Assembly (NCBI RefSeq): GCF_002939305.1
Contig: NZ_MVDI01000003.1
Span: forward strand, 62,001 to 126,000
Direction: 5' to 3'
Length of the DNA: 64,000 bases
Origin: Chroococcidiopsis sp. TS-821
GTDB lineage: Bacteria > Cyanobacteriota > Cyanobacteriia > Cyanobacteriales > Chroococcidiopsidaceae
The notes below the pieces were generated by a model. The model saw only the letters and a list, made by a program, of their open reading frames with translations, was not told the DNA's origin and searched no databases. Made by a program: the position numbers and the translations under genes. This document shows positions 1 through 64,000 of the stretch, piece after piece; the stretch's first letter is position 1; the number at the start of each line of letters is the position of its first letter.

Positions 1-142
1 CGATTCGTCTTGACGTGACAGTAGGAAAACAGACCCTATGATATGTTGAAGCGATCGCGCTTTTCGATAAGATAAATATGATTTTAAGCATATCGACCCG
101 ATCGGGGGATTGTTTTTGCAACTGCTTGAGGACTTTATACTT

Positions 143-394
143 ATGAGCGAAGCGGAAATTTTTGAAAAAGTCAAGAAAATTGTGACCGAGCAACTCAGTG
201 TTGAAGCCGATAAGGTAACACCACCCGCAAACTTTGCGAACGATCTAGGGGCTGACTCGCTGGATACTGTTGAACTCGTGATGGCTTTGGAGGAAGAATT
301 CGATATCGAAATCCCCGATGAGGCAGCGGAACAAATTACAACGGTGCAACAAGCGGTAGATTACATCAGCAATAAAGTGACGGCATCGGCTTAG
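143..394 (+). CDS. acpP: Acyl carrier protein
   Basis: Carries growing acyl chains on a phosphopantetheine arm during type II fatty acid synthesis in the cytoplasm. The 83-residue product has the usual length and the attachment motif GADSLD, with the modified serine at about residue 39. The frame is open upstream to a TTG at 110, but the ATG at 143 gives the family's normal N-terminus ([10 protein letters not shown]). It lies 135 bp before fabF on the same strand, a pairing common in bacteria. Confidence 0.97.
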
Positions 395-529
395 GCGTGA
401 ACCACATATTTAATGGCGCGAAGTACGCAACCGCCCTTTTCGAGAGGAAATCGTAGTACGCGCCAATTCTCAAAACTAGCAATTCATTTGTTCTGCGTTA
501 TTCAGTCAGAAAGCTGGCTCAACTGAAGT

Positions 530-1783
530 ATGACAGATAAGGAAAAAAAACGTGTTGTCGTCACAGGAATCGGCGCGATTACGCCAATTGGCAATACTCC
601 AGCTGAGTACTGGGACGGGTTGCTCAATGGACGTAGTGGCATAGGTCCGATTACCTTGTTCGATGCCTCCCACCACAAATGCCGCATTGCCGGTGAAGTC
701 AAAGGATTCAATCCCCACGATTACCTTGACAGCAAAGATGCCAAGCGTATGGACCGGTTTGCTCAATTGGCAGTGTCAGCCAGTTTACAAGCGCTTGCAG
801 ACGCACAGTTTGTCATTAATGAACTGAACGCAGAACAAGTGGGCGTTATTATTGGAACTGGCATCGGTGGCATTAAGGTCTTAGAAGACCAACAAACGGT
901 ATATCTCAATCGCGGTCCGGATCGCTGTAGCCCATTTATGGTGCCGATGATGATCGCGAACATGGCAGCAGGATTAACTGCAATTCATATCGGTGCTAAA
1001 GGTCCAAATACGTGTCCTGTCACCGCGTGTGCTGCGGGTTCTAACGCTGTGGGCGATGCATTTCGGATGATTCAGCGCGGTTATGCGCAAGCGATGATCT
1101 GTGGGGGTGCCGAAGCAGCAGTGACGCCGTTATCCGTTGCAGGCTTCGCTGCAGCCCGAACGCTATCAATGCGCAATGACGATCCTGCGCGCGCGAGTCG
1201 TCCTTTCGATCGCGATCGCGACGGATTTGTCATGGGAGAAGGTGCGGGAATTCTACTATTAGAAGAACTCGAACACGCCCGCAGCCGCGGCGCGCGGATT
1301 TATGCGGAAATTATCGGCTACGGCATGACGTGTGATGCGTATCATATGACATCACCTGTACCAGGTGGTGAAGGTGCGACACGAGCGATTCAACTTGCGT
1401 TGAAAGATGCATTGTTGAATCCAACGCAGGTCGACTACATCAACGCGCACGGTACGAGTACCGCGATGAATGACACTACAGAAACTGCCGCGATGAAAAA
1501 AGCATTGGGCGACCATGCATACAAAGTCGCAATTAGCTCAACAAAGTCGATGACTGGACATTTATTAGGCGGTTCGGGAGGTATCGAAGCGGTGGCAACT
1601 GTATTGGCGATCGTGCATGACCAAATTCCACCGACTATTAATTTAGAAAATCCCGATCCAGAATGTGACTTGGATTACGTACCTAACGTTGCTCGCGCTC
1701 AACGAGTCGATGTTGCTTTATCAAATTCGTTTGGTTTTGGCGGGCACAATGTAACTTTGGTATTTCAGAAGTTTACAGGCTAG
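530..1783 (+). CDS. fabF: 3-oxoacyl-[acyl-carrier-protein] synthase II
   Basis: Condenses malonyl-ACP with acyl-ACP in fatty acid elongation. At 417 residues it has the normal length. The Cys-His-His triad is visible: the nucleophile in TACAAGSN, then NAHGTST and TGHLLGG. It follows acpP on the same strand, so the two probably share a transcript. Confidence 0.97.
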   Translation: MTDKEKKRVVVTGIGAITPIGNTPAEYWDGLLNGRSGIGPITLFDASHHKCRIAGEVKGFNPHDYLDSKDAKRMDRFAQLAVSASLQALADAQFVINELNAEQVGVIIGTGIGGIKVLEDQQTVYLNRGPDRCSPFMVPMMIANMAAGLTAIHIGAKGPNTCPVTACAAGSNAVGDAFRMIQRGYAQAMICGGAEAAVTPLSVAGFAAARTLSMRNDDPARASRPFDRDRDGFVMGEGAGILLLEELEHARSRGARIYAEIIGYGMTCDAYHMTSPVPGGEGATRAIQLALKDALLNPTQVDYINAHGTSTAMNDTTETAAMKKALGDHAYKVAISSTKSMTGHLLGGSGGIEAVATVLAIVHDQIPPTINLENPDPECDLDYVPNVARAQRVDVALSNSFGFGGHNVTLVFQKFTG

Positions 1784-2249
1784 GGTAAGGAAACTTGAGT
1801 TTTGTGCCTCGCGGTTTCGCACGCTTAGTAGGGAAAAGATAAAATCGCAGGTGTCTGGAAGTATCTCATAGCGCGATCGCCTTTGTACTTACCCTCTGAA
1901 CTATGTTAAATGCGATGTTTTTGACGTCAGTAATCCTGCGATATATTTCCCTAATTGATACCAAGCAATGCGGCGACCGGCGCTCAACTCAGTTTTTAAG
2001 ATGAATCCAAGATCCCTGAGTTAGGTGCGATTGAATTGAATCGCGAACTTGTAGTACGTCAAATCAGTGCTTTTGTAGCAAACAAAACCTCAAGGAGAGA
2101 AACTTATTACGCATTGTTTAAGCAAGGATGCTTGCCTGTCAATCCAGAAGAATGGGATGATCGTTAATAAGTGCTTAGGGCAATCTCTGAGGATTACAAT
2201 TTCAGCCCACTCCATGAGCGTGCTAACCCGTCGTTAACAATAAGAGACT
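1784..2249. other. Gap between fabF and tkt
   Basis: No full gene is seen in these 466 bases. The second half holds a short open frame (listed separately) that reads like coding sequence, and the rest contains no promoter or terminator I can support. Confidence 0.5.
2036..2167 (+). CDS. Short open frame, possible gene remnant
   Basis: A 43-codon frame from a TTG ends in TAA. The frame is already open from just after a stop at 1997-1999. Its composition (many Glu, Arg, Asn; ending PVNPEEWDDR) looks coding rather than random, but there is no ribosome binding site and I recognise no family. It may be the surviving 3' end of a lost gene or chance. Confidence 0.25.
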   Translation: MNRELVVRQISAFVANKTSRRETYYALFKQGCLPVNPEEWDDR

Positions 2250-4280
2250 ATGGCTGTTGCAACCCAATCCCTCGAAGAACTTTGTATTAATTCAATCCGT
2301 TTTCTCGCAATCGATGCTGTAGAAAAGGCAAAGTCTGGTCACCCAGGGCTGCCAATGGGCGCAGCTCCAATGGCTTTTGTCTTATGGGATCGATTTATGC
2401 GATTCAACCCCAAAAATCCTGCTTGGTTCAACCGCGATCGCTTTTTGTTATCCGCAGGACACGGCAGTATGCTATTGTATGCCTTGCTGTACCTGACAGG
2501 TTACGAGGACTTGACGCTCGAAGACCTCAAGCAGTTCCGCCAGTGGGAGTCAAAAACTCCTGGACACCCAGAAAACTTTATGAATCCTGGGGTAGAAATT
2601 ACAACGGGTCCTTTGGGTCAAGGTATTGCCAATGGCGTTGGCATTGCTATGGCTGAGGCTCACCTAGCTGCTAAGTTTAATAAACCTGATTTTCCGATTG
2701 TTGACCACTACACCTACGTGATTTTAGGTGATGGATGCAATATGGAAGGCGTCTCAAGCGAAGCTTGTTCGTTAGCTGGACACTTGGGGCTTGGTAAGCT
2801 GATTGCTTTATACGACGATAACCACATTTCCATCGACGGCTCGACCGATCTTGCGTTTACCGAAGATGTTGGTAAGCGCTTTGAGGCTTACGGCTGGCAC
2901 GTCCAAGTAGTCGAAGACGGCAATACCGATTTAGATGCCATCCATAAAGCAATAGAAGTTGCTAAATCTGTCACTGACAAACCTTCTTTAATTAAAGTAA
3001 GAACCACAATCGGCTACGGATCGCCGAACAAAGCTAATACTCGCCACGCGCACGGTGAAGCGTTAGGGGCGGATGAAGTCAAAGCAACGCGCGAACACCT
3101 CGGTTGGGAGTATGGACCGTTTGAAGTTCCCGAAGATGCACTGAAGCATTGGCGTCAAGCGATCGACCGCGGTGCAAAATTAGAGCAAGAGTGGAATGAA
3201 TTATTTGCGCGCTACAAAGAGCAATATCCTGAAGAAGCACGTCTGTTAGAGCGGATGCACGCAGCGGAACTACCTGAAGGTTGGGATTCGGTGCTACCTA
3301 CCTACACTCCCGAAGACAAAGGAGTTGCCACCCGCGTGCACTCAGGTAATTGCTTAAATGCGATCGCAGAAGTGCTTCCTGAACTTATCGGTGGTTCGGC
3401 TGACTTGGCTCCTTCGAACAACACGTTGCTCAAGACTTCTGGTGACTTCCAAAAAGGTCAGTACGAAAATCGCTACATCCGTTTTGGCGTACGCGAACAT
3501 GGCATGGGCGCAATTTGTAATGGTCTGGCGCTCGATGGTTCGGGACTGATTCCTTATGGTGCGACGTTCCTCGTATTTACCGATTATATGCGTGCGGCAA
3601 TTCGTCTTTCGGCGTTGTCGGAAGCTGGCGTAATTTATGTTATGACGCACGACTCGATTGCACTGGGTGAAGATGGTCCAACACACCAACCGATTGAACA
3701 CCTCGCTTCGTTGCGGGCAATTCCTGATTTGTACGTAATCCGCCCTGCGGATGGTAATGAAACTTCTGGCGCTTACAAAGTCGCGATCGAAGCTGCGCGG
3801 GGTAAGCGTTATGGCAACAAAACACGGCCTTCTATTCTAGCGCTGACGCGCCAAGCTGTACCCAACCTAGAAGGTACTTCGATTGAAGGCGTGACTAAGG
3901 GTGCGTATATCTTATCGGATAGCGATGGCACCCCTGACTTGATTTTGATTGGTACAGGTAGCGAAACTCAACTGTGTGTCAAAGCGGCTGAACAGTTACG
4001 CTCTGAAGGCAAGAAAGTGAGAGTTGTTTCGATGCCTTGCTGGGAAGTCTTTGAAGAACAAGACGCAGAGTATCGCGAATCGGTACTGCCTAAGGCAGTG
4101 AAAAAGCGCGTATCCGTTGAAGCTGGCTCGACATTTGGCTGGTGTCGTTACGTAGGTGATGAAGGTATTGCGATCGGTATCGATCAGTATGGTTCTTCGG
4201 CTCCTGGTGCGGTTTGTATGGAGAAGTTTGGCTTTACTGTTGATAACGTCGTCGCAAAAGCAAAAGCCGTCTTAGGCTAA
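2250..4280 (+). CDS. tkt: Transketolase
   Basis: Thiamine-diphosphate enzyme that moves two-carbon ketol units between sugar phosphates in the Calvin cycle and pentose phosphate pathway. The 676-residue length is typical. Visible signatures are the N-terminal AGHGSMLLY and GPLGQG segments, the cofactor motif GDGCNMEG, and the pyrimidine-domain segment with [12 protein letters not shown]-like sequence ([10 protein letters not shown]). The ATG at 2250 gives the standard cyanobacterial N-terminus. A strong terminator follows, so it is probably the last gene of its transcript. Confidence 0.97.
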
Positions 4281-4325
4281 TGAGCGGCAGATTTTGCTCA
4301 AAACGTTAAAATTACCAAGCTAATT

Positions 4326-4356
4326 GGGGATTCTCTAGAAGGATCCCTATTTTTTT
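4326..4356 (+). terminator. Rho-independent terminator of tkt
   Basis: GGGGATTCT pairs with AGGATCCCT-type sequence (8-9 bp including a G.T pair, 5-nt loop), followed by a run of seven T. It lies 46 bases after the tkt stop. Confidence 0.75.
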
Positions 4357-4893
4357 ACTTGTGTTTACGGCGTAAACAACTCCCTAAATCTGGGAATTTC
4401 ATGCCGCTTGGTGTTGCCCGATTCTGAGGCAGAAGATACGAGAAAATATTGATTTACACAATAGCGGCAAAATCGGCTTTGTGCCAATCTCGCATACAAA
4501 ATATTGCAGGCGATGGATTAAATTCTCTGCTTTTAGCTGCATTCATACTAAGCACTAATTATGCCTAAATAATTATTTAGTAAAGTCTCATTTGCATGCA
4601 GTTTTAATCAGAGAAGTGTATTTGATACTACTTACAAATATTTAATTGAGATGATATCTTCATTGCCAATTGTTCTGGCTTCTATAAAAAATTAATTCAT
4701 CTAAAGTAAATATTTTAATTTCTTGAAAATACTCTTACTTATTATTCTAGAGCAAATTAAATACTACTCGATCAAATCCTTTTCACATAGAGATTAGAGG
4801 CTTTTAAGATAACAAGGAAAGTGACAAAAGTAATACTTTAGCTATTGAGATTAACTATAGATATACTGGTAGATTTTGAAAAGGAAATTGTCC
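4357..4893. other. AT-rich gap
   Basis: About 540 bases, noticeably richer in A+T than the flanking genes. No open frame, hairpin or recognised repeat stands out. It presumably contains the promoter of the gene at 4894, but no box is convincing. Confidence 0.4.
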
Positions 4894-5583
4894 ATGATTC
4901 AGCTATTTATTCGTTTATCACCACCTCCATATAAACAGAAAATTAGAGAAATTTGGTTGCAATATTTATTGCATCGCACAATCAGAAAAATTGCATCGAT
5001 GCCACTAGGACAAATTCCAACACGCAAAATGTTAGCAGACTTGCAACTTGGCTGGGGAAATTATAGTTTTGCGGCTAACTTAGATTATCTTGAGGCAGTC
5101 GCAAAAAGAGCAATTCAAGCGTCGGAGCCAATTTTAGAGTGTGGTAGTGGATTGACAACGATTATTTTAGGATTGCTTGCTGGTCGGCGTGGAGTTGCAG
5201 TCTTCTCATTTGAACATATGCCGCAGTGGCGATTGCATGTTCTCAGTGTATTGCAAAAACACGGTATACCCGCAGTTAATGTTTGTTTAGCGCCACTACA
5301 AGACTATGGCAATTTTGCTTGGTACAAACCGCCTTTAAGTATTTTACCTCAGCAATTTGAGTTAATTATTTGTGATGGACCTCCAGGTAAAACTCCTGGA
5401 GGTCGTTATGGACTTCTACCCGTCATGAGGCAGTATTTTTCCCCCACAAACACGATTTTGCTTGACGATGCCGATCGCCCTGGTGAGATGGAAACACTAG
5501 AAAAATGGAGACGCGAGGCAGGAGTAAAGGTAGAAATGCAACAAATGCCCCAGGGAACGTATGCGGTAATTACTCACCACTAG
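4894..5583 (+). CDS. Class I methyltransferase-like protein
   Basis: The 229-residue product has a Rossmann methyltransferase motif I (ILECGSGLTTIILG) and, further on, IICDGPPGKTPGGRYG and TILLDDADRPGE, like the acidic loops of O-methyltransferase-type folds. The substrate cannot be told. The ATG at 4894 is preceded at 7 bases by AAGGAAA; a TTG at 4876 in the same frame lacks a site. The last 14 bases overlap the 3' end of tonB on the opposite strand. Neighbours give no firm clue to its role. Confidence 0.7.
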   Translation: MIQLFIRLSPPPYKQKIREIWLQYLLHRTIRKIASMPLGQIPTRKMLADLQLGWGNYSFAANLDYLEAVAKRAIQASEPILECGSGLTTIILGLLAGRRGVAVFSFEHMPQWRLHVLSVLQKHGIPAVNVCLAPLQDYGNFAWYKPPLSILPQQFELIICDGPPGKTPGGRYGLLPVMRQYFSPTNTILLDDADRPGEMETLEKWRREAGVKVEMQQMPQGTYAVITHH

Positions 5584-7003
5584 GTGGCGTGGATGATTGG
5601 TCTCTACTACGACGCAACGTATCGCGCAAGCTACTTTGCCCTTGGTTCGCAGGTGCTGCTTGTTGTGGCTGCGATTGTTGTTGCTGACGTCGCAGCGATT
5701 GTCGCAGATTAGACTGACTTGGCGGTGCAGCTTGTTGTGCAGGTCTAGCTGGCTGTCGAGGCGTTGGTGAAGCAGCTTCTACGCGTTGCCTTCTTTGTTG
5801 CGGTGCGGGATCGCTTGCACGACGCGGTGGTGCTGTTTCTACACGTCGCTGTGGTTGGGTTGCGGCTTGTTGAGGAGCGCGCTGCGGTGTTTTAGCTGGT
5901 GCGCTTGCCGATCCGGTATTCTGTCTTGGCGGTGTTTGCGGTGTATTTGCTTGTTGTGCTGGGCGTTTTCTTCGCGCGGCTTCGCGTTGTCTGCGCTCTT
6001 GTTCGAGTTGGCGCGATCGCTGCGACCCTTCTAAAGTAAAATCAACTTTTGCCGAAACTCCTTGTCTACCTTCGGGCGTTGAACTAAATTTCCAATTGCG
6101 AGCGGCGCGAACTGCGGCTTCATCAAGTTCTCTATTACCACTCGAACGCGCGACTTGCACGTTTGTGACATTACCTTTCGCATCTACATCGACTTTGACT
6201 TCAGTTCGTCCTTCAATACCTTGACGTCTTGCACGTTCGGGATACCGCGGTTTACTACAATCGCGACACGCTAAACGTCCTGAACCCGAATCGGTATTGC
6301 TACTAGGCGCACTTGGTGCGGGTGCTGCTGGTCTTGGACTTGGACCCGCTGCTACAGTTGCATTACTTGCTGGTGGTGCTTGAGTAGGAGTGCTCGGAAC
6401 ACTCGGTCGGGCAGTATTTGCCGGTGCGGGTTGCGGACTCGGTACTGTCGTTATTGCTTGTCGCGTATCGCGTATCGATCGCAATTCGGCAGTCAGCTGC
6501 TCGTTGGGTTGCGCAGGCTGAGGCACTGGTTGAACCGCAGGTGTGGTAGGTGCGGTCGGTGATGGTGGTGCTACTGGTTGCGGGGCTGCGGCTACTGGGG
6601 GTGATGGCGCCGGTTGCGGGGCTGGCTCTGGTCTAGCACTTTCTACCGGCTTTGGCTGCGTTGGCTGCTGTTGTACGGGTTGGGGTGGTGGCAAAGCAAC
6701 GGTTGCTGCTTGTGGTGGTGCAGGCTGCGGTGGAGTTACAGGGGGAGGCGGCGTGACATTTCTGATAACTGGTTGTGGCTGCGGCTCTTGTTGGGGTTCT
6801 GGAGATGGCGTTGGCGGATCGACAAGCACTACCTCTATGGGTTCTTCTTCTAGCTCGGCTGTCCGATTCCAAATATTGTCAATCGTCAAGCTCAAAACTC
6901 CAACATGCAACGCTAGTGAGCCGACCAAGCTGTACATCAAAAAGGATCTCAGTGACTTTACTTCCTTCTCTCGCTGCGCGATCGCAATGTTGGAAAGGCT
7001 CAT
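5570..7003 (-). CDS. tonB: TonB energy transducer with long C-terminal tail
   Basis: Couples the ExbB-ExbD proton motor of the inner membrane to outer-membrane receptors. Of 477 residues, 20-42 form the membrane anchor, about 60-240 a Pro/Gln-rich periplasm-spanning region, and about 243-328 a TonB C-terminal domain (YPERARRQGIEG, then GNVTNVQVARSSG and AARNWKF). A Cys pair (CRDC) just precedes the domain. Unlike standard TonB, another 150 residues follow, rich in Gln, Arg, Pro and Ala. ExbB-ExbD lie divergently 450 bp away and two receptors are nearby. The 3' end overlaps the convergent gene by 14 bases. Confidence 0.88.
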   Translation of the reverse strand: MSLSNIAIAQREKEVKSLRSFLMYSLVGSLALHVGVLSLTIDNIWNRTAELEEEPIEVVLVDPPTPSPEPQQEPQPQPVIRNVTPPPPVTPPQPAPPQAATVALPPPQPVQQQPTQPKPVESARPEPAPQPAPSPPVAAAPQPVAPPSPTAPTTPAVQPVPQPAQPNEQLTAELRSIRDTRQAITTVPSPQPAPANTARPSVPSTPTQAPPASNATVAAGPSPRPAAPAPSAPSSNTDSGSGRLACRDCSKPRYPERARRQGIEGRTEVKVDVDAKGNVTNVQVARSSGNRELDEAAVRAARNWKFSSTPEGRQGVSAKVDFTLEGSQRSRQLEQERRQREAARRKRPAQQANTPQTPPRQNTGSASAPAKTPQRAPQQAATQPQRRVETAPPRRASDPAPQQRRQRVEAASPTPRQPARPAQQAAPPSQSNLRQSLRRQQQQSQPQQAAPANQGQSSLRDTLRRSRDQSSTPPSGE

Positions 7004-7451
7004 ATTTTATTGCTACTCTTTCTCACTAAACTCTTAGCCTATTATTTTTCAATTACTTCTGTCAAGCGTATGTTGGTAATAATTTTGGTTTAACTGTGTC
7101 ACGTAGATAATTATTTAATGAATGTATCTTCACAAGTTCAACAACACTTATAAATTCCATATGTTTGTTGAGTTAAATAATTGTAAAACGATAAAACAAT
7201 CGATATCTTTGAATACGAACGAAAGGTCGTAGTCATACAGAAGGACGAAAAAGGGTGCGTTTTACCCTGCACTCTGTAGCGACTTTAAAGCAATATCAAG
7301 TCATCAAGCGTTTCCATAACTTTGTGACAATTATGTAATAAAGTTAAAATTATTTTTCACTTGATTTAATCTACTATTGAGAAGTTGTATCAGTTTTGAT
7401 GAGAAGTGACAAGACTGAGGCTGACTTGATTCGTGAATCTAGAGACAATAC
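7004..7451. other. Divergent promoter region between tonB and exbB
   Basis: 448 AT-rich bases separating two divergent genes of one complex. It must hold both promoters. I found no sequence close to the classical 19-bp Fur box; the best (at about 7107) matches only about half. It contains the minus-strand hairpin listed next. Confidence 0.5.
7247..7268 (-). terminator. Terminator-like hairpin reading leftward
   Basis: On the minus strand AGGGT pairs with ACCCT over a 7-nt loop and is followed directly by five T. No gene reading leftward ends here, so it may end an antisense or small RNA that starts between here and exbB, or be a chance structure. Confidence 0.35.
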
Positions 7452-8105
7452 ATGGGAATAAGTAATTTATTTGTGGCAGGCGGCATTGTGATGTGGCCGC
7501 TGTTGGCGTTTTCAATCATAGCGATCGCGCTAATTATCGAGCGGATTGCGTTTTGGGCAAGAATAAATCGCCGTCAAGGTCGGGTGGTGCGAGATGTATT
7601 GAATCTCTACCGGAAAGATAACGTTGTGGGTGCGATCGACAAACTAAAGCAGAATGCAGATTTACCCATGGCGCGAATTTTTTTAGCGGCACTCGAACTT
7701 GAACAACCGAATCCTGAAGAATTTCGTTTGGCTTTAGAAAGCGAAGCACAAGCAGAGATACCGCAACTTAAGCGGTTTAACACAATATTTGACACAATTA
7801 TTAGTCTCTCGCCGCTCTTGGGTCTATTGGGTACTGTGTTGGGTTTAATCAACTCGTTTGCTTCACTCAATTTAGGCGATCTTGGCGGGACACAAACAGT
7901 TGGCGTGACATCAGGGATCAGTGAGGCCCTAGTCTCAACAGCTTCGGGACTCGTTGTTGCAATCTTCACGCTGTTTTTTGCGAACACTTTTCGCGGACTT
8001 TATCAACGGCAAGCCGCATTAATTCAAGAATATGGCGGGCAAATGGAATTATTATATCGCCGTCGTTACGAGCAGCAGGAGAGAACGTATGCGCCTACCA
8101 GATGA
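7452..8105 (+). CDS. exbB: ExbB/TolQ/MotA-family proton channel
   Basis: Inner-membrane component of the TonB motor. 217 residues with three predicted membrane segments: about 10-32, and two in the C-terminal half around the conserved stretch SLSPLLGLLGTVLGLINSF and GISEALVSTASGLVVAI. These are the family's hallmark segments. exbD overlaps its 3' end by 17 bases, indicating translational coupling. Confidence 0.93.
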   Translation: MGISNLFVAGGIVMWPLLAFSIIAIALIIERIAFWARINRRQGRVVRDVLNLYRKDNVVGAIDKLKQNADLPMARIFLAALELEQPNPEEFRLALESEAQAEIPQLKRFNTIFDTIISLSPLLGLLGTVLGLINSFASLNLGDLGGTQTVGVTSGISEALVSTASGLVVAIFTLFFANTFRGLYQRQAALIQEYGGQMELLYRRRYEQQERTYAPTR

Positions 8106-8490
8106 GCCAGAAAATACTGCAGCGATCAATATCGTACCGATGATTGATGTGATTTTTGCGATTTTGACATTTTTTATCATGTCTACGCTGTTTCTTACGC
8201 GATCGCAAAGCTTGCCAGTCAATTTGCCTAAAGCTACCACGACGCAAGTTCAACGGTCATCGACGATTACTGTGACGTTAGATAATCGCGGTCAACTTGC
8301 ACTGAATCGCCAACCTGTTGATTTAGCGACATTAGAAAGTCGAGTTTCTAGTTTAATTGCACCAAATCAAGAAGCCGTTGTCGTGCTCAATGCTGACGAA
8401 CAAGTCAATCACGGTCAAGTGATTGCAGTGATGGATCAAATTCGTCGAGTTCCTGGAGCAAGACTTGCGATCGCCGCACAAAGACCTTAG
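8089..8490 (+). CDS. exbD: ExbD/TolR-family transport protein
   Basis: Partner of ExbB in the TonB proton motor. 133 residues: a short cytoplasmic N-terminus, one membrane helix with the essential aspartate (IVPMIDVIF, Asp about 20) and a periplasmic domain. The ATG at 8089 overlaps the end of exbB and is preceded by GGAGAGAA; an upstream in-frame start at 8032 would add an unlikely extension lying within exbB. Confidence 0.93.
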   Translation: MRLPDEPENTAAINIVPMIDVIFAILTFFIMSTLFLTRSQSLPVNLPKATTTQVQRSSTITVTLDNRGQLALNRQPVDLATLESRVSSLIAPNQEAVVVLNADEQVNHGQVIAVMDQIRRVPGARLAIAAQRP

Positions 8491-8621
8491 CAATCATTTT
8501 TCTCATTTTTATTGACAATATATCTCATTACAGTTAAGGTATTGTCAAGTGATAACTAAATAGATAGTGGGTTGATATTTAGTTAGGTGCATTGATCTCG
8601 AGTTGTCCGTCAATGACTCAG

Positions 8622-9740
8622 TTACGATTGGTAATTGCGTTTTGGCGGCAACTTCTTTTTATTTTTATGCCACCACATAACAAAACCAGTGACCATTAAA
8701 ATAGTCGGCGACAGTCCGACAAACAAATAAAATAGACGGGTGGGTAAGCCGCCGAAAGTACCATAATGAATCAGCGTAAAAGCATGTAAGATCGCGTCAG
8801 CGAAAGGTAGCGATCGCGAATCGCGGATTTGCAGTATTTCGCCAGTGTATTGGTCTATGTACACCTCACTGCGACCAGAGTTACCTTTTTCTTGGGGAAA
8901 CTTTTTGCTAATTTTAAAAGTTCCTTCGGGTGTACTTGGTAGACTAATATTAGTTGTCACAGCCCCAGGTAACGCAGCATCTGCTTTCAAAAGAATCTCA
9001 TTGAGAGTAACAAACGATTGATGCGTTGTAGTAGGTCGTGTAGAGGTAGGTTCAGCAAGCTGGGGAGTCTGAGCGATCGCATAAATGATTGGTTTAGTAA
9101 ACTCAGCAAAATTCCAACAAAAGCCTGTAAAAGCAATCATTGCTAGGAATAAAGCGGTGATAATTCCTACTACTTTATGGATATCAAAGCTGACGCGCTG
9201 AAGACGAGCTGTCCATTTAATTTTGAAGCCATTAATTAGTTTTCTCCATCCAGGCCAAAGGACAATACCTGTGATACACGCAATAAATAATAAAAAGGCA
9301 GCAATTCCAACAATAATGAATCCTATTCTGCCTGCTAAGAGTTGATAATGTATGCGATACACGATACCGTACAAGGAGTTTTCCCATGGGCGCGTACCTA
9401 AAATGTCTGCTGTATAGGGGTTGACAAAGACTTCTGTCCATTGATCGTCGACTGATTTTAGCCATACGCTATATGGTACGTCTGTTGCTAGAGGTATACT
9501 CACTGAGTCAAGCGTCAGATTGCGATAAGCTGTTCTAACAGCATCCACTATTGCCTCAATTGATATTGACTGTTGCGGTACTACGCGTCCAAACCGACTG
9601 CAAACTAGAAAGTGGTCAATTTCTTGCCGAAAGACTAAGCAACTACCTGCAAAACCAACAATTGCAGTGATTAATCCTATGAGTAAACCTATATAGCGAT
9701 GCAGTTGAAAGGCAAAGTTGTGGAGTTTTTTGGTCATCAT
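8622..9740 (-). CDS. PepSY-associated membrane protein (PiuB-like)
   Basis: 372 residues with four main membrane segments and the PepSY_TM family pattern: an N-terminal LHRYIGLLIGLITAIVGFAGS helix, a periplasmic loop, a central GIVLWPGWRKL segment followed by SFDIHKVVGIITALFLAMIAFTGFCWNF, and a C-terminal VTGFVMWW helix. Family members accompany siderophore or heme receptors and have been linked to periplasmic reduction of ferric chelates. It is divergent from the receptor at 10022 and probably co-regulated with it. Confidence 0.82.
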   Translation of the reverse strand: MMTKKLHNFAFQLHRYIGLLIGLITAIVGFAGSCLVFRQEIDHFLVCSRFGRVVPQQSISIEAIVDAVRTAYRNLTLDSVSIPLATDVPYSVWLKSVDDQWTEVFVNPYTADILGTRPWENSLYGIVYRIHYQLLAGRIGFIIVGIAAFLLFIACITGIVLWPGWRKLINGFKIKWTARLQRVSFDIHKVVGIITALFLAMIAFTGFCWNFAEFTKPIIYAIAQTPQLAEPTSTRPTTTHQSFVTLNEILLKADAALPGAVTTNISLPSTPEGTFKISKKFPQEKGNSGRSEVYIDQYTGEILQIRDSRSLPFADAILHAFTLIHYGTFGGLPTRLFYLFVGLSPTILMVTGFVMWWHKNKKKLPPKRNYQS

Positions 9741-9853
9741 TGTTCTGCAAAGAAGGTTTAATGTGATTTGACATTTTGCTTGATTGACAAAAATTCCTAA
9801 AATTTTAGTTCTAGCCTCTTGAGAAGCATTTTCACATGTGTAAAAATATCACT

Positions 9854-9872
9854 ATTGAAAATTAATTTCAAT
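9854..9872. promoter_or_regulatory. Inverted repeat, candidate metal-responsive operator
   Basis: ATTGAAA-ATTAA-TTTCAAT is a perfect 7-bp inverted repeat with a 5-bp spacer, 19 bp in all, between the divergent PepSY and receptor genes. Its inner 17 bp match 15 of 17 with a repeat upstream of isiA (58110-58126). Operator function is inferred. Confidence 0.45.
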
Positions 9873-9957
9873 TTATTTAGAACTTCTACCACGGATCTGT
9901 GTCATGGGATGGTAATGGGATGCAATCCGCAAACCCTAAGCATCAACCCAACTTGTA

Positions 9958-9969
9958 ATTGATATCAAT
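9958..9969. promoter_or_regulatory. Palindrome upstream of the receptor
   Basis: ATTGATATCAAT is a perfect 12-bp palindrome about 52 bases before the receptor start. It could be a repressor site; it is short and AT-rich, so chance is possible. Confidence 0.3.
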
Positions 9970-10021
9970 AATTTCAAGGTTTCGGTGTAAGACAATTTTC
10001 CGCAACTAGGCAAGGTGACAA

Positions 10022-12373
10022 TTGAAAGGTGTATTACTTGTACTGAATTTAGTCGCAGTGATTTTCATGTCAGTATCAACTGCTGTTGCACAATCGATGC
10101 AACAAGACTTACCGCGAATCGATGAGCTTGAGACGCATGAAACTTCTGCCCAAGGGTTAATACTAGAAGAACTAGAAGAACCAGAATGCGATCCAGACGC
10201 AGACAGTGCAGATTGTCCTGAAGACTTTGCGACACAAGAAGACGCTGAAGACACTGCAGATATCCAAATTACTGTTACTGGAACTCGAACGCCACGCGCT
10301 GTGCAAGATTCACCCGCGTCTATTACTGTTATTGAATCATCAGATATTCAACGAAATCTTGTTCAAGATTGGGACGATCTCGTGCGTTATGAACCAGGAG
10401 TATCGGTACGCAATAACTTACGCTATGGTTTGCAAGATTTCAATATTCGGGGAATTGACGGCAATCGAATTTTAATTCAAGTTGACGGAATTCGCCAGCC
10501 AGGAAGATTTGAGTTTGGTGTCTTTGAACTCGGAAGAGATTACTTCGATTTATCAACATTACAAACAGTAGAAATTATTAAAGGTCCTGCCTCGGCGTTG
10601 TATGGTAGTGACGCGATAGGTGGTGTTGTAAGTTTTAGGACAGTAGAACCTGCAGATTTACTCGAATTTGATAGAAATTCATTTACGAGTGTTGCCAGCA
10701 ATTTTAATGGCGAAAATCAGGGTTGGGGACACGCGATTACTTCAGCAGCGAGGTTTGGTAATTTAGAGACTCTGTTCAGCTTTACTCGCCGCGACAGTAG
10801 CGAGAGGTTAGTTAATGGTAATAACGATTTTGTCGATCCTCGATATACAGGTAGAAACAATTATCTTGGTAAACTCGTTTATCGTTTTAATGACAATCAC
10901 GCGTTAAATTTTACAGGTGAAGTTTTAGATGAAACGACAACGACTACCACTAGAGAAGTCAATTTGCTACCTGGTATTCGCAGCTTTGTGGAAGACGTAG
11001 ATGTCAACCGAACGCGGTTAAGTCTCGGCTACGAATTTAATAATCTTGACGCTTCCTTTTTGCAATTAGCACGGTTGCAAGTTTATTATCAAGACGCACA
11101 AACACGAGAAATTGGTGAAGAAGAACGTTTCTTACGAGATGGAACTTTGGTCTTTCGCGATACGAGAAATAGTTTTGTCGATCGCAGCTATGGTACGAGT
11201 TTGCAGCTGCAAAGCAACTTTGCCACAGGTAACAACATCAATCATCGATTAACTTATGGCTTAGAATTATCGACAACGCGTAACGAAAGACCGCGCGATC
11301 GCATTCAAACGAACTTAATCACTGGCGAAACGACCCGCGTCATTCCACCTGATGTTTTTCCGACAAAAGACTTTCCCGATTCGGATACTTTGCGCTTTGG
11401 CGTTTACTTACAAGATGAAATCGAAATCGGCGAAACAATAAGTCTCATTCCAGGTATTCGCTACGATTACTACAGCTTGGTTACCGATCCCGACCCAATT
11501 TTTATTCGAGGTGGTGCGGAAGCTGCTGACTTGACGACTTCTGCTGTATCTCCTAGCTTGGGAATTGTTTATCGCGTTACTCCAGAAATTGCTCTAGTAG
11601 GACGCTATGCCCGCGGTTTTCGCGCGCCACTATATAGTGAGATTAATAGTAACTTTAGTAATTTGCTGAATCCCTTTTTCCGCTATCGCACTTTATCAAA
11701 TCCCAATTTAGAACCAGAAACGAGTAACAGTTTTGAAATTGGGGTACGCAGTAGCTTTCCACAAGCTAGTTTGAGTTTGACCGGGTTTTATAATACTTAC
11801 AATAATTTCATTGAAACTTTTGCCCCTGCTGGCGTAGAAGAAATTCCTGGAGTAGGTTTGGTCAATTTATTTCAAACACAAAACGTTAGTGAGGCGCGGA
11901 TTTATGGTGCAGAGGCACGCGGCGAATATCGCTTTAATCGCAGTCCTGATGGTTTCAGTGTCATTGCCGCTTTAACGTATGCGGTTGGTGACGATCTGAC
12001 TGCTAACGTGCCTTTAAGTTCTGTCGATCCTTTTAAGGCTGTTGCTGGTTTACGGTATCGCGGTTTAGACGATCGCTGGGGCGCACAATTAATTACCACA
12101 TTTGTAGGTAGACCCCGCGTCGAACGCGAAATTCAACAAATTCCAGGAAGTCCGCCACAAGTTCCATTTATTCCTGGTAGCTATACAGTGTTTGATTTGA
12201 TTGGTTATTACAATTTTTCTCCAAACTTTACGCTGAATTTAGGCGTTTTTAATTTGTTCAATCAAAGATATTTTCAGTATGCTGATGTGAGAAATATTTT
12301 TGTCAGACCAGATATTGACCGCTTTGCCCAACCAGGAAGAAGTATTGGAGTCGGCGTCTCCTGGCGGTTTTGA
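10022..12373 (+). CDS. TonB-dependent receptor, heme/hemoglobin type
   Basis: Outer-membrane gated channel powered by TonB. 783 residues: signal peptide 1-24 (cut after AVAQ), a very acidic segment of about 55 residues containing two Cys (CDPDADSADC), a TonB box at about 81-87 (IQITVTG), the plug with VDGIRQPGRFEFG and ALYGSDAIGGVVSFRTVEPADLL, which resembles heme receptors of the ShuA/HutA group, and a barrel ending in Phe (SWRF). The start is TTG, 3 bases after AAGGTGA-type sequence at proper distance. A binding lipoprotein follows after 28 bases, so the pair is an operon. Ligand assignment to heme is by resemblance only. Confidence 0.88.
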   Translation: MKGVLLVLNLVAVIFMSVSTAVAQSMQQDLPRIDELETHETSAQGLILEELEEPECDPDADSADCPEDFATQEDAEDTADIQITVTGTRTPRAVQDSPASITVIESSDIQRNLVQDWDDLVRYEPGVSVRNNLRYGLQDFNIRGIDGNRILIQVDGIRQPGRFEFGVFELGRDYFDLSTLQTVEIIKGPASALYGSDAIGGVVSFRTVEPADLLEFDRNSFTSVASNFNGENQGWGHAITSAARFGNLETLFSFTRRDSSERLVNGNNDFVDPRYTGRNNYLGKLVYRFNDNHALNFTGEVLDETTTTTTREVNLLPGIRSFVEDVDVNRTRLSLGYEFNNLDASFLQLARLQVYYQDAQTREIGEEERFLRDGTLVFRDTRNSFVDRSYGTSLQLQSNFATGNNINHRLTYGLELSTTRNERPRDRIQTNLITGETTRVIPPDVFPTKDFPDSDTLRFGVYLQDEIEIGETISLIPGIRYDYYSLVTDPDPIFIRGGAEAADLTTSAVSPSLGIVYRVTPEIALVGRYARGFRAPLYSEINSNFSNLLNPFFRYRTLSNPNLEPETSNSFEIGVRSSFPQASLSLTGFYNTYNNFIETFAPAGVEEIPGVGLVNLFQTQNVSEARIYGAEARGEYRFNRSPDGFSVIAALTYAVGDDLTANVPLSSVDPFKAVAGLRYRGLDDRWGAQLITTFVGRPRVEREIQQIPGSPPQVPFIPGSYTVFDLIGYYNFSPNFTLNLGVFNLFNQRYFQYADVRNIFVRPDIDRFAQPGRSIGVGVSWRF

Positions 12374-12401
12374 GGAGAAGTATTCTGATTAAGGAAACAA
12401 A

Positions 12402-13292
12402 ATGCACAACCGCGTACTATCAATTCTCTTAGGATTAGTTTTAATCTTGATGGCAGCTTGCAACTCTACGCCAACTACATCAAATCAAACTACTGCTTCT
12501 TTTGAGACAATAAATCAACAATCAGCATCGGCGACAAGAGTTGTAGCGCTTTCTTCGCTTAGCGCAGATATTATTGCTCAGCTTGATGCAACGAAGCTTG
12601 TTGGGATTCCAGGAAGTCGGTTACTGCAAAATGACGAGCGGTTCAAAAATATGACTCGTGTCAGTGAAGGGCGCGTTCCTCCTAATTTAGAAAAAATCGT
12701 TGCTTTAAAACCCGACTTAGTTGTGGGTGCTGCTGGTTTTGCCGAACAAACGACTCAAAAGTTAAAAGACTTGGGTATTCCTGTTTTTCTAACAAAGGTT
12801 GATAGCTGGAAAAGTTTAAATGAAACAACTAAAACGCTAGCACAGCTCATTAATGCCGATCCCCAACCGTTGTTAAACCGCTATCAAACCTTTTTAGCAG
12901 ATAAACCAAATCAAAACTTATCTGCATTAGTGCTAGTAAGCAGACAGCCCATATTAACGCCTAACCAATCGAGTTGGGCGGGCGATTTGTTGAATCAGTT
13001 TCAAGTAAAAAATATTGCCGCCCAACTGCAAGGTAAAAGTCCGTTTGGAGGCTACATTACACTTTCGCCTGAGAAAATTTTGCAGACCGATCCGGATGTT
13101 TTGTTAGTTGTTGATACCGAACCAGGAGTTGTTGATTTTTTTAAATCTCAATCTTTTTGGAAAAAATTAAAGGCAACGCAGAATAACAGAGTTTATACTT
13201 TTGATTACTATGGACTCGTAAATCCTGGCAGCGTAGAAGCGATTGAAAAAACGTGTAATCAACTGCGCCAAGTTTTATCTGGCACAGTATAA
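12402..13292 (+). CDS. Periplasmic iron/heme-chelate binding lipoprotein (FecB/BtuF type)
   Basis: Substrate-binding component of an ABC importer. 296 residues with a lipobox (ILMAAC, Cys 20) and a class III binding-protein fold: RVVALSSLSADIIAQL, then LEKIVALKPDLVV and, in the second lobe, LSPEKILQTDPDVLLVV. A ribosome binding site (AAGGAAA) precedes the ATG. It follows the receptor in one operon. No matching permease or ATPase lies in this window, so it must work with a transporter encoded elsewhere. Confidence 0.85.
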   Translation: MHNRVLSILLGLVLILMAACNSTPTTSNQTTASFETINQQSASATRVVALSSLSADIIAQLDATKLVGIPGSRLLQNDERFKNMTRVSEGRVPPNLEKIVALKPDLVVGAAGFAEQTTQKLKDLGIPVFLTKVDSWKSLNETTKTLAQLINADPQPLLNRYQTFLADKPNQNLSALVLVSRQPILTPNQSSWAGDLLNQFQVKNIAAQLQGKSPFGGYITLSPEKILQTDPDVLLVVDTEPGVVDFFKSQSFWKKLKATQNNRVYTFDYYGLVNPGSVEAIEKTCNQLRQVLSGTV

Positions 13293-13308
13293 GTGCCTAC
13301 CCTTTGTG

Positions 13309-14148
13309 CTAAGAGTGCAAAAGGACAGTTAGTAAAGGTAAACAAGCGCAGAAAAACCAACTCCAAGACTGACGATGATTGACAATTTCCTCTTGTTGTG
13401 ATAAAAGAGCATCAATTCTTTGTTCCAAGCGATCGCCAACTTGTTGCGAAGCTAAGGCAGCACAAAAAATATCCGATGCGATGACGCGATCGCTCACAAC
13501 CATAAGCAAAGATTCAGCAAGCAGTAACGAATCGACTCGTTGGGCTGCCCACCAATCGGCACGAAGTTCTCTTAGTATCAATAGTTCTTGCCACAAGCTA
13601 TCAGTATTCGGTAGCCAAGCAGTACAATCGCGAATCCAACTCAGCCAGAAAAACCAAAACGTATCTCTGTAGTATTCGTGGGCTTGCTCGTGCGTTAATA
13701 CTGAGTGCAAATGTTCCGGAGAAATTTGCAGTAGTCCTCGACTAACAACTAACTCAGGTTGCCAAAAGCCAATTTGTGCTGCAAACAAAGCTTCTGTTTC
13801 GAGAACGCGCAGATCTTTGCCGTTAAAGTTGATTTGAGGACAATTGCGGGCGCGGCAAATTGCTTGCCAACCTTGCCAGCCTAGCTTCAAGCACAAAACC
13901 GCAGCAACTCCCAAACACGTGGCGGTGAGGATATAGCTAAACCAGCCTACTTTTAATCCTACCATTTGCCCCTGCGCGCCCATACACATTACCGCGATCG
14001 CTGTCATTAAGAGTAGTAGGGGAGGAAATAAAAATAAAATCAAGGTACGTTCAAAGCGTTGTTGCCAATTACCGCGAACTGGAATCGAAAAATGCTGTCT
14101 TAGCGACCAAGCTACTCCTAAGGATACTAATATGAGTATTAAATGCAT
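13309..14148 (-). CDS. petP: M56-family membrane metalloprotease PetP (BlaR-like)
   Basis: 279 residues with N-terminal membrane helices, a zinc-protease site HEQAH (153-157) with the third ligand in ELRADWW (Glu about 194), and a C-terminal membrane helix. It lacks the penicillin-binding sensor domain of BlaR1. In Synechocystis the orthologous pair PetR-PetP controls the plastocyanin/cytochrome c6 switch: PetP destroys the repressor PetR when copper is present. Here it directly abuts petR (TAAATG junction) and the pair is divergent from petJ, which strongly supports the assignment. Confidence 0.85.
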   Translation of the reverse strand: MHLILILVSLGVAWSLRQHFSIPVRGNWQQRFERTLILFLFPPLLLLMTAIAVMCMGAQGQMVGLKVGWFSYILTATCLGVAAVLCLKLGWQGWQAICRARNCPQINFNGKDLRVLETEALFAAQIGFWQPELVVSRGLLQISPEHLHSVLTHEQAHEYYRDTFWFFWLSWIRDCTAWLPNTDSLWQELLILRELRADWWAAQRVDSLLLAESLLMVVSDRVIASDIFCAALASQQVGDRLEQRIDALLSQQEEIVNHRQSWSWFFCACLPLLTVLLHS

Positions 14149-14568
14149 TTATTTTTCCTCCCGCGTTTGCCGTGCAGCTTGAATGCGTTGGGCGATCGCT
14201 TGTAGTTTTTCCAAACTTGTTTGATCGAGACTATCAGCAAAAGCTGCGACTACGTCTGGGTTACCCACCGCTAGAAACTGACGTAACTGATCGTGGGCTT
14301 TGAGTACTTGTGCTTGCTGCTTTGTCACTAGAGGACGCCAATAGAAAGCTTTTGCTTTCTTATCACATGCCAACCAACCCTTTTCAGTTAAACGCCGCAG
14401 TACGGTAGTTACCGAAGTATAAGCTAGTTCGCGACTTGGGTCGCTGAGGATGCGATCGTGGACGTCTTTCACTGTGACTGAACCTAGTTCCCAAACAATA
14501 TTGAGAATTTCTGCTTCTAACGGACCTAGTGATAGTTGTTTTGGACGATAGTCAGGTAATGGAGACAT
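14149..14568 (-). CDS. petR: BlaI/CopY-family repressor PetR
   Basis: 139 residues with the winged-helix domain of BlaI/MecI/CopY repressors (LGPLEAEILNIVWELGSVTVKDVHDRI, then YTSVTTVLRRLTEKGWL) and a C-terminal dimerisation helix region. The family binds operators with ACA...TGT half-sites and is inactivated by proteolysis. It is the first gene of petR-petP and faces petJ across 227 bases. The role as copper-responsive regulator of petJ is taken from the Synechocystis system plus this context. Confidence 0.87.
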   Translation of the reverse strand: MSPLPDYRPKQLSLGPLEAEILNIVWELGSVTVKDVHDRILSDPSRELAYTSVTTVLRRLTEKGWLACDKKAKAFYWRPLVTKQQAQVLKAHDQLRQFLAVGNPDVVAAFADSLDQTSLEKLQAIAQRIQAARQTREEK

Positions 14569-14691
14569 ATTTGGTGTCGAGCTTCTCAGTTGTAAAGAAC
14601 ATATCTGCTATAAAACTCCACGATGGCACAGTCAAAGCATTCTTCAAGACTACCAAACTTTGTTGCAATCAACTTCACATTTAGCAAAGTT

Positions 14692-14710
14692 TGACAACTT
14701 GTCTTTTGAC
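14692..14710 (+). promoter_or_regulatory. Candidate PetR operator of petJ
   Basis: TGACAACTTGTCTTTTGAC contains the palindrome GACAA-C-TTGTC (14693-14703), an ACA-N3-TGT arrangement of the BlaI/CopY kind, running straight into the -35 box of petJ. The same 19 bases with one difference lie upstream of the receptor gene at 16229. Binding by PetR is inferred. Confidence 0.55.
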
Positions 14711-14734
14711 AGTACTAGGAATGTTGCCAATAAT
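14706..14734 (+). promoter_or_regulatory. petJ promoter
   Basis: A perfect -35 box TTGACA (14706-14711), a 17-base spacer and the -10 box AATAAT (14729-14734, 5 of 6). Transcription would start near 14741, about 55 bases before the petJ start codon. Confidence 0.65.
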
Positions 14735-14795
14735 GTCGGATTGGGAAATATGTGTCGTGCATTCTGCAACAAATATATAGAGAAGGAAGGAGAAC

Positions 14796-15131
14796 GTGAA
14801 AAAAGTTTTATCAATAATTTTACTCAGTTTAATTCTTGTCACTTTAGCATTTGTCCCTCCAGTATTAGCAGCTGACGCTGCCAGTGGAGCAAAAATCTTT
14901 AGTACTAACTGTGCTGCTTGTCACATGGGCGGGAGAAACGTTGTCGCAGCACAAAAAACATTGAAAAAGGAAGATCTAGAAAAGTACAACATGAATTCGC
15001 TGGAGGCAATTATCCACCAGGTACAAAATGGTAAAAATGCTATGCCAGCCTTTAAAGGACGTTTAAGCGAGCAGCAAATTGAAGATGTTGCCGCGTATGT
15101 GTTAGAACAAGCAGCTAAAGGTTGGACATAA
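14796..15131 (+). CDS. petJ: Cytochrome c6
   Basis: Lumenal electron carrier from cytochrome b6f to photosystem I, replacing plastocyanin when copper is short. 111 residues: signal peptide ending VLA at about residue 25, the heme motif CAACH, and the axial methionine in AMPAF; the GGRNVV segment is typical of c6. The start is GTG, preceded by GGAAGGAG. It is divergent from petR-petP, whose homologues repress it in copper-replete cells. Confidence 0.95.
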
Positions 15132-15141
15132 GTCAAGGCGT

Positions 15142-15158
15142 GCAGGCATTGTGCCTGC
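15142..15158 (+). terminator. Hairpin after petJ
   Basis: GCAGGCA-TTG-TGCCTGC, a perfect 7-bp stem starting 11 bases after the petJ stop. No T run follows, so it may stabilise the petJ messenger or attenuate read-through into the TPR gene rather than terminate fully. Confidence 0.5.
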
Positions 15159-15177
15159 CAAGTCTTTAGCTAAAACT

Positions 15178-16125
15178 ATGAAATATTTTTATCAAATCTT
15201 TTTTAGCTCGATTCTCACTATAATAATATTTCTCAGTCAAGCACATACAAGCATCGCATCATCGTACCAAAAGCTCGTGCCTTCACCAGCACAAGAGTTT
15301 TTCCATCAAGGCATTGCCAAAATGGTGCAAGGTCACAGCGCTATAGCCGTGCAAGCTTTCACGCAGGCAATTGAACGACAACCTCATTTTGCTGCAGCAT
15401 ATAGTAATCGATGTTTAGCATACATTCAATTAGAACAGTATCAAGCGGCGATTGAAGACTGCGATCGCGCTATCCAACTCGATCCTTTCAATCCAAATGC
15501 TTACTTGCATCGCGGACTCGCACAGTATCGACTGGGAAATTACCCAGCAGCAATTACCAGCTACAATCGACTCATCGAGCAAAAACCATATGATTTTCGC
15601 GCTTACTACAATCGCGGAATAGCCCTTTGTGCCATTGGTAACTATTCGCAAGCGATCGCCAACTACAATCAAGCTTTGAGTCAAATTCCTACTTCAGCCC
15701 GCGTTTTCCTTGCAGATATCTACAACGATCGCGGACTTGCTTATTTCGGTTTACATAACTACGAAAGCGCGATCGCTGATTTCTCTTTAGCAATTCGTCT
15801 CAACGCCAACGACGCGCGTGCCTACTATAATCGAGGATGTGCGTGTCAACAACATGGTGAAAAACACAAAGCCATCGACGATTTTACCCAATCACTGCGC
15901 CTGAATCCGACCAACGTTGCCGCTTACGTTAACCGAGGCATTGCCCGCTACCAATTAGGTTATCAGCAAGCGGCGATCGCCGATCTCCAAAAAGCTTCCC
16001 AAGATTACCTACGTCAAGGCGAAACAGCCGCGTGTCAAAAAATCTTAAAGCTACTGCAAGAAATTCAACGCGATACCGACGAATGGCAAATTGCAAGTAT
16101 CGGTAAGGCTAAAGCTATAGTATGA
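15178..16125 (+). CDS. Secreted TPR-repeat protein
   Basis: 315 residues: a signal peptide (about 1-26, cut after SIAS) and roughly seven tetratricopeptide repeats with the typical AYYNRG...AIADF pattern, so a periplasmic or lumenal protein-binding scaffold. The ATG at 15178 is chosen because an earlier GTG at 15151 lies inside the hairpin after petJ and would spoil the signal peptide. It lies between petJ and the receptor gene on the same strand. Partner unknown. Confidence 0.8.
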   Translation: MKYFYQIFFSSILTIIIFLSQAHTSIASSYQKLVPSPAQEFFHQGIAKMVQGHSAIAVQAFTQAIERQPHFAAAYSNRCLAYIQLEQYQAAIEDCDRAIQLDPFNPNAYLHRGLAQYRLGNYPAAITSYNRLIEQKPYDFRAYYNRGIALCAIGNYSQAIANYNQALSQIPTSARVFLADIYNDRGLAYFGLHNYESAIADFSLAIRLNANDARAYYNRGCACQQHGEKHKAIDDFTQSLRLNPTNVAAYVNRGIARYQLGYQQAAIADLQKASQDYLRQGETAACQKILKLLQEIQRDTDEWQIASIGKAKAIV

Positions 16126-16141
16126 CAGCTTGTCTTTTGAC
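16123..16141 (+). promoter_or_regulatory. Second copy of the petJ operator-like motif
   Basis: TGACAGCTTGTCTTTTGAC differs from 14692-14710 at one base and starts in the stop codon of the TPR gene, 88 bases before the receptor start. It is followed by a near-perfect -35 (TTGACG, 16137-16142), but I see no good -10 at the normal spacing. Confidence 0.45.
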
Positions 16142-16228
16142 GGCGAGCGTCACATCAATTAGGTTAATTCAGGCGATCGCTTGTATCGCTGCGATGTCCT
16201 CTTGGTGTGAGTTTTTGAGATAACAACA

Positions 16229-18328
16229 GTGAAACTATCTTGCTCGGTATTTTGGGTTATATTACTAAATTTGACTTTTACAATTGCCTATTCTGCTGTT
16301 GCTGAAGAAGCGCCGCCAAAATCCAACGCTACTGAAACTAAAGAAAATTTACTGAATCGACTTCGACAGTATCGCTCTTTTCTTCCTCAACTTAGTGAAG
16401 TTAAACAACCACATACAAGCGCAGAATTATTAACGCAGCAGTTACCAACAAACGAAACGAATCCTACTATTGTAAATGATGAAATTTTGATTGAAGTAGA
16501 AGGCGCAAGAGATATCTTTCCCGCAACTTCGACTCCTGTTTACGAAATTACCGAAGAAGAAATTCAAAAGCAAAGACCAAATAGCTTAGCCGAAGTCTTG
16601 CGCAACTTACCAGGATTTGCAATTAATGATGTTGGCTTTGGCGCAGATATCCATACGGGAACGTTCTATCGAGGAAGTTCCATTAATCAGTCTGTCTTTC
16701 TTCTTAATGGTAGACCTATTAATACTAACATCAGCACCTATCACGGTGGCTTTGACTTAAATAGTATTCCCGTTGATGCCATCGAACGAGTCGAACTATC
16801 AAGTGGTACGAGTTCAACTTTATACGGTTCAGAAGCGTTTGGCGGGGTAGTTAATATAATCACAAAACAAGGATCGGAAATTCCTCGATTTAATGGTTTA
16901 GCAGAATTTGGTTCCTACGATCGCTCAAACTATCGTGCTAGCTATGGGGGAACTTTTGGTCCATTGAGGCTCAATTTTGGTTATGAAGAATTTTCTGCCG
17001 AAAATCGTTATCCGGTTCCTGAGGGTGCAGCTAACCGCGATGCTGAAGGGTTGCTGTTCAACGGAGATACGGCGATCAATAATTATTATGGTAGTGCCAT
17101 TGTAGACTTAGATGCAAACAATACACTGAGTTTGGATGCCTACAAAATAAGTAGTCGTCGGGGTTTGCTTTACTTTGGTTTTCCTTTACAACGCGATCGC
17201 TTAGACCACGATGTCTTAAATATTGGGTTGTCTTTGCGCAGCTTACTCGGTGGTAGCGAAGATTCAATTTTAAGAACCACACTTTCTTATAATCAAGACT
17301 ATTTTAGTACTTACGGTCCTACGCAAAATATTTTTTATCGTCAAGGTATCTTAGATTCGCAATCAATTACTGCCAGAGTAGAACACGAATGGCAATTTAA
17401 TCCAACAAATAACTTGCGTTGGGGATTAGATTTACGCAATCGATACTTGAATGGCGATGTGTTTAGTACGGCTCCTAATAGAATAGACCTCAACGAAACT
17501 GAATACCGCGAAAGCTTTGAAGGGGCGATATTTGCACTGAATACCTGGCGGATCGACGATTCTTGGCAAACTGAACTCGGACTCAGGCAAAATTTTACAA
17601 GTGAATACGGTAGTTATTTAAATCCTAGTATCGGCTTACGCTGGGCTGCAAGTCCCAATGTTGCGCTGCGCGGTAGCTGGGTTTCAGTACAGCGCAATCC
17701 TGGTCTAGACCAGCTATATGTTTACGATACCGTTCATAATTGGCTACCAAATCCCGACTTAAACCCTGAAACTGGTTCGTCATGGACAGCAGGTGTTGAC
17801 GTACGCTTTGCTGCAAATTTAACAGGGCAATTTACTTATTTTGGTAGTCGTTTAAGCGATCGCCTCGGAATTCAGTTTGGACGCTGGGCAAATATCGGCT
17901 TAGTCAATACCAATGGGTTAGAAGCAGCGCTACGATGGCAAATTGCTCCTGAATGGTCAACATTCCTTAACTATACTTATACCGATGCCAAAATTGCTAG
18001 CGGTATCGAACAAGGATTACAGCTAGGTTTTGTCCCCTACTCAGTTGCGCAAGTAGGAATCGGCTATCAATCAGAGGGATGGCAAGTTAATTTATTTGCG
18101 AGTTACTTCAGTGGAGCGCGGCGGGCATTTTTCAACAATCCAGGCGTCAGCAATACCGATTTCTCTCCGTCGTGGTTAAATTTCGACTTGGGTGTACGAG
18201 TTCCTTTATTGAGTAATCTTGCGCTAACATTGTTTGTGGAAAACTTAGCAGATGTGGCTTACGAGAAATCAAACCGCATCTATCAGCCTGGGAGGACGTA
18301 TCGTATAGGTATTACCTCTAATTTTTAG
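16229..18328 (+). CDS. TonB-dependent receptor, possibly copper-regulated
   Basis: 699 residues: signal peptide 1-26, a linker, TonB box at about 84-92 (DEILIEVEG), plug (VLRNLPGFAI, then TLYGSEAFGGVVNIITKQG) and a barrel ending in NF. The plug resembles cobalamin/siderophore receptors. The start is GTG without a strong ribosome binding site. The mature protein contains no Met and no Cys that I can find, so no OprC-like copper site is visible. The upstream copy of the petJ operator-like motif suggests expression under copper shortage. Ligand unknown. Confidence 0.85.
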   Translation: MKLSCSVFWVILLNLTFTIAYSAVAEEAPPKSNATETKENLLNRLRQYRSFLPQLSEVKQPHTSAELLTQQLPTNETNPTIVNDEILIEVEGARDIFPATSTPVYEITEEEIQKQRPNSLAEVLRNLPGFAINDVGFGADIHTGTFYRGSSINQSVFLLNGRPINTNISTYHGGFDLNSIPVDAIERVELSSGTSSTLYGSEAFGGVVNIITKQGSEIPRFNGLAEFGSYDRSNYRASYGGTFGPLRLNFGYEEFSAENRYPVPEGAANRDAEGLLFNGDTAINNYYGSAIVDLDANNTLSLDAYKISSRRGLLYFGFPLQRDRLDHDVLNIGLSLRSLLGGSEDSILRTTLSYNQDYFSTYGPTQNIFYRQGILDSQSITARVEHEWQFNPTNNLRWGLDLRNRYLNGDVFSTAPNRIDLNETEYRESFEGAIFALNTWRIDDSWQTELGLRQNFTSEYGSYLNPSIGLRWAASPNVALRGSWVSVQRNPGLDQLYVYDTVHNWLPNPDLNPETGSSWTAGVDVRFAANLTGQFTYFGSRLSDRLGIQFGRWANIGLVNTNGLEAALRWQIAPEWSTFLNYTYTDAKIASGIEQGLQLGFVPYSVAQVGIGYQSEGWQVNLFASYFSGARRAFFNNPGVSNTDFSPSWLNFDLGVRVPLLSNLALTLFVENLADVAYEKSNRIYQPGRTYRIGITSNF

Positions 18329-18352
18329 TGAATCTAACACCGTTTAAGCTAT

Positions 18353-18655
18353 ATGCGAGCCAGAATTGAAAATATGGTTCTTTTCCTTCATCATGAGGAT
18401 GTACCAAGTTTCAAAAAAGGTGGCTCGGTAGTACGCAATAGTTATTTTTGGGCATTGCGTTCGATTGCAGGTCAAGCATCGCGATATCGCGACTGGGAAT
18501 ATGAATCTGAGGTTTGGCTTGCAGTTTGTCGCATGCTCTTGTCCTTCTCGGAATCGGGTTATCTTGGTTTGAAAGAAACAACTCTAGAGTTTCCCCGATC
18601 GCAAGGTGAAATTCCGCAAGTTCTGCGACCAATTGCTACTTGGGAAGTAGATTAG
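18353..18655 (+). CDS. Small protein of unknown function
   Basis: 100 residues, no signal peptide or membrane helix, rich in aromatic residues (SYFWALR, WEYESEVWLAVC). It starts 24 bases after the receptor stop on the same strand and could be cotranscribed. No family recognised and no clear ribosome binding site; a second ATG at 18374 is also possible. Confidence 0.45.
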   Translation: MRARIENMVLFLHHEDVPSFKKGGSVVRNSYFWALRSIAGQASRYRDWEYESEVWLAVCRMLLSFSESGYLGLKETTLEFPRSQGEIPQVLRPIATWEVD

Positions 18656-18665
18656 AACTATCATA

Positions 18666-18682
18666 GAGGTCAGGGGTCAGGG
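18666..18682. repeat. GGTCAGGG-type short repeat
   Basis: GAGGTCAGGGGTCAGGG is one of several copies in this window of a degenerate 7-8-base intergenic repeat (others at 28958-28980, 39467-39496 and 39589-39622). Confidence 0.6.
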
Positions 18683-18707
18683 ATAAACTCCCCTTAAGGA
18701 GACCTTT

Positions 18708-18785
18708 ATGAGCTTTTACAATGTTCTAACTCTATTGACTAGGGCTATCTATGGAATTTACACTAACCTTGGCAGTAGAGAATGA
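18708..18785 (+). CDS. 25-codon open frame with strong ribosome binding site
   Basis: ATG at 18708 stands 6 bases after AAGGAG. The product (starting MSFYNVLTLLTRAIYG) is short and hydrophobic. Its end overlaps the start of the next small frame in another phase, an arrangement expected of a leader or coupled pair. No family recognised. Confidence 0.25.
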   Translation: MSFYNVLTLLTRAIYGIYTNLGSRE

Positions 18786-18906
18786 ACCGAAAAGTTATGA
18801 AAGCTTAACTAAGCTGCCTTACCTACTGCGTCGCCGGGTAGAGGATGCTATTAAACTTTTGTGCAAGCGTTTAATTAAAGATACAAGCTCTTTAAAGAGC
18901 GGATAA
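18751..18906 (+). CDS. 51-codon open frame
   Basis: A basic, Leu-rich product (MEFTLTLAVENEPKSYESL..., with LPYLLRRRVEDAIKLLCKRL) that could form an amphipathic helix. It overlaps the 25-codon frame by 35 bases, has no good site of its own, and matches no family I know. Confidence 0.3.
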   Translation: MEFTLTLAVENEPKSYESLTKLPYLLRRRVEDAIKLLCKRLIKDTSSLKSG

Positions 18907-19112
18907 GCGAGTTTTGTTAGTTAAAAACTTGTGCATTAGTAGATAAAGCTGCCTGTGGCTGATTATTGCTGTATAACTCAGTGTTTCTACTTAAGATCTT
19001 TATTCTGCATGGATTTTAATAAAGTTTTTAATAATCCAAGCGATCGCGCATAGACAAAGACCGTAAATATACGTATATTTCTATACATTATATACCTCCT
19101 AATATTACTGTT
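18907..19112. other. AT-rich promoter gap
   Basis: Contains the palindrome described next; no gene seen. It is the likely promoter region of the unknown gene at 19113. Confidence 0.4.
19065..19080. promoter_or_regulatory. 16-bp perfect palindrome
   Basis: AAATATACGTATATTT, 33 bases before the start of the gene at 19113 and followed by further TATA-rich sequence (CTATACATTATATACC). The position fits an operator overlapping the promoter. Confidence 0.45.
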
Positions 19113-20090
19113 ATGCCTGTTTTAGAAATTCAACGCGCTGAAAAAATTCATGATTATATTCAGAAATTAGAAAAACTAACAAATATACCGCTCAGAAGTT
19201 CTCCAATTATTCTTAGTTCACCGCGTCAAAAAGTATCTTTAGAACTTCCTGTAGAAGGAATCAAACAGTCCTACGAATATATTGAACAATTATACGAAGA
19301 TGTCGGCGAACACGAACTAGTATTTAAAGCAATTAAAACAGGATGGGAGTATCTTAATTCAGGTTATAAAATTGTCCCTCCAAGTAAGGAAGAGTATTTT
19401 AGACAAATTAATGAAGCCTATGTCTTTCAAGCTGCGAGAGAACGCGGTTATACCGTTAGCGAAGATTCTTTTAAAGAACATAAATTTTGTTACGGGCAAT
19501 ACGAAACTTACTATGCTGTTCATGAAATAATGCAGCGCAATGCTTTTGATTTTTTATTGAGTAAATCTTACTCGCCGAGCTTTATTCATACTTATGCCAA
19601 CTGGCATAAGTGTATCAAGTTAATTTCTACACAATTTATTATTCCAACAACAACCATAGACAAAAAGTTTCCTCACATTCTCGACCAATTGTGGGTGATT
19701 TCACATAACGTTAACCAACTCCGCTTATTAGGAATAGAAATTGTTGGTGAAGGGAAATTCTTAAGTAGATCTCAGCCAACAATAACAGTAAATAATGAGT
19801 TTTTAAATCAATTAGGATATGAGATCTATCAAGTTGCTAGTTGGTGGTGTCGTGTCGATCCTTATCGAGTAATTTGTGAGTTTCTTAAGGCATCAGGTAT
19901 CTTTCCAGACGCGACTAAGTATCTCATTGGTGCTGAACTGAATACTATTGATGAGTACGCGTGTGGAATTTGTCATGCACCAATGGTACGCTGGGGTTGG
20001 GATTGGATTCAGCGCTATCAAATTGGCAATTCTACTGTATTAGCGCACAAAGATTGTGTTATGCGCAAGCTTCACAGTGGTAAATGTTAA
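19113..20090 (+). CDS. Unknown protein with C-terminal zinc-knuckle-like motif
   Basis: 325 residues I do not recognise. No signal peptide or clear membrane helix. The middle is rich in Tyr, Phe and His (HKFCYGQYETYYAVHEIMQ; FIHTYANWHKCIKL; ASWWCRVDPYR). Near the C-terminus ACGICHAPMV followed about 24 residues later by AHKDC gives a CxxC...HxxC pattern that could hold zinc. It is less GC-rich than its neighbours, lies behind a palindromic AT-rich promoter and is followed after 21 bases by a small gene, so the two look like a unit, possibly acquired by transfer. Confidence 0.65.
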   Translation: MPVLEIQRAEKIHDYIQKLEKLTNIPLRSSPIILSSPRQKVSLELPVEGIKQSYEYIEQLYEDVGEHELVFKAIKTGWEYLNSGYKIVPPSKEEYFRQINEAYVFQAARERGYTVSEDSFKEHKFCYGQYETYYAVHEIMQRNAFDFLLSKSYSPSFIHTYANWHKCIKLISTQFIIPTTTIDKKFPHILDQLWVISHNVNQLRLLGIEIVGEGKFLSRSQPTITVNNEFLNQLGYEIYQVASWWCRVDPYRVICEFLKASGIFPDATKYLIGAELNTIDEYACGICHAPMVRWGWDWIQRYQIGNSTVLAHKDCVMRKLHSGKC

Positions 20091-20111
20091 TTTAGTTATG
20101 AGGAGGAAAAA

Positions 20112-20384
20112 TTGCGATCGCCGCAAGAACATTTTAAAGACTTAGAAGCTATTCTTAATCGCCACGCCACAGCTTTAGAAGCAGAAATCCGCACCTTACA
20201 GCAGTCTGATGAAACGGCTCAATGGTCAAATGCTTGGAAGCAAGTGTATAACTGGAACTTTGCTCAAGTATTTGCGCGGCAAAAAGTGTTTCGTAACTGG
20301 GCTGCGGATGCTGCTGCGTGGAAACTTTTACCCGAAAGAAACTATCCGAATCGTGGCAATCGTCAAGCAAATTTCGGCGATTAG
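20112..20384 (+). CDS. Small protein of unknown function
   Basis: 90 residues, hydrophilic and helical in its first half (EHFKDLEAILNRHATALEAEI), then Trp-rich (WSNAWKQVYNWNF...FRNWAADAAAWKLL). The start is TTG, 5 bases after GAGGAGG, one of the best ribosome binding sites in the window. It follows the unknown gene at 19113 closely, so they are probably cotranscribed. Its stop overlaps the convergent phosphate permease by 4 bases. Confidence 0.6.
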   Translation: MRSPQEHFKDLEAILNRHATALEAEIRTLQQSDETAQWSNAWKQVYNWNFAQVFARQKVFRNWAADAAAWKLLPERNYPNRGNRQANFGD

Positions 20385-21640
20385 AAGTTACGGGCGATCG
20401 CAAATACACTTGCACCCAGCAACGCACCAGCAGGAACCGTAATCAACCACGCCATAACAATTCCTTGCACAGTTTTAAATTGAATTGACTGATTGCCTTG
20501 AACTAACCCAATGCCAACAACACCGCCAACAAGCGCATGGGAAGTAGAAACTGGAATGCCAACACGCGAAGCGAGTAAAATCGTAGTTGCTGTTGCCAGT
20601 TCAGCACAAAAACCAGCACTCGGTTGCAGTGGGATAATACCTTCCCCAATGGTTGCAATGACTTTTTTACCCCAAATTGCTAAACCAGTAACAATTCCTG
20701 CACCACCTAACACTAAAATCCACAAAGGAATTGTTATGCCATTAACAGGAACAGTACCTGTTTGATTGATGTAGTTTATTGCTGCTAAAGGCGCGATCGC
20801 ATTGCCGACATCATTAGAACCATGGGCAAAAGCAACAAAACACGCACTCAGTAACTGAAACTTTGCCAGTTGTTTTTCAACTGTATTCTGCGTAGGTGCA
20901 AAAGACTGCCGCACGATATTTTTATCCAATTGCCGCCAACTTACCATTGTGAGCGAGACTGCGGCGATCGCGCCAATCCCAATTGGTAAATCGTGTTTGG
21001 GAATGTTCCAATGCAGTTGTTCGTGGAAAAATGTATTGATTGGCTGACTTAGTTTAGGTAGCACAATGATGCCAAACACACTCAAAAGTGCGACACTCAG
21101 CCAAGGTATCCACTCATTTAACTGCTGTATCGAGTCTTGGCGATCGAGAATCGAGTATTTGATAATGCGATAAAACAACGCGGCGATCGCTCCACTGACA
21201 AGCGGAGTGACAACCCAAGCCAAAGATATTGTCCCAATTAACGACCAGTCAATAGCTTGAACGCCAGCAGCCACCCAACTAAAACCCGCGATCGCCCCAA
21301 CAACTGCATGCGAAGAAGAAACAGGAAAGCCACGCGACGTGGCAATCTGCAACCACAAACCAGCCGCTAGCAGCACAGAAAACATTCCTTGTAACAAAAC
21401 TTGCGGTTCTGCGGTAAATAATTCCGGATTGACGATTTCTGTTGCTAAAGTTTCTGATACTTCATGACCAAACAAAACTGCACCAGTAAATTCTAAAACT
21501 CCAGCGATAATTAAAGCTTGGCGGAGGGTGACAGCTTTTGAGCCTACAGATGTTCCCATCGCGTTAGCAACATCGTTCGCCCCCAAATTCCAAGCAACAT
21601 AAAATGCTAGTAGTGCGGTTAATCCTAGCTGTAGTATCAT
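20381..21640 (-). CDS. pit: Inorganic phosphate transporter, PiT family
   Basis: Low-affinity cation-coupled phosphate symporter of the plasma membrane. 419 residues and about ten membrane helices, with both halves of the inverted repeat visible: GANDVANAMG (20-29) and AHGSNDVGNAIAPLAA, each followed later by FPVSSSHA and IPVSTSHALVGG respectively. Length normal. The 90-residue gene converges on it with a 4-base overlap. Confidence 0.93.
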   Translation of the reverse strand: MILQLGLTALLAFYVAWNLGANDVANAMGTSVGSKAVTLRQALIIAGVLEFTGAVLFGHEVSETLATEIVNPELFTAEPQVLLQGMFSVLLAAGLWLQIATSRGFPVSSSHAVVGAIAGFSWVAAGVQAIDWSLIGTISLAWVVTPLVSGAIAALFYRIIKYSILDRQDSIQQLNEWIPWLSVALLSVFGIIVLPKLSQPINTFFHEQLHWNIPKHDLPIGIGAIAAVSLTMVSWRQLDKNIVRQSFAPTQNTVEKQLAKFQLLSACFVAFAHGSNDVGNAIAPLAAINYINQTGTVPVNGITIPLWILVLGGAGIVTGLAIWGKKVIATIGEGIIPLQPSAGFCAELATATTILLASRVGIPVSTSHALVGGVVGIGLVQGNQSIQFKTVQGIVMAWLITVPAGALLGASVFAIARNF

Positions 21641-21729
21641 TTCGATTTATAGATTGCTATGTATAGGTAGCAGAGGAAGCTACAGGGGCAGAGGAAAAAT
21701 AATATTTTATACAACTCATCACTCACCAC

Positions 21730-22614
21730 TCACCCTTGTTTTCGCCAACGCGGATTGACAAACTCACTTAAACCTTCCCCAAGTAACGATAGCCCAACAA
21801 CGAGTAAAGTTAACGCCATTCCTGGAAAAAATGCTGTCCACCAAATACCTGTTGGTAGTGCTTGCAGCGCTTGACGAAGATCGTGTCCCCACTCAGGAAC
21901 GCGTGGCGGTAAACCTTGTCCGAGAAATCCTAAACTTCCCAGCGTTAAGATCGCATCCGCAGCATTCAGCGTAAATAATACAGGTACACTCTGAATGACA
22001 TTTAAAAATAAGTATCGCGAAATCACCCGCCAAGTTGATGCTCCCATCGCCTGGGCTGCTTCGACAAATAATTCAGTTTTAACGCTTACTGTATGATTGC
22101 GGACAACACGATAATACTGCGGGATGTAAGAAATGCTAATTGCGATCGCCGCATTTAATATGCCTCGTCCTACTACAAACGCAAGCGTGATTGATAATAG
22201 TAACCCAGGTAGAGTGTAAATTGTATCCATCAAAAACAGCAAGACGCGATCCAAGCTACCGCCTAAATACCCGCTGACAAGTCCTAATGGTACGCCAATT
22301 GCTAAACTCAACATTGTCGCCAGCACAACAACTTGCAACGCCACTTGCGTACCGTACAGCGTTCGAGAAAAAACATCGTAACCTTCGCGATTTGTGCCAA
22401 ACCAGTATTGTGCCGAAGGTGGTACGTGACTAGGATTATTGAGAGATTCAAGTGGATTTTGAATCCATCCCCAAGCTTGAAATACAGGAGCTAAGATAGC
22501 AATCAGTACAAAGATCAGGGTGATTATCAACCCGATGCGCATCAGCTGCATCGAGACGCTGGAACTACCAGACACGATAAAACGTAGCGGAAGTTGGCGT
22601 TTGGTTGCGGTCAT
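21730..22614 (-). CDS. ABC transporter permease, DppC/OppC family
   Basis: 294 residues with about five to six membrane helices and the EAA loop of binding-protein-dependent permeases (EAAQAMGASTWRVISRYLF). The N-terminal OppC-like segment and PSAQYWFGTNREGYDVFSRTLYGT are typical of dipeptide, oligopeptide or nickel importers. The frame is open back to 22806, but that part runs through the NTRC terminator and is not coding; ATG 22614 is taken, though without a strong ribosome binding site. No partner permease, ATPase or binding protein is adjacent. Confidence 0.8.
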   Translation of the reverse strand: MTATKRQLPLRFIVSGSSSVSMQLMRIGLIITLIFVLIAILAPVFQAWGWIQNPLESLNNPSHVPPSAQYWFGTNREGYDVFSRTLYGTQVALQVVVLATMLSLAIGVPLGLVSGYLGGSLDRVLLFLMDTIYTLPGLLLSITLAFVVGRGILNAAIAISISYIPQYYRVVRNHTVSVKTELFVEAAQAMGASTWRVISRYLFLNVIQSVPVLFTLNAADAILTLGSLGFLGQGLPPRVPEWGHDLRQALQALPTGIWWTAFFPGMALTLLVVGLSLLGEGLSEFVNPRWRKQG

Positions 22615-22734
22615 CAGTGTTTGCTCAACAAGCAGGATCTGCTGACCATTTTTACAGAATTGTCTGCGTTTTTGACAAGCAGGTGGGTTTTGTGTGTCGC
22701 CGCAAACAAATTTATTCGCCCCTGAAATCGCTGC

Positions 22735-22764
22735 TACAAAAACAAAGTCCGCCGGCGCGGACTT
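22735..22764 (-). terminator. Rho-independent terminator of NTRC
   Basis: On the minus strand AAGTCCGC-GCCG-GCGGACTT (8-bp perfect stem) is followed by TGTTTTTG. It lies 26 bases after the NTRC stop, separating NTRC from the ABC permease. Confidence 0.8.
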
Positions 22765-22789
22765 GCAGTCATACTTTTGATGAGAGAAA

Positions 22790-24160
22790 TTACAAATTAG
22801 CTTCAATCAGCTGGCGGTAATAACTTTTCTGTTTGATGCCTTTAACTTCCATTAGGAGTTCTTGGTTTTTGAACAATTGAATAGTAGGCGTTCCTGTAAC
22901 ACCAGCAGTTTCTGCAATGTCGCGCTCTTTGTCAATGTCTATTTCTACAAAGTGAACTTTGCCGTCAAACTCATCTATGACTTTATTCAAAATTGGTTTT
23001 AATGTATGGCAAGGACCGCATCCAGGTGCCACATACTTAACTATCAATAAGCGATCGCTTTCATGGAACAATTTCCGTAAAGCGTAACCGCCTTCATGAC
23101 GCGTTGCACTCAAATCAAACTCGCCATTTTGCGTTGTCTTGACGGCTTCGTGCACTAATTCGTTATCTAAGTGCAAGTTCTCTCCAGCTTGATGGAATTC
23201 TTGAATTAAACCGTTAGAAGATAACCAGCGTTCGGCTAACATGGCTGCCATACAACCCGAACCCGCTGCTGTAACTGCTTGACGATATTCACGATCTTGC
23301 ACGTCACCCGCAGCGAAGACACCTTCAACGCTTGTTTCTGGCGAACCAGGCTTTGTAACAATGTAGCCAAGATCGTCAAGTTCGATTTGTCCTTTGAAGA
23401 GTGATGTGTTTGGTGTATGACCGATCGCGTAAAATAGCCCCTTAACATGAATTTTGCTTTCTTCGCCAGTTTGCGTATTTCGGACTTTGACTCCTTCCAT
23501 GTGGTTATCATTCCCAAATACGTCAATTGGCTCGGTATTCCAATGAACGTGAATCTTAGGATTACTCAAAACGCGATCCTGCATCGCCTTACTCGCACGC
23601 ATTTTGTCACTGCGGACAAGCATATGTACCTGCGATCCATACTTGGTGAGGTAAATCGATTCTTCGGCTGCGGAGTCTCCACCACCCACAACCGCGAGTT
23701 CAGCGCCATGAAAAATTGGTGTTGCACCATCGCAGATCGCACACGCGGAAATACCACGACTCCAAAATTCGCCCTCACACGGCAATCCTAACCGCTTTGC
23801 TGTCGCACCAGTGGCAATAATCACGCTATGTGTTTTAAACTCGCGCTCGTCAGAACGTACCGTAAATGGACGCTGAGTTAAATCAACATAGGTGACATCT
23901 TCGGTATATAACTCAGCTCCCCAGCGTTCGGCTTGCGCTTTCATCCGATCCATCAAATTTGGTCCGGTAATTCCTTCAGGAAAGCCTGGAAAATTCTCTA
24001 CTTCTGTCGTCGTCATCAGCTGTCCCCCTGGCAAACCCCCAGCTTGAAAGCCTTCAAATACAATCGGTTTGAGGTTGGCTCGTGCAGCATAAATTGCAGC
24101 GGTATACCCGGCTGGACCTGAACCAATGATTACTAAATTCTCTACCGTTGGATTTGTCAT
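22790..24160 (-). CDS. ntrC: NADPH-thioredoxin reductase C (reductase-thioredoxin fusion)
   Basis: Flavoenzyme that uses NADPH to reduce 2-Cys peroxiredoxins and other targets, important in the dark and under oxidative stress. 456 residues: FAD site [10 protein letters not shown], redox-active CAICDG (Cys 140 and 143), NADPH site [11 protein letters not shown], then from about 345 a thioredoxin domain with GCGPC (Cys 381 and 384) and the cis-Pro loop GTPTI. The fusion occurs in plants and many cyanobacteria. The symbol here means the reductase, not the nitrogen regulator. Confidence 0.95.
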
Positions 24161-24429
24161 GGATGCTTATATAAACTCATAATGACTACGTTTAGCTTAG
24201 TATAACAAATAGTTACATAGAGAGCTAGTCGTATCGTTGCGGATTTTCAATCGAGATTGAGGTAATAAGGATATCTTGTAGATCCATCTCAGAGAATGAG
24301 AGGCGATCGCAAATATATCAATAAATAGAACCTTTGCGCTTGTAAGATTTTTGTCAGATCTGGGCATATTAGCAATTGAGGTGAAGTAGGGCTTGCCTCA
24401 GTTGCGGTTAGCAGTAGGAATTGCAGAAT

Positions 24430-25746
24430 ATGACTCAGATTTTAACTGAAATAAGTGAGAAGATTCGGCAGCAGTTTGATACCGGACCTTATCCGAGAAT
24501 TCCATTAGAGAGGTCGCCGAAGAATGATGCTATGGCGCTATATATCCATAGTTTGGTAAATGCGTATTACTTGCGCAATCAAAAAATTATTCGTACTGAG
24601 GGTAAGTTAATTTTAGATGCAGGGTGTGGCTCTGGTTATAAGTCACTGATTTTAGCGGAAGCCAATCCAGGGGCAAAAATTGTTGGTATAGACATCTCTG
24701 CAAACTCAATTGAACTTGCGAAACAACGATTGCAATATCACGGCTTTGACAATGCAGAGTTTTATGTATGCAGAATTGAAGACTTACCGAGTTTAGGTTT
24801 GCAATTTGACTATATTAACTGCGATGATGTGTTGTATTTGTTGAGTGAACCAGCAGTTGGCTTACAGGCGATGAAGTCGGTTCTCAAGCAGGATGGCATT
24901 ATTCGCGCTAATCTACATAGTTCGCTGCAACGCACTTACTACTACCGCGCCCAAGAAGTCTTCAAAATGATGGGGTTGATGGATGAAAATCCCGAAGAGT
25001 TAGAGATTGACTTGGTACGAGACACAATGAATGCATTAAAAGATCAAGTAAAGCTCAAAGCTTTGACTTGGAGTCCTGCGCTCGCAGCCGATCCAGAACG
25101 AATTTTAATGAATCTACTATTTCAGGGAGACAAAGGCTACACAATCCCTGAGACATTTGCCGCAATTCGGAAGGCTGAGCTTGAGTTTATCAGCATGGTA
25201 AATTGGCGGCAATGGAATTTGATGGAGTTATTTAAAGAACCCGACGATCTCCCAGTCTTTTTAGCAATGAGTTTACCGGAAATTAGCGTAGAAGAACAAC
25301 TTACTTTATTTGAGTTGTTGCATCCGGTTCATCGCTTGTTAGACTTTTGGTGTGGTCATCCGCAGCAAAGTCAAAATGTTGTTCCGGTTGTCGAGTGGAC
25401 GTTATCTGATTGGGAAACTGCACAAGTTCATCTTGTACCACAGCTAAGAACACCGGAAATTAAACGAGAACTTATAGATGCGATCGCGCAGTTAAACACG
25501 TTTGAAATTAGCCAGTACTTACCAATTCCAGAAAAACACGTATCGATAGATAGTACAGTTGCCGCTTGTTTGTTACCTTTGTGGGAAGCACCGCAACCGA
25601 TGCGATCGCTTGTGGCACATTGGCAGAAAATACGCCCTGTGAATTTGGCAACGCTAGAGCCATTCAGCACCAATGAAGCTTTAGAAGTGCTGAGTAACGC
25701 GCTCATTGGCTTGGAAAGTCGCGGTTATGTTCTGGTTGAACGGTAA
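24430..25746 (+). CDS. Class I SAM-dependent methyltransferase, two-part protein
   Basis: 438 residues. Positions about 60-180 are a Rossmann methyltransferase domain: LDAGCGSGYKSLILAE (motif I), VGIDIS (motif II), YINCDDVLYLL and a VLKQDGIIRANLHS strand. The C-terminal 200 residues are of unknown function and may bind the substrate or regulate the enzyme. ATG 24430 lies 10 bases after AGGA; a TTG at 24421 abuts that site and is less likely. Stands alone between divergent NTRC and pilA. Substrate unknown. Confidence 0.75.
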   Translation: MTQILTEISEKIRQQFDTGPYPRIPLERSPKNDAMALYIHSLVNAYYLRNQKIIRTEGKLILDAGCGSGYKSLILAEANPGAKIVGIDISANSIELAKQRLQYHGFDNAEFYVCRIEDLPSLGLQFDYINCDDVLYLLSEPAVGLQAMKSVLKQDGIIRANLHSSLQRTYYYRAQEVFKMMGLMDENPEELEIDLVRDTMNALKDQVKLKALTWSPALAADPERILMNLLFQGDKGYTIPETFAAIRKAELEFISMVNWRQWNLMELFKEPDDLPVFLAMSLPEISVEEQLTLFELLHPVHRLLDFWCGHPQQSQNVVPVVEWTLSDWETAQVHLVPQLRTPEIKRELIDAIAQLNTFEISQYLPIPEKHVSIDSTVAACLLPLWEAPQPMRSLVAHWQKIRPVNLATLEPFSTNEALEVLSNALIGLESRGYVLVER

Positions 25747-26086
25747 AGTTGTTTTTTATGAGCGATCGCATGAGATGAATGTGTTGTGCGATCGTATATT
25801 TCTCATCTCACAACCGTTGGAGTAATTCCTCATACTCCTCATACAATTTAATCTAATGCGAGAAAAGTTATTGGATTTTATTGAGGATTCCAAAATACCA
25901 ATGATTCAACTATCTATATATTCTACCTTGATGTCAAACCATCAAATTAGTCAATCTAATTCAGCATTTAAAGGTAGACGTTGAAGATGAATTTTTGATA
26001 GTTGGATATATGAAAACCTCGATGAGTGGGCAAGCTAAGTCTAGTTACTAACAAAACATTTTCCCCACTCTATAGCTAAAACTACT
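25747..26086. other. Gap before the pilin gene
   Basis: 340 bases. A HIP1-containing stretch just after the methyltransferase has a TGAGATG...CATCTCA pair about 30 bases apart, a weak hairpin. The rest is AT-rich and probably holds the pilin promoter. No gene seen. Confidence 0.4.
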
Positions 26087-26587
26087 ATGAATACACAACT
26101 TAAAGCCCAATTTCTAGACCGGAGGGATAGAAAAAACGAAGAAGGTTTCACGCTCATTGAGATGCTGGTAGTTATTATTATTATTGGTATTCTCTCTGCT
26201 ATTGCAATGCCATCGTTTCTGAGTCAAGCAGCGAAAACTCGGCAATCGGAAGCAAAAAATAGTACGGGTGCTTTGAACCGAGCGCAGCAAGCTTATTATT
26301 TAGAAAACCAAATATTTGCAGACGATGTGAATAAGTTAAGTGTAGGCGTGGTCAATAGCGTTAGTTATAACTACGTGGTGAGTGGTAACGATTTCATCAA
26401 TCAAGTGGCGAACTTGGCAACGGCACAGCAAGCAGATTTGAAAAGTTATGCGGGCGGTGTTTTTAAGTCGGCAAATAATCTGACAACTGTAGCAATCTTG
26501 TGTGAAGCAAATAGTGCAGGAAACACACCGATAAACGCGCCAATGAGTGCGAATGCTTGTGCGAATGGTTCGCAGCGAATGCAATAA
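26087..26587 (+). CDS. pilA: Type IV pilin-like protein
   Basis: 166-residue prepilin with a cleavage and methylation motif EEG-FTLIEMLVVIIIIGILSAIA near residue 20 and a cyanobacterial C-terminal domain with a Cys pair (ILCEANS...ANACANGS). Prepilin peptidase would cut after the Gly, leaving Phe at the N-terminus and Glu at +5. No other pilus gene is nearby; such isolated major or minor pilins are usual in cyanobacteria. The ribosome binding site is weak. Confidence 0.85.
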   Translation: MNTQLKAQFLDRRDRKNEEGFTLIEMLVVIIIIGILSAIAMPSFLSQAAKTRQSEAKNSTGALNRAQQAYYLENQIFADDVNKLSVGVVNSVSYNYVVSGNDFINQVANLATAQQADLKSYAGGVFKSANNLTTVAILCEANSAGNTPINAPMSANACANGSQRMQ

Positions 26588-27111
26588 GTTCATTTTGGCG
26601 TACAGATGGCGATCGCACTCTTATCGATGACTTACTGTAGGAAAAACCTGACGACGCTTCAATATGCGGTCGCACTTTCGTACCACATCTTTCAAAGCCA
26701 CATGGCACTCCTATTTCTGGCAGTATAGGTAATCAACGCATAGCGCACCACTATTATGCGATCGTACCTGGATATAAATTCTTTCATCCAAAATTAGCAA
26801 ATAACACGTTCTGACATAGTAAGGGTAGAAAAAGTGGTAAATATTCTGGTACGAATGCCGGAATGTTTCTATTTTTCAGCTTAGGCGGCTTCTTGCCCCT
26901 TAAGATCGCATCAGATGCTACAGGCAGGGGACACTTCCAAGGGCGTACTGTTTTCCTATTCGAGTGGAGAAGATGAGGAAAAAGCTTGTCTGCGAATAGT
27001 GTAGTATTTTCTTGATTCTTGTCGCCGTTGTATTAATTGTATTAAAAATTACTAATACCTTTATGCTAGGTATTGCTATTCCTGCCAAACAGCGTTAATT
27101 TATGCTCTAAT
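26588..27111. other. Gap between pilA and the first kinase
   Basis: 524 bases with several stops in every frame. No terminator, repeat or gene could be supported. The last 120 bases are AT-rich and may hold the kinase promoter. Confidence 0.4.
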
Positions 27112-28788
27112 ATGACGTCTCTATACTGCAATCAAGGACACAAAAACCAAAAAGGTAGCCGCTTTTGTATTGAGTGTGGCGAACCATTGTGGCTAGCTGC
27201 GGGAGAAGTTTTAGAAAAGCGCTATCGTCTTGTGCGTCAGTTAGCCTCTGGTGGCTTTGGACGTACTTACTTAGCAGAAAATTTGCATCGCTTCAACGAG
27301 CGTTGTGTCCTCAAAGAATTCGCGCCACAGGTACAAAACGATCGCGAACTTGAAAAAGCAAAAGAATTATTTGAGCGCGAAGCAGGAGCGCTATACAATC
27401 TCAAGCATCCGCAACTACCGCGTTTTCTAGAATTTTTTCAAGCAGAGACAAAAGCTGGTATAAATTGCTTGTTTTTGGCACAAGACTACATCGAAGGAGA
27501 CACCTACTACGACTTACTGCGATCGCGCGGTTCTTTCTCAGAAGCAGAAGTTCGACAACTCTTGTGTAAATTATTACCTGTCTTATCTTATATACACGCA
27601 CAGGGCGTCGTACATCGCGATATTGCCCCAGATAACATCATTCTGCGAAATAGCGACCAAATGCCAGTTTTGATCGACTTTGGTGGCGTGAAACAAGTTG
27701 CGGCAACTGTCGTTTCTCAATTTACAGGATTGGGGATGCCGACTTTAATAGGTAAACAAGGCTACGCCCCAGAGGAGCAAATGCGTCAGGGCAAAGTGTA
27801 TCATAATAGCGACTTGTACGCGCTGGCGGTGACAGCATTAGTATTGCTGACGGGTAAAGAACCGCAAGACTTGTACGATAGCTACAAAGGTACTTGGCAA
27901 TGGCGGAAAGAAATTAATATCAGTCCGCAGCTAGAAGCGGTATTGCATAAAATGTTGGCGTATAAGCCAGGCGATCGCTATGCCAACGCCGAGGAAGTCT
28001 TACAAGCCTTACAAACTCCATCACTAAAGATACCAACGCTTAATATTTCGCAACTACGAACGATTAATGTCTTGGGACGTAAGCCCGAACCGACACGCAA
28101 TCCTGCATCACAAGAGATTAAAACACACTCTACAGGCACTCAGGTCATTGCTGCGCGTACTAACAAACAAATGCAGTTAAACTTGGGTTGGGTGCGTCCT
28201 ATGCTGATGAAAGCAACGACCTTAAGCGCAGTTGGATTGACGGTAACCAGTGCATGGGTATTGGCAAATTCTCTTTTGCAGATACCGCTATCGAACCCGA
28301 CAGCACAGCGATCGCCAACCAGTACTAATACAGCAACTAGGCTGCAAAACATCGTCAGCCGTCGCCAAGCTTTACAAATTCGAGAGGCTTTTTTTATTGG
28401 TTTAGTAGATGATTCTTTCCATCGCCAACATCCTGAGTTAAATGGACGAAGCTTGAAATCTGATGCTCAAGACGCCGCATTACGCGACAATTGGTTTAGA
28501 ATTGCAGAGCAAATGCTCGATAAACTAGAACAAGCTGAACTTTCGCCAGCAATCCGACGCCGCCTTGGAAGTTACAACGAACAAGACTACACAACTTGGC
28601 AGCAGCAAGCAAATCAAGGGCTGTTAGGGAACTATACCAGCAATGAATTAACTCAACAAACAAATCAAAAATTTTATCGCCTCTTTCCCGAAGAACGCGG
28701 AAAGAAACTTAAACTTAATACATTAGGTCAAGTATGGTACGCAATCGCTGCCGACCAGGTGCAGCAGCGCAAACAGGCTAGTAAATAA
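27112..28788 (+). CDS. Ser/Thr protein kinase with zinc ribbon and external domain
   Basis: 558 residues. An N-terminal zinc ribbon (CNQGHKNQKGSRFCIECGEPL) precedes a Hanks-type kinase domain: Gly loop SGGFGRTYLAE, Lys in CVLKEFAP, catalytic VHRDIAPDNIIL, and DFGG. A linker and one membrane helix (about 367-390) lead to a C-terminal domain of about 145 residues, outside the membrane, shared with the next gene (motif ...LGQVWYAIAADQV). The catalytic residues are intact. ATG 27112 puts the zinc ribbon at the start; the frame is open further up from 27073. A paralogue follows after about 216 bases. Confidence 0.85.
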   Translation: MTSLYCNQGHKNQKGSRFCIECGEPLWLAAGEVLEKRYRLVRQLASGGFGRTYLAENLHRFNERCVLKEFAPQVQNDRELEKAKELFEREAGALYNLKHPQLPRFLEFFQAETKAGINCLFLAQDYIEGDTYYDLLRSRGSFSEAEVRQLLCKLLPVLSYIHAQGVVHRDIAPDNIILRNSDQMPVLIDFGGVKQVAATVVSQFTGLGMPTLIGKQGYAPEEQMRQGKVYHNSDLYALAVTALVLLTGKEPQDLYDSYKGTWQWRKEINISPQLEAVLHKMLAYKPGDRYANAEEVLQALQTPSLKIPTLNISQLRTINVLGRKPEPTRNPASQEIKTHSTGTQVIAARTNKQMQLNLGWVRPMLMKATTLSAVGLTVTSAWVLANSLLQIPLSNPTAQRSPTSTNTATRLQNIVSRRQALQIREAFFIGLVDDSFHRQHPELNGRSLKSDAQDAALRDNWFRIAEQMLDKLEQAELSPAIRRRLGSYNEQDYTTWQQQANQGLLGNYTSNELTQQTNQKFYRLFPEERGKKLKLNTLGQVWYAIAADQVQQRKQASK

Positions 28789-28957
28789 CAGCTAGACTTT
28801 GAATGTCGGCGCAAGCCAAAAATGAAATATTCATTTCAATCCTTGCATTATCGTACCATTTCACTAAGTTAAAGATTAACAAACAACTTCTCCTCTGCCT
28901 TGTCTGCTCCCTTGCTTCCCCTGTTGCCTATATGTATAGCCTTAGTAGAGTTTAACC

Positions 28958-28980
28958 TCGACCCCTGACCTCTGACCCCT
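28958..28980. repeat. TGACCCCT-type short repeat
   Basis: CGACCCCTGACCTCTGACCC, the reverse orientation of the GGTCAGGG repeat at 18666 and 39467, just before the second kinase. Confidence 0.6.
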
Positions 28981-29004
28981 ACTATATCAACCTTGAAAAA
29001 CGGT

Positions 29005-30990
29005 ATGATGTACTGCTCCAAAGGACACGAAAATCCAGATCGCAGTCGCTATTGTCTTGAGTGCGGCGAAAAGCTAGTGGAGGCAAGTAATACACAGCCA
29101 GGAATTATAGGCGATCGCTACCGAATTATCCGCCAATTGGGGCAAGGGGGCTTTGGACGTACTTATCTCGCCGAAGATATTAATCGCTTTAATGAACTGT
29201 GTGTTTTAAAAGAATTTGCGCCCCAAGTACAGGGAACCTATGCTTTGCAAAAAGGGCAACAATTGTTTCAACGCGAAGCCGGAACTCTTTACAAATTACA
29301 ACATCCGCAAATTCCTAAATTTCGCGAACTTTTTCAAGCCAGTTTAGAGGGTAAGAAACATTTACTTTTAGTCCAAGATTATGTTGCAGGTGCGAGCTAT
29401 CGCCAATTATTAAATACCCGCAAACAGCAAGGTTTACAGTTTAACGAAACCGAAGTTACACAGCTACTACAACAACTCTTGCCAGTTTTAGATTATATCC
29501 ACTCGCTCGGAGTTATCCATCGCGATATTTCACCAGAAAATATCATCTTGCGCGATGCGGATTATTTACCTGTACTCATCGATTTTGGTGGTGTTAAACA
29601 AGTAGCAGCTTCAATTGTTTCTCAGTTTAGCCCTGCCGATCCTCATGCTACAGTATTGCCAGTGACTCGCGTCGGCAAAATTGGCTATGCACCACCAGAA
29701 CAAATCTTTTCTGGAGTTGTCTCTTTCCAAAGTGATTTATATGCTTTAGCTGCAACTGCACTCGTATTACTCACAGGTAAAGAACCACAAGATTTAATTG
29801 ACGAGCAAACATTAGAGTGGAACTGGCGACGCGAAATTAACCTCAGCCCCCAGTTGGGGAATATTTTAGATAAAATGCTCGTGCCCAGAGCAAGCGATCG
29901 CTATCCATCCGCACGCCAAGTTTTGCAAGCCTTAAATCGCAGCGTACCCAAACAACCTGCACCACAAGTACCGCCAACAATCGTGACAAAGCCTCCAGTC
30001 ACAAATGCTGCTTCTGCAACGTCGTCGTGGCAATTACAACCTGCGAGTGCAAGTTATTATGCGCGCAGTCACAGCTTGAGTGTAGGGAAAGTTTTTGGCA
30101 TCGGATTGTTGTTGATGGCAACAGCAGGCTTAAGTTGGTGGGGAACAAGATTGTGGTTGCATTCGCGCATGGCGAGTATGCCAGAAGTAATACCAACTAT
30201 TTCCCCCATAGCCGCACCAACACCTACACCGCAATATTCCACAGTCGAACAAAATCGCAAAAATCAATTACGCGATCGCCGCCAACAACTGGGAATTAAT
30301 GACAGCTTTTACAATGCTTTAGTCAATCAGTTATTTTGGGAAGAACGCCCTGAACAGCGCGGTAAAACCCTCAGTAGTAGCCCTGCAGATGCAGCGTTAC
30401 GCAGCGAGTGGGATAGTATTGCCGCAGAAGTCCTCAATAAACTGCAAGCATTAAGCCCAGAAGCCCGCCAACAATTAGGAAAATATCGGGCTGCGGATCG
30501 CGATCGCTGGAAAGTTTCTGTCAACAAGCTAAACCTCAGCAGTCGTACTTTGTATGACTTGACAGATGCTACCTTTTTTCACTTGTTTCCACAATACAAA
30601 GGTCAGAACTTTATTAACCAGCCGATTGGTCAAGTATGGCACGGGATTGCAACTGATAAAGTACAACGCCTAGTCTCAGGTAGTGGTTATGAAAAGATCG
30701 CGTTTACCCAAGAAAACACAATTCAACAAGTTCGCGGAAATTTACAACCAGGTGAAGGTAAGGCTTATATCGCACAGTTAACGAAAGATCAGCTGATGCA
30801 ACTCAACCTTGAAGCCGAGCCCCGTGTTTTAATTTCAGCGTACTCTCCTACCGGTAGTACAGTTTTGCTCGAAGATTCAAGCGATCGCACTTGGTCTGGT
30901 AAATTACCAGAAACAGGTTACTACGAGTTTGTTGTGGTTTCGACTGCGTCAGCACCAGTTGATTATCTACTTCAAATTATCGCTGATTAG
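29005..30990 (+). CDS. Ser/Thr protein kinase with zinc ribbon, paralogue with extra C-terminal domain
   Basis: 661 residues with the same plan as the preceding gene: zinc ribbon (CSKGHENPDRSRYCLECGEKL), kinase (GQGGFGRTYLAE, CVLKEFAP, IHRDISPENIIL, DFGG), membrane helix at about 357-380, and the shared external domain (LGINDSFYNALVNQLFWEERPEQRGK... QVWHGIATDKV). It carries about 85 further residues (from IAFTQENTIQQVRGNLQPGEG) resembling a bacterial pre-peptidase C-terminal beta domain. Start chosen at ATG 29005; ATG 29008 or TTG 28993 cannot be excluded, none having a good ribosome binding site. Confidence 0.85.
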   Translation: MMYCSKGHENPDRSRYCLECGEKLVEASNTQPGIIGDRYRIIRQLGQGGFGRTYLAEDINRFNELCVLKEFAPQVQGTYALQKGQQLFQREAGTLYKLQHPQIPKFRELFQASLEGKKHLLLVQDYVAGASYRQLLNTRKQQGLQFNETEVTQLLQQLLPVLDYIHSLGVIHRDISPENIILRDADYLPVLIDFGGVKQVAASIVSQFSPADPHATVLPVTRVGKIGYAPPEQIFSGVVSFQSDLYALAATALVLLTGKEPQDLIDEQTLEWNWRREINLSPQLGNILDKMLVPRASDRYPSARQVLQALNRSVPKQPAPQVPPTIVTKPPVTNAASATSSWQLQPASASYYARSHSLSVGKVFGIGLLLMATAGLSWWGTRLWLHSRMASMPEVIPTISPIAAPTPTPQYSTVEQNRKNQLRDRRQQLGINDSFYNALVNQLFWEERPEQRGKTLSSSPADAALRSEWDSIAAEVLNKLQALSPEARQQLGKYRAADRDRWKVSVNKLNLSSRTLYDLTDATFFHLFPQYKGQNFINQPIGQVWHGIATDKVQRLVSGSGYEKIAFTQENTIQQVRGNLQPGEGKAYIAQLTKDQLMQLNLEAEPRVLISAYSPTGSTVLLEDSSDRTWSGKLPETGYYEFVVVSTASAPVDYLLQIIAD

Positions 30991-31139
30991 CAAGGAAGCT
31001 TCAGGAGCCAGTGCGGTGCAAAGGTGTCCGTGCGTGAGAGCAACTGGCGCGGGCAAAGGGGGTAGCAGAGGCGAATTGTCTTCTATACTTATCACTCAAA
31101 ACTAGTTACTAGTCACTCTCTTCACCCCTCGCCCTTAAA

Positions 31140-31478
31140 CTACTCGTTACCAGTTACTTTAGTGACTGCTTCTTTCGCGCCTTCTAAGGCTTTTTCCACA
31201 ATGCCTTCGCTTTGTCCAGCGTTTTTAACATTTTCTTCATAAACTTTTTCTGGATCTTCTGCTGCTTGGATTTGTTCTTCGTAAGCTTGTTCGCGCGTAC
31301 TTACAGCTTCTGGCGTACTTCGATCCATTGTTTCCTGTTGCATCATAGGCTCATTAGCAGCCATACTCGGCTGAGTTGCAAAAACCAGCAGACACGACAC
31401 ACTCATCAAACTCACTAACCCTACGATGACTAGGCTCTGACGCAATGCTTGCTTCAACACAGCAAAAATCCGTTGCAT
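31140..31478 (-). CDS. Small exported protein, low-temperature-induced type
   Basis: 112 residues: signal peptide or anchor (about 14-41, cut after SMAA), then a hydrophilic region with REQAYEEQIQAAEDPEKVYEENVKNAG, which resembles small cyanobacterial proteins annotated as low temperature-induced, and a helical tail (IVEKALEGAKEAVTKVTG). Function is unknown. It reads toward a convergent repeat-rich gap after the kinase. Confidence 0.6.
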   Translation of the reverse strand: MQRIFAVLKQALRQSLVIVGLVSLMSVSCLLVFATQPSMAANEPMMQQETMDRSTPEAVSTREQAYEEQIQAAEDPEKVYEENVKNAGQSEGIVEKALEGAKEAVTKVTGNE

Positions 31479-31597
31479 ATAAACTTTTCCTCACTTTTTT
31501 ATGATGCTTGTAAAAATGACTGGCACACTTTATAAATCCCAAGCTGAATTGCATCCTACGTGGCAGCATTATCCTGTGCCTTCTACCTGGAGGGAGA

Positions 31598-31664
31598 ATT
31601 AGAGCAGAGGAGCAGAGGGAGCTGAAAAGATAGAGGGATAAGGAGACGCGAGGACGCGGGGAAA
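31598..31664. repeat. Purine-rich degenerate repeat
   Basis: Stretch of GGAG, GAGG and GAGACG words (for example GGAGACGCGAGGACGCGGGG), a kind of degenerate heptamer repeat frequent between cyanobacterial genes. Pyrimidine-rich counterparts (CACCCCTCGTCGTCCCTCAC) follow at 31715-31745. Confidence 0.5.
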
Positions 31665-31751
31665 TTTAGTTACAGTTAATCACTCCTAACTCCCACTAAC
31701 TAGCAGTCACCAACCACTCATCCTTCACCCCTCGTCGTCCCTCACTCCTAC

Positions 31752-32954
31752 TTACGCTTCATCCAAAGCAGCAATACCAGGAAGTTCTTTGCCTTCAAGT
31801 AACTCTAAGCTAGCCCCGCCACCCGTCGAAATATGGCTCATTTGATCGGCAACACCTACTTTCTCAACAGCTGCAACCGAGTCACCACCACCGATAATTG
31901 TCGTAACACCTTGCTTGGTGAGATCGGCAAGTGTCCGCGCGATCGCTTCGGTTCCTACAGCGAACTTATCAAACTCAAAGACGCCCATTGGACCATTCCA
32001 AATGACTGTTTTGCAATCAGCAAGCGCGTTTTGGAACATCTCGATTGAGTCAGGTCCAATATCTAATCCCATACCATCGTCAGGGATGTTTTCAACACTT
32101 ACAGTTTGCGCGTTCGCATCTGCTGCAAATTTATCAGCAACAACAACATCAGTAGGCAATAGCATTTGCACGCCGCGTTCTTTTGCCTTAGCTTCTAAAG
32201 ATTTAGCAAGTTCTAGCTTGTCGTCTTCTACTAATGATTTACCGACATTCAATCCACGTGCTTTGTAGAAGGTGAAAATCATCCCACCACCCAAAATCAG
32301 CTTGTCGCACTTTTCTAACAGGGTCTCAATTACACCAATTTTGCTAGAAACTTTAGAACCACCAATAATCGCTGCTAAAGGACGTTCGGGATTTTCAATC
32401 GCACTTTGTAGGTACTGCAACTCTTTTTCAATCAAGTATCCAGCAACACAAGGGCTAAGATAGTGCGTCACGCCTTCGGTCGAAGCATGAGCGCGGTGGG
32501 CTGTACCAAACGCATCATTGACATACACATCCGCATTGGCTGCTAGCTGTTTGGCAAATTCAGGGTCGTTTTTCTCCTCTTCTTTGTGGAAGCGAACATT
32601 TTCGAGCAACAGTACCTGACCATTTTGCATTCCTGATACTTTACTCGCAACTTCGTCACCGATGCAGTCATCGCATTTGATGACTTCTTGACCGAGTAAT
32701 TCCGAAAGACGTTTAGCAACAGGAGTCAGACGCAGCTTGTCATCAACACCTTTGGGACGTCCAAAATGGCTAGCTAAAATGACCTTAGCGCCTTTTTGCA
32801 TCAAATCTTGAATTGTCGGCAGTGCTGCCCGAATTCGAGTATCATCAGTGATATTTCCTTGGTCATCCAACGGAACATTAAAGTCCACCCGCACTAATGC
32901 ACGCTTACCTGATAAGTCTGAAGCTGATAAATTTGCTAAAGTTTTTTTGGACAT
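31752..32954 (-). CDS. pgk: Phosphoglycerate kinase
   Basis: Interconverts 1,3-bisphosphoglycerate and 3-phosphoglycerate in glycolysis and the Calvin cycle. 400 residues with the family signature [15 protein letters not shown], the substrate site FGRPKG, and the nucleotide-binding GGGDSVAAV near the C-terminus. ATG 32954 gives the standard MSKKTLANL start; a TTG three codons upstream is closer to AGGAGG (3 bases) but unlikely. Confidence 0.96.
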
Positions 32955-33034
32955 AATTGACAAGTTCCTCCTGACTGGATTCTTAATTAATTATTAAGCG
33001 CCGTCCACATTTTACCGGAGTCGGGGTATCAACG

Positions 33035-33454
33035 ATGCCTGCAATGTTTAAGACTGTTTTATTTCCGATCGATCAAAGTCGAGATGCTAGAGAAGCGGCT
33101 GAAGTTGTTGCTGATGTCGTGAAAAAGTATGATAGTCGCTTGGTACTGCTATCAGTCGTCGAATCTGCGGATTCAGAAAACGAACCTGGGGCTGACATGA
33201 TGGCGTCACCTGATGCTGTAGCACAGCTGCTTAAGAATGCACAATCACTTTTTCTAGAACAGGGTATCCAAGCTGAAACAATCGAACGCGAGGGTAAGCC
33301 GGCGTTTGTTATCTGTGATGTAGCGGATGAAATTGAGGCAAATTTAATTATTATGGGTTGTCGAGGACTAGGACTAACTGAAGAAGGTGTCAGTGACAGC
33401 GTGACTAATCGCGTGATCAATCTTTCTCCCTGTCCTGTATTGATTGTGCCTTAA
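33035..33454 (+). CDS. Universal stress protein, UspA family
   Basis: 139-residue single-domain protein with the ATP-binding type motif GCRGLGLTEEGVSDSVTNRVI (G-2x-G-9x-G-S/T pattern) and the end CPVLIVP. The start could also be the ATG at 33044, which gives the family's usual MFKTVLFP. It is divergent from pgk across 80 bases. Target unknown. Confidence 0.88.
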   Translation: MPAMFKTVLFPIDQSRDAREAAEVVADVVKKYDSRLVLLSVVESADSENEPGADMMASPDAVAQLLKNAQSLFLEQGIQAETIEREGKPAFVICDVADEIEANLIIMGCRGLGLTEEGVSDSVTNRVINLSPCPVLIVP

Positions 33455-33455
33455 A

Positions 33456-33487
33456 AGCGATTAGCGGTTAGCAATTAGCTATTAGCA
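33456..33487 (+). repeat. Left terminal inverted repeat
   Basis: 32 bases beginning AGCGATTAGCGGTTAGC, built of TTAGC words. It begins 2 bases after the stress-protein stop. Its reverse complement matches 29 of 32 bases with 33845-33876. Confidence 0.75.
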
Positions 33488-33588
33488 CTTTATTTCTCTA
33501 GATGTAATTTATTTTGACAAACTTTAGACAGTAAAAAGTATGGGAAACACGCGCTCTTACGCTAGCAGTTTACTAAGCGCCGCGAACC

Positions 33589-33838
33589 TTCGCTAAAGAG
33601 GATATTGTACGAATTGACAAGCCAAATGTGTCGAGCTTGCGTTTCAATTCCTGCTAATATTGCGGAAGGATGTGGTAGCAAAGGAAAAGCAGAATTAGCT
33701 CGCTTCTTGCAAATCTCTGTGGGATCAGCTAGTGAGCTAGAGTCCTACCTACTTCTGGTTAGAGATCTTCAATTACTAAAAAGCCCTAAATGAATTAAAG
33801 CAAATTGTGAAATTCATTCATCTAAAGGCTTATTGTCT
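33589..33838 (+). pseudogene. Decayed four-helix-bundle protein (23S rRNA IVP/Avd-like)
   Basis: An open frame of 62 codons (33605-33793) contains the family core LTSQMCRACVSIPANIAEG and LARFLQISVGSASELESYLLL. Both ends are broken. Upstream, FAKED lies in another phase one base away from YELTSQM, and the usual first 20-30 residues are missing. Downstream, removing one A from the A5 run at about 33779 would extend the frame through ALNELKQIVKFIHLKAYCL. The family encodes four-helix-bundle proteins found in rRNA intervening sequences and as accessory proteins of diversity-generating retroelements. The relic lies between the inverted repeats. Confidence 0.7.
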
Positions 33839-33844
33839 AGTAAT

Positions 33845-33876
33845 TGCTAATGGCTAACAGCTAACCGCTAATCGCT
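33845..33876 (-). repeat. Right terminal inverted repeat
   Basis: 32 bases ending CTAACCGCTAATCGCT, the inverted partner (29 of 32) of 33456-33487. It ends 4 bases before the rbgA start codon and occupies the place where a ribosome binding site would be. Confidence 0.75.
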
Positions 33877-33880
33877 AAAA

Positions 33881-34744
33881 ATGACAACTCCCGCTATTCA
33901 ATGGTATCCAGGTCACATTGCCAAAGCTGAAAAAGCACTTAGAGAACAGCTCAAGCTTGTCGATGTCGTGCTGGAAGTTCGTGATGCGCGAATTCCTCTA
34001 GCAACGCATCACCCGCAAGTTAAAGAGTGGGTAGGAAGTAAAATGCGGGTTTTGGTCTTGAATCGCGTTGACATGATTCAACCACAAGCACAGCGAATGT
34101 GGACGCAGTGGTTTAGAGACCAAGGAGAAGAACCGTACTTCACAAATGCGCAAAAAGGCGAAGGTGTCATTGCCATAGCGAAAGCCGCACAAGCTGCGGG
34201 GGTAGCAGTGAACCAAAAAAGACGCGATCGCGGAATGTTACCGCGCCCTGTACGGGCGGTTGTCATTGGTTTTCCAAATGTTGGTAAATCAGCACTCATC
34301 AATCGGTTATTGAGGCGCAAAGTTGTCGAAAGCGCGGCGCGTCCTGGTGTCACGCGACAGTTACGCTGGGTACGGATTTCGGATCAACTAGAATTATTAG
34401 ATGCTCCTGGGGTGATTCCCGCCAAGTTGAACGACCAACAAGCTGCTTTTAAATTAGCGATTTGCGATGATATTGGCGATGCATCGTATGACAATCAACG
34501 CGTTGCTGCTGCTTTAGTCGATCTACTCAAGTTTTTGACTGCTACCGCCCCCGAATTATTACCAGAAGATCCTCTACAGCAGCGCTACAAAATCGATCCA
34601 GCCTTGTTTACTGGTGAAGCTTATATTTACACGTTGGCACATCAACGCTATCAAGGTGATGTCGAGCGCACAGCAAGATCGCTATTGACAGATTTTCGTA
34701 AAGGTGCCTTAGGGAGAATTTGTTTAGAGTTGCCTCCAGACTAG
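33881..34744 (+). CDS. rbgA: Ribosome biogenesis GTPase RbgA/YlqF
   Basis: Circularly permuted GTPase that assists late assembly of the large ribosomal subunit. 287 residues with motifs in permuted order: G4 NRVD (variant of NKxD) near 61, G1 GFPNVGKSALIN near 129, G2 RPGVTRQ, G3 DAPG. The N-terminus IQWYPGHIAKA is characteristic. No Shine-Dalgarno sequence is visible because the inverted-repeat arm reaches to 4 bases before ATG. Confidence 0.93.
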   Translation: MTTPAIQWYPGHIAKAEKALREQLKLVDVVLEVRDARIPLATHHPQVKEWVGSKMRVLVLNRVDMIQPQAQRMWTQWFRDQGEEPYFTNAQKGEGVIAIAKAAQAAGVAVNQKRRDRGMLPRPVRAVVIGFPNVGKSALINRLLRRKVVESAARPGVTRQLRWVRISDQLELLDAPGVIPAKLNDQQAAFKLAICDDIGDASYDNQRVAAALVDLLKFLTATAPELLPEDPLQQRYKIDPALFTGEAYIYTLAHQRYQGDVERTARSLLTDFRKGALGRICLELPPD

Positions 34745-35230
34745 AACTTTCGGCTATAAGATTTCCGACAATACATGTCTAACACAAATACATTAAGCAG
34801 TTTATTAAACAGCGCCAACTTCTCTGGCACAATTTAATACTAGACCCACGTTCCGCTTTAGATGGCTGCGCTGCAATCAAACTCAGCATTCGCAACCGAA
34901 CAGGCTCGCTTAATATAGCAATATGGCTTACGTTTTTGTAGCAGTAACTGCACTAAAAAACAAACGTAGAAAATAATATAACTTACTTATATTCAAATAA
35001 ATTTCGGTCTTATTTCCTAGATAAGACCGAAACCTAAAAATTACCCTAATTTCATAGAACCTGTTTCCAAAGCCAATGTATTCATTGTTAGGTACTCGAT
35101 TTAGTATTTCCTAACCATACATTCACTCATATCTCAATTTAGTTCAATTGAATGAAATTTAAGTGAGAATTGCATGAGAAGATTCTTATGCAAACTGCAG
35201 GTGCAACGTCACTTTCTATTCAACGACCTT
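34745..35230. other. Gap between rbgA and a convergent glycosyltransferase
   Basis: 486 AT-rich bases with no gene; holds the strong hairpin at 35002-35032 that separates the two convergent units. Confidence 0.5.
35002..35032. terminator. Strong 12-bp hairpin, likely bidirectional terminator
   Basis: TTTCGGTCTTAT and ATAAGACCGAAA form a perfect 12-bp stem with a 7-nt loop. Leftward it is followed by TTTATTTG, so it best terminates the minus-strand glycosyltransferase transcript; rightward the following sequence is A-rich. Confidence 0.65.
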
Positions 35231-36421
35231 TCACACAGAAAACCCCATTTCTGCCAATCCTTGGCGGAGTTTATCTGCTTCTACAGGATTTTGTGTCTCG
35301 TGTAATGCTATTGCCTGTCTAAAAGCCGCTAAACTATCATTTAACTTACCCAGTTTGAGCAGTACAACTCCCAAATTCTGATATGCTTCCGCATATTTTG
35401 GATTGAGTGCGATCGCTTGCTGATACTTGGCGATCGCTTCATTCAATAACCCCATCGCTTTTAGCGTCATTCCCAAGTTGTAATGCCCTGCGGCAAATTT
35501 AGGATCGATTTGCAATGCAATTTCATACGCTAACTTTGCGCCATTGAGATCGCCTGTTGCTCGCTTTAAGTTCCCCAAATTGTTGTAAGCACCAAGCTTG
35601 AGCAAGGGATAAATCGATAACCCGATAGCTGCTTGATAATGCGCGATCGCTTTTTGTATTTGTTGTAGGCGGCTATAAGCAATTCCTAAGTGATAGTGCA
35701 GTTCGTATAAAATTTGCGCATTTAAGCCACTGCACTTCAGTCCTTGCTCTAATAATTCAATTCCTCGCTGCCAAGAACCCGCTTCAACGTACAATGCACC
35801 CAGCTTGCTACATACATACGGATCGTTGGGATGCGCGGTAAAAAAGCTTTCCATTGCGGCTTGTGCTTGGGCAAACTTATTTTTTTGGGCGATCGCACCG
35901 CGTTGATATCCTTCGTGCCATATTGCCACATTGGGTAAATAACCAACTTGCCATTGAGGTTCTTTGCTCATAATCCGAGCCACGCTATCATCGACTAACG
36001 CGTGATATGGACGCGAAAAGCAAAGATTTGGGTGACGCCGAAATAAGCGTGAAACTTGCGAGTAAGGAGATTGGGCTGCACCGACTTCTTGTCGCAACAA
36101 GTTAATTAGCAAAAAGCGATTGTGTTGGATTGCTTGCTTTAGCGAAGGGATAATCTCTGGGACTAATACTTCATCTGCGTCTAACACAAGTACCCAATCG
36201 GTGCGGACATACTTTAAAGACTCATTGCGTGCTTTAGCAAAGTCATTACACCACTCGTATGTATAAACCCTTGCACCGAATTCTTGCGCAACATCAGGCG
36301 TGCGATCGCTTGAACCTGTGTCTAGAACAACAATTTCATCAACGACACCCTGAACGCTCTTAAGGCACTGAGGTAGTGTTTGTTCTTCATTTTTCACAAT
36401 CATGCACAAACTCAGTTGCAT
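35231..36421 (-). CDS. Family 2 glycosyltransferase fused to TPR repeats
   Basis: 396 residues. The first 200 form a GT-A glycosyltransferase domain: LSLCMIVKNEEQTLPQCLKSV, VVLDTGSSDRT, VLVLDADEVL (the metal-binding DAD). Residues from about 205 carry four or five tetratricopeptide repeats (AHYNLGMTLKAMGLLNEAIAKYQQAI). Such fusions are common in cyanobacteria and may glycosylate proteins or surface polymers; the acceptor is unknown. Confidence 0.85.
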   Translation of the reverse strand: MQLSLCMIVKNEEQTLPQCLKSVQGVVDEIVVLDTGSSDRTPDVAQEFGARVYTYEWCNDFAKARNESLKYVRTDWVLVLDADEVLVPEIIPSLKQAIQHNRFLLINLLRQEVGAAQSPYSQVSRLFRRHPNLCFSRPYHALVDDSVARIMSKEPQWQVGYLPNVAIWHEGYQRGAIAQKNKFAQAQAAMESFFTAHPNDPYVCSKLGALYVEAGSWQRGIELLEQGLKCSGLNAQILYELHYHLGIAYSRLQQIQKAIAHYQAAIGLSIYPLLKLGAYNNLGNLKRATGDLNGAKLAYEIALQIDPKFAAGHYNLGMTLKAMGLLNEAIAKYQQAIALNPKYAEAYQNLGVVLLKLGKLNDSLAAFRQAIALHETQNPVEADKLRQGLAEMGFSV

Positions 36422-36760
36422 TTTCTTTGCACCATACAGATCGCAAATGTGGCAATATTAACTTAGTATGGCTGCCAGCAGTGAGTTGTTGTTATCCAGC
36501 CCATAGTTGTTAACTTGTCTTTCCACCTTATATCTACTAGCAAAAAAGCTCCTTGCAGTTTATAACCATAAAGGAGCTGTAAAATTGATTTGATCGCTAC
36601 TAATAATACTTACACAACGATTAACGGCAAAGCTAATCACAGAAATAATTGGGGATTGAGTTCAACCCCCAAACATCAATTAATTGTTACCACATAACGC
36701 AAACAAGATACCTGTAGAGAGATTTTTACTTTCTCAAAGCGTGGTATTGCTACGCCTTAA
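36422..36760. other. Gap with terminator
   Basis: 339 bases with the terminator of the fasciclin gene. A half-site ACTTGTCTTT near 36510 repeats part of the petJ operator-like motif but is not palindromic. No gene seen. Confidence 0.4.
36541..36578 (-). terminator. Rho-independent terminator of the fasciclin gene
   Basis: On the minus strand AGCTCCTT pairs with AAGGAGCT over a 16-nt loop and is followed by six T. It lies about 180 bases after the fasciclin stop. Confidence 0.65.
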
Positions 36761-37453
36761 TTAAAGACTAGGCGGTAACAAGACTCTGTCAATCGCGTGG
36801 ATAATGCCATTGCTAGCTTCAATGTCTGGCTGAACAACTCTCGCATCATTGACTGTTACCCCATCTGCCGAAGTTTTAACGTTGACTGCTTCACCTTCAA
36901 TAGTTTTCACCTCTCCTGGCTGCAGTTGGTTTGATTGAACGCGCGCGGGAACCACATGATATGTTAAGATTTGTACCAAAAGCTGGCGATTTTCTGGTCT
37001 TAACAATTCCTGAAGTGCGTCTTGTGGTAAAGCTGCAAAAGCTTCGTCCGTAGGTGCAAAGACAGTAAATGGTCCGGCTCCTGACAAAGTCTCAGTTAAC
37101 CCTGCGGCTTGCAATGCTGTTGTCAAGGTTCTGAAAGAACTATTTGCAGCAGCTAAAGCGACTATGTTGTTAGCTGCTCCTGGAGTTTCCCCTTGGGGAG
37201 GTGTTGTAGGTGCTGTAGGTGGCGTTACTGGTGCGGGTGCGGTTGGTGGCGCGGGCGTTACTGGAGGTGTCGTACCTGGAGTTGTACCTGGAGTTCGATT
37301 ATAAGGAGGCTCATTGAAGATACTCGGTCTGGGGTTGAGAACGCCTTGACCTTGTGCAACTAATGGAAAGCTCGCTGCGAGACTAGCGCCAACAATTCCT
37401 AGTAAGGTAACTAGTCTTTTGCATGGATTGCTTTGAGTGTGCTTTTTCATCAT
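36761..37453 (-). CDS. Secreted fasciclin-domain protein
   Basis: About 231 residues: signal peptide (cut near VAQGQG), a Pro/Thr-rich linker with PGTTPG and PPTAPAP repeats, and one fasciclin (FAS1) domain of about 135 residues: [14 protein letters not shown], the H1 motif [19 protein letters not shown] and the H2-type end [13 protein letters not shown]. Probably a cell-surface adhesion protein. ATG 37453 chosen; TTG 37468 and ATG 37450 are alternatives. Confidence 0.88.
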
Positions 37454-38081
37454 GAGTATTATTCTCAATTCTTAAGTTTTATATCATTAAACTTCAAATC
37501 TACAAAGTTTTTACCACACTATCACGCAAATCTTTCTTAAGAAAGACTCAACTTATTCAAGTCAAAGATAACCTACATAACCAGAGAGATGCACGAGAGA
37601 TTGATAACCAGTAGCTGAGGGATCTCTCAAGAGTAGCGATGTGATGATATTAGTTGATGCATCAGTAGTATTTAGACTCAGCATGGTTATAGTCTCAACC
37701 AAGAGTATCAACTGCTGTTGAGATTTCCGTTATCGTTAAATAAACCAGTCATTATTCAGTTTAGTAATTTATCATACAAATTTATGGACGCTACCTAAAC
37801 AAGCATTTTCTGAAAAAAGCTTGTCAAGTTTATAAAAAATCAATGCTAGCTATACCAAACTTTTATTTAACATTACGCAGTTTTGAGGCTGGAGTTGCAA
37901 ACTTTTAAGCAAGCATAAAAGTATTAAATTAGCTGTTTTGGCAGACTTGATTTAAAAATAGCGCATGACAAAAATTCTAATACTTTAGATTCTTACTTAC
38001 GATAGAGGTAAACAGAATGTTGCAATTGATACTCTAAGTTGTGAAAGGAAGAGAAAAAGTGAAGGTTAGGAGGAATTAAAA
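37454..38081. other. Long AT-rich gap
   Basis: 628 bases between divergent genes. TCTCAAC...GTTGAGA near 37700 can pair over a 17-nt loop. Otherwise no gene, repeat or site can be supported; it must contain the promoters of both neighbours. Confidence 0.4.
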
Positions 38082-38354
38082 ATGGAATTTTTAGCATGGA
38101 TTCTTCTAGGTCTAATAGCAGGCGCGATCGCAAAAGCTATATATCCTGGTCACCAAGGAGGCGGCATCCTAGCAACAATTATTTTGGGTATTCTGGGTGC
38201 TTTGGTCGGGGGTTGGTTAGGTAATACCTTGTTCGGTGGAGTGGGGGCAGGAGCAGCAGTAGGTGCGCTTACAATACCCAGCATTATCTTTGCCGTTTTG
38301 GGCGCAATTATCCTTCTCTTCATCTGGGGCTTAATTACTCGTCGTACTGCATAA
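38082..38354 (+). CDS. GlsB/YeaQ/YmgE-family stress membrane protein
   Basis: 90 residues, three membrane helices, very rich in Gly (LAWILLGLIAGAIAKAIYPG; LGILGALVGGWLGNTLFG). The family is called transglycosylase-associated, but its function is unknown; members respond to stress. A perfect AGGAGG stands 9 bases before the ATG. Confidence 0.9.
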   Translation: MEFLAWILLGLIAGAIAKAIYPGHQGGGILATIILGILGALVGGWLGNTLFGGVGAGAAVGALTIPSIIFAVLGAIILLFIWGLITRRTA

Positions 38355-38399
38355 ACTGCATAAGACAATACACGCACTTGAAAAACAAAAGGCTTTTTT

Positions 38400-38425
38400 A
38401 CTCCTCTAGCACCTACTAGAGGAGT
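38400..38425 (+). terminator. Terminator-like hairpin
   Basis: ACTCCTCTAG-CACCTA-CTAGAGGAGT, a perfect 10-bp stem, then TTC. The T run is short, but the position 45 bases after the small membrane gene fits a terminator. The remaining gap to 38666 is AT-rich and empty. Confidence 0.6.
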
Positions 38426-38666
38426 TTCAATATATTCTAATATTCTAAAGTAATTGAAAAAATTGTCAAAAACTAATAAAAATCTCCTAGGTGTCTAGCG
38501 ATCGCAAAAGATAAAAAAAATTTTGTTATTAGAAATAATACTAGAAAGCTTAGACTTTATCTTGAAAAACGATGGAAAAAGTCCCCGAACAACTATTCTT
38601 CTAATAATTAAATACTTATAATGTTAGGTGTTTTGTTGATGGAAGAAAAAACGGAGTGCCAGCAAA

Positions 38667-39458
38667 ATGTTAGAACTTTACCAATTTGAATTATCGCACT
38701 ATTCAGAAAAAGTTCGTTTAATACTAGATTTTAAAGGCTTGGCTTATCGCAAAATTGAGGTAACTCCTGGAGTAGGACAGCTAGAGCTTTTTCGGTTGAC
38801 AGGTCAAAGGCAAGTTCCCGTGCTCAAGGATGGTAACCAATATATTGCAGATTCTACACAAATAGCTAAATATCTCGAACGCAAGTATCCCGATCGCCCA
38901 ATTATTCCCTCCGATCCAAAACAGCGTGCAATGTGTTTGCTGATTGAAGAATGGGCAGACGAATCAATTGGTATCAAAAGCCGCAAAGCATTATTTGGCG
39001 CACTTGCTCAAAGTGAAAACTTCCGTAAGTCACTGTTACCAATGGCAACTCCCGATCTCGTAAAAACACTAGTAGGAGCTGTGCCTAATGATGTTCTCAA
39101 AGTACTAGGTTTTGGTGTAGGCTACGGACCTGATGTTGTTAAATCCGCAGAAGAAGATTTAAAACAAGATTTAGAAGCATTGTGTTTGTTACTTGCGGAG
39201 AGTCCATACTTAGTTGGAGATCAACCGACACTTGCTGATTTAGCCGTTGCAAGCTTAGCAATGCTACTTAAGTTTCCTGACGGACCTTACCTAGAGTTAC
39301 CAGCGACATTAAAAGGGAAAGGAATTCCAGGTTTAGGGGACAATATCGCGTATCAACCATTTTTTGAGTGGCGCGATCGCCTGTATGCCCAGTATCGCAA
39401 ACCTGTAACAGGAGTTAGTACAGTTGGTTCTGCACCAACATCAATTCAAATCGATTAA
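38667..39458 (+). CDS. Glutathione S-transferase family protein
   Basis: 263 residues: an N-terminal thioredoxin-like domain (ELYQFELSHYSEKVRLIL, the cis-Pro loop RQVPVLKDG, then ADSTQIAKYLE) and an all-helical C-terminal domain (YLVGDQPTLADLAVAS). Longer than the usual 200-220 residues. The Ser in HYSEKV is at the place of the catalytic residue. Substrate unknown. A GGAG lies 11 bases before the ATG. Confidence 0.88.
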   Translation: MLELYQFELSHYSEKVRLILDFKGLAYRKIEVTPGVGQLELFRLTGQRQVPVLKDGNQYIADSTQIAKYLERKYPDRPIIPSDPKQRAMCLLIEEWADESIGIKSRKALFGALAQSENFRKSLLPMATPDLVKTLVGAVPNDVLKVLGFGVGYGPDVVKSAEEDLKQDLEALCLLLAESPYLVGDQPTLADLAVASLAMLLKFPDGPYLELPATLKGKGIPGLGDNIAYQPFFEWRDRLYAQYRKPVTGVSTVGSAPTSIQID

Positions 39459-39466
39459 ATGTATAA

Positions 39467-39496
39467 GAGGTCAGGGATCGGGGTTCAGAGGTCAGG
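39467..39496. repeat. GGTCAGGG repeats, left arm
   Basis: GAGGTCAGGGATCGGGGTTC and following AGAGGTCAGG; inverted counterpart at 39589-39622. Confidence 0.6.
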
Positions 39497-39588
39497 AAAA
39501 GACAAAAGTTTGTGCGGAATGTGTTGGCGATTGACCGAGTAGAAAATAATGTGTTGTGTATTACGTTCTACGCTTTTTCAATACAATT

Positions 39589-39622
39589 CCTCTGACCCTC
39601 AACCTCAGAGCGCTGACCTCTC
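39589..39622. repeat. GGTCAGGG repeats, right arm
   Basis: CCTCTGACCCTCAACCTCAG and GCTGACCTCTC, inverted relative to 39467-39496. The pair could fold into a long imperfect stem between the GST and ATPase genes. Confidence 0.6.
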
Positions 39623-39696
39623 TAAACAAATCGGTAGCCAGAAAGAAAAATCCGACGTAAGATAAGGCTGCATAAGGAAGGATCGCAGGGAATGCT

Positions 39697-41433
39697 ATGA
39701 ATTCGGGACAGCCGTTAGGGTCAGTCACACAAGGGTCACTCAGCCAAGGGTTAGAAGTGAGATTGCATCCGGATGTTTCTGTAGAAGATATGCGGGTAGG
39801 AAAATTCCTCATTGTCGAAGGCGTGCGATCGCGTTTTTTCTGCATGCTTACCGACGTCGCGCTCTCGACTTCGAGCAATCGCATTGTTGCTAATCCTCCT
39901 AGCCCCAACGATGATTTCTTACGAGATGTACTAGCTGGAAGTGGTACCTATGGCACGATTAACCTGACCCCGATGTTGATGTTTACGCCGGAGGAAGTGA
40001 GGAACCGGGGATCGGAAATTGGCGATCGAAGACTGAATAATACGAATGGCAGTAACGGTAGTTCCTTAGCCTCGTTTCAGCCGCAAAGCAGTAGTAATAT
40101 GGAACTCTTGCCTGTAAAGACAGTTCCGAGTCACTTTAGTCAAGTTTACGAAGCTTCAGAGCGGGATTTTCGAGCAGTGTTCGGCTGGGAAGACGATCCG
40201 CACCGCCGGAACTTTGCAATCGGTCAGCCGTTAGATATGGATGTACCAATTTGTCTTGACTTGGATCGCTTTGTCGAACGCAGTAACGGTGTTTTTGGTA
40301 AATCTGGTACTGGAAAATCGTTTTTAACTCGCCTGCTACTATCTGGAATTATTCGCAAACGCGCAGCCGTTAACTTAATTTTTGATATGCACTCGGAGTA
40401 TGGTTGGGAAGCTGTATCGGAAGGGAAACAATATAGTACCGTCAAAGGCTTGCGCCAACTGTTTCCTGGACAAGTGCAAATGTATACTCTCGATCCTGAA
40501 TCAACAAAACGGCGTGGGGTACGCGACGCGCAAGAACTTTATCTTAGTTACGACCAAATCGAAATTGAAGACATTCGCCTAGTCGGACAAGAGTTAAATC
40601 TATCAGAAGCGAGTTTAGATAATGCCAATATTCTCTTCAGTGAATTTGGTAAGTCTTGGATTCTTCAGTTGTTAAATATGACCAACGAAGAAATTCAGAT
40701 GTTTTGCGATGAAAAGCGGGGTCATAAAGGTTCACTTTTGGCACTGCAACGTAAATTGATGCGCCTGGAAAATCTCAAGTATATGCGCTCTGCGTGTCCG
40801 CACAACTACGTCGATCAAATCTTGCAGTCGCTCGAAGCAGGTAAACACGTTGTTGTTGAGTTCGGCTCGCAGTCGGATATGCTTTCTTATATGCTTGTCA
40901 CGAATATGATTACGCGGCGAATTCACCGCGCGTACGTCCGCAAAGCTGAGAAATTCTTGCAATCAAAAAATGCAAGCGATCGCCCAACGCAATTAGTGAT
41001 CACTATCGAAGAAGCCCACCGCTTTCTCGATCCTCGTGTCGTCGGACAAACGATCTTTGGGACGATTGCACGAGAGATGCGCAAATACTTTGTTACCCTG
41101 TTGGTCGTAGATCAGCGTCCATCGGGAATTGATAATGAAGTCATGTCGCAAATCGGTACGAGAATCACTGCACTCCTCAACGACGAAAAAGACATAGATG
41201 CAATTTTCACAGGCGTTTCTGGCGCCCAAAGTCTACGGTCAGTTTTGGCAAAATTAGATTCTAAACAACAAGCTTTAATCCTTGGTCATGCCGTCCCTAT
41301 GCCGGTTGTGGTGCGGACGCGTCCTTACGATACCCAATTTTATGCGGAAATCGGAGACGTTGATTGGGAAGAAAAATCTGATTCTGAAGTCTTCGCCGCA
41401 GCTGAATTAGCAAAAGCTGATTTAGGTTTTTAA
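39697..41433 (+). CDS. HerA/DUF87-type ATPase
   Basis: 578 residues: an N-terminal beta domain of about 130 residues (HAS-barrel-like), then a FtsK/HerA-type ATPase with Walker A GKSGTGKSFLT at about 199-209, Walker B LVITIEEAHRFLD and a sensor-like stretch VVDQRPSGIDNEVMSQIGTRI. Relatives are hexameric DNA pumps, but cyanobacterial members stand without the NurA nuclease, as here, and their role is not known to me. ATG 39697 has a modest AGGGA upstream. Confidence 0.8.
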   Translation: MNSGQPLGSVTQGSLSQGLEVRLHPDVSVEDMRVGKFLIVEGVRSRFFCMLTDVALSTSSNRIVANPPSPNDDFLRDVLAGSGTYGTINLTPMLMFTPEEVRNRGSEIGDRRLNNTNGSNGSSLASFQPQSSSNMELLPVKTVPSHFSQVYEASERDFRAVFGWEDDPHRRNFAIGQPLDMDVPICLDLDRFVERSNGVFGKSGTGKSFLTRLLLSGIIRKRAAVNLIFDMHSEYGWEAVSEGKQYSTVKGLRQLFPGQVQMYTLDPESTKRRGVRDAQELYLSYDQIEIEDIRLVGQELNLSEASLDNANILFSEFGKSWILQLLNMTNEEIQMFCDEKRGHKGSLLALQRKLMRLENLKYMRSACPHNYVDQILQSLEAGKHVVVEFGSQSDMLSYMLVTNMITRRIHRAYVRKAEKFLQSKNASDRPTQLVITIEEAHRFLDPRVVGQTIFGTIAREMRKYFVTLLVVDQRPSGIDNEVMSQIGTRITALLNDEKDIDAIFTGVSGAQSLRSVLAKLDSKQQALILGHAVPMPVVVRTRPYDTQFYAEIGDVDWEEKSDSEVFAAAELAKADLGF

Positions 41434-42022
41434 AGATAACGGCAAGGAACGAAGAAAGTTGTGCGTTGAAGCAACTTTTATAACTCACAACTCAGTGTAG
41501 AAGCTCATAATGGTTTCTTTCCCTGAGGGAGCTTAACCCTGACTCCTGCGATAACATATAGAACTCTCGAAAGCTCATCACTCTTCACGAGCTACAGCTA
41601 TGCGGAATACACTCCATCTCGCTGGAGATTCAGTACGGTTATCCCGCTACTCGCGAACGCCTATTTCCGCGTTGGCTAAGTCATCATAATAAGAGTTAGA
41701 ATGTTTGTTTTGCTTTAAGTGTTAATTACCCTTTACTCTTTCTGAGATTTATCATACAATAAAAAACAAAGTCATTATGACTTCAACTTGATGGGATGTA
41801 GTAGATTGATTTTTCAGCTAAAGTGCCAAGCGAGCGTGGCACCACAGTAACAAGCCTGAGCATACTGGGAAACTTCCCCAATGGAGCATCGTCTCTACAT
41901 CTTCTGTAGGATGCTTATCTACCAAGATTTAGCTAAGGTTCCTGATATACAGTTTGCGATCGCTTTCCCCATCTGCCCAGCCAAAAAGTATCTAATTTGT
42001 TTACGGAGTTGACGACGCACCG
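41434..42022. other. Leader region of the sigma factor gene
   Basis: 589 bases without a gene. The last 200 hold two or three hairpins (next entry). Earlier parts contain no recognised repeat. Confidence 0.45.
41823..41915 (+). promoter_or_regulatory. Structured segment upstream of the sigma factor gene
   Basis: GTGCCA-AGCGAGCG-TGGCAC (41823-41842) is followed by AGCATC...GATGCT enclosing CTACA-TCTTC-TGTAG (41885-41915), a bulged 11-bp hairpin, with a GGGAA/TTCCC pair between them. It may be a structured 5' leader or a small RNA; no T run follows. Function inferred only from structure. Confidence 0.4.
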
Positions 42023-43012
42023 ATGCCCACTGTTAACACCCCAACCGAAGAAACCACCACAAACACCCGCTTCACGGCTGATATGGTGCGCACTTATCTG
42101 CGCGAAATCGGTCGTGTACCACTGCTTACTCGCGAGCAAGAGATTATCTATGGTAAGCAGGTACAGCAAATGATGTCTGTATTAGACGCCAAAGAAGCGT
42201 TAGCCAAAAAGTTACGCCGCGAGCCAACCGTACAAGAGTGGGCTTCACACGTGAAAATGTCTGAAGCTGAGTTACAAGATACAGTGCGGCGAGGACAACG
42301 TGCCAAGCAAAAGATGATCGAAGCAAACTTGCGCTTAGTCGTGGCCATTGCGAAGAAGTACCAAAAGCGTAACATGGAATTCCTGGATTTAATTCAGGAA
42401 GGCACGATGGGACTTGAGCGCGGAGTGGAGAAGTTCGATCCTACACGCGGTTATAAATTCTCCACGTATGCATATTGGTGGATTCGCCAAGCAATTACGC
42501 GCGCGATCGCTCAGCAAGCCCGCACCATTCGTTTGCCCATCCACATTACTGAAAAGCTGAACAAAATCAAAAAGATTCAGCGCGAACTTGCACAGCGCTT
42601 AGGTCGCAGTCCCAGCCCAGCCGAGATCGCCAGCGAGCTAGAACTCGAACCTAGCCAAATTCGCGAGTACCTAAACTTGGCGCGTCAGCCAGTATCCCTT
42701 GATGTTCGCGTTGGCGATAACCAAGATACTGAGTTACAAGATCTACTCGAAGATGAAGGACCTTCTCCAGAGCATTACATGACTCAAGAGTCCTTGCGTC
42801 AAGACCTCGATCATCTAATGGCGGAACTCACCCCGCAACAGCGCGAAGTTTTGAGTTTGCGCTTTGGTTTAGAAGATGGTAACGAACTTTCTTTAGCCAA
42901 AGTAGGTGAACGTCTGAACCTTAGCCGCGAGCGAGTTCGGCAATTAGAACATCAAGCTTTGGCACACTTACGCCGTCGCCGAGCAAACGTACAAGAGTAT
43001 ATTGCCAGCTAA
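42023..43012 (+). CDS. Group 2 RNA polymerase sigma factor (SigB/SigD-like)
   Basis: 329 residues of the sigma-70 family: region 1.2 ([22 protein letters not shown]), region 2 with [40 protein letters not shown] (core binding and -10 recognition), region 3 and region 4 with the helix-turn-helix [24 protein letters not shown]. It lacks the long region 1.1 of a primary sigma factor, so it is a non-essential group 2 type, used in cyanobacteria for stress, carbon and nitrogen responses. Which Sig letter cannot be settled without a tree. Confidence 0.93.
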
Positions 43013-43090
43013 TTGGCTAATTTTCTTTATGTACCTGCGGCGTATAGACAATTCCTCTAGCTTGAGTTTGAGGTATAGACAAGCCCCCCG

Positions 43091-43111
43091 AATCCCCCAA
43101 AAAGGGGGATT
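43091..43111. terminator. AATCCCCC hairpin
   Basis: AATCCCCC-AAAAA-GGGGGATT then TTAG, a perfect 8-bp stem 79 bases after the sigma factor stop. The same element is a very frequent dispersed intergenic repeat in cyanobacteria and can act as a terminator. Confidence 0.65.
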
Positions 43112-43268
43112 TTAGATTTAAAAGCTTCTTTTACTCCTCTGATTGTTTTAACTGTTATGTCAGCGTTTGAACGCGAGGCGAGTTTAACACTATAAAGTGA
43201 AAGAAACAATATTACAAGCTTAGGCATGACCTAACCAACCCATAGATTACTCGCGTTGGAGCACTCGA

Positions 43269-44717
43269 TTGAAACGCCTGCGGCAGTGGTTATTAATTTT
43301 ATCAATCTTGCTCATTAGTTTATCCTGGTGGGGAATTATCGCCGCTAGGAGTGGGCTAACGCTGCGCGCGATGGAAAGCGACAGAATTCCTCTACTTTAT
43401 CTCGCGCCACAACAAGCACAAGCTGTACCAGGAGTTCTGATCGCGCATGGCTATGCAGGCTCAAAGCAATTAATGTTGGGTTACGCGCACGTTCTAGCGC
43501 GAGCAGGCTACGCAACGATGCTCTGGGACTTCGATGGACATGGTGCAAACCCCAACCGATTTCAACACTTTGATTTACAGCAAAACCTGAACGTGGCGTT
43601 AAGGGCGCTGCGCGAGCAACCCGAAGTTGATTCCACGCGTCTCGCTCTTTTGGGTCATTCGATGGGAAGTGGTATTGTTATGGCTGCGGGCATTGACCAA
43701 GTTGACACTTTTGCAGCCACGATCGCCATTTCACCAACAGGCGCTGATGTGACGTCGCAAGCTCCTCGTAACTTACAACTACAAGCAGGTAGTTGGGAAG
43801 GTCGATTTATTGCGAATGCGCAGCGCTTGTTAGCTGCGAGTGGAGGCACTAATTTTGACTTTGCAGCAGGAACTGCCCGCGAACTTGCGATCGTACCGAA
43901 TGCCGAACATATTACGATTCTCTTCAACGATGTCAGTCATCAAGCTGCATTACGTTGGCTGAATGCAACTTTTAACCAGTTCAATCCTACTGAGTATGTC
44001 GATCGTCGCATGGGTTGGTATGGCTTGCATCTCCTTGGCTGGTTATTGCTACTAAGCGTTGTAGCTTCTAAAATTGTGCGGCGCAAACCTCACTCAAAAA
44101 AAGTACGCTCGGTAAAACGTTGGGGTGGATTGCTGCTAGCGCCTTTCGTTGCCGCGATCGCATTAACGTTGTTAAATCAAAGTGTAGAACTTACCAGTCT
44201 TGGTGGCTTACAGGTAGGCGGAGCTGTTGGCTTGTGGTTTGCCGTTGCTGGTATCACTTGGCTAGCGTTACTCGCTCGTTTACCGCGTCCTACGTGGCGC
44301 ATGGCGGGATTGGGATTAATGCTGTTTGCCTTGTTGTGGATCGCATTTGGTGCGATGGCGCAAGTTGTTTGGTTGCAATGGTGGTTGATTCCTACACGGC
44401 TACAACTGTGGTTGCCCTTAAGTATTGCCTGTCTTCCTTGGTTTTTAGCGTCAGGTCTTGCTCAGCAAGGAATTAGTGGTCGAGCGCGATTTGGTTGGTG
44501 GTTCGCCCAAAGCGCCATTTTAATTGGTGGCTTTTTGTTAACGTTGAACTTTCTACCTCAGTTGGGTTTTATGTTTCTTTTATTACCCTTATTCCCGCCT
44601 TTAATTGCCGTTCTCTCATTCGTAGTAGCGCTGGTTGACGAAGTGTGGAGTTCTGCGCTGGCGAGTGCTTTGTTTTTTGGTTGGATTCTCGCCGCTGGCT
44701 TTCCCTTGGCGAGTTAG
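43269..44717 (+). CDS. Membrane-anchored alpha/beta hydrolase with multi-helix C-terminus
   Basis: 482 residues: an N-terminal membrane helix (8-26), an alpha/beta hydrolase domain with oxyanion segment LIAHGYAGSK, DFDGHG, nucleophile elbow LGHSMGSG (Ser about 129) and a terminal His in NAEHITI, then from about 255 six or seven membrane helices. Start TTG, 7 bases after GGAG. The arrangement suggests a hydrolase acting at the membrane; the substrate is unknown. Confidence 0.8.
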   Translation: MKRLRQWLLILSILLISLSWWGIIAARSGLTLRAMESDRIPLLYLAPQQAQAVPGVLIAHGYAGSKQLMLGYAHVLARAGYATMLWDFDGHGANPNRFQHFDLQQNLNVALRALREQPEVDSTRLALLGHSMGSGIVMAAGIDQVDTFAATIAISPTGADVTSQAPRNLQLQAGSWEGRFIANAQRLLAASGGTNFDFAAGTARELAIVPNAEHITILFNDVSHQAALRWLNATFNQFNPTEYVDRRMGWYGLHLLGWLLLLSVVASKIVRRKPHSKKVRSVKRWGGLLLAPFVAAIALTLLNQSVELTSLGGLQVGGAVGLWFAVAGITWLALLARLPRPTWRMAGLGLMLFALLWIAFGAMAQVVWLQWWLIPTRLQLWLPLSIACLPWFLASGLAQQGISGRARFGWWFAQSAILIGGFLLTLNFLPQLGFMFLLLPLFPPLIAVLSFVVALVDEVWSSALASALFFGWILAAGFPLAS

Positions 44718-44727
44718 CATTACACGT

Positions 44728-45474
44728 TTAGCGCCCATAGTAAACGCGGGCGTTGCTTAAGCCAGAATTGAGGAAAAACTGGTTCCACTGTTCGGCTAAA
44801 GCCCGACTAGAAAAGGGTCCAACACGAACGTGCGATCCTCGTGGTTGTTGTCGCTGGCTGACATCAATGGCAGCATTTTGTTGCAGTTGCCGAATTTGCT
44901 CGGCGATCGCTGGTAAACTTTCTTGTCGAGCGGGAATGACGACAAAATACGAGCGCGCATCACCAACAAACGCCGTGTCAGTGCCCGTACTTAAATCCAC
45001 AATCCGTGCCGTTACTCCGACCGATTTCAGTTCCTGAGCGCGTTGCTGAGCATTCGAGTTTTGCGCAAATGCTCCGGCTTGAACGACAGAACGTCCGTTA
45101 TACTGCCGCACAAAAGCTTGTGGTTCAAGTTGTTTGACTTGCGCTAGCGTGGGAGAACTCGCATCATCTACATAAACTAAATAGTTCAAATTTGCACGAG
45201 TAGGATTGTTAACTGCTGGTGGTGTATTCGATGATGGTGCTTGAAAATCAAATTCGCGGGGAACAAAAATGGATGGTGGTGGCAGCTGCTCGTTAGCGAT
45301 CGGGACTGGTGGTGGCGGTGGTAAGCGATCCACGACAGCAATATCTTGAGCTAATGCTGTTGTCGCCGTTGTCATCAGCCATCCTCCCAAAAGCGTGGGA
45401 ACAGGCACTGCAAGTAACGAGCTAGCAAGTTGAGCAAACAAGCTGATGTTGCGCGATTGGTGAGGCTTGTTCAT
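44728..45474 (-). CDS. Exported SPOR-type repeat protein
   Basis: 248 residues: an N-terminal export signal (about 15-42, ending TALAQD), a Pro-rich linker, and two SPOR-like sections (SVVQAGAFAQNSNAQQRAQELKSVGV; HVRVGPFSSRALAEQWNQFFLNSG). SPOR domains bind denuded peptidoglycan, so a periplasmic cell-wall role is likely. Converges on the hydrolase gene with 10 bases between stops. Confidence 0.75.
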   Translation of the reverse strand: MNKPHQSRNISLFAQLASSLLAVPVPTLLGGWLMTTATTALAQDIAVVDRLPPPPPVPIANEQLPPPSIFVPREFDFQAPSSNTPPAVNNPTRANLNYLVYVDDASSPTLAQVKQLEPQAFVRQYNGRSVVQAGAFAQNSNAQQRAQELKSVGVTARIVDLSTGTDTAFVGDARSYFVVIPARQESLPAIAEQIRQLQQNAAIDVSQRQQPRGSHVRVGPFSSRALAEQWNQFFLNSGLSNARVYYGR

Positions 45475-45747
45475 CTTGAGTTAGGCTAACACAATGCTAA
45501 GATGAAAAAAATTCATTTGTTAAATTAGACACTTTACCGTCAAAATTGGTTGCTTGACGTATTTAAGTGAATAAATGTTACAAAAGCAAATTAGCGCTAG
45601 TTCAGCTAGAGTTCCAAGCGAAATTTTGCCGATAATTAAATATTTTTAGCGTGTATTGCTCCTAAAATTTCGGTAAATCTACAGTGGATATCTTGCGCGC
45701 ATAATGAATAAGAACTCGCCCCTTAAACCCCGACTCGTGCAAGACTT
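45475..45747. other. Gap upstream of the SPOR gene
   Basis: 273 AT-rich bases; promoter region of the SPOR gene, no other feature supported. Confidence 0.4.
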
Positions 45748-45978
45748 TTAGCCTTCTTTGCGTAAAGCTGCGATCGCTTTTACTGTTGAAATCTTGCGCG
45801 ACTCGTTGCTATTTGCAGTCGCTAGCACAAGCAAGCGCTGGAAGATTGCATCTTGTTGCTTGTTGCCATGTAAATATGTTGTGTCAGCGTATAGCCATCT
45901 ATAGCCGCCGAACACATAAAAACATATTGCAAGTAAAACAGCATGAGATTTCTCTCTTACTGTAGGTGGCGCATTCAT
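45748..45978 (-). CDS. Small TM2-like protein, possibly decayed
   Basis: 76 residues. KSHAVLLAICFYVFGGYRWLYADTT resembles the first helix and turn of a TM2 domain but lacks the usual GxHRFY motif and second helix. The hydrophilic end (IFQRLLVLATANSNESRKISTVKAIAALRKEG) recalls tails of cyanobacterial TM2 proteins. It has no ribosome binding site. Either a divergent small gene or a relic; divergent from nnr. Confidence 0.35.
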   Translation of the reverse strand: MNAPPTVREKSHAVLLAICFYVFGGYRWLYADTTYLHGNKQQDAIFQRLLVLATANSNESRKISTVKAIAALRKEG

Positions 45979-46004
45979 TAATTCAGGAACAATAAGAGTA
46001 AGCA

Positions 46005-47609
46005 GTGAGTGTAGCTCTTACTAAATCGATGTTTAACCTAGAATCTTCTATTCCTAACGTCATGACGCGACAAGAACAAATTTCCCGTGTCATCGTTACA
46101 GCACAGCAGATGCGGGATATTGAAGGGCGAATTTTTGCTCAAGGTATGCCTGTTGCTGCATTGATGGAGAAGGTCGCAGGGCTAATTGTGCGTCGCCTGA
46201 TCGAGTTTTATCCGCGATCGCATTTCTCGCGTTGTGGTATTTTAGTCGGACCTGGGCATAATGGCGGTGATGCCTTGGTAGTAGCACGCGAATTGCACTT
46301 TCAAGGATATGAGGTTGTACTTTGTATCCCTTTTTCTAAGTTAAAGGAGTTGACATCGCAACATGCACAATATATCAAGAACTTAAACATTCCAGTACAT
46401 GAAACTTTGGAACCTTTGGCAACGTGCGATGTCTTTGTTGATGGTTTATTTGGATTTGGATTAGAGCGATCGCTGTCTTCTCCTGTAGATCGAATTGTCG
46501 ACCGGCTGAATCAATGGTCGCAGCCAGTGGTAAGTATTGATTTACCGTCAGGTTTACACACTGATACGGGAGAAGTGCTAGGAACTGCTGTAAAAGCAAC
46601 GCAGACATTTTGCTTAGGATTGTGGAAACTAGGATTGCTGCAAGACCAAGCGTTAGATTATGTTGGCAAAGCTGAATTAATTGATTTTGATATTCCGATT
46701 ACAGATATCCAAGCGGTATTAGAAACGCCCAAGATACAACGCATCACTCGACAAAGTGCAATCGCAACTTTACCGCTTCAGCGATCGCCCGTGACGCATA
46801 AATATAAACAGGGACATTTGTTACTCATCTGCGGTTCGCGACGTTATACCGGCGGAGCAATTTTAACAGCGTTAGGGGCAAGAGCAAGTGGTGTCGGAAT
46901 GCTCTCGATCGCAGTTCCAGAATCGCTCAAACTACTTTTATCTGCACAATTACCTGAAGCTCTAATCGTCGGTTGTCCAGAAACCGAAAGCGGTGCGATC
47001 GCGCAGTTGCAATTACCTGAAAAAACTGATTTGAGTTCGTTTGATGCGATCGCGTGTGGTCCTGGTTTAACTGTAGATGCCCAGCCAATTTTACAAGAAG
47101 TGATAGATAGCGATCGCCCACTGGTTTTGGATGCAGATGGATTAAATATACTTGCCCAAATGGGAACAATCCCGACATTACAGCGCCGCCAAGCACCAAC
47201 AGTGTTAACACCGCACGCGGGTGAATTTAAGCGATTGTTTCCCAATACCGTCGCTCCGACAAAAGACCGTATCGCCGCCGTCCGTACTGCTGCTGAACAA
47301 AGCGGGGCTGTAGTGTTATTAAAAGGTGCAAGAACCGCGATCGCAGATCCTGATTGCGTGTGGATTAACCCTGAAAGTACGCCAGCTTTGGCGCGTGGTG
47401 GTAGTGGTGATGTCCTGACGGGTTTATTAGGCGGATTGATTGCACAAGCGACTACTAAACAGATCCCTCTACTCGAAATTGTTGCTAGCGCTGCCTGGTG
47501 GCATTCTCAAGCGGGTATTTTAGCAGCGCGTAACCGCACCGAAATGGGCGTAGATGCATTCACTTTGACGCAGTATTTGCTGTCTGTATTGCGAAACACT
47601 GAGCATTGA
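46005..47609 (+). CDS. nnr: Bifunctional NAD(P)H-hydrate epimerase/dehydratase
   Basis: Repairs hydrated NADH and NADPH. 534 residues: the N-terminal epimerase domain (YjeF_N; GPGHNGGDALVVARELH, DGLFGFGL, IDLPSGLHTDTGEV) and the C-terminal ADP-dependent dehydratase (CGSRRYTGGAILTALGARASGVGM, VLTPHAGEFKRL, LARGGSGDVLTGLLGGLIAQ). Length fits the fused form. Start at GTG 46005 is uncertain; ATG 46029 or 46062 would also leave both domains whole. Confidence 0.93.
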   Translation: MSVALTKSMFNLESSIPNVMTRQEQISRVIVTAQQMRDIEGRIFAQGMPVAALMEKVAGLIVRRLIEFYPRSHFSRCGILVGPGHNGGDALVVARELHFQGYEVVLCIPFSKLKELTSQHAQYIKNLNIPVHETLEPLATCDVFVDGLFGFGLERSLSSPVDRIVDRLNQWSQPVVSIDLPSGLHTDTGEVLGTAVKATQTFCLGLWKLGLLQDQALDYVGKAELIDFDIPITDIQAVLETPKIQRITRQSAIATLPLQRSPVTHKYKQGHLLLICGSRRYTGGAILTALGARASGVGMLSIAVPESLKLLLSAQLPEALIVGCPETESGAIAQLQLPEKTDLSSFDAIACGPGLTVDAQPILQEVIDSDRPLVLDADGLNILAQMGTIPTLQRRQAPTVLTPHAGEFKRLFPNTVAPTKDRIAAVRTAAEQSGAVVLLKGARTAIADPDCVWINPESTPALARGGSGDVLTGLLGGLIAQATTKQIPLLEIVASAAWWHSQAGILAARNRTEMGVDAFTLTQYLLSVLRNTEH

Positions 47610-47990
47610 GCGATTAACTAATCATTGCCAGCGAGTGACCGATGTATTATTTTCACTTTCCAAGTAAGGAGTTTATATATGATATATAATCGGCTATTTA
47701 TATAGAAGTAGTTAAAGCCCTGGTAAGTGGCGTTTTTCATAATCAATATAAATTGCACAATTAGGCAGCGCAATTTTATTTTTCAGCAATAAAGTTAGAG
47801 CAAAAGCCTTACCCTGCAAGAAATGCGAGCAATTTTTTATTAAATTATCGCCTACTTATTTAAAAACTTTGATTAATACAAAAAGAATAAGTTGCGCATA
47901 TTAGTAGCCGTGAAAACTTCAAAAGGGTCACTTCAAGGATAAAATCAAAATTTTACTGAATCGAGCGTAAGGTGACTAATATCATACTTT
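47610..47990. other. Gap before the signalling protein
   Basis: 381 AT-rich bases, including a TATATATGATATATAAT stretch near 47675. No gene or clear site. Confidence 0.4.
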
Positions 47991-50474
47991 ATGGCTGTTA
48001 AAGATTTGACTTCCATCAGTACAGCCTTAAGCGCTACTTACGACCTACGTTTAGTTGTGCTTTCGCTGGTAGTTGCAATCATCAGTTCGTATACTGCACT
48101 CGATATGGCGGGGCAAATACCAGCAACACAAGGATTAGCGCGCAAACTATGGCTAGGTGGTAGTGCGATCGCGCTGGGAATTAGTATCTGGGTTATGCAC
48201 TTTATTGCAATGCTCGCCTACGAGTTACCCATCCCGATTACTTACGATATTGCAACTACGTTACTTTCGTTATTAGTTGCGATCGCCTTGTGTGGAGTTG
48301 GACTGTCTATTGCTAGCAAACGACCACTCGGCTGGTTGGCTTTACTCGCAGGTGGAACGTTTGTCGGGTTAGGTATTATTGGCATGCATTTCACGGCAAT
48401 GCGGGGAATGCGACTCGCGGCAATGCCAGTGTACAACCCATTGTTTGTCATTGGTGCTGGAGTTTTCACAATTTTGATGTCCATCGCCGCTTTGTGGTTG
48501 GCGTTTCATGCGAGTGCTGAAAAAATTGTGTCGTCGGAAAGTTTAGGAAAAGTTGGTAGCGCAGTTTTTGCAGGAGTTGCGATTGATGCACTACATTACT
48601 TAGGGATGATGGCGGTTAACTATTATCCGTCAATCAAAATGCTATCTCAAAGTAGTACTGGAATCGATCGGTTTGTTTTAGCCATTTCTACGGGGACTGC
48701 GGGTTTAAGTATTTTATTGTTAGCGTCAGTGGGTTCGTATTTCGGTCAACGCCTCAGTGCTAAGATTGCCAACGCGGAAGCCTTGCGGGAAAGCGAAGAA
48801 CGATATCAAAAGTTATTTGATTTTGCACCGGATGCTTATTTTGCGATCGCTGCTGATGGTACGCTCAAATCGGTTAATAATTATGCGGCAGAGTATTTAG
48901 GCTATGACAAACAAGAGTTAATAGGTCAACCTGCTTTGGTAACGATTTACGAAGGCGATCGCGATTGGATGCAAGAGTGGATGGCGAGTATCTTCCGCGA
49001 AAAGATTACAAGCAGCGAAATAGAACTGCGCAAAGTTCGTAAAGATGGTTCTGTGCTTTGGGTACGCGAACGCAATCAGCTAGTGATTGATAACGAAGGC
49101 GAAGCAATCGAGTTACACGCAATTTGTCGTGACATTACCGAACGCAAACAAGCCGAAGAAGAATTACTCCAAACGGCTTTTCACGATGCACTCACAGGTT
49201 TACCCAACCGCGCGTTATTTCTAGATCGTCTAGAACAAGCGATTCAACACGCTAAAAGATATCCAAATTATCTATTTGCGGTTCTTTTTCTTGATTTAGA
49301 TCGCTTCAAGGTGATTAATGACAGCTTAGGTCATCTTCTCGGTGATAAGTTGCTGATTGCGATCGCAACTCGACTACAAGAATGTTTGCGTCCAACTGAT
49401 ACTGTCGCCCGACTTGGCGGCGATGAGTTTACCATCTTACTCGACGGCATTCAAGATGCGAGCGATACAATTCGCGTCGCCGAAAGAATCGAACAAGCAC
49501 TGACGTCACCCTTTGAAATTGAAGACCAACAAATATTTACCTCTGCAAGTATTGGCATTGCTTTGAGTAGTACAGATTACGACCAACCCGAAGCACTGCT
49601 ACGCAATGCTGATATTGCTATGTATCGTGCTAAAAATCAAGGCGTAGGACGCTACGAAATATTTAACCCCGCAATGTACGCCAAAGCTGTAGCACGCTTA
49701 CAGCTTGAAACTGACTTGCGTAATGCAATTGAAAGACAAGAGTTTATTCTGCAATATCAGCCGATTATCTCGTTACAAACAGGAAAAATTACGGGCTTTG
49801 AAGCATTAGTACGCTGGCAACATCCGCAACACGGTTTGCAATATCCGGAAGCATTTATTGCTATAGCAGAAGAAACAGGAATGATAACTCGCTTGTGTCA
49901 ACGGGTATTCCATACTGCATGTTATCAATTATATCAATGGCAGCAACTACTGGCAGAAGCAAAAGATCTAATTATTAGTATCAATCTTTCTGGTAAACAG
50001 TTTTCTCAGCCAAATATCGTCGAACAAATTCAGCAAGTTCTACAACAGACTAACTTAGCTGCTTCAAGTTTGAGGCTAGAAATTGTTGAAGGCGTGATTA
50101 TGGAAGATAATGATGCAATTGCCACTAAGTTATTGCGGTTAAGAGATTTAGGCGTTCAACTATCAATCGATGATTTTGGTACGGGATATTCTTCCTTAGC
50201 GCGCTTGTACCACTTTCCTATCAACGGCTTAAAAATTGATCGCTCTTTTGTTTCTCGTATTGGTAAAGATCGAGCAAGTTCCGAAATTGTCGAAACAATT
50301 ATTACACTCGCACATAAACTAAACATTGATGTCACCGCCGAAGGTGTAGAAACATCAGCACAACTAGCATATTTAAAAACATTACAATGCGAATATGCCC
50401 AAGGATTTTTTATTTCACAATCACTAAATAGTGACCAAGTAGAAACTTTACTAAAAGGCAATCCTCAGTGGTGA
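47991..50474 (+). CDS. MHYT-PAS-GGDEF-EAL signalling protein
   Basis: 827-residue cyclic di-GMP enzyme of the plasma membrane. Residues 20-250 form a seven-helix MHYT sensor with metal-ligand motifs MHFIAM (69) and MHFTAM; the third motif reads LHYLGM. A PAS domain (about 275-395) follows, then GGDEF with an intact RLGGDEFTILL and EAL with an intact GFEALVRW and DDFGTGYSSL. Both cyclase and phosphodiesterase sites therefore look active. MHYT sensors are thought to bind copper and sense gases such as oxygen, CO or NO. Confidence 0.93.
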   Translation: MAVKDLTSISTALSATYDLRLVVLSLVVAIISSYTALDMAGQIPATQGLARKLWLGGSAIALGISIWVMHFIAMLAYELPIPITYDIATTLLSLLVAIALCGVGLSIASKRPLGWLALLAGGTFVGLGIIGMHFTAMRGMRLAAMPVYNPLFVIGAGVFTILMSIAALWLAFHASAEKIVSSESLGKVGSAVFAGVAIDALHYLGMMAVNYYPSIKMLSQSSTGIDRFVLAISTGTAGLSILLLASVGSYFGQRLSAKIANAEALRESEERYQKLFDFAPDAYFAIAADGTLKSVNNYAAEYLGYDKQELIGQPALVTIYEGDRDWMQEWMASIFREKITSSEIELRKVRKDGSVLWVRERNQLVIDNEGEAIELHAICRDITERKQAEEELLQTAFHDALTGLPNRALFLDRLEQAIQHAKRYPNYLFAVLFLDLDRFKVINDSLGHLLGDKLLIAIATRLQECLRPTDTVARLGGDEFTILLDGIQDASDTIRVAERIEQALTSPFEIEDQQIFTSASIGIALSSTDYDQPEALLRNADIAMYRAKNQGVGRYEIFNPAMYAKAVARLQLETDLRNAIERQEFILQYQPIISLQTGKITGFEALVRWQHPQHGLQYPEAFIAIAEETGMITRLCQRVFHTACYQLYQWQQLLAEAKDLIISINLSGKQFSQPNIVEQIQQVLQQTNLAASSLRLEIVEGVIMEDNDAIATKLLRLRDLGVQLSIDDFGTGYSSLARLYHFPINGLKIDRSFVSRIGKDRASSEIVETIITLAHKLNIDVTAEGVETSAQLAYLKTLQCEYAQGFFISQSLNSDQVETLLKGNPQW

Positions 50475-50539
50475 TTGGCAATTAGCTTTTAGCTTATAAA
50501 TGATTCCTAAATACTAAACTGCTTTTTTACGATCAGATA

Positions 50540-51901
50540 TTACACTTTAACTGCTGAATTACTATTAGCTGGCTCGTAAAAATCACCTTGCTTGTCAACT
50601 CCTACTGTTAATAAAGAGTCTTCCCCTGTAATTAATCTTGCACCACGCTTGCGCGTCCAATAATTCCAACCCCATTGGAGAAGAACCACGAGTTTATTAT
50701 CAAATTCAATTAAAAAGTAAATGTGGACAAAAACCCAGGTAAGCCACGCTAAGAAGCCAGAGAATTTGACAAAACCAAAATCTACAACTGCTGCATTGCG
50801 TCCAATTACGGCTAGACTGCCACGATCAAAGTAATTAAAAGGTGGTAACGTCTTTCCTTGTAGTCGCTGTTTAATGAGTGCAGCGACATACTGTCCTTCT
50901 TGCATTGCGACAGGTGCAACACCAGGTAAAGGTTTACCGTTTTGGTGCGAGAAATTTGCTAAGTCGCCAACAACAAAAATATTAGGATGTCCTGGAATAC
51001 TCAAATCTGGTTCAACGATAACTCGTCCTGCACGGTCGAGTTGAGCGCCAGTACGCTTAGCCAGCGTTTCTCCCATGGGTGACGCTTTGACACCCGCAGC
51101 CCAAAGGATTGTTTTGGCAGGAATTTGGGCGACTTCGTCGCCTTGCTTGGTAGTTACTATATCGTCTGCAATGTTGGTAACTAATGTTTTCGTTTGTACT
51201 GTTACACCCAATCGCTGAAGAGATTTTGCCGCTTTTGCAGATAATTCGGGTGCATAGGGAGGTAGTAGGCGATCCATCCCTTCAAGTAGTAGGATCTTAG
51301 CTTCAGCAGTATCAATATTGCGAAAGTCTTTTTTTAATGTACTATATGCAAGCTCAGCGATCGCGCCTGCTAACTCTACTCCTGTAGGTCCACCGCCAAC
51401 AATTACAAACGTTAACCAAGCTTGACGTTTTTCTGGATCGGTTTCTTTTTCAGCCGCTTCGAACGCGACAAAAATTCGCCGCCGCATTTCTAGTGCATCT
51501 TCAACGGTTTTTAATCCTGGGGCAAATTCTGACCATTCATCTTTACCAAAATACGAATGCTTAACACCTGTAGCAACAACTAAACTATCGTACTCTAGCG
51601 CTTGATTGTGTAGTACGATCTTGCGCTGTTCCGGGTCAATATCGACAACCTCTCCCATCAGCACTTTGGTGTTTTTGTTGCGGTTTAGGACTGAGCGGAG
51701 TGGCGAAGAAATATCAGCAGGCGATAAAGTCCCTGTTGCAACTTGGTAAAGTAAGGGTTGAAATAAATGAAAGTTACGTTTATCGATTAGTGTAACCTCT
51801 ACGGGGACACTGCCAAGAGATTTCGCTGCATATAAACCGCCAAACCCACCACCGATGATAACAACACGATGCGGAGATTGATTTTCGACAGCGTTGACCA
51901 T
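50540..51901 (-). CDS. ndh: Type II NADH dehydrogenase (NDH-2)
   Basis: Single-subunit flavoprotein that passes electrons from NAD(P)H to quinone without pumping protons. 453 residues: FAD site VVIIGGGFGGLYAAKSL at 12-28, NADH site FVIVGGGPTGVELAGAIAEL, the second FAD segment NIFVVGDLA, and a C-terminal hydrophobic segment (FLAWLTWVFVHIYFLIEF) that would attach it to the membrane. Cyanobacteria often carry several; which paralogue this is cannot be told. Confidence 0.9.
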   Translation of the reverse strand: MVNAVENQSPHRVVIIGGGFGGLYAAKSLGSVPVEVTLIDKRNFHLFQPLLYQVATGTLSPADISSPLRSVLNRNKNTKVLMGEVVDIDPEQRKIVLHNQALEYDSLVVATGVKHSYFGKDEWSEFAPGLKTVEDALEMRRRIFVAFEAAEKETDPEKRQAWLTFVIVGGGPTGVELAGAIAELAYSTLKKDFRNIDTAEAKILLLEGMDRLLPPYAPELSAKAAKSLQRLGVTVQTKTLVTNIADDIVTTKQGDEVAQIPAKTILWAAGVKASPMGETLAKRTGAQLDRAGRVIVEPDLSIPGHPNIFVVGDLANFSHQNGKPLPGVAPVAMQEGQYVAALIKQRLQGKTLPPFNYFDRGSLAVIGRNAAVVDFGFVKFSGFLAWLTWVFVHIYFLIEFDNKLVVLLQWGWNYWTRKRGARLITGEDSLLTVGVDKQGDFYEPANSNSAVKV

Positions 51902-52232
51902 ATAAAGTTGACTTTTAGATAATTTCTTTACAGACGTTCATATTAGCTCAACTTGAGAGAATCGGCGTAGCGATCGCTACAGGTTATGCAGTATCGAGTG
52001 ATGAGTAGTCAGTGGCTAGTGGTTAGTGCGTGAGTTTCCCTTGCACCCCTGCTTCCTCTACTTCCATACTCAATATTCACAATCTGGAATCTATTTCTTT
52101 GGTCAGAGGTTAGCGGAATGAGCGGTTTGAAAAAATTGAGATCGACGGTTTTGCTTTACACGAAAGAAAAACGCAGCGATCGGCTTTGGCAGTCATAGAT
52201 TTACTGACAAAGCGACCATATCAGGGTGTTAC
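51902..52232. other. Promoter gap with short repeats
   Basis: 331 bases between divergent ndh and the catalase. At about 51996-52030 a TAGTCAGTGGCTAGTGGTTA stretch belongs to the degenerate TAGTGG/TTAGC class of short repeats. No gene seen. Confidence 0.45.
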
Positions 52233-53735
52233 ATGATAGACAATCAACCGCAATCAAACAACAAACAGGAAATTCTGACAAATCGTCAGGGACATCCAGT
52301 TACAGATAATCAGAATGTGAGAACTGTAGGCGATCGCGGACCTACTGTCCTCGAAAACTACAACTTTTTAGAAAAAATTACGCACTTCGACCGCGAACGC
52401 ATTCCCGAACGAGTTGTTCATGCGCGTGGTGCTGGAGCCCACGGTTATTTTGAAGCGTATGGAACTGTAGGAGACGAGCCTATTAACAAGTATACGCGTG
52501 CTAAGCTTTTTCAAGAAAAAGGCAAGATTACGCCTGTCTTTGTTCGTTTTTCTACGGTGATTCATGGCGGACATTCACCAGAAACGCTCCGCGATCCCCG
52601 CGGGTTTGCTGTTAAATTTTATACTGAAGATGGCAACTGGGATTTAGTTGGAAATAACTTGAAGGTCTTTTTCATTCGCGACCCGATCAAGTTTCCTGAC
52701 TTAGTTCATGCGTTTAAGCCAGATCCAGTCACTAATAAACAAGACCCCAATCGCATTTTTGACTTTATCAGTCTGACACCCGAAGCAACGCACATGATTA
52801 CGTGGTTATTTAGCCCTTGGGGAATTCCTGCAAGTTACCGCCACATGGAAGGATCGGGTGTCAATACTTACAAATGGGTAAATGCTGATGGTGTAGGCTA
52901 CCTTGTTAAGTATCACTTTATTCCAAAACAAGGCGTGAAGTGTTTAACTCAAGCACAAGCGGAACAAATTCAAGCGAAGGAATTTAACCACGCTACTGTG
53001 GATTTGTACGAAGCAATTGAAAACGGCGAATATCCTGAATGGGAGTTTGCTGTGCAAATTCTATCGGATGACGAACACCCCGAACTTGACTTCGACCCCC
53101 TTGACCCTACCAAAGTTTGGCCTCAAGAACAAATTCCATTGTTACCTGTTGGTCGTATGGTACTTGACAAAAATCCAACGAACTATTTTGCGGAAGTTGA
53201 GCAAGCCGCGTTTGGTACAGGCGTGTTAGTCGATGGGTTAGACTTTTCTGACGACAAATTGCTACAAGGTCGAACTTTCTCTTACTCGGATACGCAACGT
53301 CACCGCATCGGGACTAACTATCTTCAGTTACCGATTAACAGTCCCAAAACTAAAGTTGCGACAAACTTGCGCGATGGTCAAATGACTTACCGCGTTGACG
53401 GTGTAGAAGCTGGTGAGAATCCGCACGTCAATTATGAGCCAAGCAGTATGCACGGGCTAAAAGAAGCGCCAAAATCAGGTAAGGAGCACGCGCCGTATGT
53501 TGAAGGACCTGTCACGCGCCAAAAAATTAGCCGGACGAATGATTACGGACAAGCAGGCGATCGCTACCGTGCGTTTTCAGACGAAGAACGTGACGATTTA
53601 ATCTTGAACTTGGTAAACGCGCTTAAACAATGTAATCCAGACATTCAAGAGCGAATGGTGGAGCATTTTACAAAAGCCGACCCCGAATACGGTTCAAGAG
53701 TACGCGAAGGACTTCAACAAAGTCAAGATATGTAA
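52233..53735 (+). CDS. katA: Monofunctional heme catalase
   Basis: Breaks down hydrogen peroxide. 500 residues, small-subunit class. Visible: distal His in [12 protein letters not shown], Asn in the [11 protein letters not shown] stretch, heme-ligand Tyr in [12 protein letters not shown] and the usual FVRFSTV. An AGGGTG precedes the ATG by about 6 bases. Most cyanobacteria rely on KatG or manganese catalase, so this gene is less common in the phylum. It sits beside the isi cluster but on the opposite strand. Confidence 0.95.
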
Positions 53736-53954
53736 GGTTATAGCAGTTGGGGGTTAGGGTTAAAAGCTCTTTGGGTCGATGACTCCAAACACCTATTCTT
53801 AACCTATACTTCGATTGCCATAACATTTTTTTGAGTGTATGCTCGTCAACTTTGTTTTCTATTGCCCCGCAGGCGTCGGAAGGCATCCTCTATAAACTCA
53901 TTATCTGGTAGAGGTGTTCGTACAACATTTCTACCAGTTTTTCATCACTTGACT

Positions 53955-54686
53955 TCAAAGCAACAAACTAGCATGAAGTAAAGCAGATTGTTGAGTAAAT
54001 TGCCAAAAATCGATGATTTGTTCGCCAACAAGTTGATATTGAAAGTAGTGAAAAAAGTGCTTTCCTTGAGGACATAACCACAAGCGATCGCCTGCTTTCA
54101 AATAATCCTTCCAGCCTTGTAAATCTGCGGATTCAATAATGATGTCATCAGTACCCCCGCAAACCATTAATGGTACTGGTACGCCACTTGCAGGCAAACT
54201 CACCCGTTGTAAAAAGGAATGAGGCGATAGCGAGCAGTATAAGTCTTTTTGTAAGCGTTTGATTATACTGTTGATTGTACATTTATCTTGCGAGCCAAAC
54301 AAATTATAAGCCATCGAAGTCAGGACTCTTTGACGACTCATAATTTTGCGGTGATTATAATAGTGAGCTTGCCAATCAAGTGCTGGATCGGCTCCGACAG
54401 CAAGGAGCGTTAGCGATTTAACTTTGTCAGGATAGCGACGCGCATAAAGTAATCCGAGTAAGCCACTCGTACTGTGACCGACTAAATGAACTGGGCGATC
54501 GCACGATTGTAAGTAGTCGTGGAGTAATCCTAAAGCAACATCAAGCGAACATGGCTCGTCTTGTGTTTGACAATATTCCCACTGCGCCACCGTTAAGTGA
54601 TGTGACAAATAACATAAAAGTGGGCGATGAAAGCATTGCAAACTAGGGCTAGTATTAATCCACAAAACATCTGGAACTATAGACAT
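53955..54686 (-). CDS. Alpha/beta hydrolase of the isi cluster (IsiC-like)
   Basis: 243 residues with nucleophile elbow HLVGHSTSG, an acid in GGTDDIII and a terminal His in GKHFFHYF, all in alpha/beta hydrolase order. It is the last gene of isiA - CP43/PsaL - isiB - hydrolase, all leftward. In several cyanobacteria the isi operon has a third gene, isiC, of this type, so it may be isiC; its substrate is unknown. Confidence 0.72.
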   Translation of the reverse strand: MSIVPDVLWINTSPSLQCFHRPLLCYLSHHLTVAQWEYCQTQDEPCSLDVALGLLHDYLQSCDRPVHLVGHSTSGLLGLLYARRYPDKVKSLTLLAVGADPALDWQAHYYNHRKIMSRQRVLTSMAYNLFGSQDKCTINSIIKRLQKDLYCSLSPHSFLQRVSLPASGVPVPLMVCGGTDDIIIESADLQGWKDYLKAGDRLWLCPQGKHFFHYFQYQLVGEQIIDFWQFTQQSALLHASLLL

Positions 54687-54848
54687 ATAAAATCATTCAC
54701 AAATACGTCTTGCCAAGTAGCACAGGCAAGATACCTGTGCATTGCTGTATGTAGTTCTCTATAGCAAAGGAAGTAAAGGTAAGTATAGAAGTCTCAAATT
54801 AGACATACCTTGTCCCTGTTTTCACCCTGACTTCTGCTATCCTAATCA

Positions 54849-55358
54849 CTACACGCCAAACTCTTGCTTCAACTGAGATAACCAAGTTTTAACGCGCTGT
54901 TCTGTCAGCTCCGATTGATTATCTTCATCAAGCGCTAAACCAACAAATTTGCCATTTTTAACTGCTTTCGATTCATTAAACTCATATCCCTCAGTTGACC
55001 AATAGCCGACTGTTGTTCCTCCAAGTTCAGAAATTTTTTCTTCCAAAATTCCTAAAGCATCCATAAAATTATCGGCATAACCAACTTGATCGCCGGTTCC
55101 AAAATAAGCGACTTTCTTACCGCTAAAATCTATATCGTCGAGTTCTGGGAAAAAACCATCCCAATCACTTTGTAACTCACCAATATTCCAGGTAGGACAC
55201 GCAATAATTAGATTTTCGTAGTCATTAAACTCACTACCATCAACATCTGCCATATTGTGCAGCGTCACAACATCTTCACCTAATTCTTTCTGAATCATTT
55301 CAGCAACAGTTTCTGTTTTTCCTGTAGTTGAACCGTAGAATAAACCTATTTTTGACAT
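54849..55358 (-). CDS. isiB: Flavodoxin
   Basis: FMN electron carrier that replaces ferredoxin in iron shortage. 169 residues, a long-chain flavodoxin: FMN phosphate loop GSTTGKTET at 9-17, aromatic loops ACPTWNIGELQSDW and FGTGDQVGYADNF. It follows the CP43-PsaL gene by 87 bases in the isi cluster. Confidence 0.95.
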   Translation of the reverse strand: MSKIGLFYGSTTGKTETVAEMIQKELGEDVVTLHNMADVDGSEFNDYENLIIACPTWNIGELQSDWDGFFPELDDIDFSGKKVAYFGTGDQVGYADNFMDALGILEEKISELGGTTVGYWSTEGYEFNESKAVKNGKFVGLALDEDNQSELTEQRVKTWLSQLKQEFGV

Positions 55359-55445
55359 TTTTTCACCTGAAAGACTGAAAGTAAAATTTTTAGGGCAAAG
55401 CGACGCAGATTACAAATGCTGCTTATCGTTTTTGCCCCTATTGTG

Positions 55446-56951
55446 CTAATTGGCGATCGCAACAAAAGCACTCCAGCTATTCAACAGCAAATAGGCAAAA
55501 ATTGCGCCGCCAATACCACCGATAAAAAAGCCAGTGGTAAACTGACTCCACTCATTGACATTTTGTAAAGCTTCTGGAACATTGGGAACTGTTGTGGCAA
55601 AAGCAGGTCTTGGTTGGGTTTCTAGGCGTTTTTCTAATTTGGTCGTGCCGTAAATTGAAAAACCGATTGTCAGAATGAGAATCAAACCGCCAGCTGCGAG
55701 TAAACCAACTAGATCGCCAATGTTCGCATCGCGTAACTTCCCAATAGACCCTAACACGGCGAAAGGTCCTACTAACCAATAACCGTGCGCCATGCCAATT
55801 TCTAATCCTCGTGCTAATGGATTAATTCCTGGGCGGTAAATTGGTAAGTATCTAAGAAAGTTTAAAGTAACATCTTGGGAACTAACTGAGGCTGCTGTTT
55901 GCGGAGTAACTTGCGGTGGTTGAACCATGTCACCTTTTTTGAAATCAAAACCTGCAGCAGCAGCACGCGCGCGTAAAGCGTGCCAGATATGACCAATCAG
56001 GAAGATTAAAGCAAGGACAACATGAAATGTCACAAGCCAACCACGCACAGAAACCAACCCAGGTGCAGATTCTAGCGTGCGTACCGGACCATAAAAAACT
56101 TCAGGATAGACGGTGTTGTTAACCCACGCAAAGTACGCAGCGAAGAAGCCCATGTATGCTACAGCACCAATACTATACGAAAGATAAGCTTCGCCAGAGT
56201 AAATTAAGATGCGTCGCGCCCAAGCAAAAGGTTGCGTCAATATGTGAAAGATTCCTCCACCTATCAACATCAAGCCAACCCAGATATGACCGCCGACAAC
56301 ATCTTCTAAGTTATCAACTGCAGCCATTCCTTCGGAACCCCAAGCCCCGAATAGATAGCCAAAAATGCGGATAGGATTGAGTGTGGGATGACTAATTACG
56401 CGCACATTCCCACCACCAGCTGCCCAAGGATCGAACAATCCACCCCAAAACATCGCTTTAGCAACCAGTAGCAATGCACCCAACCCTAAAATGACGAGGT
56501 GAATGCCTAAGATAGATGTAATTTTGTCTTTATCTTTCCAGTCGTAACCGAAAAATCCAGCTAAGGTAGGGTTGTCTTCCAAAACTTCGGGACCTAACAA
56601 AGCGTGATAAAGTCCTCCTGCTGCCAGAATCACGGACGGAATAAGATGCAAGACGGCAACAACAAAGTAGGGATAGGTGCTGATCGCTTGTCCGCCAGCC
56701 CCGACACCAAAGCCCAGCGTTGCTAAATGTGGTAATAAGATTAACCCTTGCTCGTACATTGGTTGATCGGGATGAAAGCGCGACAACTCAAATAGCGTCA
56801 TTCCCCCAGCCCATAGCAAAATCAACCCTGCATGCGCGACGTGCGCGCCTAATAACTTACCTGATAAGTTCGTTAAGCGAAAGTTACCAGCCCACCAGCC
56901 TACATCAGGAATTTGATTTTTATAGGGGCTATCTGAAATCACTGCAGTCAT
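55446..56951 (-). CDS. CP43-like chlorophyll protein fused to a PsaL-like domain
   Basis: 501 residues. The first 340 are a six-helix CP43'/IsiA-type antenna ([49 protein letters not shown]) lacking the large lumenal loop of true CP43. Residues about 365-495 resemble the photosystem I subunit PsaL ([32 protein letters not shown], then [20 protein letters not shown]-like [20 protein letters not shown]). Such fusions are known in some cyanobacterial isi/pcb clusters and could dock the antenna at the PsaL site of photosystem I. AAGGAG stands 5 bases before the ATG. Confidence 0.92.
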
Positions 56952-57030
56952 AAGAACTCCTTGCGAATTATTTGCGTTATTGCAGTGTCAAGCACAGAAA
57001 TTTCTTGCAGGAAATTGCTAATAAATTGCA

Positions 57031-58089
57031 TTAACTTGGTTGCGGAACTACTGCATTTTCACTAATGCGACCTTTGCGAAAATCTAAACCACGCGATCGC
57101 AAAGCGTGCCAAATATGTCCTTGTAGAAAGAAAAATGCTAACCAGAAATGAGCATTTGCTAACCACGTCCGCGAAGTGACGAAATCAGGATTGGGTGATG
57201 AAAAGTAAGGCACAATATTCTGTCGTACTACCAACGCAGGACCGTAAAAGACTTCAGGATAAACAGTGGTATTGACCGAGACAAATAGCGTTGCCACAAA
57301 TCCCATCAACGCTAAAGCGCCCAAACTGTAAGACAAATAAGCTTCTCCTGACCAAACAAAGAACGGATACGTCCAGCGGAAAGGCTTGGTGAGGATGTGA
57401 AAGATTCCACCAAAAATCAACATCAAGCCAACCCAGATATGACCGCCGACAACATCCTCTAGGTTGTCAACGCCAGCAATCCAGAACTTACCAATAGCGC
57501 CGAAGAGATAGCCATAAATCACTGTAGGGTCGAGCGTTGGATTCGTAATTACTCTGACATCCTCGACGTTCGGGTCATACAAACCGCCAAAGTACATCGC
57601 CTTAGCAACTAACAGAAAGGCACCCACACCGAGTAAAACGAGATGAATGCCTAAGATTGTGGTCATTTTGTTCGTATCTGCCCAGTCGTAGCCAAAAAAC
57701 GGAAACCTTCCTTCTAACCTTTCTGGACCGCGTAGCGAATGAAAGATGCCACCAAAACCGAGAAAAGCAGATGAAATGAGGTGAATGACACCGATCGCAA
57801 AGTATGGTTGCGTATCTACCACAGTTCCATTAGCACCCACTCCCCAACCTTGGGCAGCAAGATGTGGTAGCAAAATTAATCCTTGCTCGTACATTGGTTT
57901 TGCAGGATTAAAATGACCCAGTTCAAATAACGTCATTGCCCCGGCCCACAGCACAATCAAGCCAGCATGAGCTACATGAGCACCGAGCAATTTACCGGAT
58001 AAATTTGTCAGGCGCGCATTACCTGCCCACCAAGGAGACTCTGCGAGGTCTTGCTCCACTGAAAGTGGACTCTTAGCGACAGTTGTCAC
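57031..58089 (-). CDS. isiA: Iron-stress chlorophyll-binding protein IsiA (CP43')
   Basis: 352 residues, six membrane helices, rich in conserved His chlorophyll ligands ([35 protein letters not shown]), without the large lumenal loop of PsbC, which defines IsiA. It forms rings around photosystem I when iron is short. Start GTG 58089, 9 bases after a perfect AGGAGG. First gene of the isi cluster; the CP43-PsaL gene follows after 79 bases. Confidence 0.95.
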
Positions 58090-58098
58090 TGTATGCTA

Positions 58099-58126
58099 CC
58101 TCCTAATTGTTGAAAATTTTTTTCAA
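58099..58126 (-). promoter_or_regulatory. isiA ribosome binding site and inverted repeat
   Basis: AGGAGG (58099-58104) precedes the GTG start. Just upstream lies TTGAAA-ATTTT-TTTCAA (58110-58126), a perfect 6-bp inverted repeat matching 15 of 17 bases with 9855-9871. It would lie in the messenger leader close to the ribosome site, so it could act as a DNA operator or as an RNA hairpin. Confidence 0.5.
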
Positions 58127-58299
58127 AAACTTGCAAGATAGCTTACACTATAACGTTAGTTATTGACAATCCTTTTCATTAAATTTCTACAACTTTTTAC
58201 AAGCGCAACGATTAGCGCCATTTCTCGATTGCTGCACGCTATTTCACATCGAAAACGTCCAGAATTTGCGACAACCTACACTTATTCGGCATAACGCAT

Positions 58300-58602
58300 A
58301 TGTTCAATTTATTTCTTCAAGTAGTTCAGCCGATTGCAACTCCACTCTGCTTAGTTGCGGTTTCATCATTACTAGCCGTGTTTCTTTGGAGTATCGCGAT
58401 CGCAGCGCGCGACGGTATTGCTCGACTCAAGCAATTGCACCAAGTTCCTTGTAGTCGTTGCGCCTACTTCACCGGAGATTATCGACTCAAATGTACCGTC
58501 CATCCTTGCAAAGCACTTACTGAAGACGCCATTAATTGTTTGGATTATGAACCAGCAACCCACCCGCCCAAGTGTCACCCAAAAGCTTGTAAATGTCGGT
58601 GA
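58300..58602 (+). CDS. Conserved-looking small membrane protein with Cys cluster
   Basis: 100 residues: one membrane helix (about 14-36) and a cytoplasmic or lumenal tail with eight Cys, arranged PCSRCAYF...LKCTVHPCKAL...NCLDYEP and CHPKACKCR. The spacing suggests metal binding, iron-sulfur or zinc, or disulfides. I have no function for it. It is divergent from isiA across 210 bases. Confidence 0.7.
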   Translation: MFNLFLQVVQPIATPLCLVAVSSLLAVFLWSIAIAARDGIARLKQLHQVPCSRCAYFTGDYRLKCTVHPCKALTEDAINCLDYEPATHPPKCHPKACKCR

Positions 58603-58799
58603 AAACATTTCAAAAGTTGGAGCAACATAGTAATTAGCGCTTGACCACTAGCTTTTTTCTTGCTAGCTGCTTTCCCATTAGCCATTCTCGCTTTCCACAA
58701 ATATGATTTTTCATTTAATCTACTTAGGGATCAAAGCCCAACTTGGCAAAGTGGCGGTTAAGCGCGACAATGAGTTTACGTCGCCCTTGAAGTCGTCCA

Positions 58800-59558
58800 G
58801 TGAATAACGTCCGTACTGTTTCCGATACCAAGCGAGCTTTCTACACATTTCACACCCGTCCAATCAATACGATTTATCGTCGGGTGGTCGAAGAACTGAT
58901 GGTAGAAATGCACTTGCTGTCAGTAAATGTCGATTTTAGCTACAATCCCATTTATGCCCTGGGCGTAGTCACTGCTTTTGAGCGGTTTATGCAGGGGTAT
59001 CAACCTGAAAGAGATAAGGAGTCAATTTTTAATGCTTTGTGTCAAGCTGTAGAAGGCGATCCAAAACGCTATCGCCAGGATGCTGAACGCTTAGGTCTAT
59101 TTGCTAAGAATGCATCAACTCCTGAGTTGATGGCGTGGCTGCGTGGGGAAACTCACAAGGAAGAAGTGGGTGATTTGCAGCAGCAAATTCTAGAAGCGAT
59201 CGCCCATAATCCTAACTTTAAATACAGCCGCTTGTTCGCAATTGGAGTCTTCGGCTTATTAGAACTGTCAGATCCTGCATTAGTCAAAGATGAGAAGCAG
59301 CGAGTTGAGGCACTCAAGACTATTGCTGCTACATTGAATATCTCAGAAGACAAACTCAACAAAGATTTAGAACTGTATCGCGCTAATGTAGATAAAATGG
59401 AGCAAGCATTAGCAACAATTGCAGATATGCTTTCCGCTGACCGCAAGAAACGTCAGCAACAAACTCCAGATAAAGGGATTGCAGTGACTACTCCTGATAC
59501 TGACGATCCGTCACAAGCACCTGGTTCGCCGCATGACAAGGCTTCTTTTGGTTCTTAA
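58800..59558 (+). CDS. thf1: Thylakoid formation protein Thf1/Psb29
   Basis: 252 residues matching the Thf1 family: VSDTKRAFYTFHTRPINTIYRRVVEELMVEMHLL at the start, ALGVVTAFERFMQGYQPE, and a coiled-coil C-terminal part (NKDLELYRANVDKMEQALATI). It is needed for photosystem II repair and stability of FtsH complexes. Start GTG; no strong ribosome binding site. The low-complexity tail (about 220-252) is variable in the family. Confidence 0.94.
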   Translation: MNNVRTVSDTKRAFYTFHTRPINTIYRRVVEELMVEMHLLSVNVDFSYNPIYALGVVTAFERFMQGYQPERDKESIFNALCQAVEGDPKRYRQDAERLGLFAKNASTPELMAWLRGETHKEEVGDLQQQILEAIAHNPNFKYSRLFAIGVFGLLELSDPALVKDEKQRVEALKTIAATLNISEDKLNKDLELYRANVDKMEQALATIADMLSADRKKRQQQTPDKGIAVTTPDTDDPSQAPGSPHDKASFGS

Positions 59559-59661
59559 GTTAAGTATGTAAGAAACCTAGGCTCGAAGGTTAGTAATTAG
59601 TAATTATTAATGATTGGCGATTGGCACTTAGCGCTCAGAGCTAACAGTCAATCGCTTTACT

Positions 59662-60747
59662 CTAGCTGCGACTTTGGCGAGCGCGAATATAACGTAACGT
59701 CACAATAGTGAGTGTAATCAGTGTAATGGGAATAATAAACGCTTGAAACACCAAGCTGAATATTGGTAAACTACCATGCTGCGTTGAGTACAAAATCAAA
59801 TAAGTTGTATAGGCAACGTAATAGCCGAGAAAGAGAATTCCTTCCCAACGGGAAATGACATTATCTGTAAAGAAAATTGGCAAGCAGGCGATCGCGGTTA
59901 CAATCATGACTGGAATATCAAACCGTAGTGCCGCAGCCGAAACAGCAACACCGTTGGGAGAAAAAATACTCGCAAGTCCTAATACTGCCAGAATATTAAA
60001 AATATTACTACCGACAACGTTTCCTACCGCAATGTCGCGTTCGCCACGCATACTCGCAACAACAGAAGTAGCAACTTCGGGTAAAGAGGTTCCTGCAGCA
60101 ACAATTGTTAATCCGATAACTAGCTGGCTAACCCCGATTGCTTGGGCGATCGCGATCGCTCCACTCACTAACCAGCGAGAACCGATAACCAGTAATACTA
60201 AACCACCAAGAATCAAGCCTAGATTAACTAACCAAGCCGTTGTGCCATAATTTCCATATTCTCTAGCGTACTCTTCTTGAACCGCAGTATCTTTTTCTTG
60301 GCGGCTTTGGTAAATCAAAAAAAGAGTATAAGCAACGCCACAAATAAATAGCAAAATTCCGTCAAATCTCCCAATTCTGCCGTCATACCCAAGCAACTGA
60401 GTCAAAAAAGATACACCAATCATGATTGGGACATCAAACTTGACTAACTGCTGAGAGACAATGAGAGGAGCAACTAGCGCAGAAACACCAAGGATAAATA
60501 AAACATTAAAAATATTACTGCCTACAACATTACCTAAGGCAATATCCGCTTGTCCGGCAAAAGCAGATTGTAAGCTAACCGCAAGTTCCGGTGAACTGGT
60601 GCCATAAGCAACTATCGTTAAACCAATAACTAGGGGTGATACTCCAGCACTAGCCGCAAGGCGCGATGCTCCACGCACTAATATTTCTGCACCAGCAACG
60701 AGCAATACTAAGCCGATAATTAATAAAACAACCGTTGTAATATTCAT
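59662..60747 (-). CDS. Calcium/sodium antiporter, CaCA family
   Basis: 361 residues, ten to eleven membrane helices, with both alpha repeats of Ca2+/cation exchangers: GLTIVAYGTSSPELAVSL with GNVVGSNIFNVLFILG, and GLTIVAAGTSLPEVATSV with GNVVGSNIFNILAVLG. The catalytic Glu in each repeat (SSPE, SLPE) is present. ATG 60747 preferred; a GTG at 60780 would add 11 polar residues. It lies downstream of the cpcG genes on the same strand. Confidence 0.92.
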   Translation of the reverse strand: MNITTVVLLIIGLVLLVAGAEILVRGASRLAASAGVSPLVIGLTIVAYGTSSPELAVSLQSAFAGQADIALGNVVGSNIFNVLFILGVSALVAPLIVSQQLVKFDVPIMIGVSFLTQLLGYDGRIGRFDGILLFICGVAYTLFLIYQSRQEKDTAVQEEYAREYGNYGTTAWLVNLGLILGGLVLLVIGSRWLVSGAIAIAQAIGVSQLVIGLTIVAAGTSLPEVATSVVASMRGERDIAVGNVVGSNIFNILAVLGLASIFSPNGVAVSAAALRFDIPVMIVTAIACLPIFFTDNVISRWEGILFLGYYVAYTTYLILYSTQHGSLPIFSLVFQAFIIPITLITLTIVTLRYIRARQSRS

Positions 60748-60895
60748 AAACCTGATAACATCACTGGGTCTAGTTACCACCCGTCGGACGAATAGCTAAC
60801 AATCAATGTGTTATGCAATCGCCACAAACAGTGCGGAAACTAGACCCAGTTGATTAGATGACAAGACTAAGAAGAAATTAAACTCAGTTCACAGC

Positions 60896-61669
60896 TTAGC
60901 GTTTACTACCGGAAGTGTTACGCACAGGAACCATGTTCATGTAATCGATGTTGAAAGCAGAAACACCTTGCGCGTAGTTTTGCTTGGGTGCGATCGCGGC
61001 TGCCATGTCGCGATACTTGCGGGGGTCGCCTTCGCGGAGCTGTCGCTGTTCGTACTTGCGGCTGTAGAATTGCTCCAGTGCAAAACGCCAATCGGTGGTG
61101 ACAGTACCAGCTGTTTCGCGGAAGTCTTCGCCATAGCGGGGAGTCACTAAGTTAAAGGGGCGACCTTCCATCCGCTTGCGCTGATACGGTACGGTGTAGT
61201 CACCAAAGTTATCAGTGTACTCTTCGCTATCCAGCAAGGCATCCACAAAGCCATGAAAGCCTAGCGTACCAATTTTGATTGACCAAGCGATTTGCTCATC
61301 TTTGTTGTAAGATGACCGACCGAGAAAGCGCTTTAAGCAGATATCAACCAGCCGGTAGTTGTTATTTACTGCAACTACCATTTGGTAAAATCGCTCCGAC
61401 TTGGCAAGTCCGCGGATAAAATCGCGTACTGTAATCGCGCGGTTCTTGAGTTGAGACTCTAGTTGTAGCTGACGGTTTGCTTTGAGAATTTCATGCTCGC
61501 TGAAAACCTGGCGATACGCTGCCCAAATCAGTTCTTGAATTTCTGCGGGCGAGTTCGCGTCTTCTATGCGATAGATGTATGGAGTTTCGTCATCAAGGTC
61601 AGCAACGCCAAAGCTGCGGACGCGGTGATTTTGTGTTGTAGGTTTATACTGAAGCAACGGCAATGCCAT
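60896..61669 (-). CDS. cpcG: Phycobilisome rod-core linker CpcG, copy 1 from the left
   Basis: 257 residues. Residues about 15-190 are the phycobilisome linker domain ([64 protein letters not shown]). The C-terminal 60 residues, which bind the allophycocyanin core, are soluble (ending RNTSGSKR), so this is a rod-core linker and not the membrane-anchored CpcL type. Third of three consecutive copies after cpcF. Confidence 0.94.
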
Positions 61670-61737
61670 GCTGCTATCTCCGTTTCAAACAATAATTAAG
61701 TTGAGTCTTCAAAGGGGAAATTCAATTTATCCAGCTG

Positions 61738-62481
61738 TTACAACCGCACAGGGAAGCCAGCTGAAGGATTGACTGAAACTGGTACCCCTTGTTTATTATC
61801 CCGTGTCATGTCCGGAATTTGGATATTGGCAGTACTGACAGGTGTAAATTGCACTTGTCGAGTCTTAATAGAACTTGCCATTTCCATGAAGTTATTGATG
61901 TCGCCCCACTTGTAGCGTTCTTTTTCTTCCTTGTCGCGCCAGTAGTCAGCGTAACGTGGTGTAACCAAATTAAAGGGACGATCTTTAAAGCGGCGCCGCT
62001 GATACGGTACTGTTGTATCGCCAAAATTTGTTTGGTACTCTTCGCTATCCAGCAAAGCATCCACAAAGCCATTCCAGCCGAGGCTAGCAATTTTAATCGA
62101 CCAAGCAATTTCTTCGTCTCGATTGTACGGGGCACGCCCCAGAAGTCGTTTTAGACCAACTTCCACCAATCGGTAGTTGGAATTTGTTTCTACTACCAAG
62201 CGACGGAAGCTTTCTGATTTTGCTAACCCGCGAATGAAATCGCGTACTGTAATCGCGCGGTTTTTTAGTTGCGATTCTAATTGTGCTTGGCGATAAAACT
62301 TCAGCGTTTCATGTTCGCTGAAAATTTGGCGATACGCTGCCCAAATCAATTCTTGGATTTCGCTATCAGAAGCACAATCTTCTAAACGGTAAATCCAAGG
62401 AGTGTCCTCGTTGGGGACTTCATAACCCGATACCCGCTGGTTTTGGGAACTCGGTTGATATTCAAGTAAAGGAATTGGCAT
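61738..62481 (-). CDS. cpcG: Phycobilisome rod-core linker CpcG, copy 2
   Basis: 247 residues with the same linker domain ([42 protein letters not shown]) and a soluble C-terminus with [13 protein letters not shown]. Start ATG 62481 (MPIPLLEY) is chosen to match MALPLLQY and MSIPLLEV of its neighbours, over a GTG at 62508. Different CpcG copies can tie rods to different core positions. Confidence 0.94.
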
Positions 62482-62523
62482 AGGTTTAACTGTTTTTTTT
62501 AAGGTCACATTTTACGTACTAGG

Positions 62524-62600
62524 TTTGGGTAACAGGTAACAGGTAATGGGTAATTGTATAAGTTCTTTTTTCTAACCAATTACCAGTTACCAACTACCAA
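62524..62600. repeat. Inverted GGTAACAGGTAA repeats between cpcG copies
   Basis: GGGTAACAGGTAACAGGTAA with following TGGGTAATTG (62527-62556) faces CAATTACCAGTTACCAACTA (62577-62596). The two arms can pair over a 20-base loop between copies 2 and 3. Confidence 0.6.
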
Positions 62601-62632
62601 GTTTCACTTATGCCTAGTTACTGAGTTACGCA

Positions 62633-63481
62633 TCAATCTACCTTGGGATTAGCCGAGGGAATATAGCGATAAGGCAAAGCAACTTCCGTAGGTTTAACGG
62701 CACGCTGTAAGGAATTTTCCCCGCGAGTCATGTCAGGAATTTCCATAGTTTTAACTTGCGAGGTGACACTAGCAATGGTTCGCTGATAGTTACGCTCGTT
62801 TGGTAATAGGCTTCCTGCCATTGCAAAAAAGGTGCTGGGAATTGCTTGACGTGCCGCTTCTTGTTTTGGCATAGTTTGTGTTCGTCGTACCTGATAATAA
62901 GAACGTCCTGATATGGATTGTAATGTTTGGCGATCGCGCCAGTACGCTCCATAACGCGGATTAACTAAATTAAAAGGACGATCTTTGAAGCGACGCCGCT
63001 GATAAGGTACGATATCATCTCCAAAATTCTGCCGATACTCTTCACCATCTACGATCGCGTCGATAAATCCGTTTAAGCCCCGCGTTGCGATCGCGATTGA
63101 CCAAGAAATCTGCTCGTCTTTTCCGTAGGTTGCGCGTCCTAAGAATCGCTTAAAGGTGATATCCACTAAGCGATAGTTAGAATTTGTTTCGCCTACCAAT
63201 TCGCGGTAAACCTCTGATTTTCCTAACCCACGAACGAAATCGCGCACTGTAATTGCCCGATTGCGCAGTTGTGATTCCAGAAACGGTTGACGATACGTTT
63301 CTAAAATTAAATGTTCGCTAAAAATTTGTCGATACGCTGCCCAGATGAGTTCATTAATGTCTGTATCTGATGTCACATCGCTTATCCGATAAATCCTGGG
63401 AGCGTCTTCGTCTGGAACTTCGTAACCAGCAACGCGTTGATTTTGGGTAGTTGGGGTAACTTCAAGTAAAGGTATTGACAT
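62633..63481 (-). CDS. cpcG: Phycobilisome rod-core linker CpcG, copy 3
   Basis: 282 residues, the longest of the three. The linker domain is as in the others ([31 protein letters not shown]), but the C-terminal part is about 30 residues longer (ISGRSYYQVRRTQTMPKQEAARQ insertion) before MEIPDMTRGENSLQRAV. Soluble C-terminus. It follows cpcF by 44 bases and is the first cpcG of the row. Confidence 0.94.
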   Translation of the reverse strand: MSIPLLEVTPTTQNQRVAGYEVPDEDAPRIYRISDVTSDTDINELIWAAYRQIFSEHLILETYRQPFLESQLRNRAITVRDFVRGLGKSEVYRELVGETNSNYRLVDITFKRFLGRATYGKDEQISWSIAIATRGLNGFIDAIVDGEEYRQNFGDDIVPYQRRRFKDRPFNLVNPRYGAYWRDRQTLQSISGRSYYQVRRTQTMPKQEAARQAIPSTFFAMAGSLLPNERNYQRTIASVTSQVKTMEIPDMTRGENSLQRAVKPTEVALPYRYIPSANPKVD

Positions 63482-63525
63482 TTTAGCAGCCCTATGGTAA
63501 GGAATAAAAGCAATAAAAATTCGTA

Positions 63526-64000
63526 TTAAAAAGTTGTACTGAATACTTGTAATTGAGCGAGTTGCACGCGCGATCTCACGGCAGCATCTTTTTCAGTTTC
63601 TAAGATTTGCGCCAACTTATCCTGGATTTGTGACGTCAGTTTAGATGTTGTGGCTAAACTCTGCAAACCCACAACCGCAGCATAGCGAATTGACCAGTCC
63701 GCATCTTGGGCAATGACTGCTAAAGTTTCTAGTGCTTTTGCTTGGGCAACACTCTGCTGCTGTGCGGGCAATTCACGCCAGCGTAAATTCCCAAGTCCTT
63801 TAGCAGCGGCACGCCGGACACTCGGAGCAAAATCTGTTGCCGCCGAAGCAAGTAAAATGTCCAAAGCACGCGGGTCAGCGATCGCTGCCAAGGCTCGAAT
63901 TGCATACGCTCTTGCGCCGTAGTTGTAATCGTCAAGTTGGTCAATTAACGGTTGTACTGCTGGACTACCGATTTGAATTAACCCCTGTACAGCTGCGACA
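63526..64000 (-). CDS. cpcF: Phycocyanobilin lyase subunit, CpcF-like (5' end outside window)
   Basis: The frame stays open from its stop at 63526 to the window edge, giving at least 158 residues. HEAT-like repeats are visible: AVQPLIDQLDDYNYGARAYA and IRALAAIADPRALDILLASA, then SVRRAAAKGLGNLRW and WSIRYAAVVGLQSLA. The CpcE-CpcF heterodimer attaches phycocyanobilin to alpha-phycocyanin. Position just before cpcG fits the common order cpcB-A-C-D-E-F-G, which favours CpcF over CpcE. Confidence 0.85.
   Translation of the reverse strand, partial: VAAVQGLIQIGSPAVQPLIDQLDDYNYGARAYAIRALAAIADPRALDILLASAATDFAPSVRRAAAKGLGNLRWRELPAQQQSVAQAKALETLAVIAQDADWSIRYAAVVGLQSLATTSKLTSQIQDKLAQILETEKDAAVRSRVQLAQLQVFSTTF

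Follow-up and report, generated by a model that had tools for sequence, protein, structure and literature searches.

What kind of unit, if any, is formed where a broken four-helix-bundle gene lies between matched inverted repeats and the whole fills the gap between two intact protein genes? The locus that raises this question belongs to Chroococcidiopsis sp. TS-821 and sits in a 64,000-nt stretch of its genome (hereafter the window, to which coordinates refer unless prefixed otherwise). The gene belongs to PF05635 (23S_rRNA_IVP), a family of proteins that are common in bacteria, annotated merely as “four helix bundle protein” and studied mainly inside rRNA; we refer to its genes (IVP/S23p) as fhb.

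A decayed fhb gene between inverted heptamer arrays

The window locus is a decayed copy of an fhb gene between inverted heptamer arrays (Table 1). The initial annotation had described arms matching at 29 of 32 bases; this core is correct and extends to 35 nt per arm, of which 31 positions (89%) are complementary, with 351 nt in between. TTAGC starts at 33461, 33468, 33475 and 33482 in the left arm, and GCTAA at 33846, 33853, 33860, 33867 and 33874 in the right. The tight fit between two genes that had been noted is equally accurate, 1 nt separating the left arm from the usp stop codon and 4 nt separating the right arm from the start codon of rbgA, such that the element is the entire usp–rbgA intergenic region, with fhb on the strand of both neighbors. 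The further proposal that the element takes the place of an rbgA ribosome binding site is not supported, since element-free relatives also have no obvious Shine–Dalgarno sequence 5′ of this gene.

The longest open piece of the gene matches PF05635 with E = 4.4e-20 (72.3 bits, cut-off 33.8) and TIGR02436 with E = 1.2e-20 (73.7 bits, cut-off 24), and the PF05635 match to the genome (C3:95605-95820, approximately 33605-33820 of the window) contains one internal TGA, confirming the enclosed gene as a broken member of the rRNA-IVP-like family; small indels and a stop codon interrupt it in comparison with its orthologues. An intact relative stays under the cut-offs of both Avd models (bAvd, 36.2 bits versus 40; NF033474, DivGenRetAVD, 34.6 versus 80). 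The predicted RNA fold of the element (z = -4.6) has the arms as its closing stem of ~30 bp, and an Rfam search with the element matched no known RNA family. No second copy was found in its own genome.

Table 1. Features of the usp–rbgA locus in the window.
Feature	Position	Strand	Basis
Universal stress protein gene (usp), upstream host gene	33035..33454	+	ORF; PF00582, E = 5.2e-31
Left arm, inward-pointing tandem heptamers TTAGCNN	33456..33490	+	inverted repeat; TTAGC positions
Interior with decayed fhb gene	33491..33841	+	PF05635 match; intact orthologue in G015
Longest open piece left of the fhb gene, 62 aa	33605..33793	+	ORF; PF05635 and TIGR02436 profiles
Right arm, inverted heptamers GCTAANN	33842..33876	+	inverted repeat; GCTAA positions
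rbgA/ylqF-type GTPase gene, downstream host gene	33881..34744	+	ORF; PF01926, E = 4.7e-16

Inverted arms are general to, and specific for, PF05635 genes

Arms were called from the best local alignment between the 400 nt upstream of a gene and the reverse complement of the 400 nt downstream (cut-offs: score of at least 14, period of 7–9 at 55% or more). By this criterion they flank 23 of the 29 fhb genes in the host family and 52/67 across the phylum (45/57 minus a multicopy genome); in other phyla (Bacteroidota, Planctomycetota, Proteobacteria, Clostridia, Methanophagales and others) the count is 48/80, versus 6/715 test windows placed in the flanking sequence of those loci. Of 22 testable fhb genes on viral-classed contigs (L281–L308), 15 carry arms. 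The 20–40% of fhb loci that fail the criterion do so partly via decay, contig ends and weak arms. These counts answer the question, raised in the initial annotation, of whether such genes are generally flanked by such repeats, and bear out its treatment of arms and gene as one unit; the link that it drew with TTAGC exists, but TTAGC is not special, in that the inverted heptamer arrays around fhb can have almost any sequence.

The arms are specific to PF05635. The same criterion finds none at 29 ParE genes (excluding small toxin-type genes as an equally common cargo) and none at 16 rbgA genes, and identifies arms at 4 of 3,150 random positions in the window's genome and its relatives. The sister family, Avd of diversity-generating retroelements (bAvd, PF22296), has a related four-helix fold (E = 8.9e-9 for an fhb protein against bAvd) yet differs in lacking arms at each of 20 cyanobacterial avd genes. 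A near-universal and readily recognized DNA signature that is missing from this sister family ties the PF05635 protein to a nucleic-acid substrate, and provides a direct handle for testing its function.

Ordinary dispersed repeats flanking a pseudogene by coincidence would account for one feature of the window's genome, namely that TTAGC arrays occur at dozens of its sites (48 matches versus 5 for a control pattern). The orthologues carry the same arms (see below), however, and the four control sets stand against a rate of 60–79% for fhb in bacterial genomes; unless these controls are badly biased, chance and ordinary repeats are ruled out, and we regard coincidence as scarcely credible. The initial annotation had named two outcomes as telling against itself, an absence of further copies and an equal frequency of arms around genes of every kind: the former holds within this genome, whereas the latter is contradicted by the controls (ParE, Avd, rbgA and random positions). 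Several of the TTAGC-type arrays of G000 (e.g., L006, L014, L022) lie directly 5′ of start codons and are oriented like the right arm.

These genomes abound in heptamer arrays and small hairpins that lack fhb, and many such arrays lie in cyanobacterial intergenic regions, which would suit a scheme whereby fhb enters the loop of a pre-existing heptamer hairpin (the cyanobacterial tandem heptamers, for example) and the arms belong to the site. Against this, arrays in other phyla cluster near fhb, their density dropping from 5.8 per kb in the 100 bp nearest the gene to 0.1–0.2 at 300–600 bp, and (as detailed below) units follow the lineage of the protein in different families and at different sites; we consider such settlement quite unlikely. 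The idea that genomes with fhb are richer in heptamer arrays is not supported, array density showing no difference between cyanobacterial genomes with and without the gene (p = 0.29). Zero counts at periods 5 and 6 in two of the other array scans are a filter artefact and carry no weight.

Anatomy and placement of the elements

Of 106 elements, 85 have a period of 7, 16 of 8 and 5 of 9, and the span has a median of 488 nt (5–95% range 419–641). C is scarce in the 5′ arm (A 0.32, C 0.08, G 0.32, T 0.27), and in 99 of the 106 it is outnumbered by G. Each element has its own repeat unit, common to both arms (GGTAATN, GGAGCGA, GGTTAAA, GTAAGTC and AGTCAGG among others in the host family), such that arms match far better within a locus than between loci (medians 19.5 versus 9.0; 16.5 versus 9.0 in other phyla).

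Elements reside preferentially between co-directional genes (82/95, 86%, versus 535/875, 61%, of adjacent background pairs; p = 5e-7, with gene calls that are longest open frames and hence approximate, and a background that is cyanobacterial only). Divergent sites account for 3 of the 95, and the median distances from element to neighboring genes are 1 and 3 nt. In 60 of 66 co-directional cases (an earlier count with a somewhat different gene call) fhb lies on the operon strand. Such placement is consistent with read-through transcription of the element and its handling at the RNA level. Most measurable pairs of intact fhb genes have dN/dS of 0.03–0.16; the exceptions are one very close pair at ~1 and several saturated pairs.

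Repeat units turn over at orthologous sites while the two arms stay matched

Comparison of relatives in which rbgA is 69–93% identical shows the usp–rbgA element to be shared by at least three of them: G012, G015 and G011 carry an fhb gene with TTAGC arms at this site as in the window, the frame being open over 129 aa in G015, and the contig of G011 beginning within the gene such that the right arm alone is visible. G013 and G014 (L038, L040) retain the TTAGC right array and traces of the left around a different small reading frame, also broken; a site whose arms persist with other contents is what entry of fhb into an existing hairpin would lead one to expect. This substitute frame looked like an addiction-module antitoxin, but Pfam gave no significant match; its relatives at other sites have no array pair. 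In more distant genera the usp–rbgA gap holds other repeats and no fhb gene.

Two further sites inform on the behavior of the unit itself. Between hemE and an epimerase gene, an antisense fhb gene is present in all 8 genomes, and the 7 usable frames form one clade together with two copies from other sites. The units there are GGAGCGA/GGAGTGA/GGGGTGA in four genomes, GGGGTTA in G007 and AGTGGCT in G010; in most, left and right arms are the same within a genome, with no match between these lineages. The G000 copy is broken, and its arms match weakly, slightly better with the arm of G010. At devC–devA, GGTAATN runs throughout both arms in G000 and G015, and GGTAGTT throughout both in G008; remnants persist in G013 and G014, and fhb is missing from this site in G007 and G009. 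In G010 (L403) the fhb gene is inverted between the arms relative to three other genomes, which suggests recombination between arms.

The evolutionary puzzle is that arms alter their sequence yet stay matched to each other. Exchange between arms (inversion, gene conversion or template switching) could keep them alike as the unit drifts, and a test of unit order points, suggestively, to in-register copying, with the choice of segments having biased the test. Across loci, arm similarity increases with protein similarity (permutation p = 0.0005), the fraction of similar arms being <1% under 0.5 protein similarity, 4% at 0.5–0.6, 13% at 0.6–0.7 and 35% at 0.7–0.8; unit and gene therefore travel or evolve together.

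Several of these features would also suit an ordinary, non-mobile fhb gene whose arms are binding sites, or an mRNA stem, used by the oligomer to regulate itself or the surrounding operon: long residence at orthologous sites, purifying selection on fhb, linkage of unit to protein, and a position flush between co-directional genes. Such control sits poorly with the frequent pseudogenization or loss of fhb while arms are kept, with presence and absence differing among close relatives, with unit turnover faster than that of the protein at one site, and with a genome (G130, below) that holds at least 10 copies at unrelated sites; on balance we think it unlikely.

Arms and gene move together in one genome

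The fhb copies of the relative G130 (L104, L133–L141) have common 13-bp outer ends, CTGACGTTACGCA...TGCGTAACATCAG, and 7 of the 8 complete copies are bounded by a 7-bp target duplication (TTAATAA, TTACTAA, TTATTAA or TAATTAA). Arms and fhb gene are thus able to move as a unit in this genome, probably by means of a transposase acting in trans. Most of these fhb genes are split by a second, nested minitransposon that has inverted heptamers of its own.

Both observations would follow if the arms were in general the subterminal repeats of a minitransposon moved by a host transposase, with fhb as cargo. The support comes from one genome only, though; the window copy and its orthologues have no visible outer terminal repeats, and the bracketing of fhb, rather than of other small genes, in every sampled phylum would go unexplained. 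We judge a passenger role for fhb distinctly improbable, and the G130 case does not establish transposition as the general mode of the class. The same division applies to miniature inverted-repeat elements (MITEs), which the elements resemble in being short, with terminal inverted repeats: the G130 unit, in several copies with target duplications, has the properties of a MITE or non-autonomous transposon, whereas the window copy shows neither outer transposon ends nor target duplication nor a second genomic copy. The mobility proposed in the initial annotation is accordingly shown for the arms-plus-fhb unit of G130, the window copy being single and without outer ends.

Relationship to rRNA intervening sequences and a model for the class

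The closest known parallel is the intervening sequence (IVS) of 23S rRNA in Coxiella and Leptospira (PMC4990558), likewise a PF05635-type frame inside terminal inverted repeats. In Coxiella the IVS has 28-bp terminal inverted repeats around an S23p frame (~30 bp here) and a stem that is cut by RNase III; three tandem GACAGAT heptamers, variable in number among strains, lie 5′ of the frame (PMC4990558). Sizes agree (428–444 bp versus 421 bp for the window element), as do the tandem heptamers beside the ORF in Coxiella and the frequent decay of that ORF. At the window locus, paired terminal repeats and a PF05635 frame (broken, intact in the orthologue) are both present. The differences are that the element lies at usp–rbgA, between two protein genes and not in an rRNA helix, and that its repeat unit differs from element to element and makes up both arms entirely. 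No long conserved 23S segment was found beside the sampled fhb genes, and short 11-mer matches with one mismatch, considered as a sign of a 23S rRNA location, were dismissed as chance. The rRNA IVSs look like one case of a wider, largely unrecognized kind of element.

The parallels with the Coxiella IVS and the predicted closing stem therefore lead us to favor, with roughly even confidence, a widespread IVS-like small element of ~0.42–0.64 kb end to end, consisting of a PF05635 gene between inverted arrays of ~7 nt and residing among co-transcribed genes. Pairing of the arms in the operon transcript would form a stem of ~30 bp whose loop contains the fhb frame. By analogy with Coxiella this stem, whose predicted length is sufficient, would probably be cut by RNase III, and the element would therefore be tolerated almost flush with both neighbors. 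Solved PF05635 relatives (PDB 2gsc and 2rld) have five chains per entry each, which, along with the unit–protein linkage, suggests that the fhb protein binds repeated heptads; most likely its target would be the heptad-repeat nucleic acid of the element that encodes it, and it would serve the maintenance or spread of that element. Several observations run counter to this IVS-like reading. Because fhb is antisense to its operon at several sites and many copies are broken with arms persisting, action of the protein in cis is not required, and the arms may be important in its absence. The numerous cyanobacterial heptamer arrays that lack fhb, at a density unrelated to the presence of the gene, and the 20–40% of fhb loci that fall short of the arm criterion also weigh against it.

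A bolder version, which we put forward as doubtful, holds that PF05635 proteins are the core of phylum-spanning selfish elements that actively write or homogenize their heptad-array ends, of which IVSs are the best-known corner. If true, one arm might for example be copied onto the other by template, giving a lineage-specific unit within a constant architecture.

Heptamer arrays without fhb

The IVS-like reading also offers one picture for rRNA intervening sequences and the heptamer repeats found 5′ of start codons. The tandem heptamers of cyanobacteria and Beggiatoaceae (STRR, TAACTGA; MacGregor 2015, PMC4679880) are likewise 7-nt intergenic units, often 5′ of start codons, and the window locus has the tandem 7-nt intergenic repeats of an STRR; inverted pairing around fhb goes beyond the STRR description. 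Nearly all TAACTGA arrays are direct, and a text search of that paper returned no four-helix gene (MacGregor 2015, PMC4679880). Open-licence PMC papers yielded no description of a link between fhb and heptamers outside rRNA. The arm unit of two loci (L160, L170), TCAGTTA, is the reverse complement of TAACTGA, a possible regulatory repeat 5′ of start codons.

Free cyanobacterial heptamer arrays may be either remnants of elements or independent of them. The highest array density sampled, 87.5 per 100 kb, occurs in G039 (L315, L316), in which no PF05635 gene was detected and 11 inverted heptamer pairs lie within 40 kb. The window itself contains a further, gene-free inverted heptamer pair at 62524-62602, of the GGTAACN type and with a 15-nt loop.
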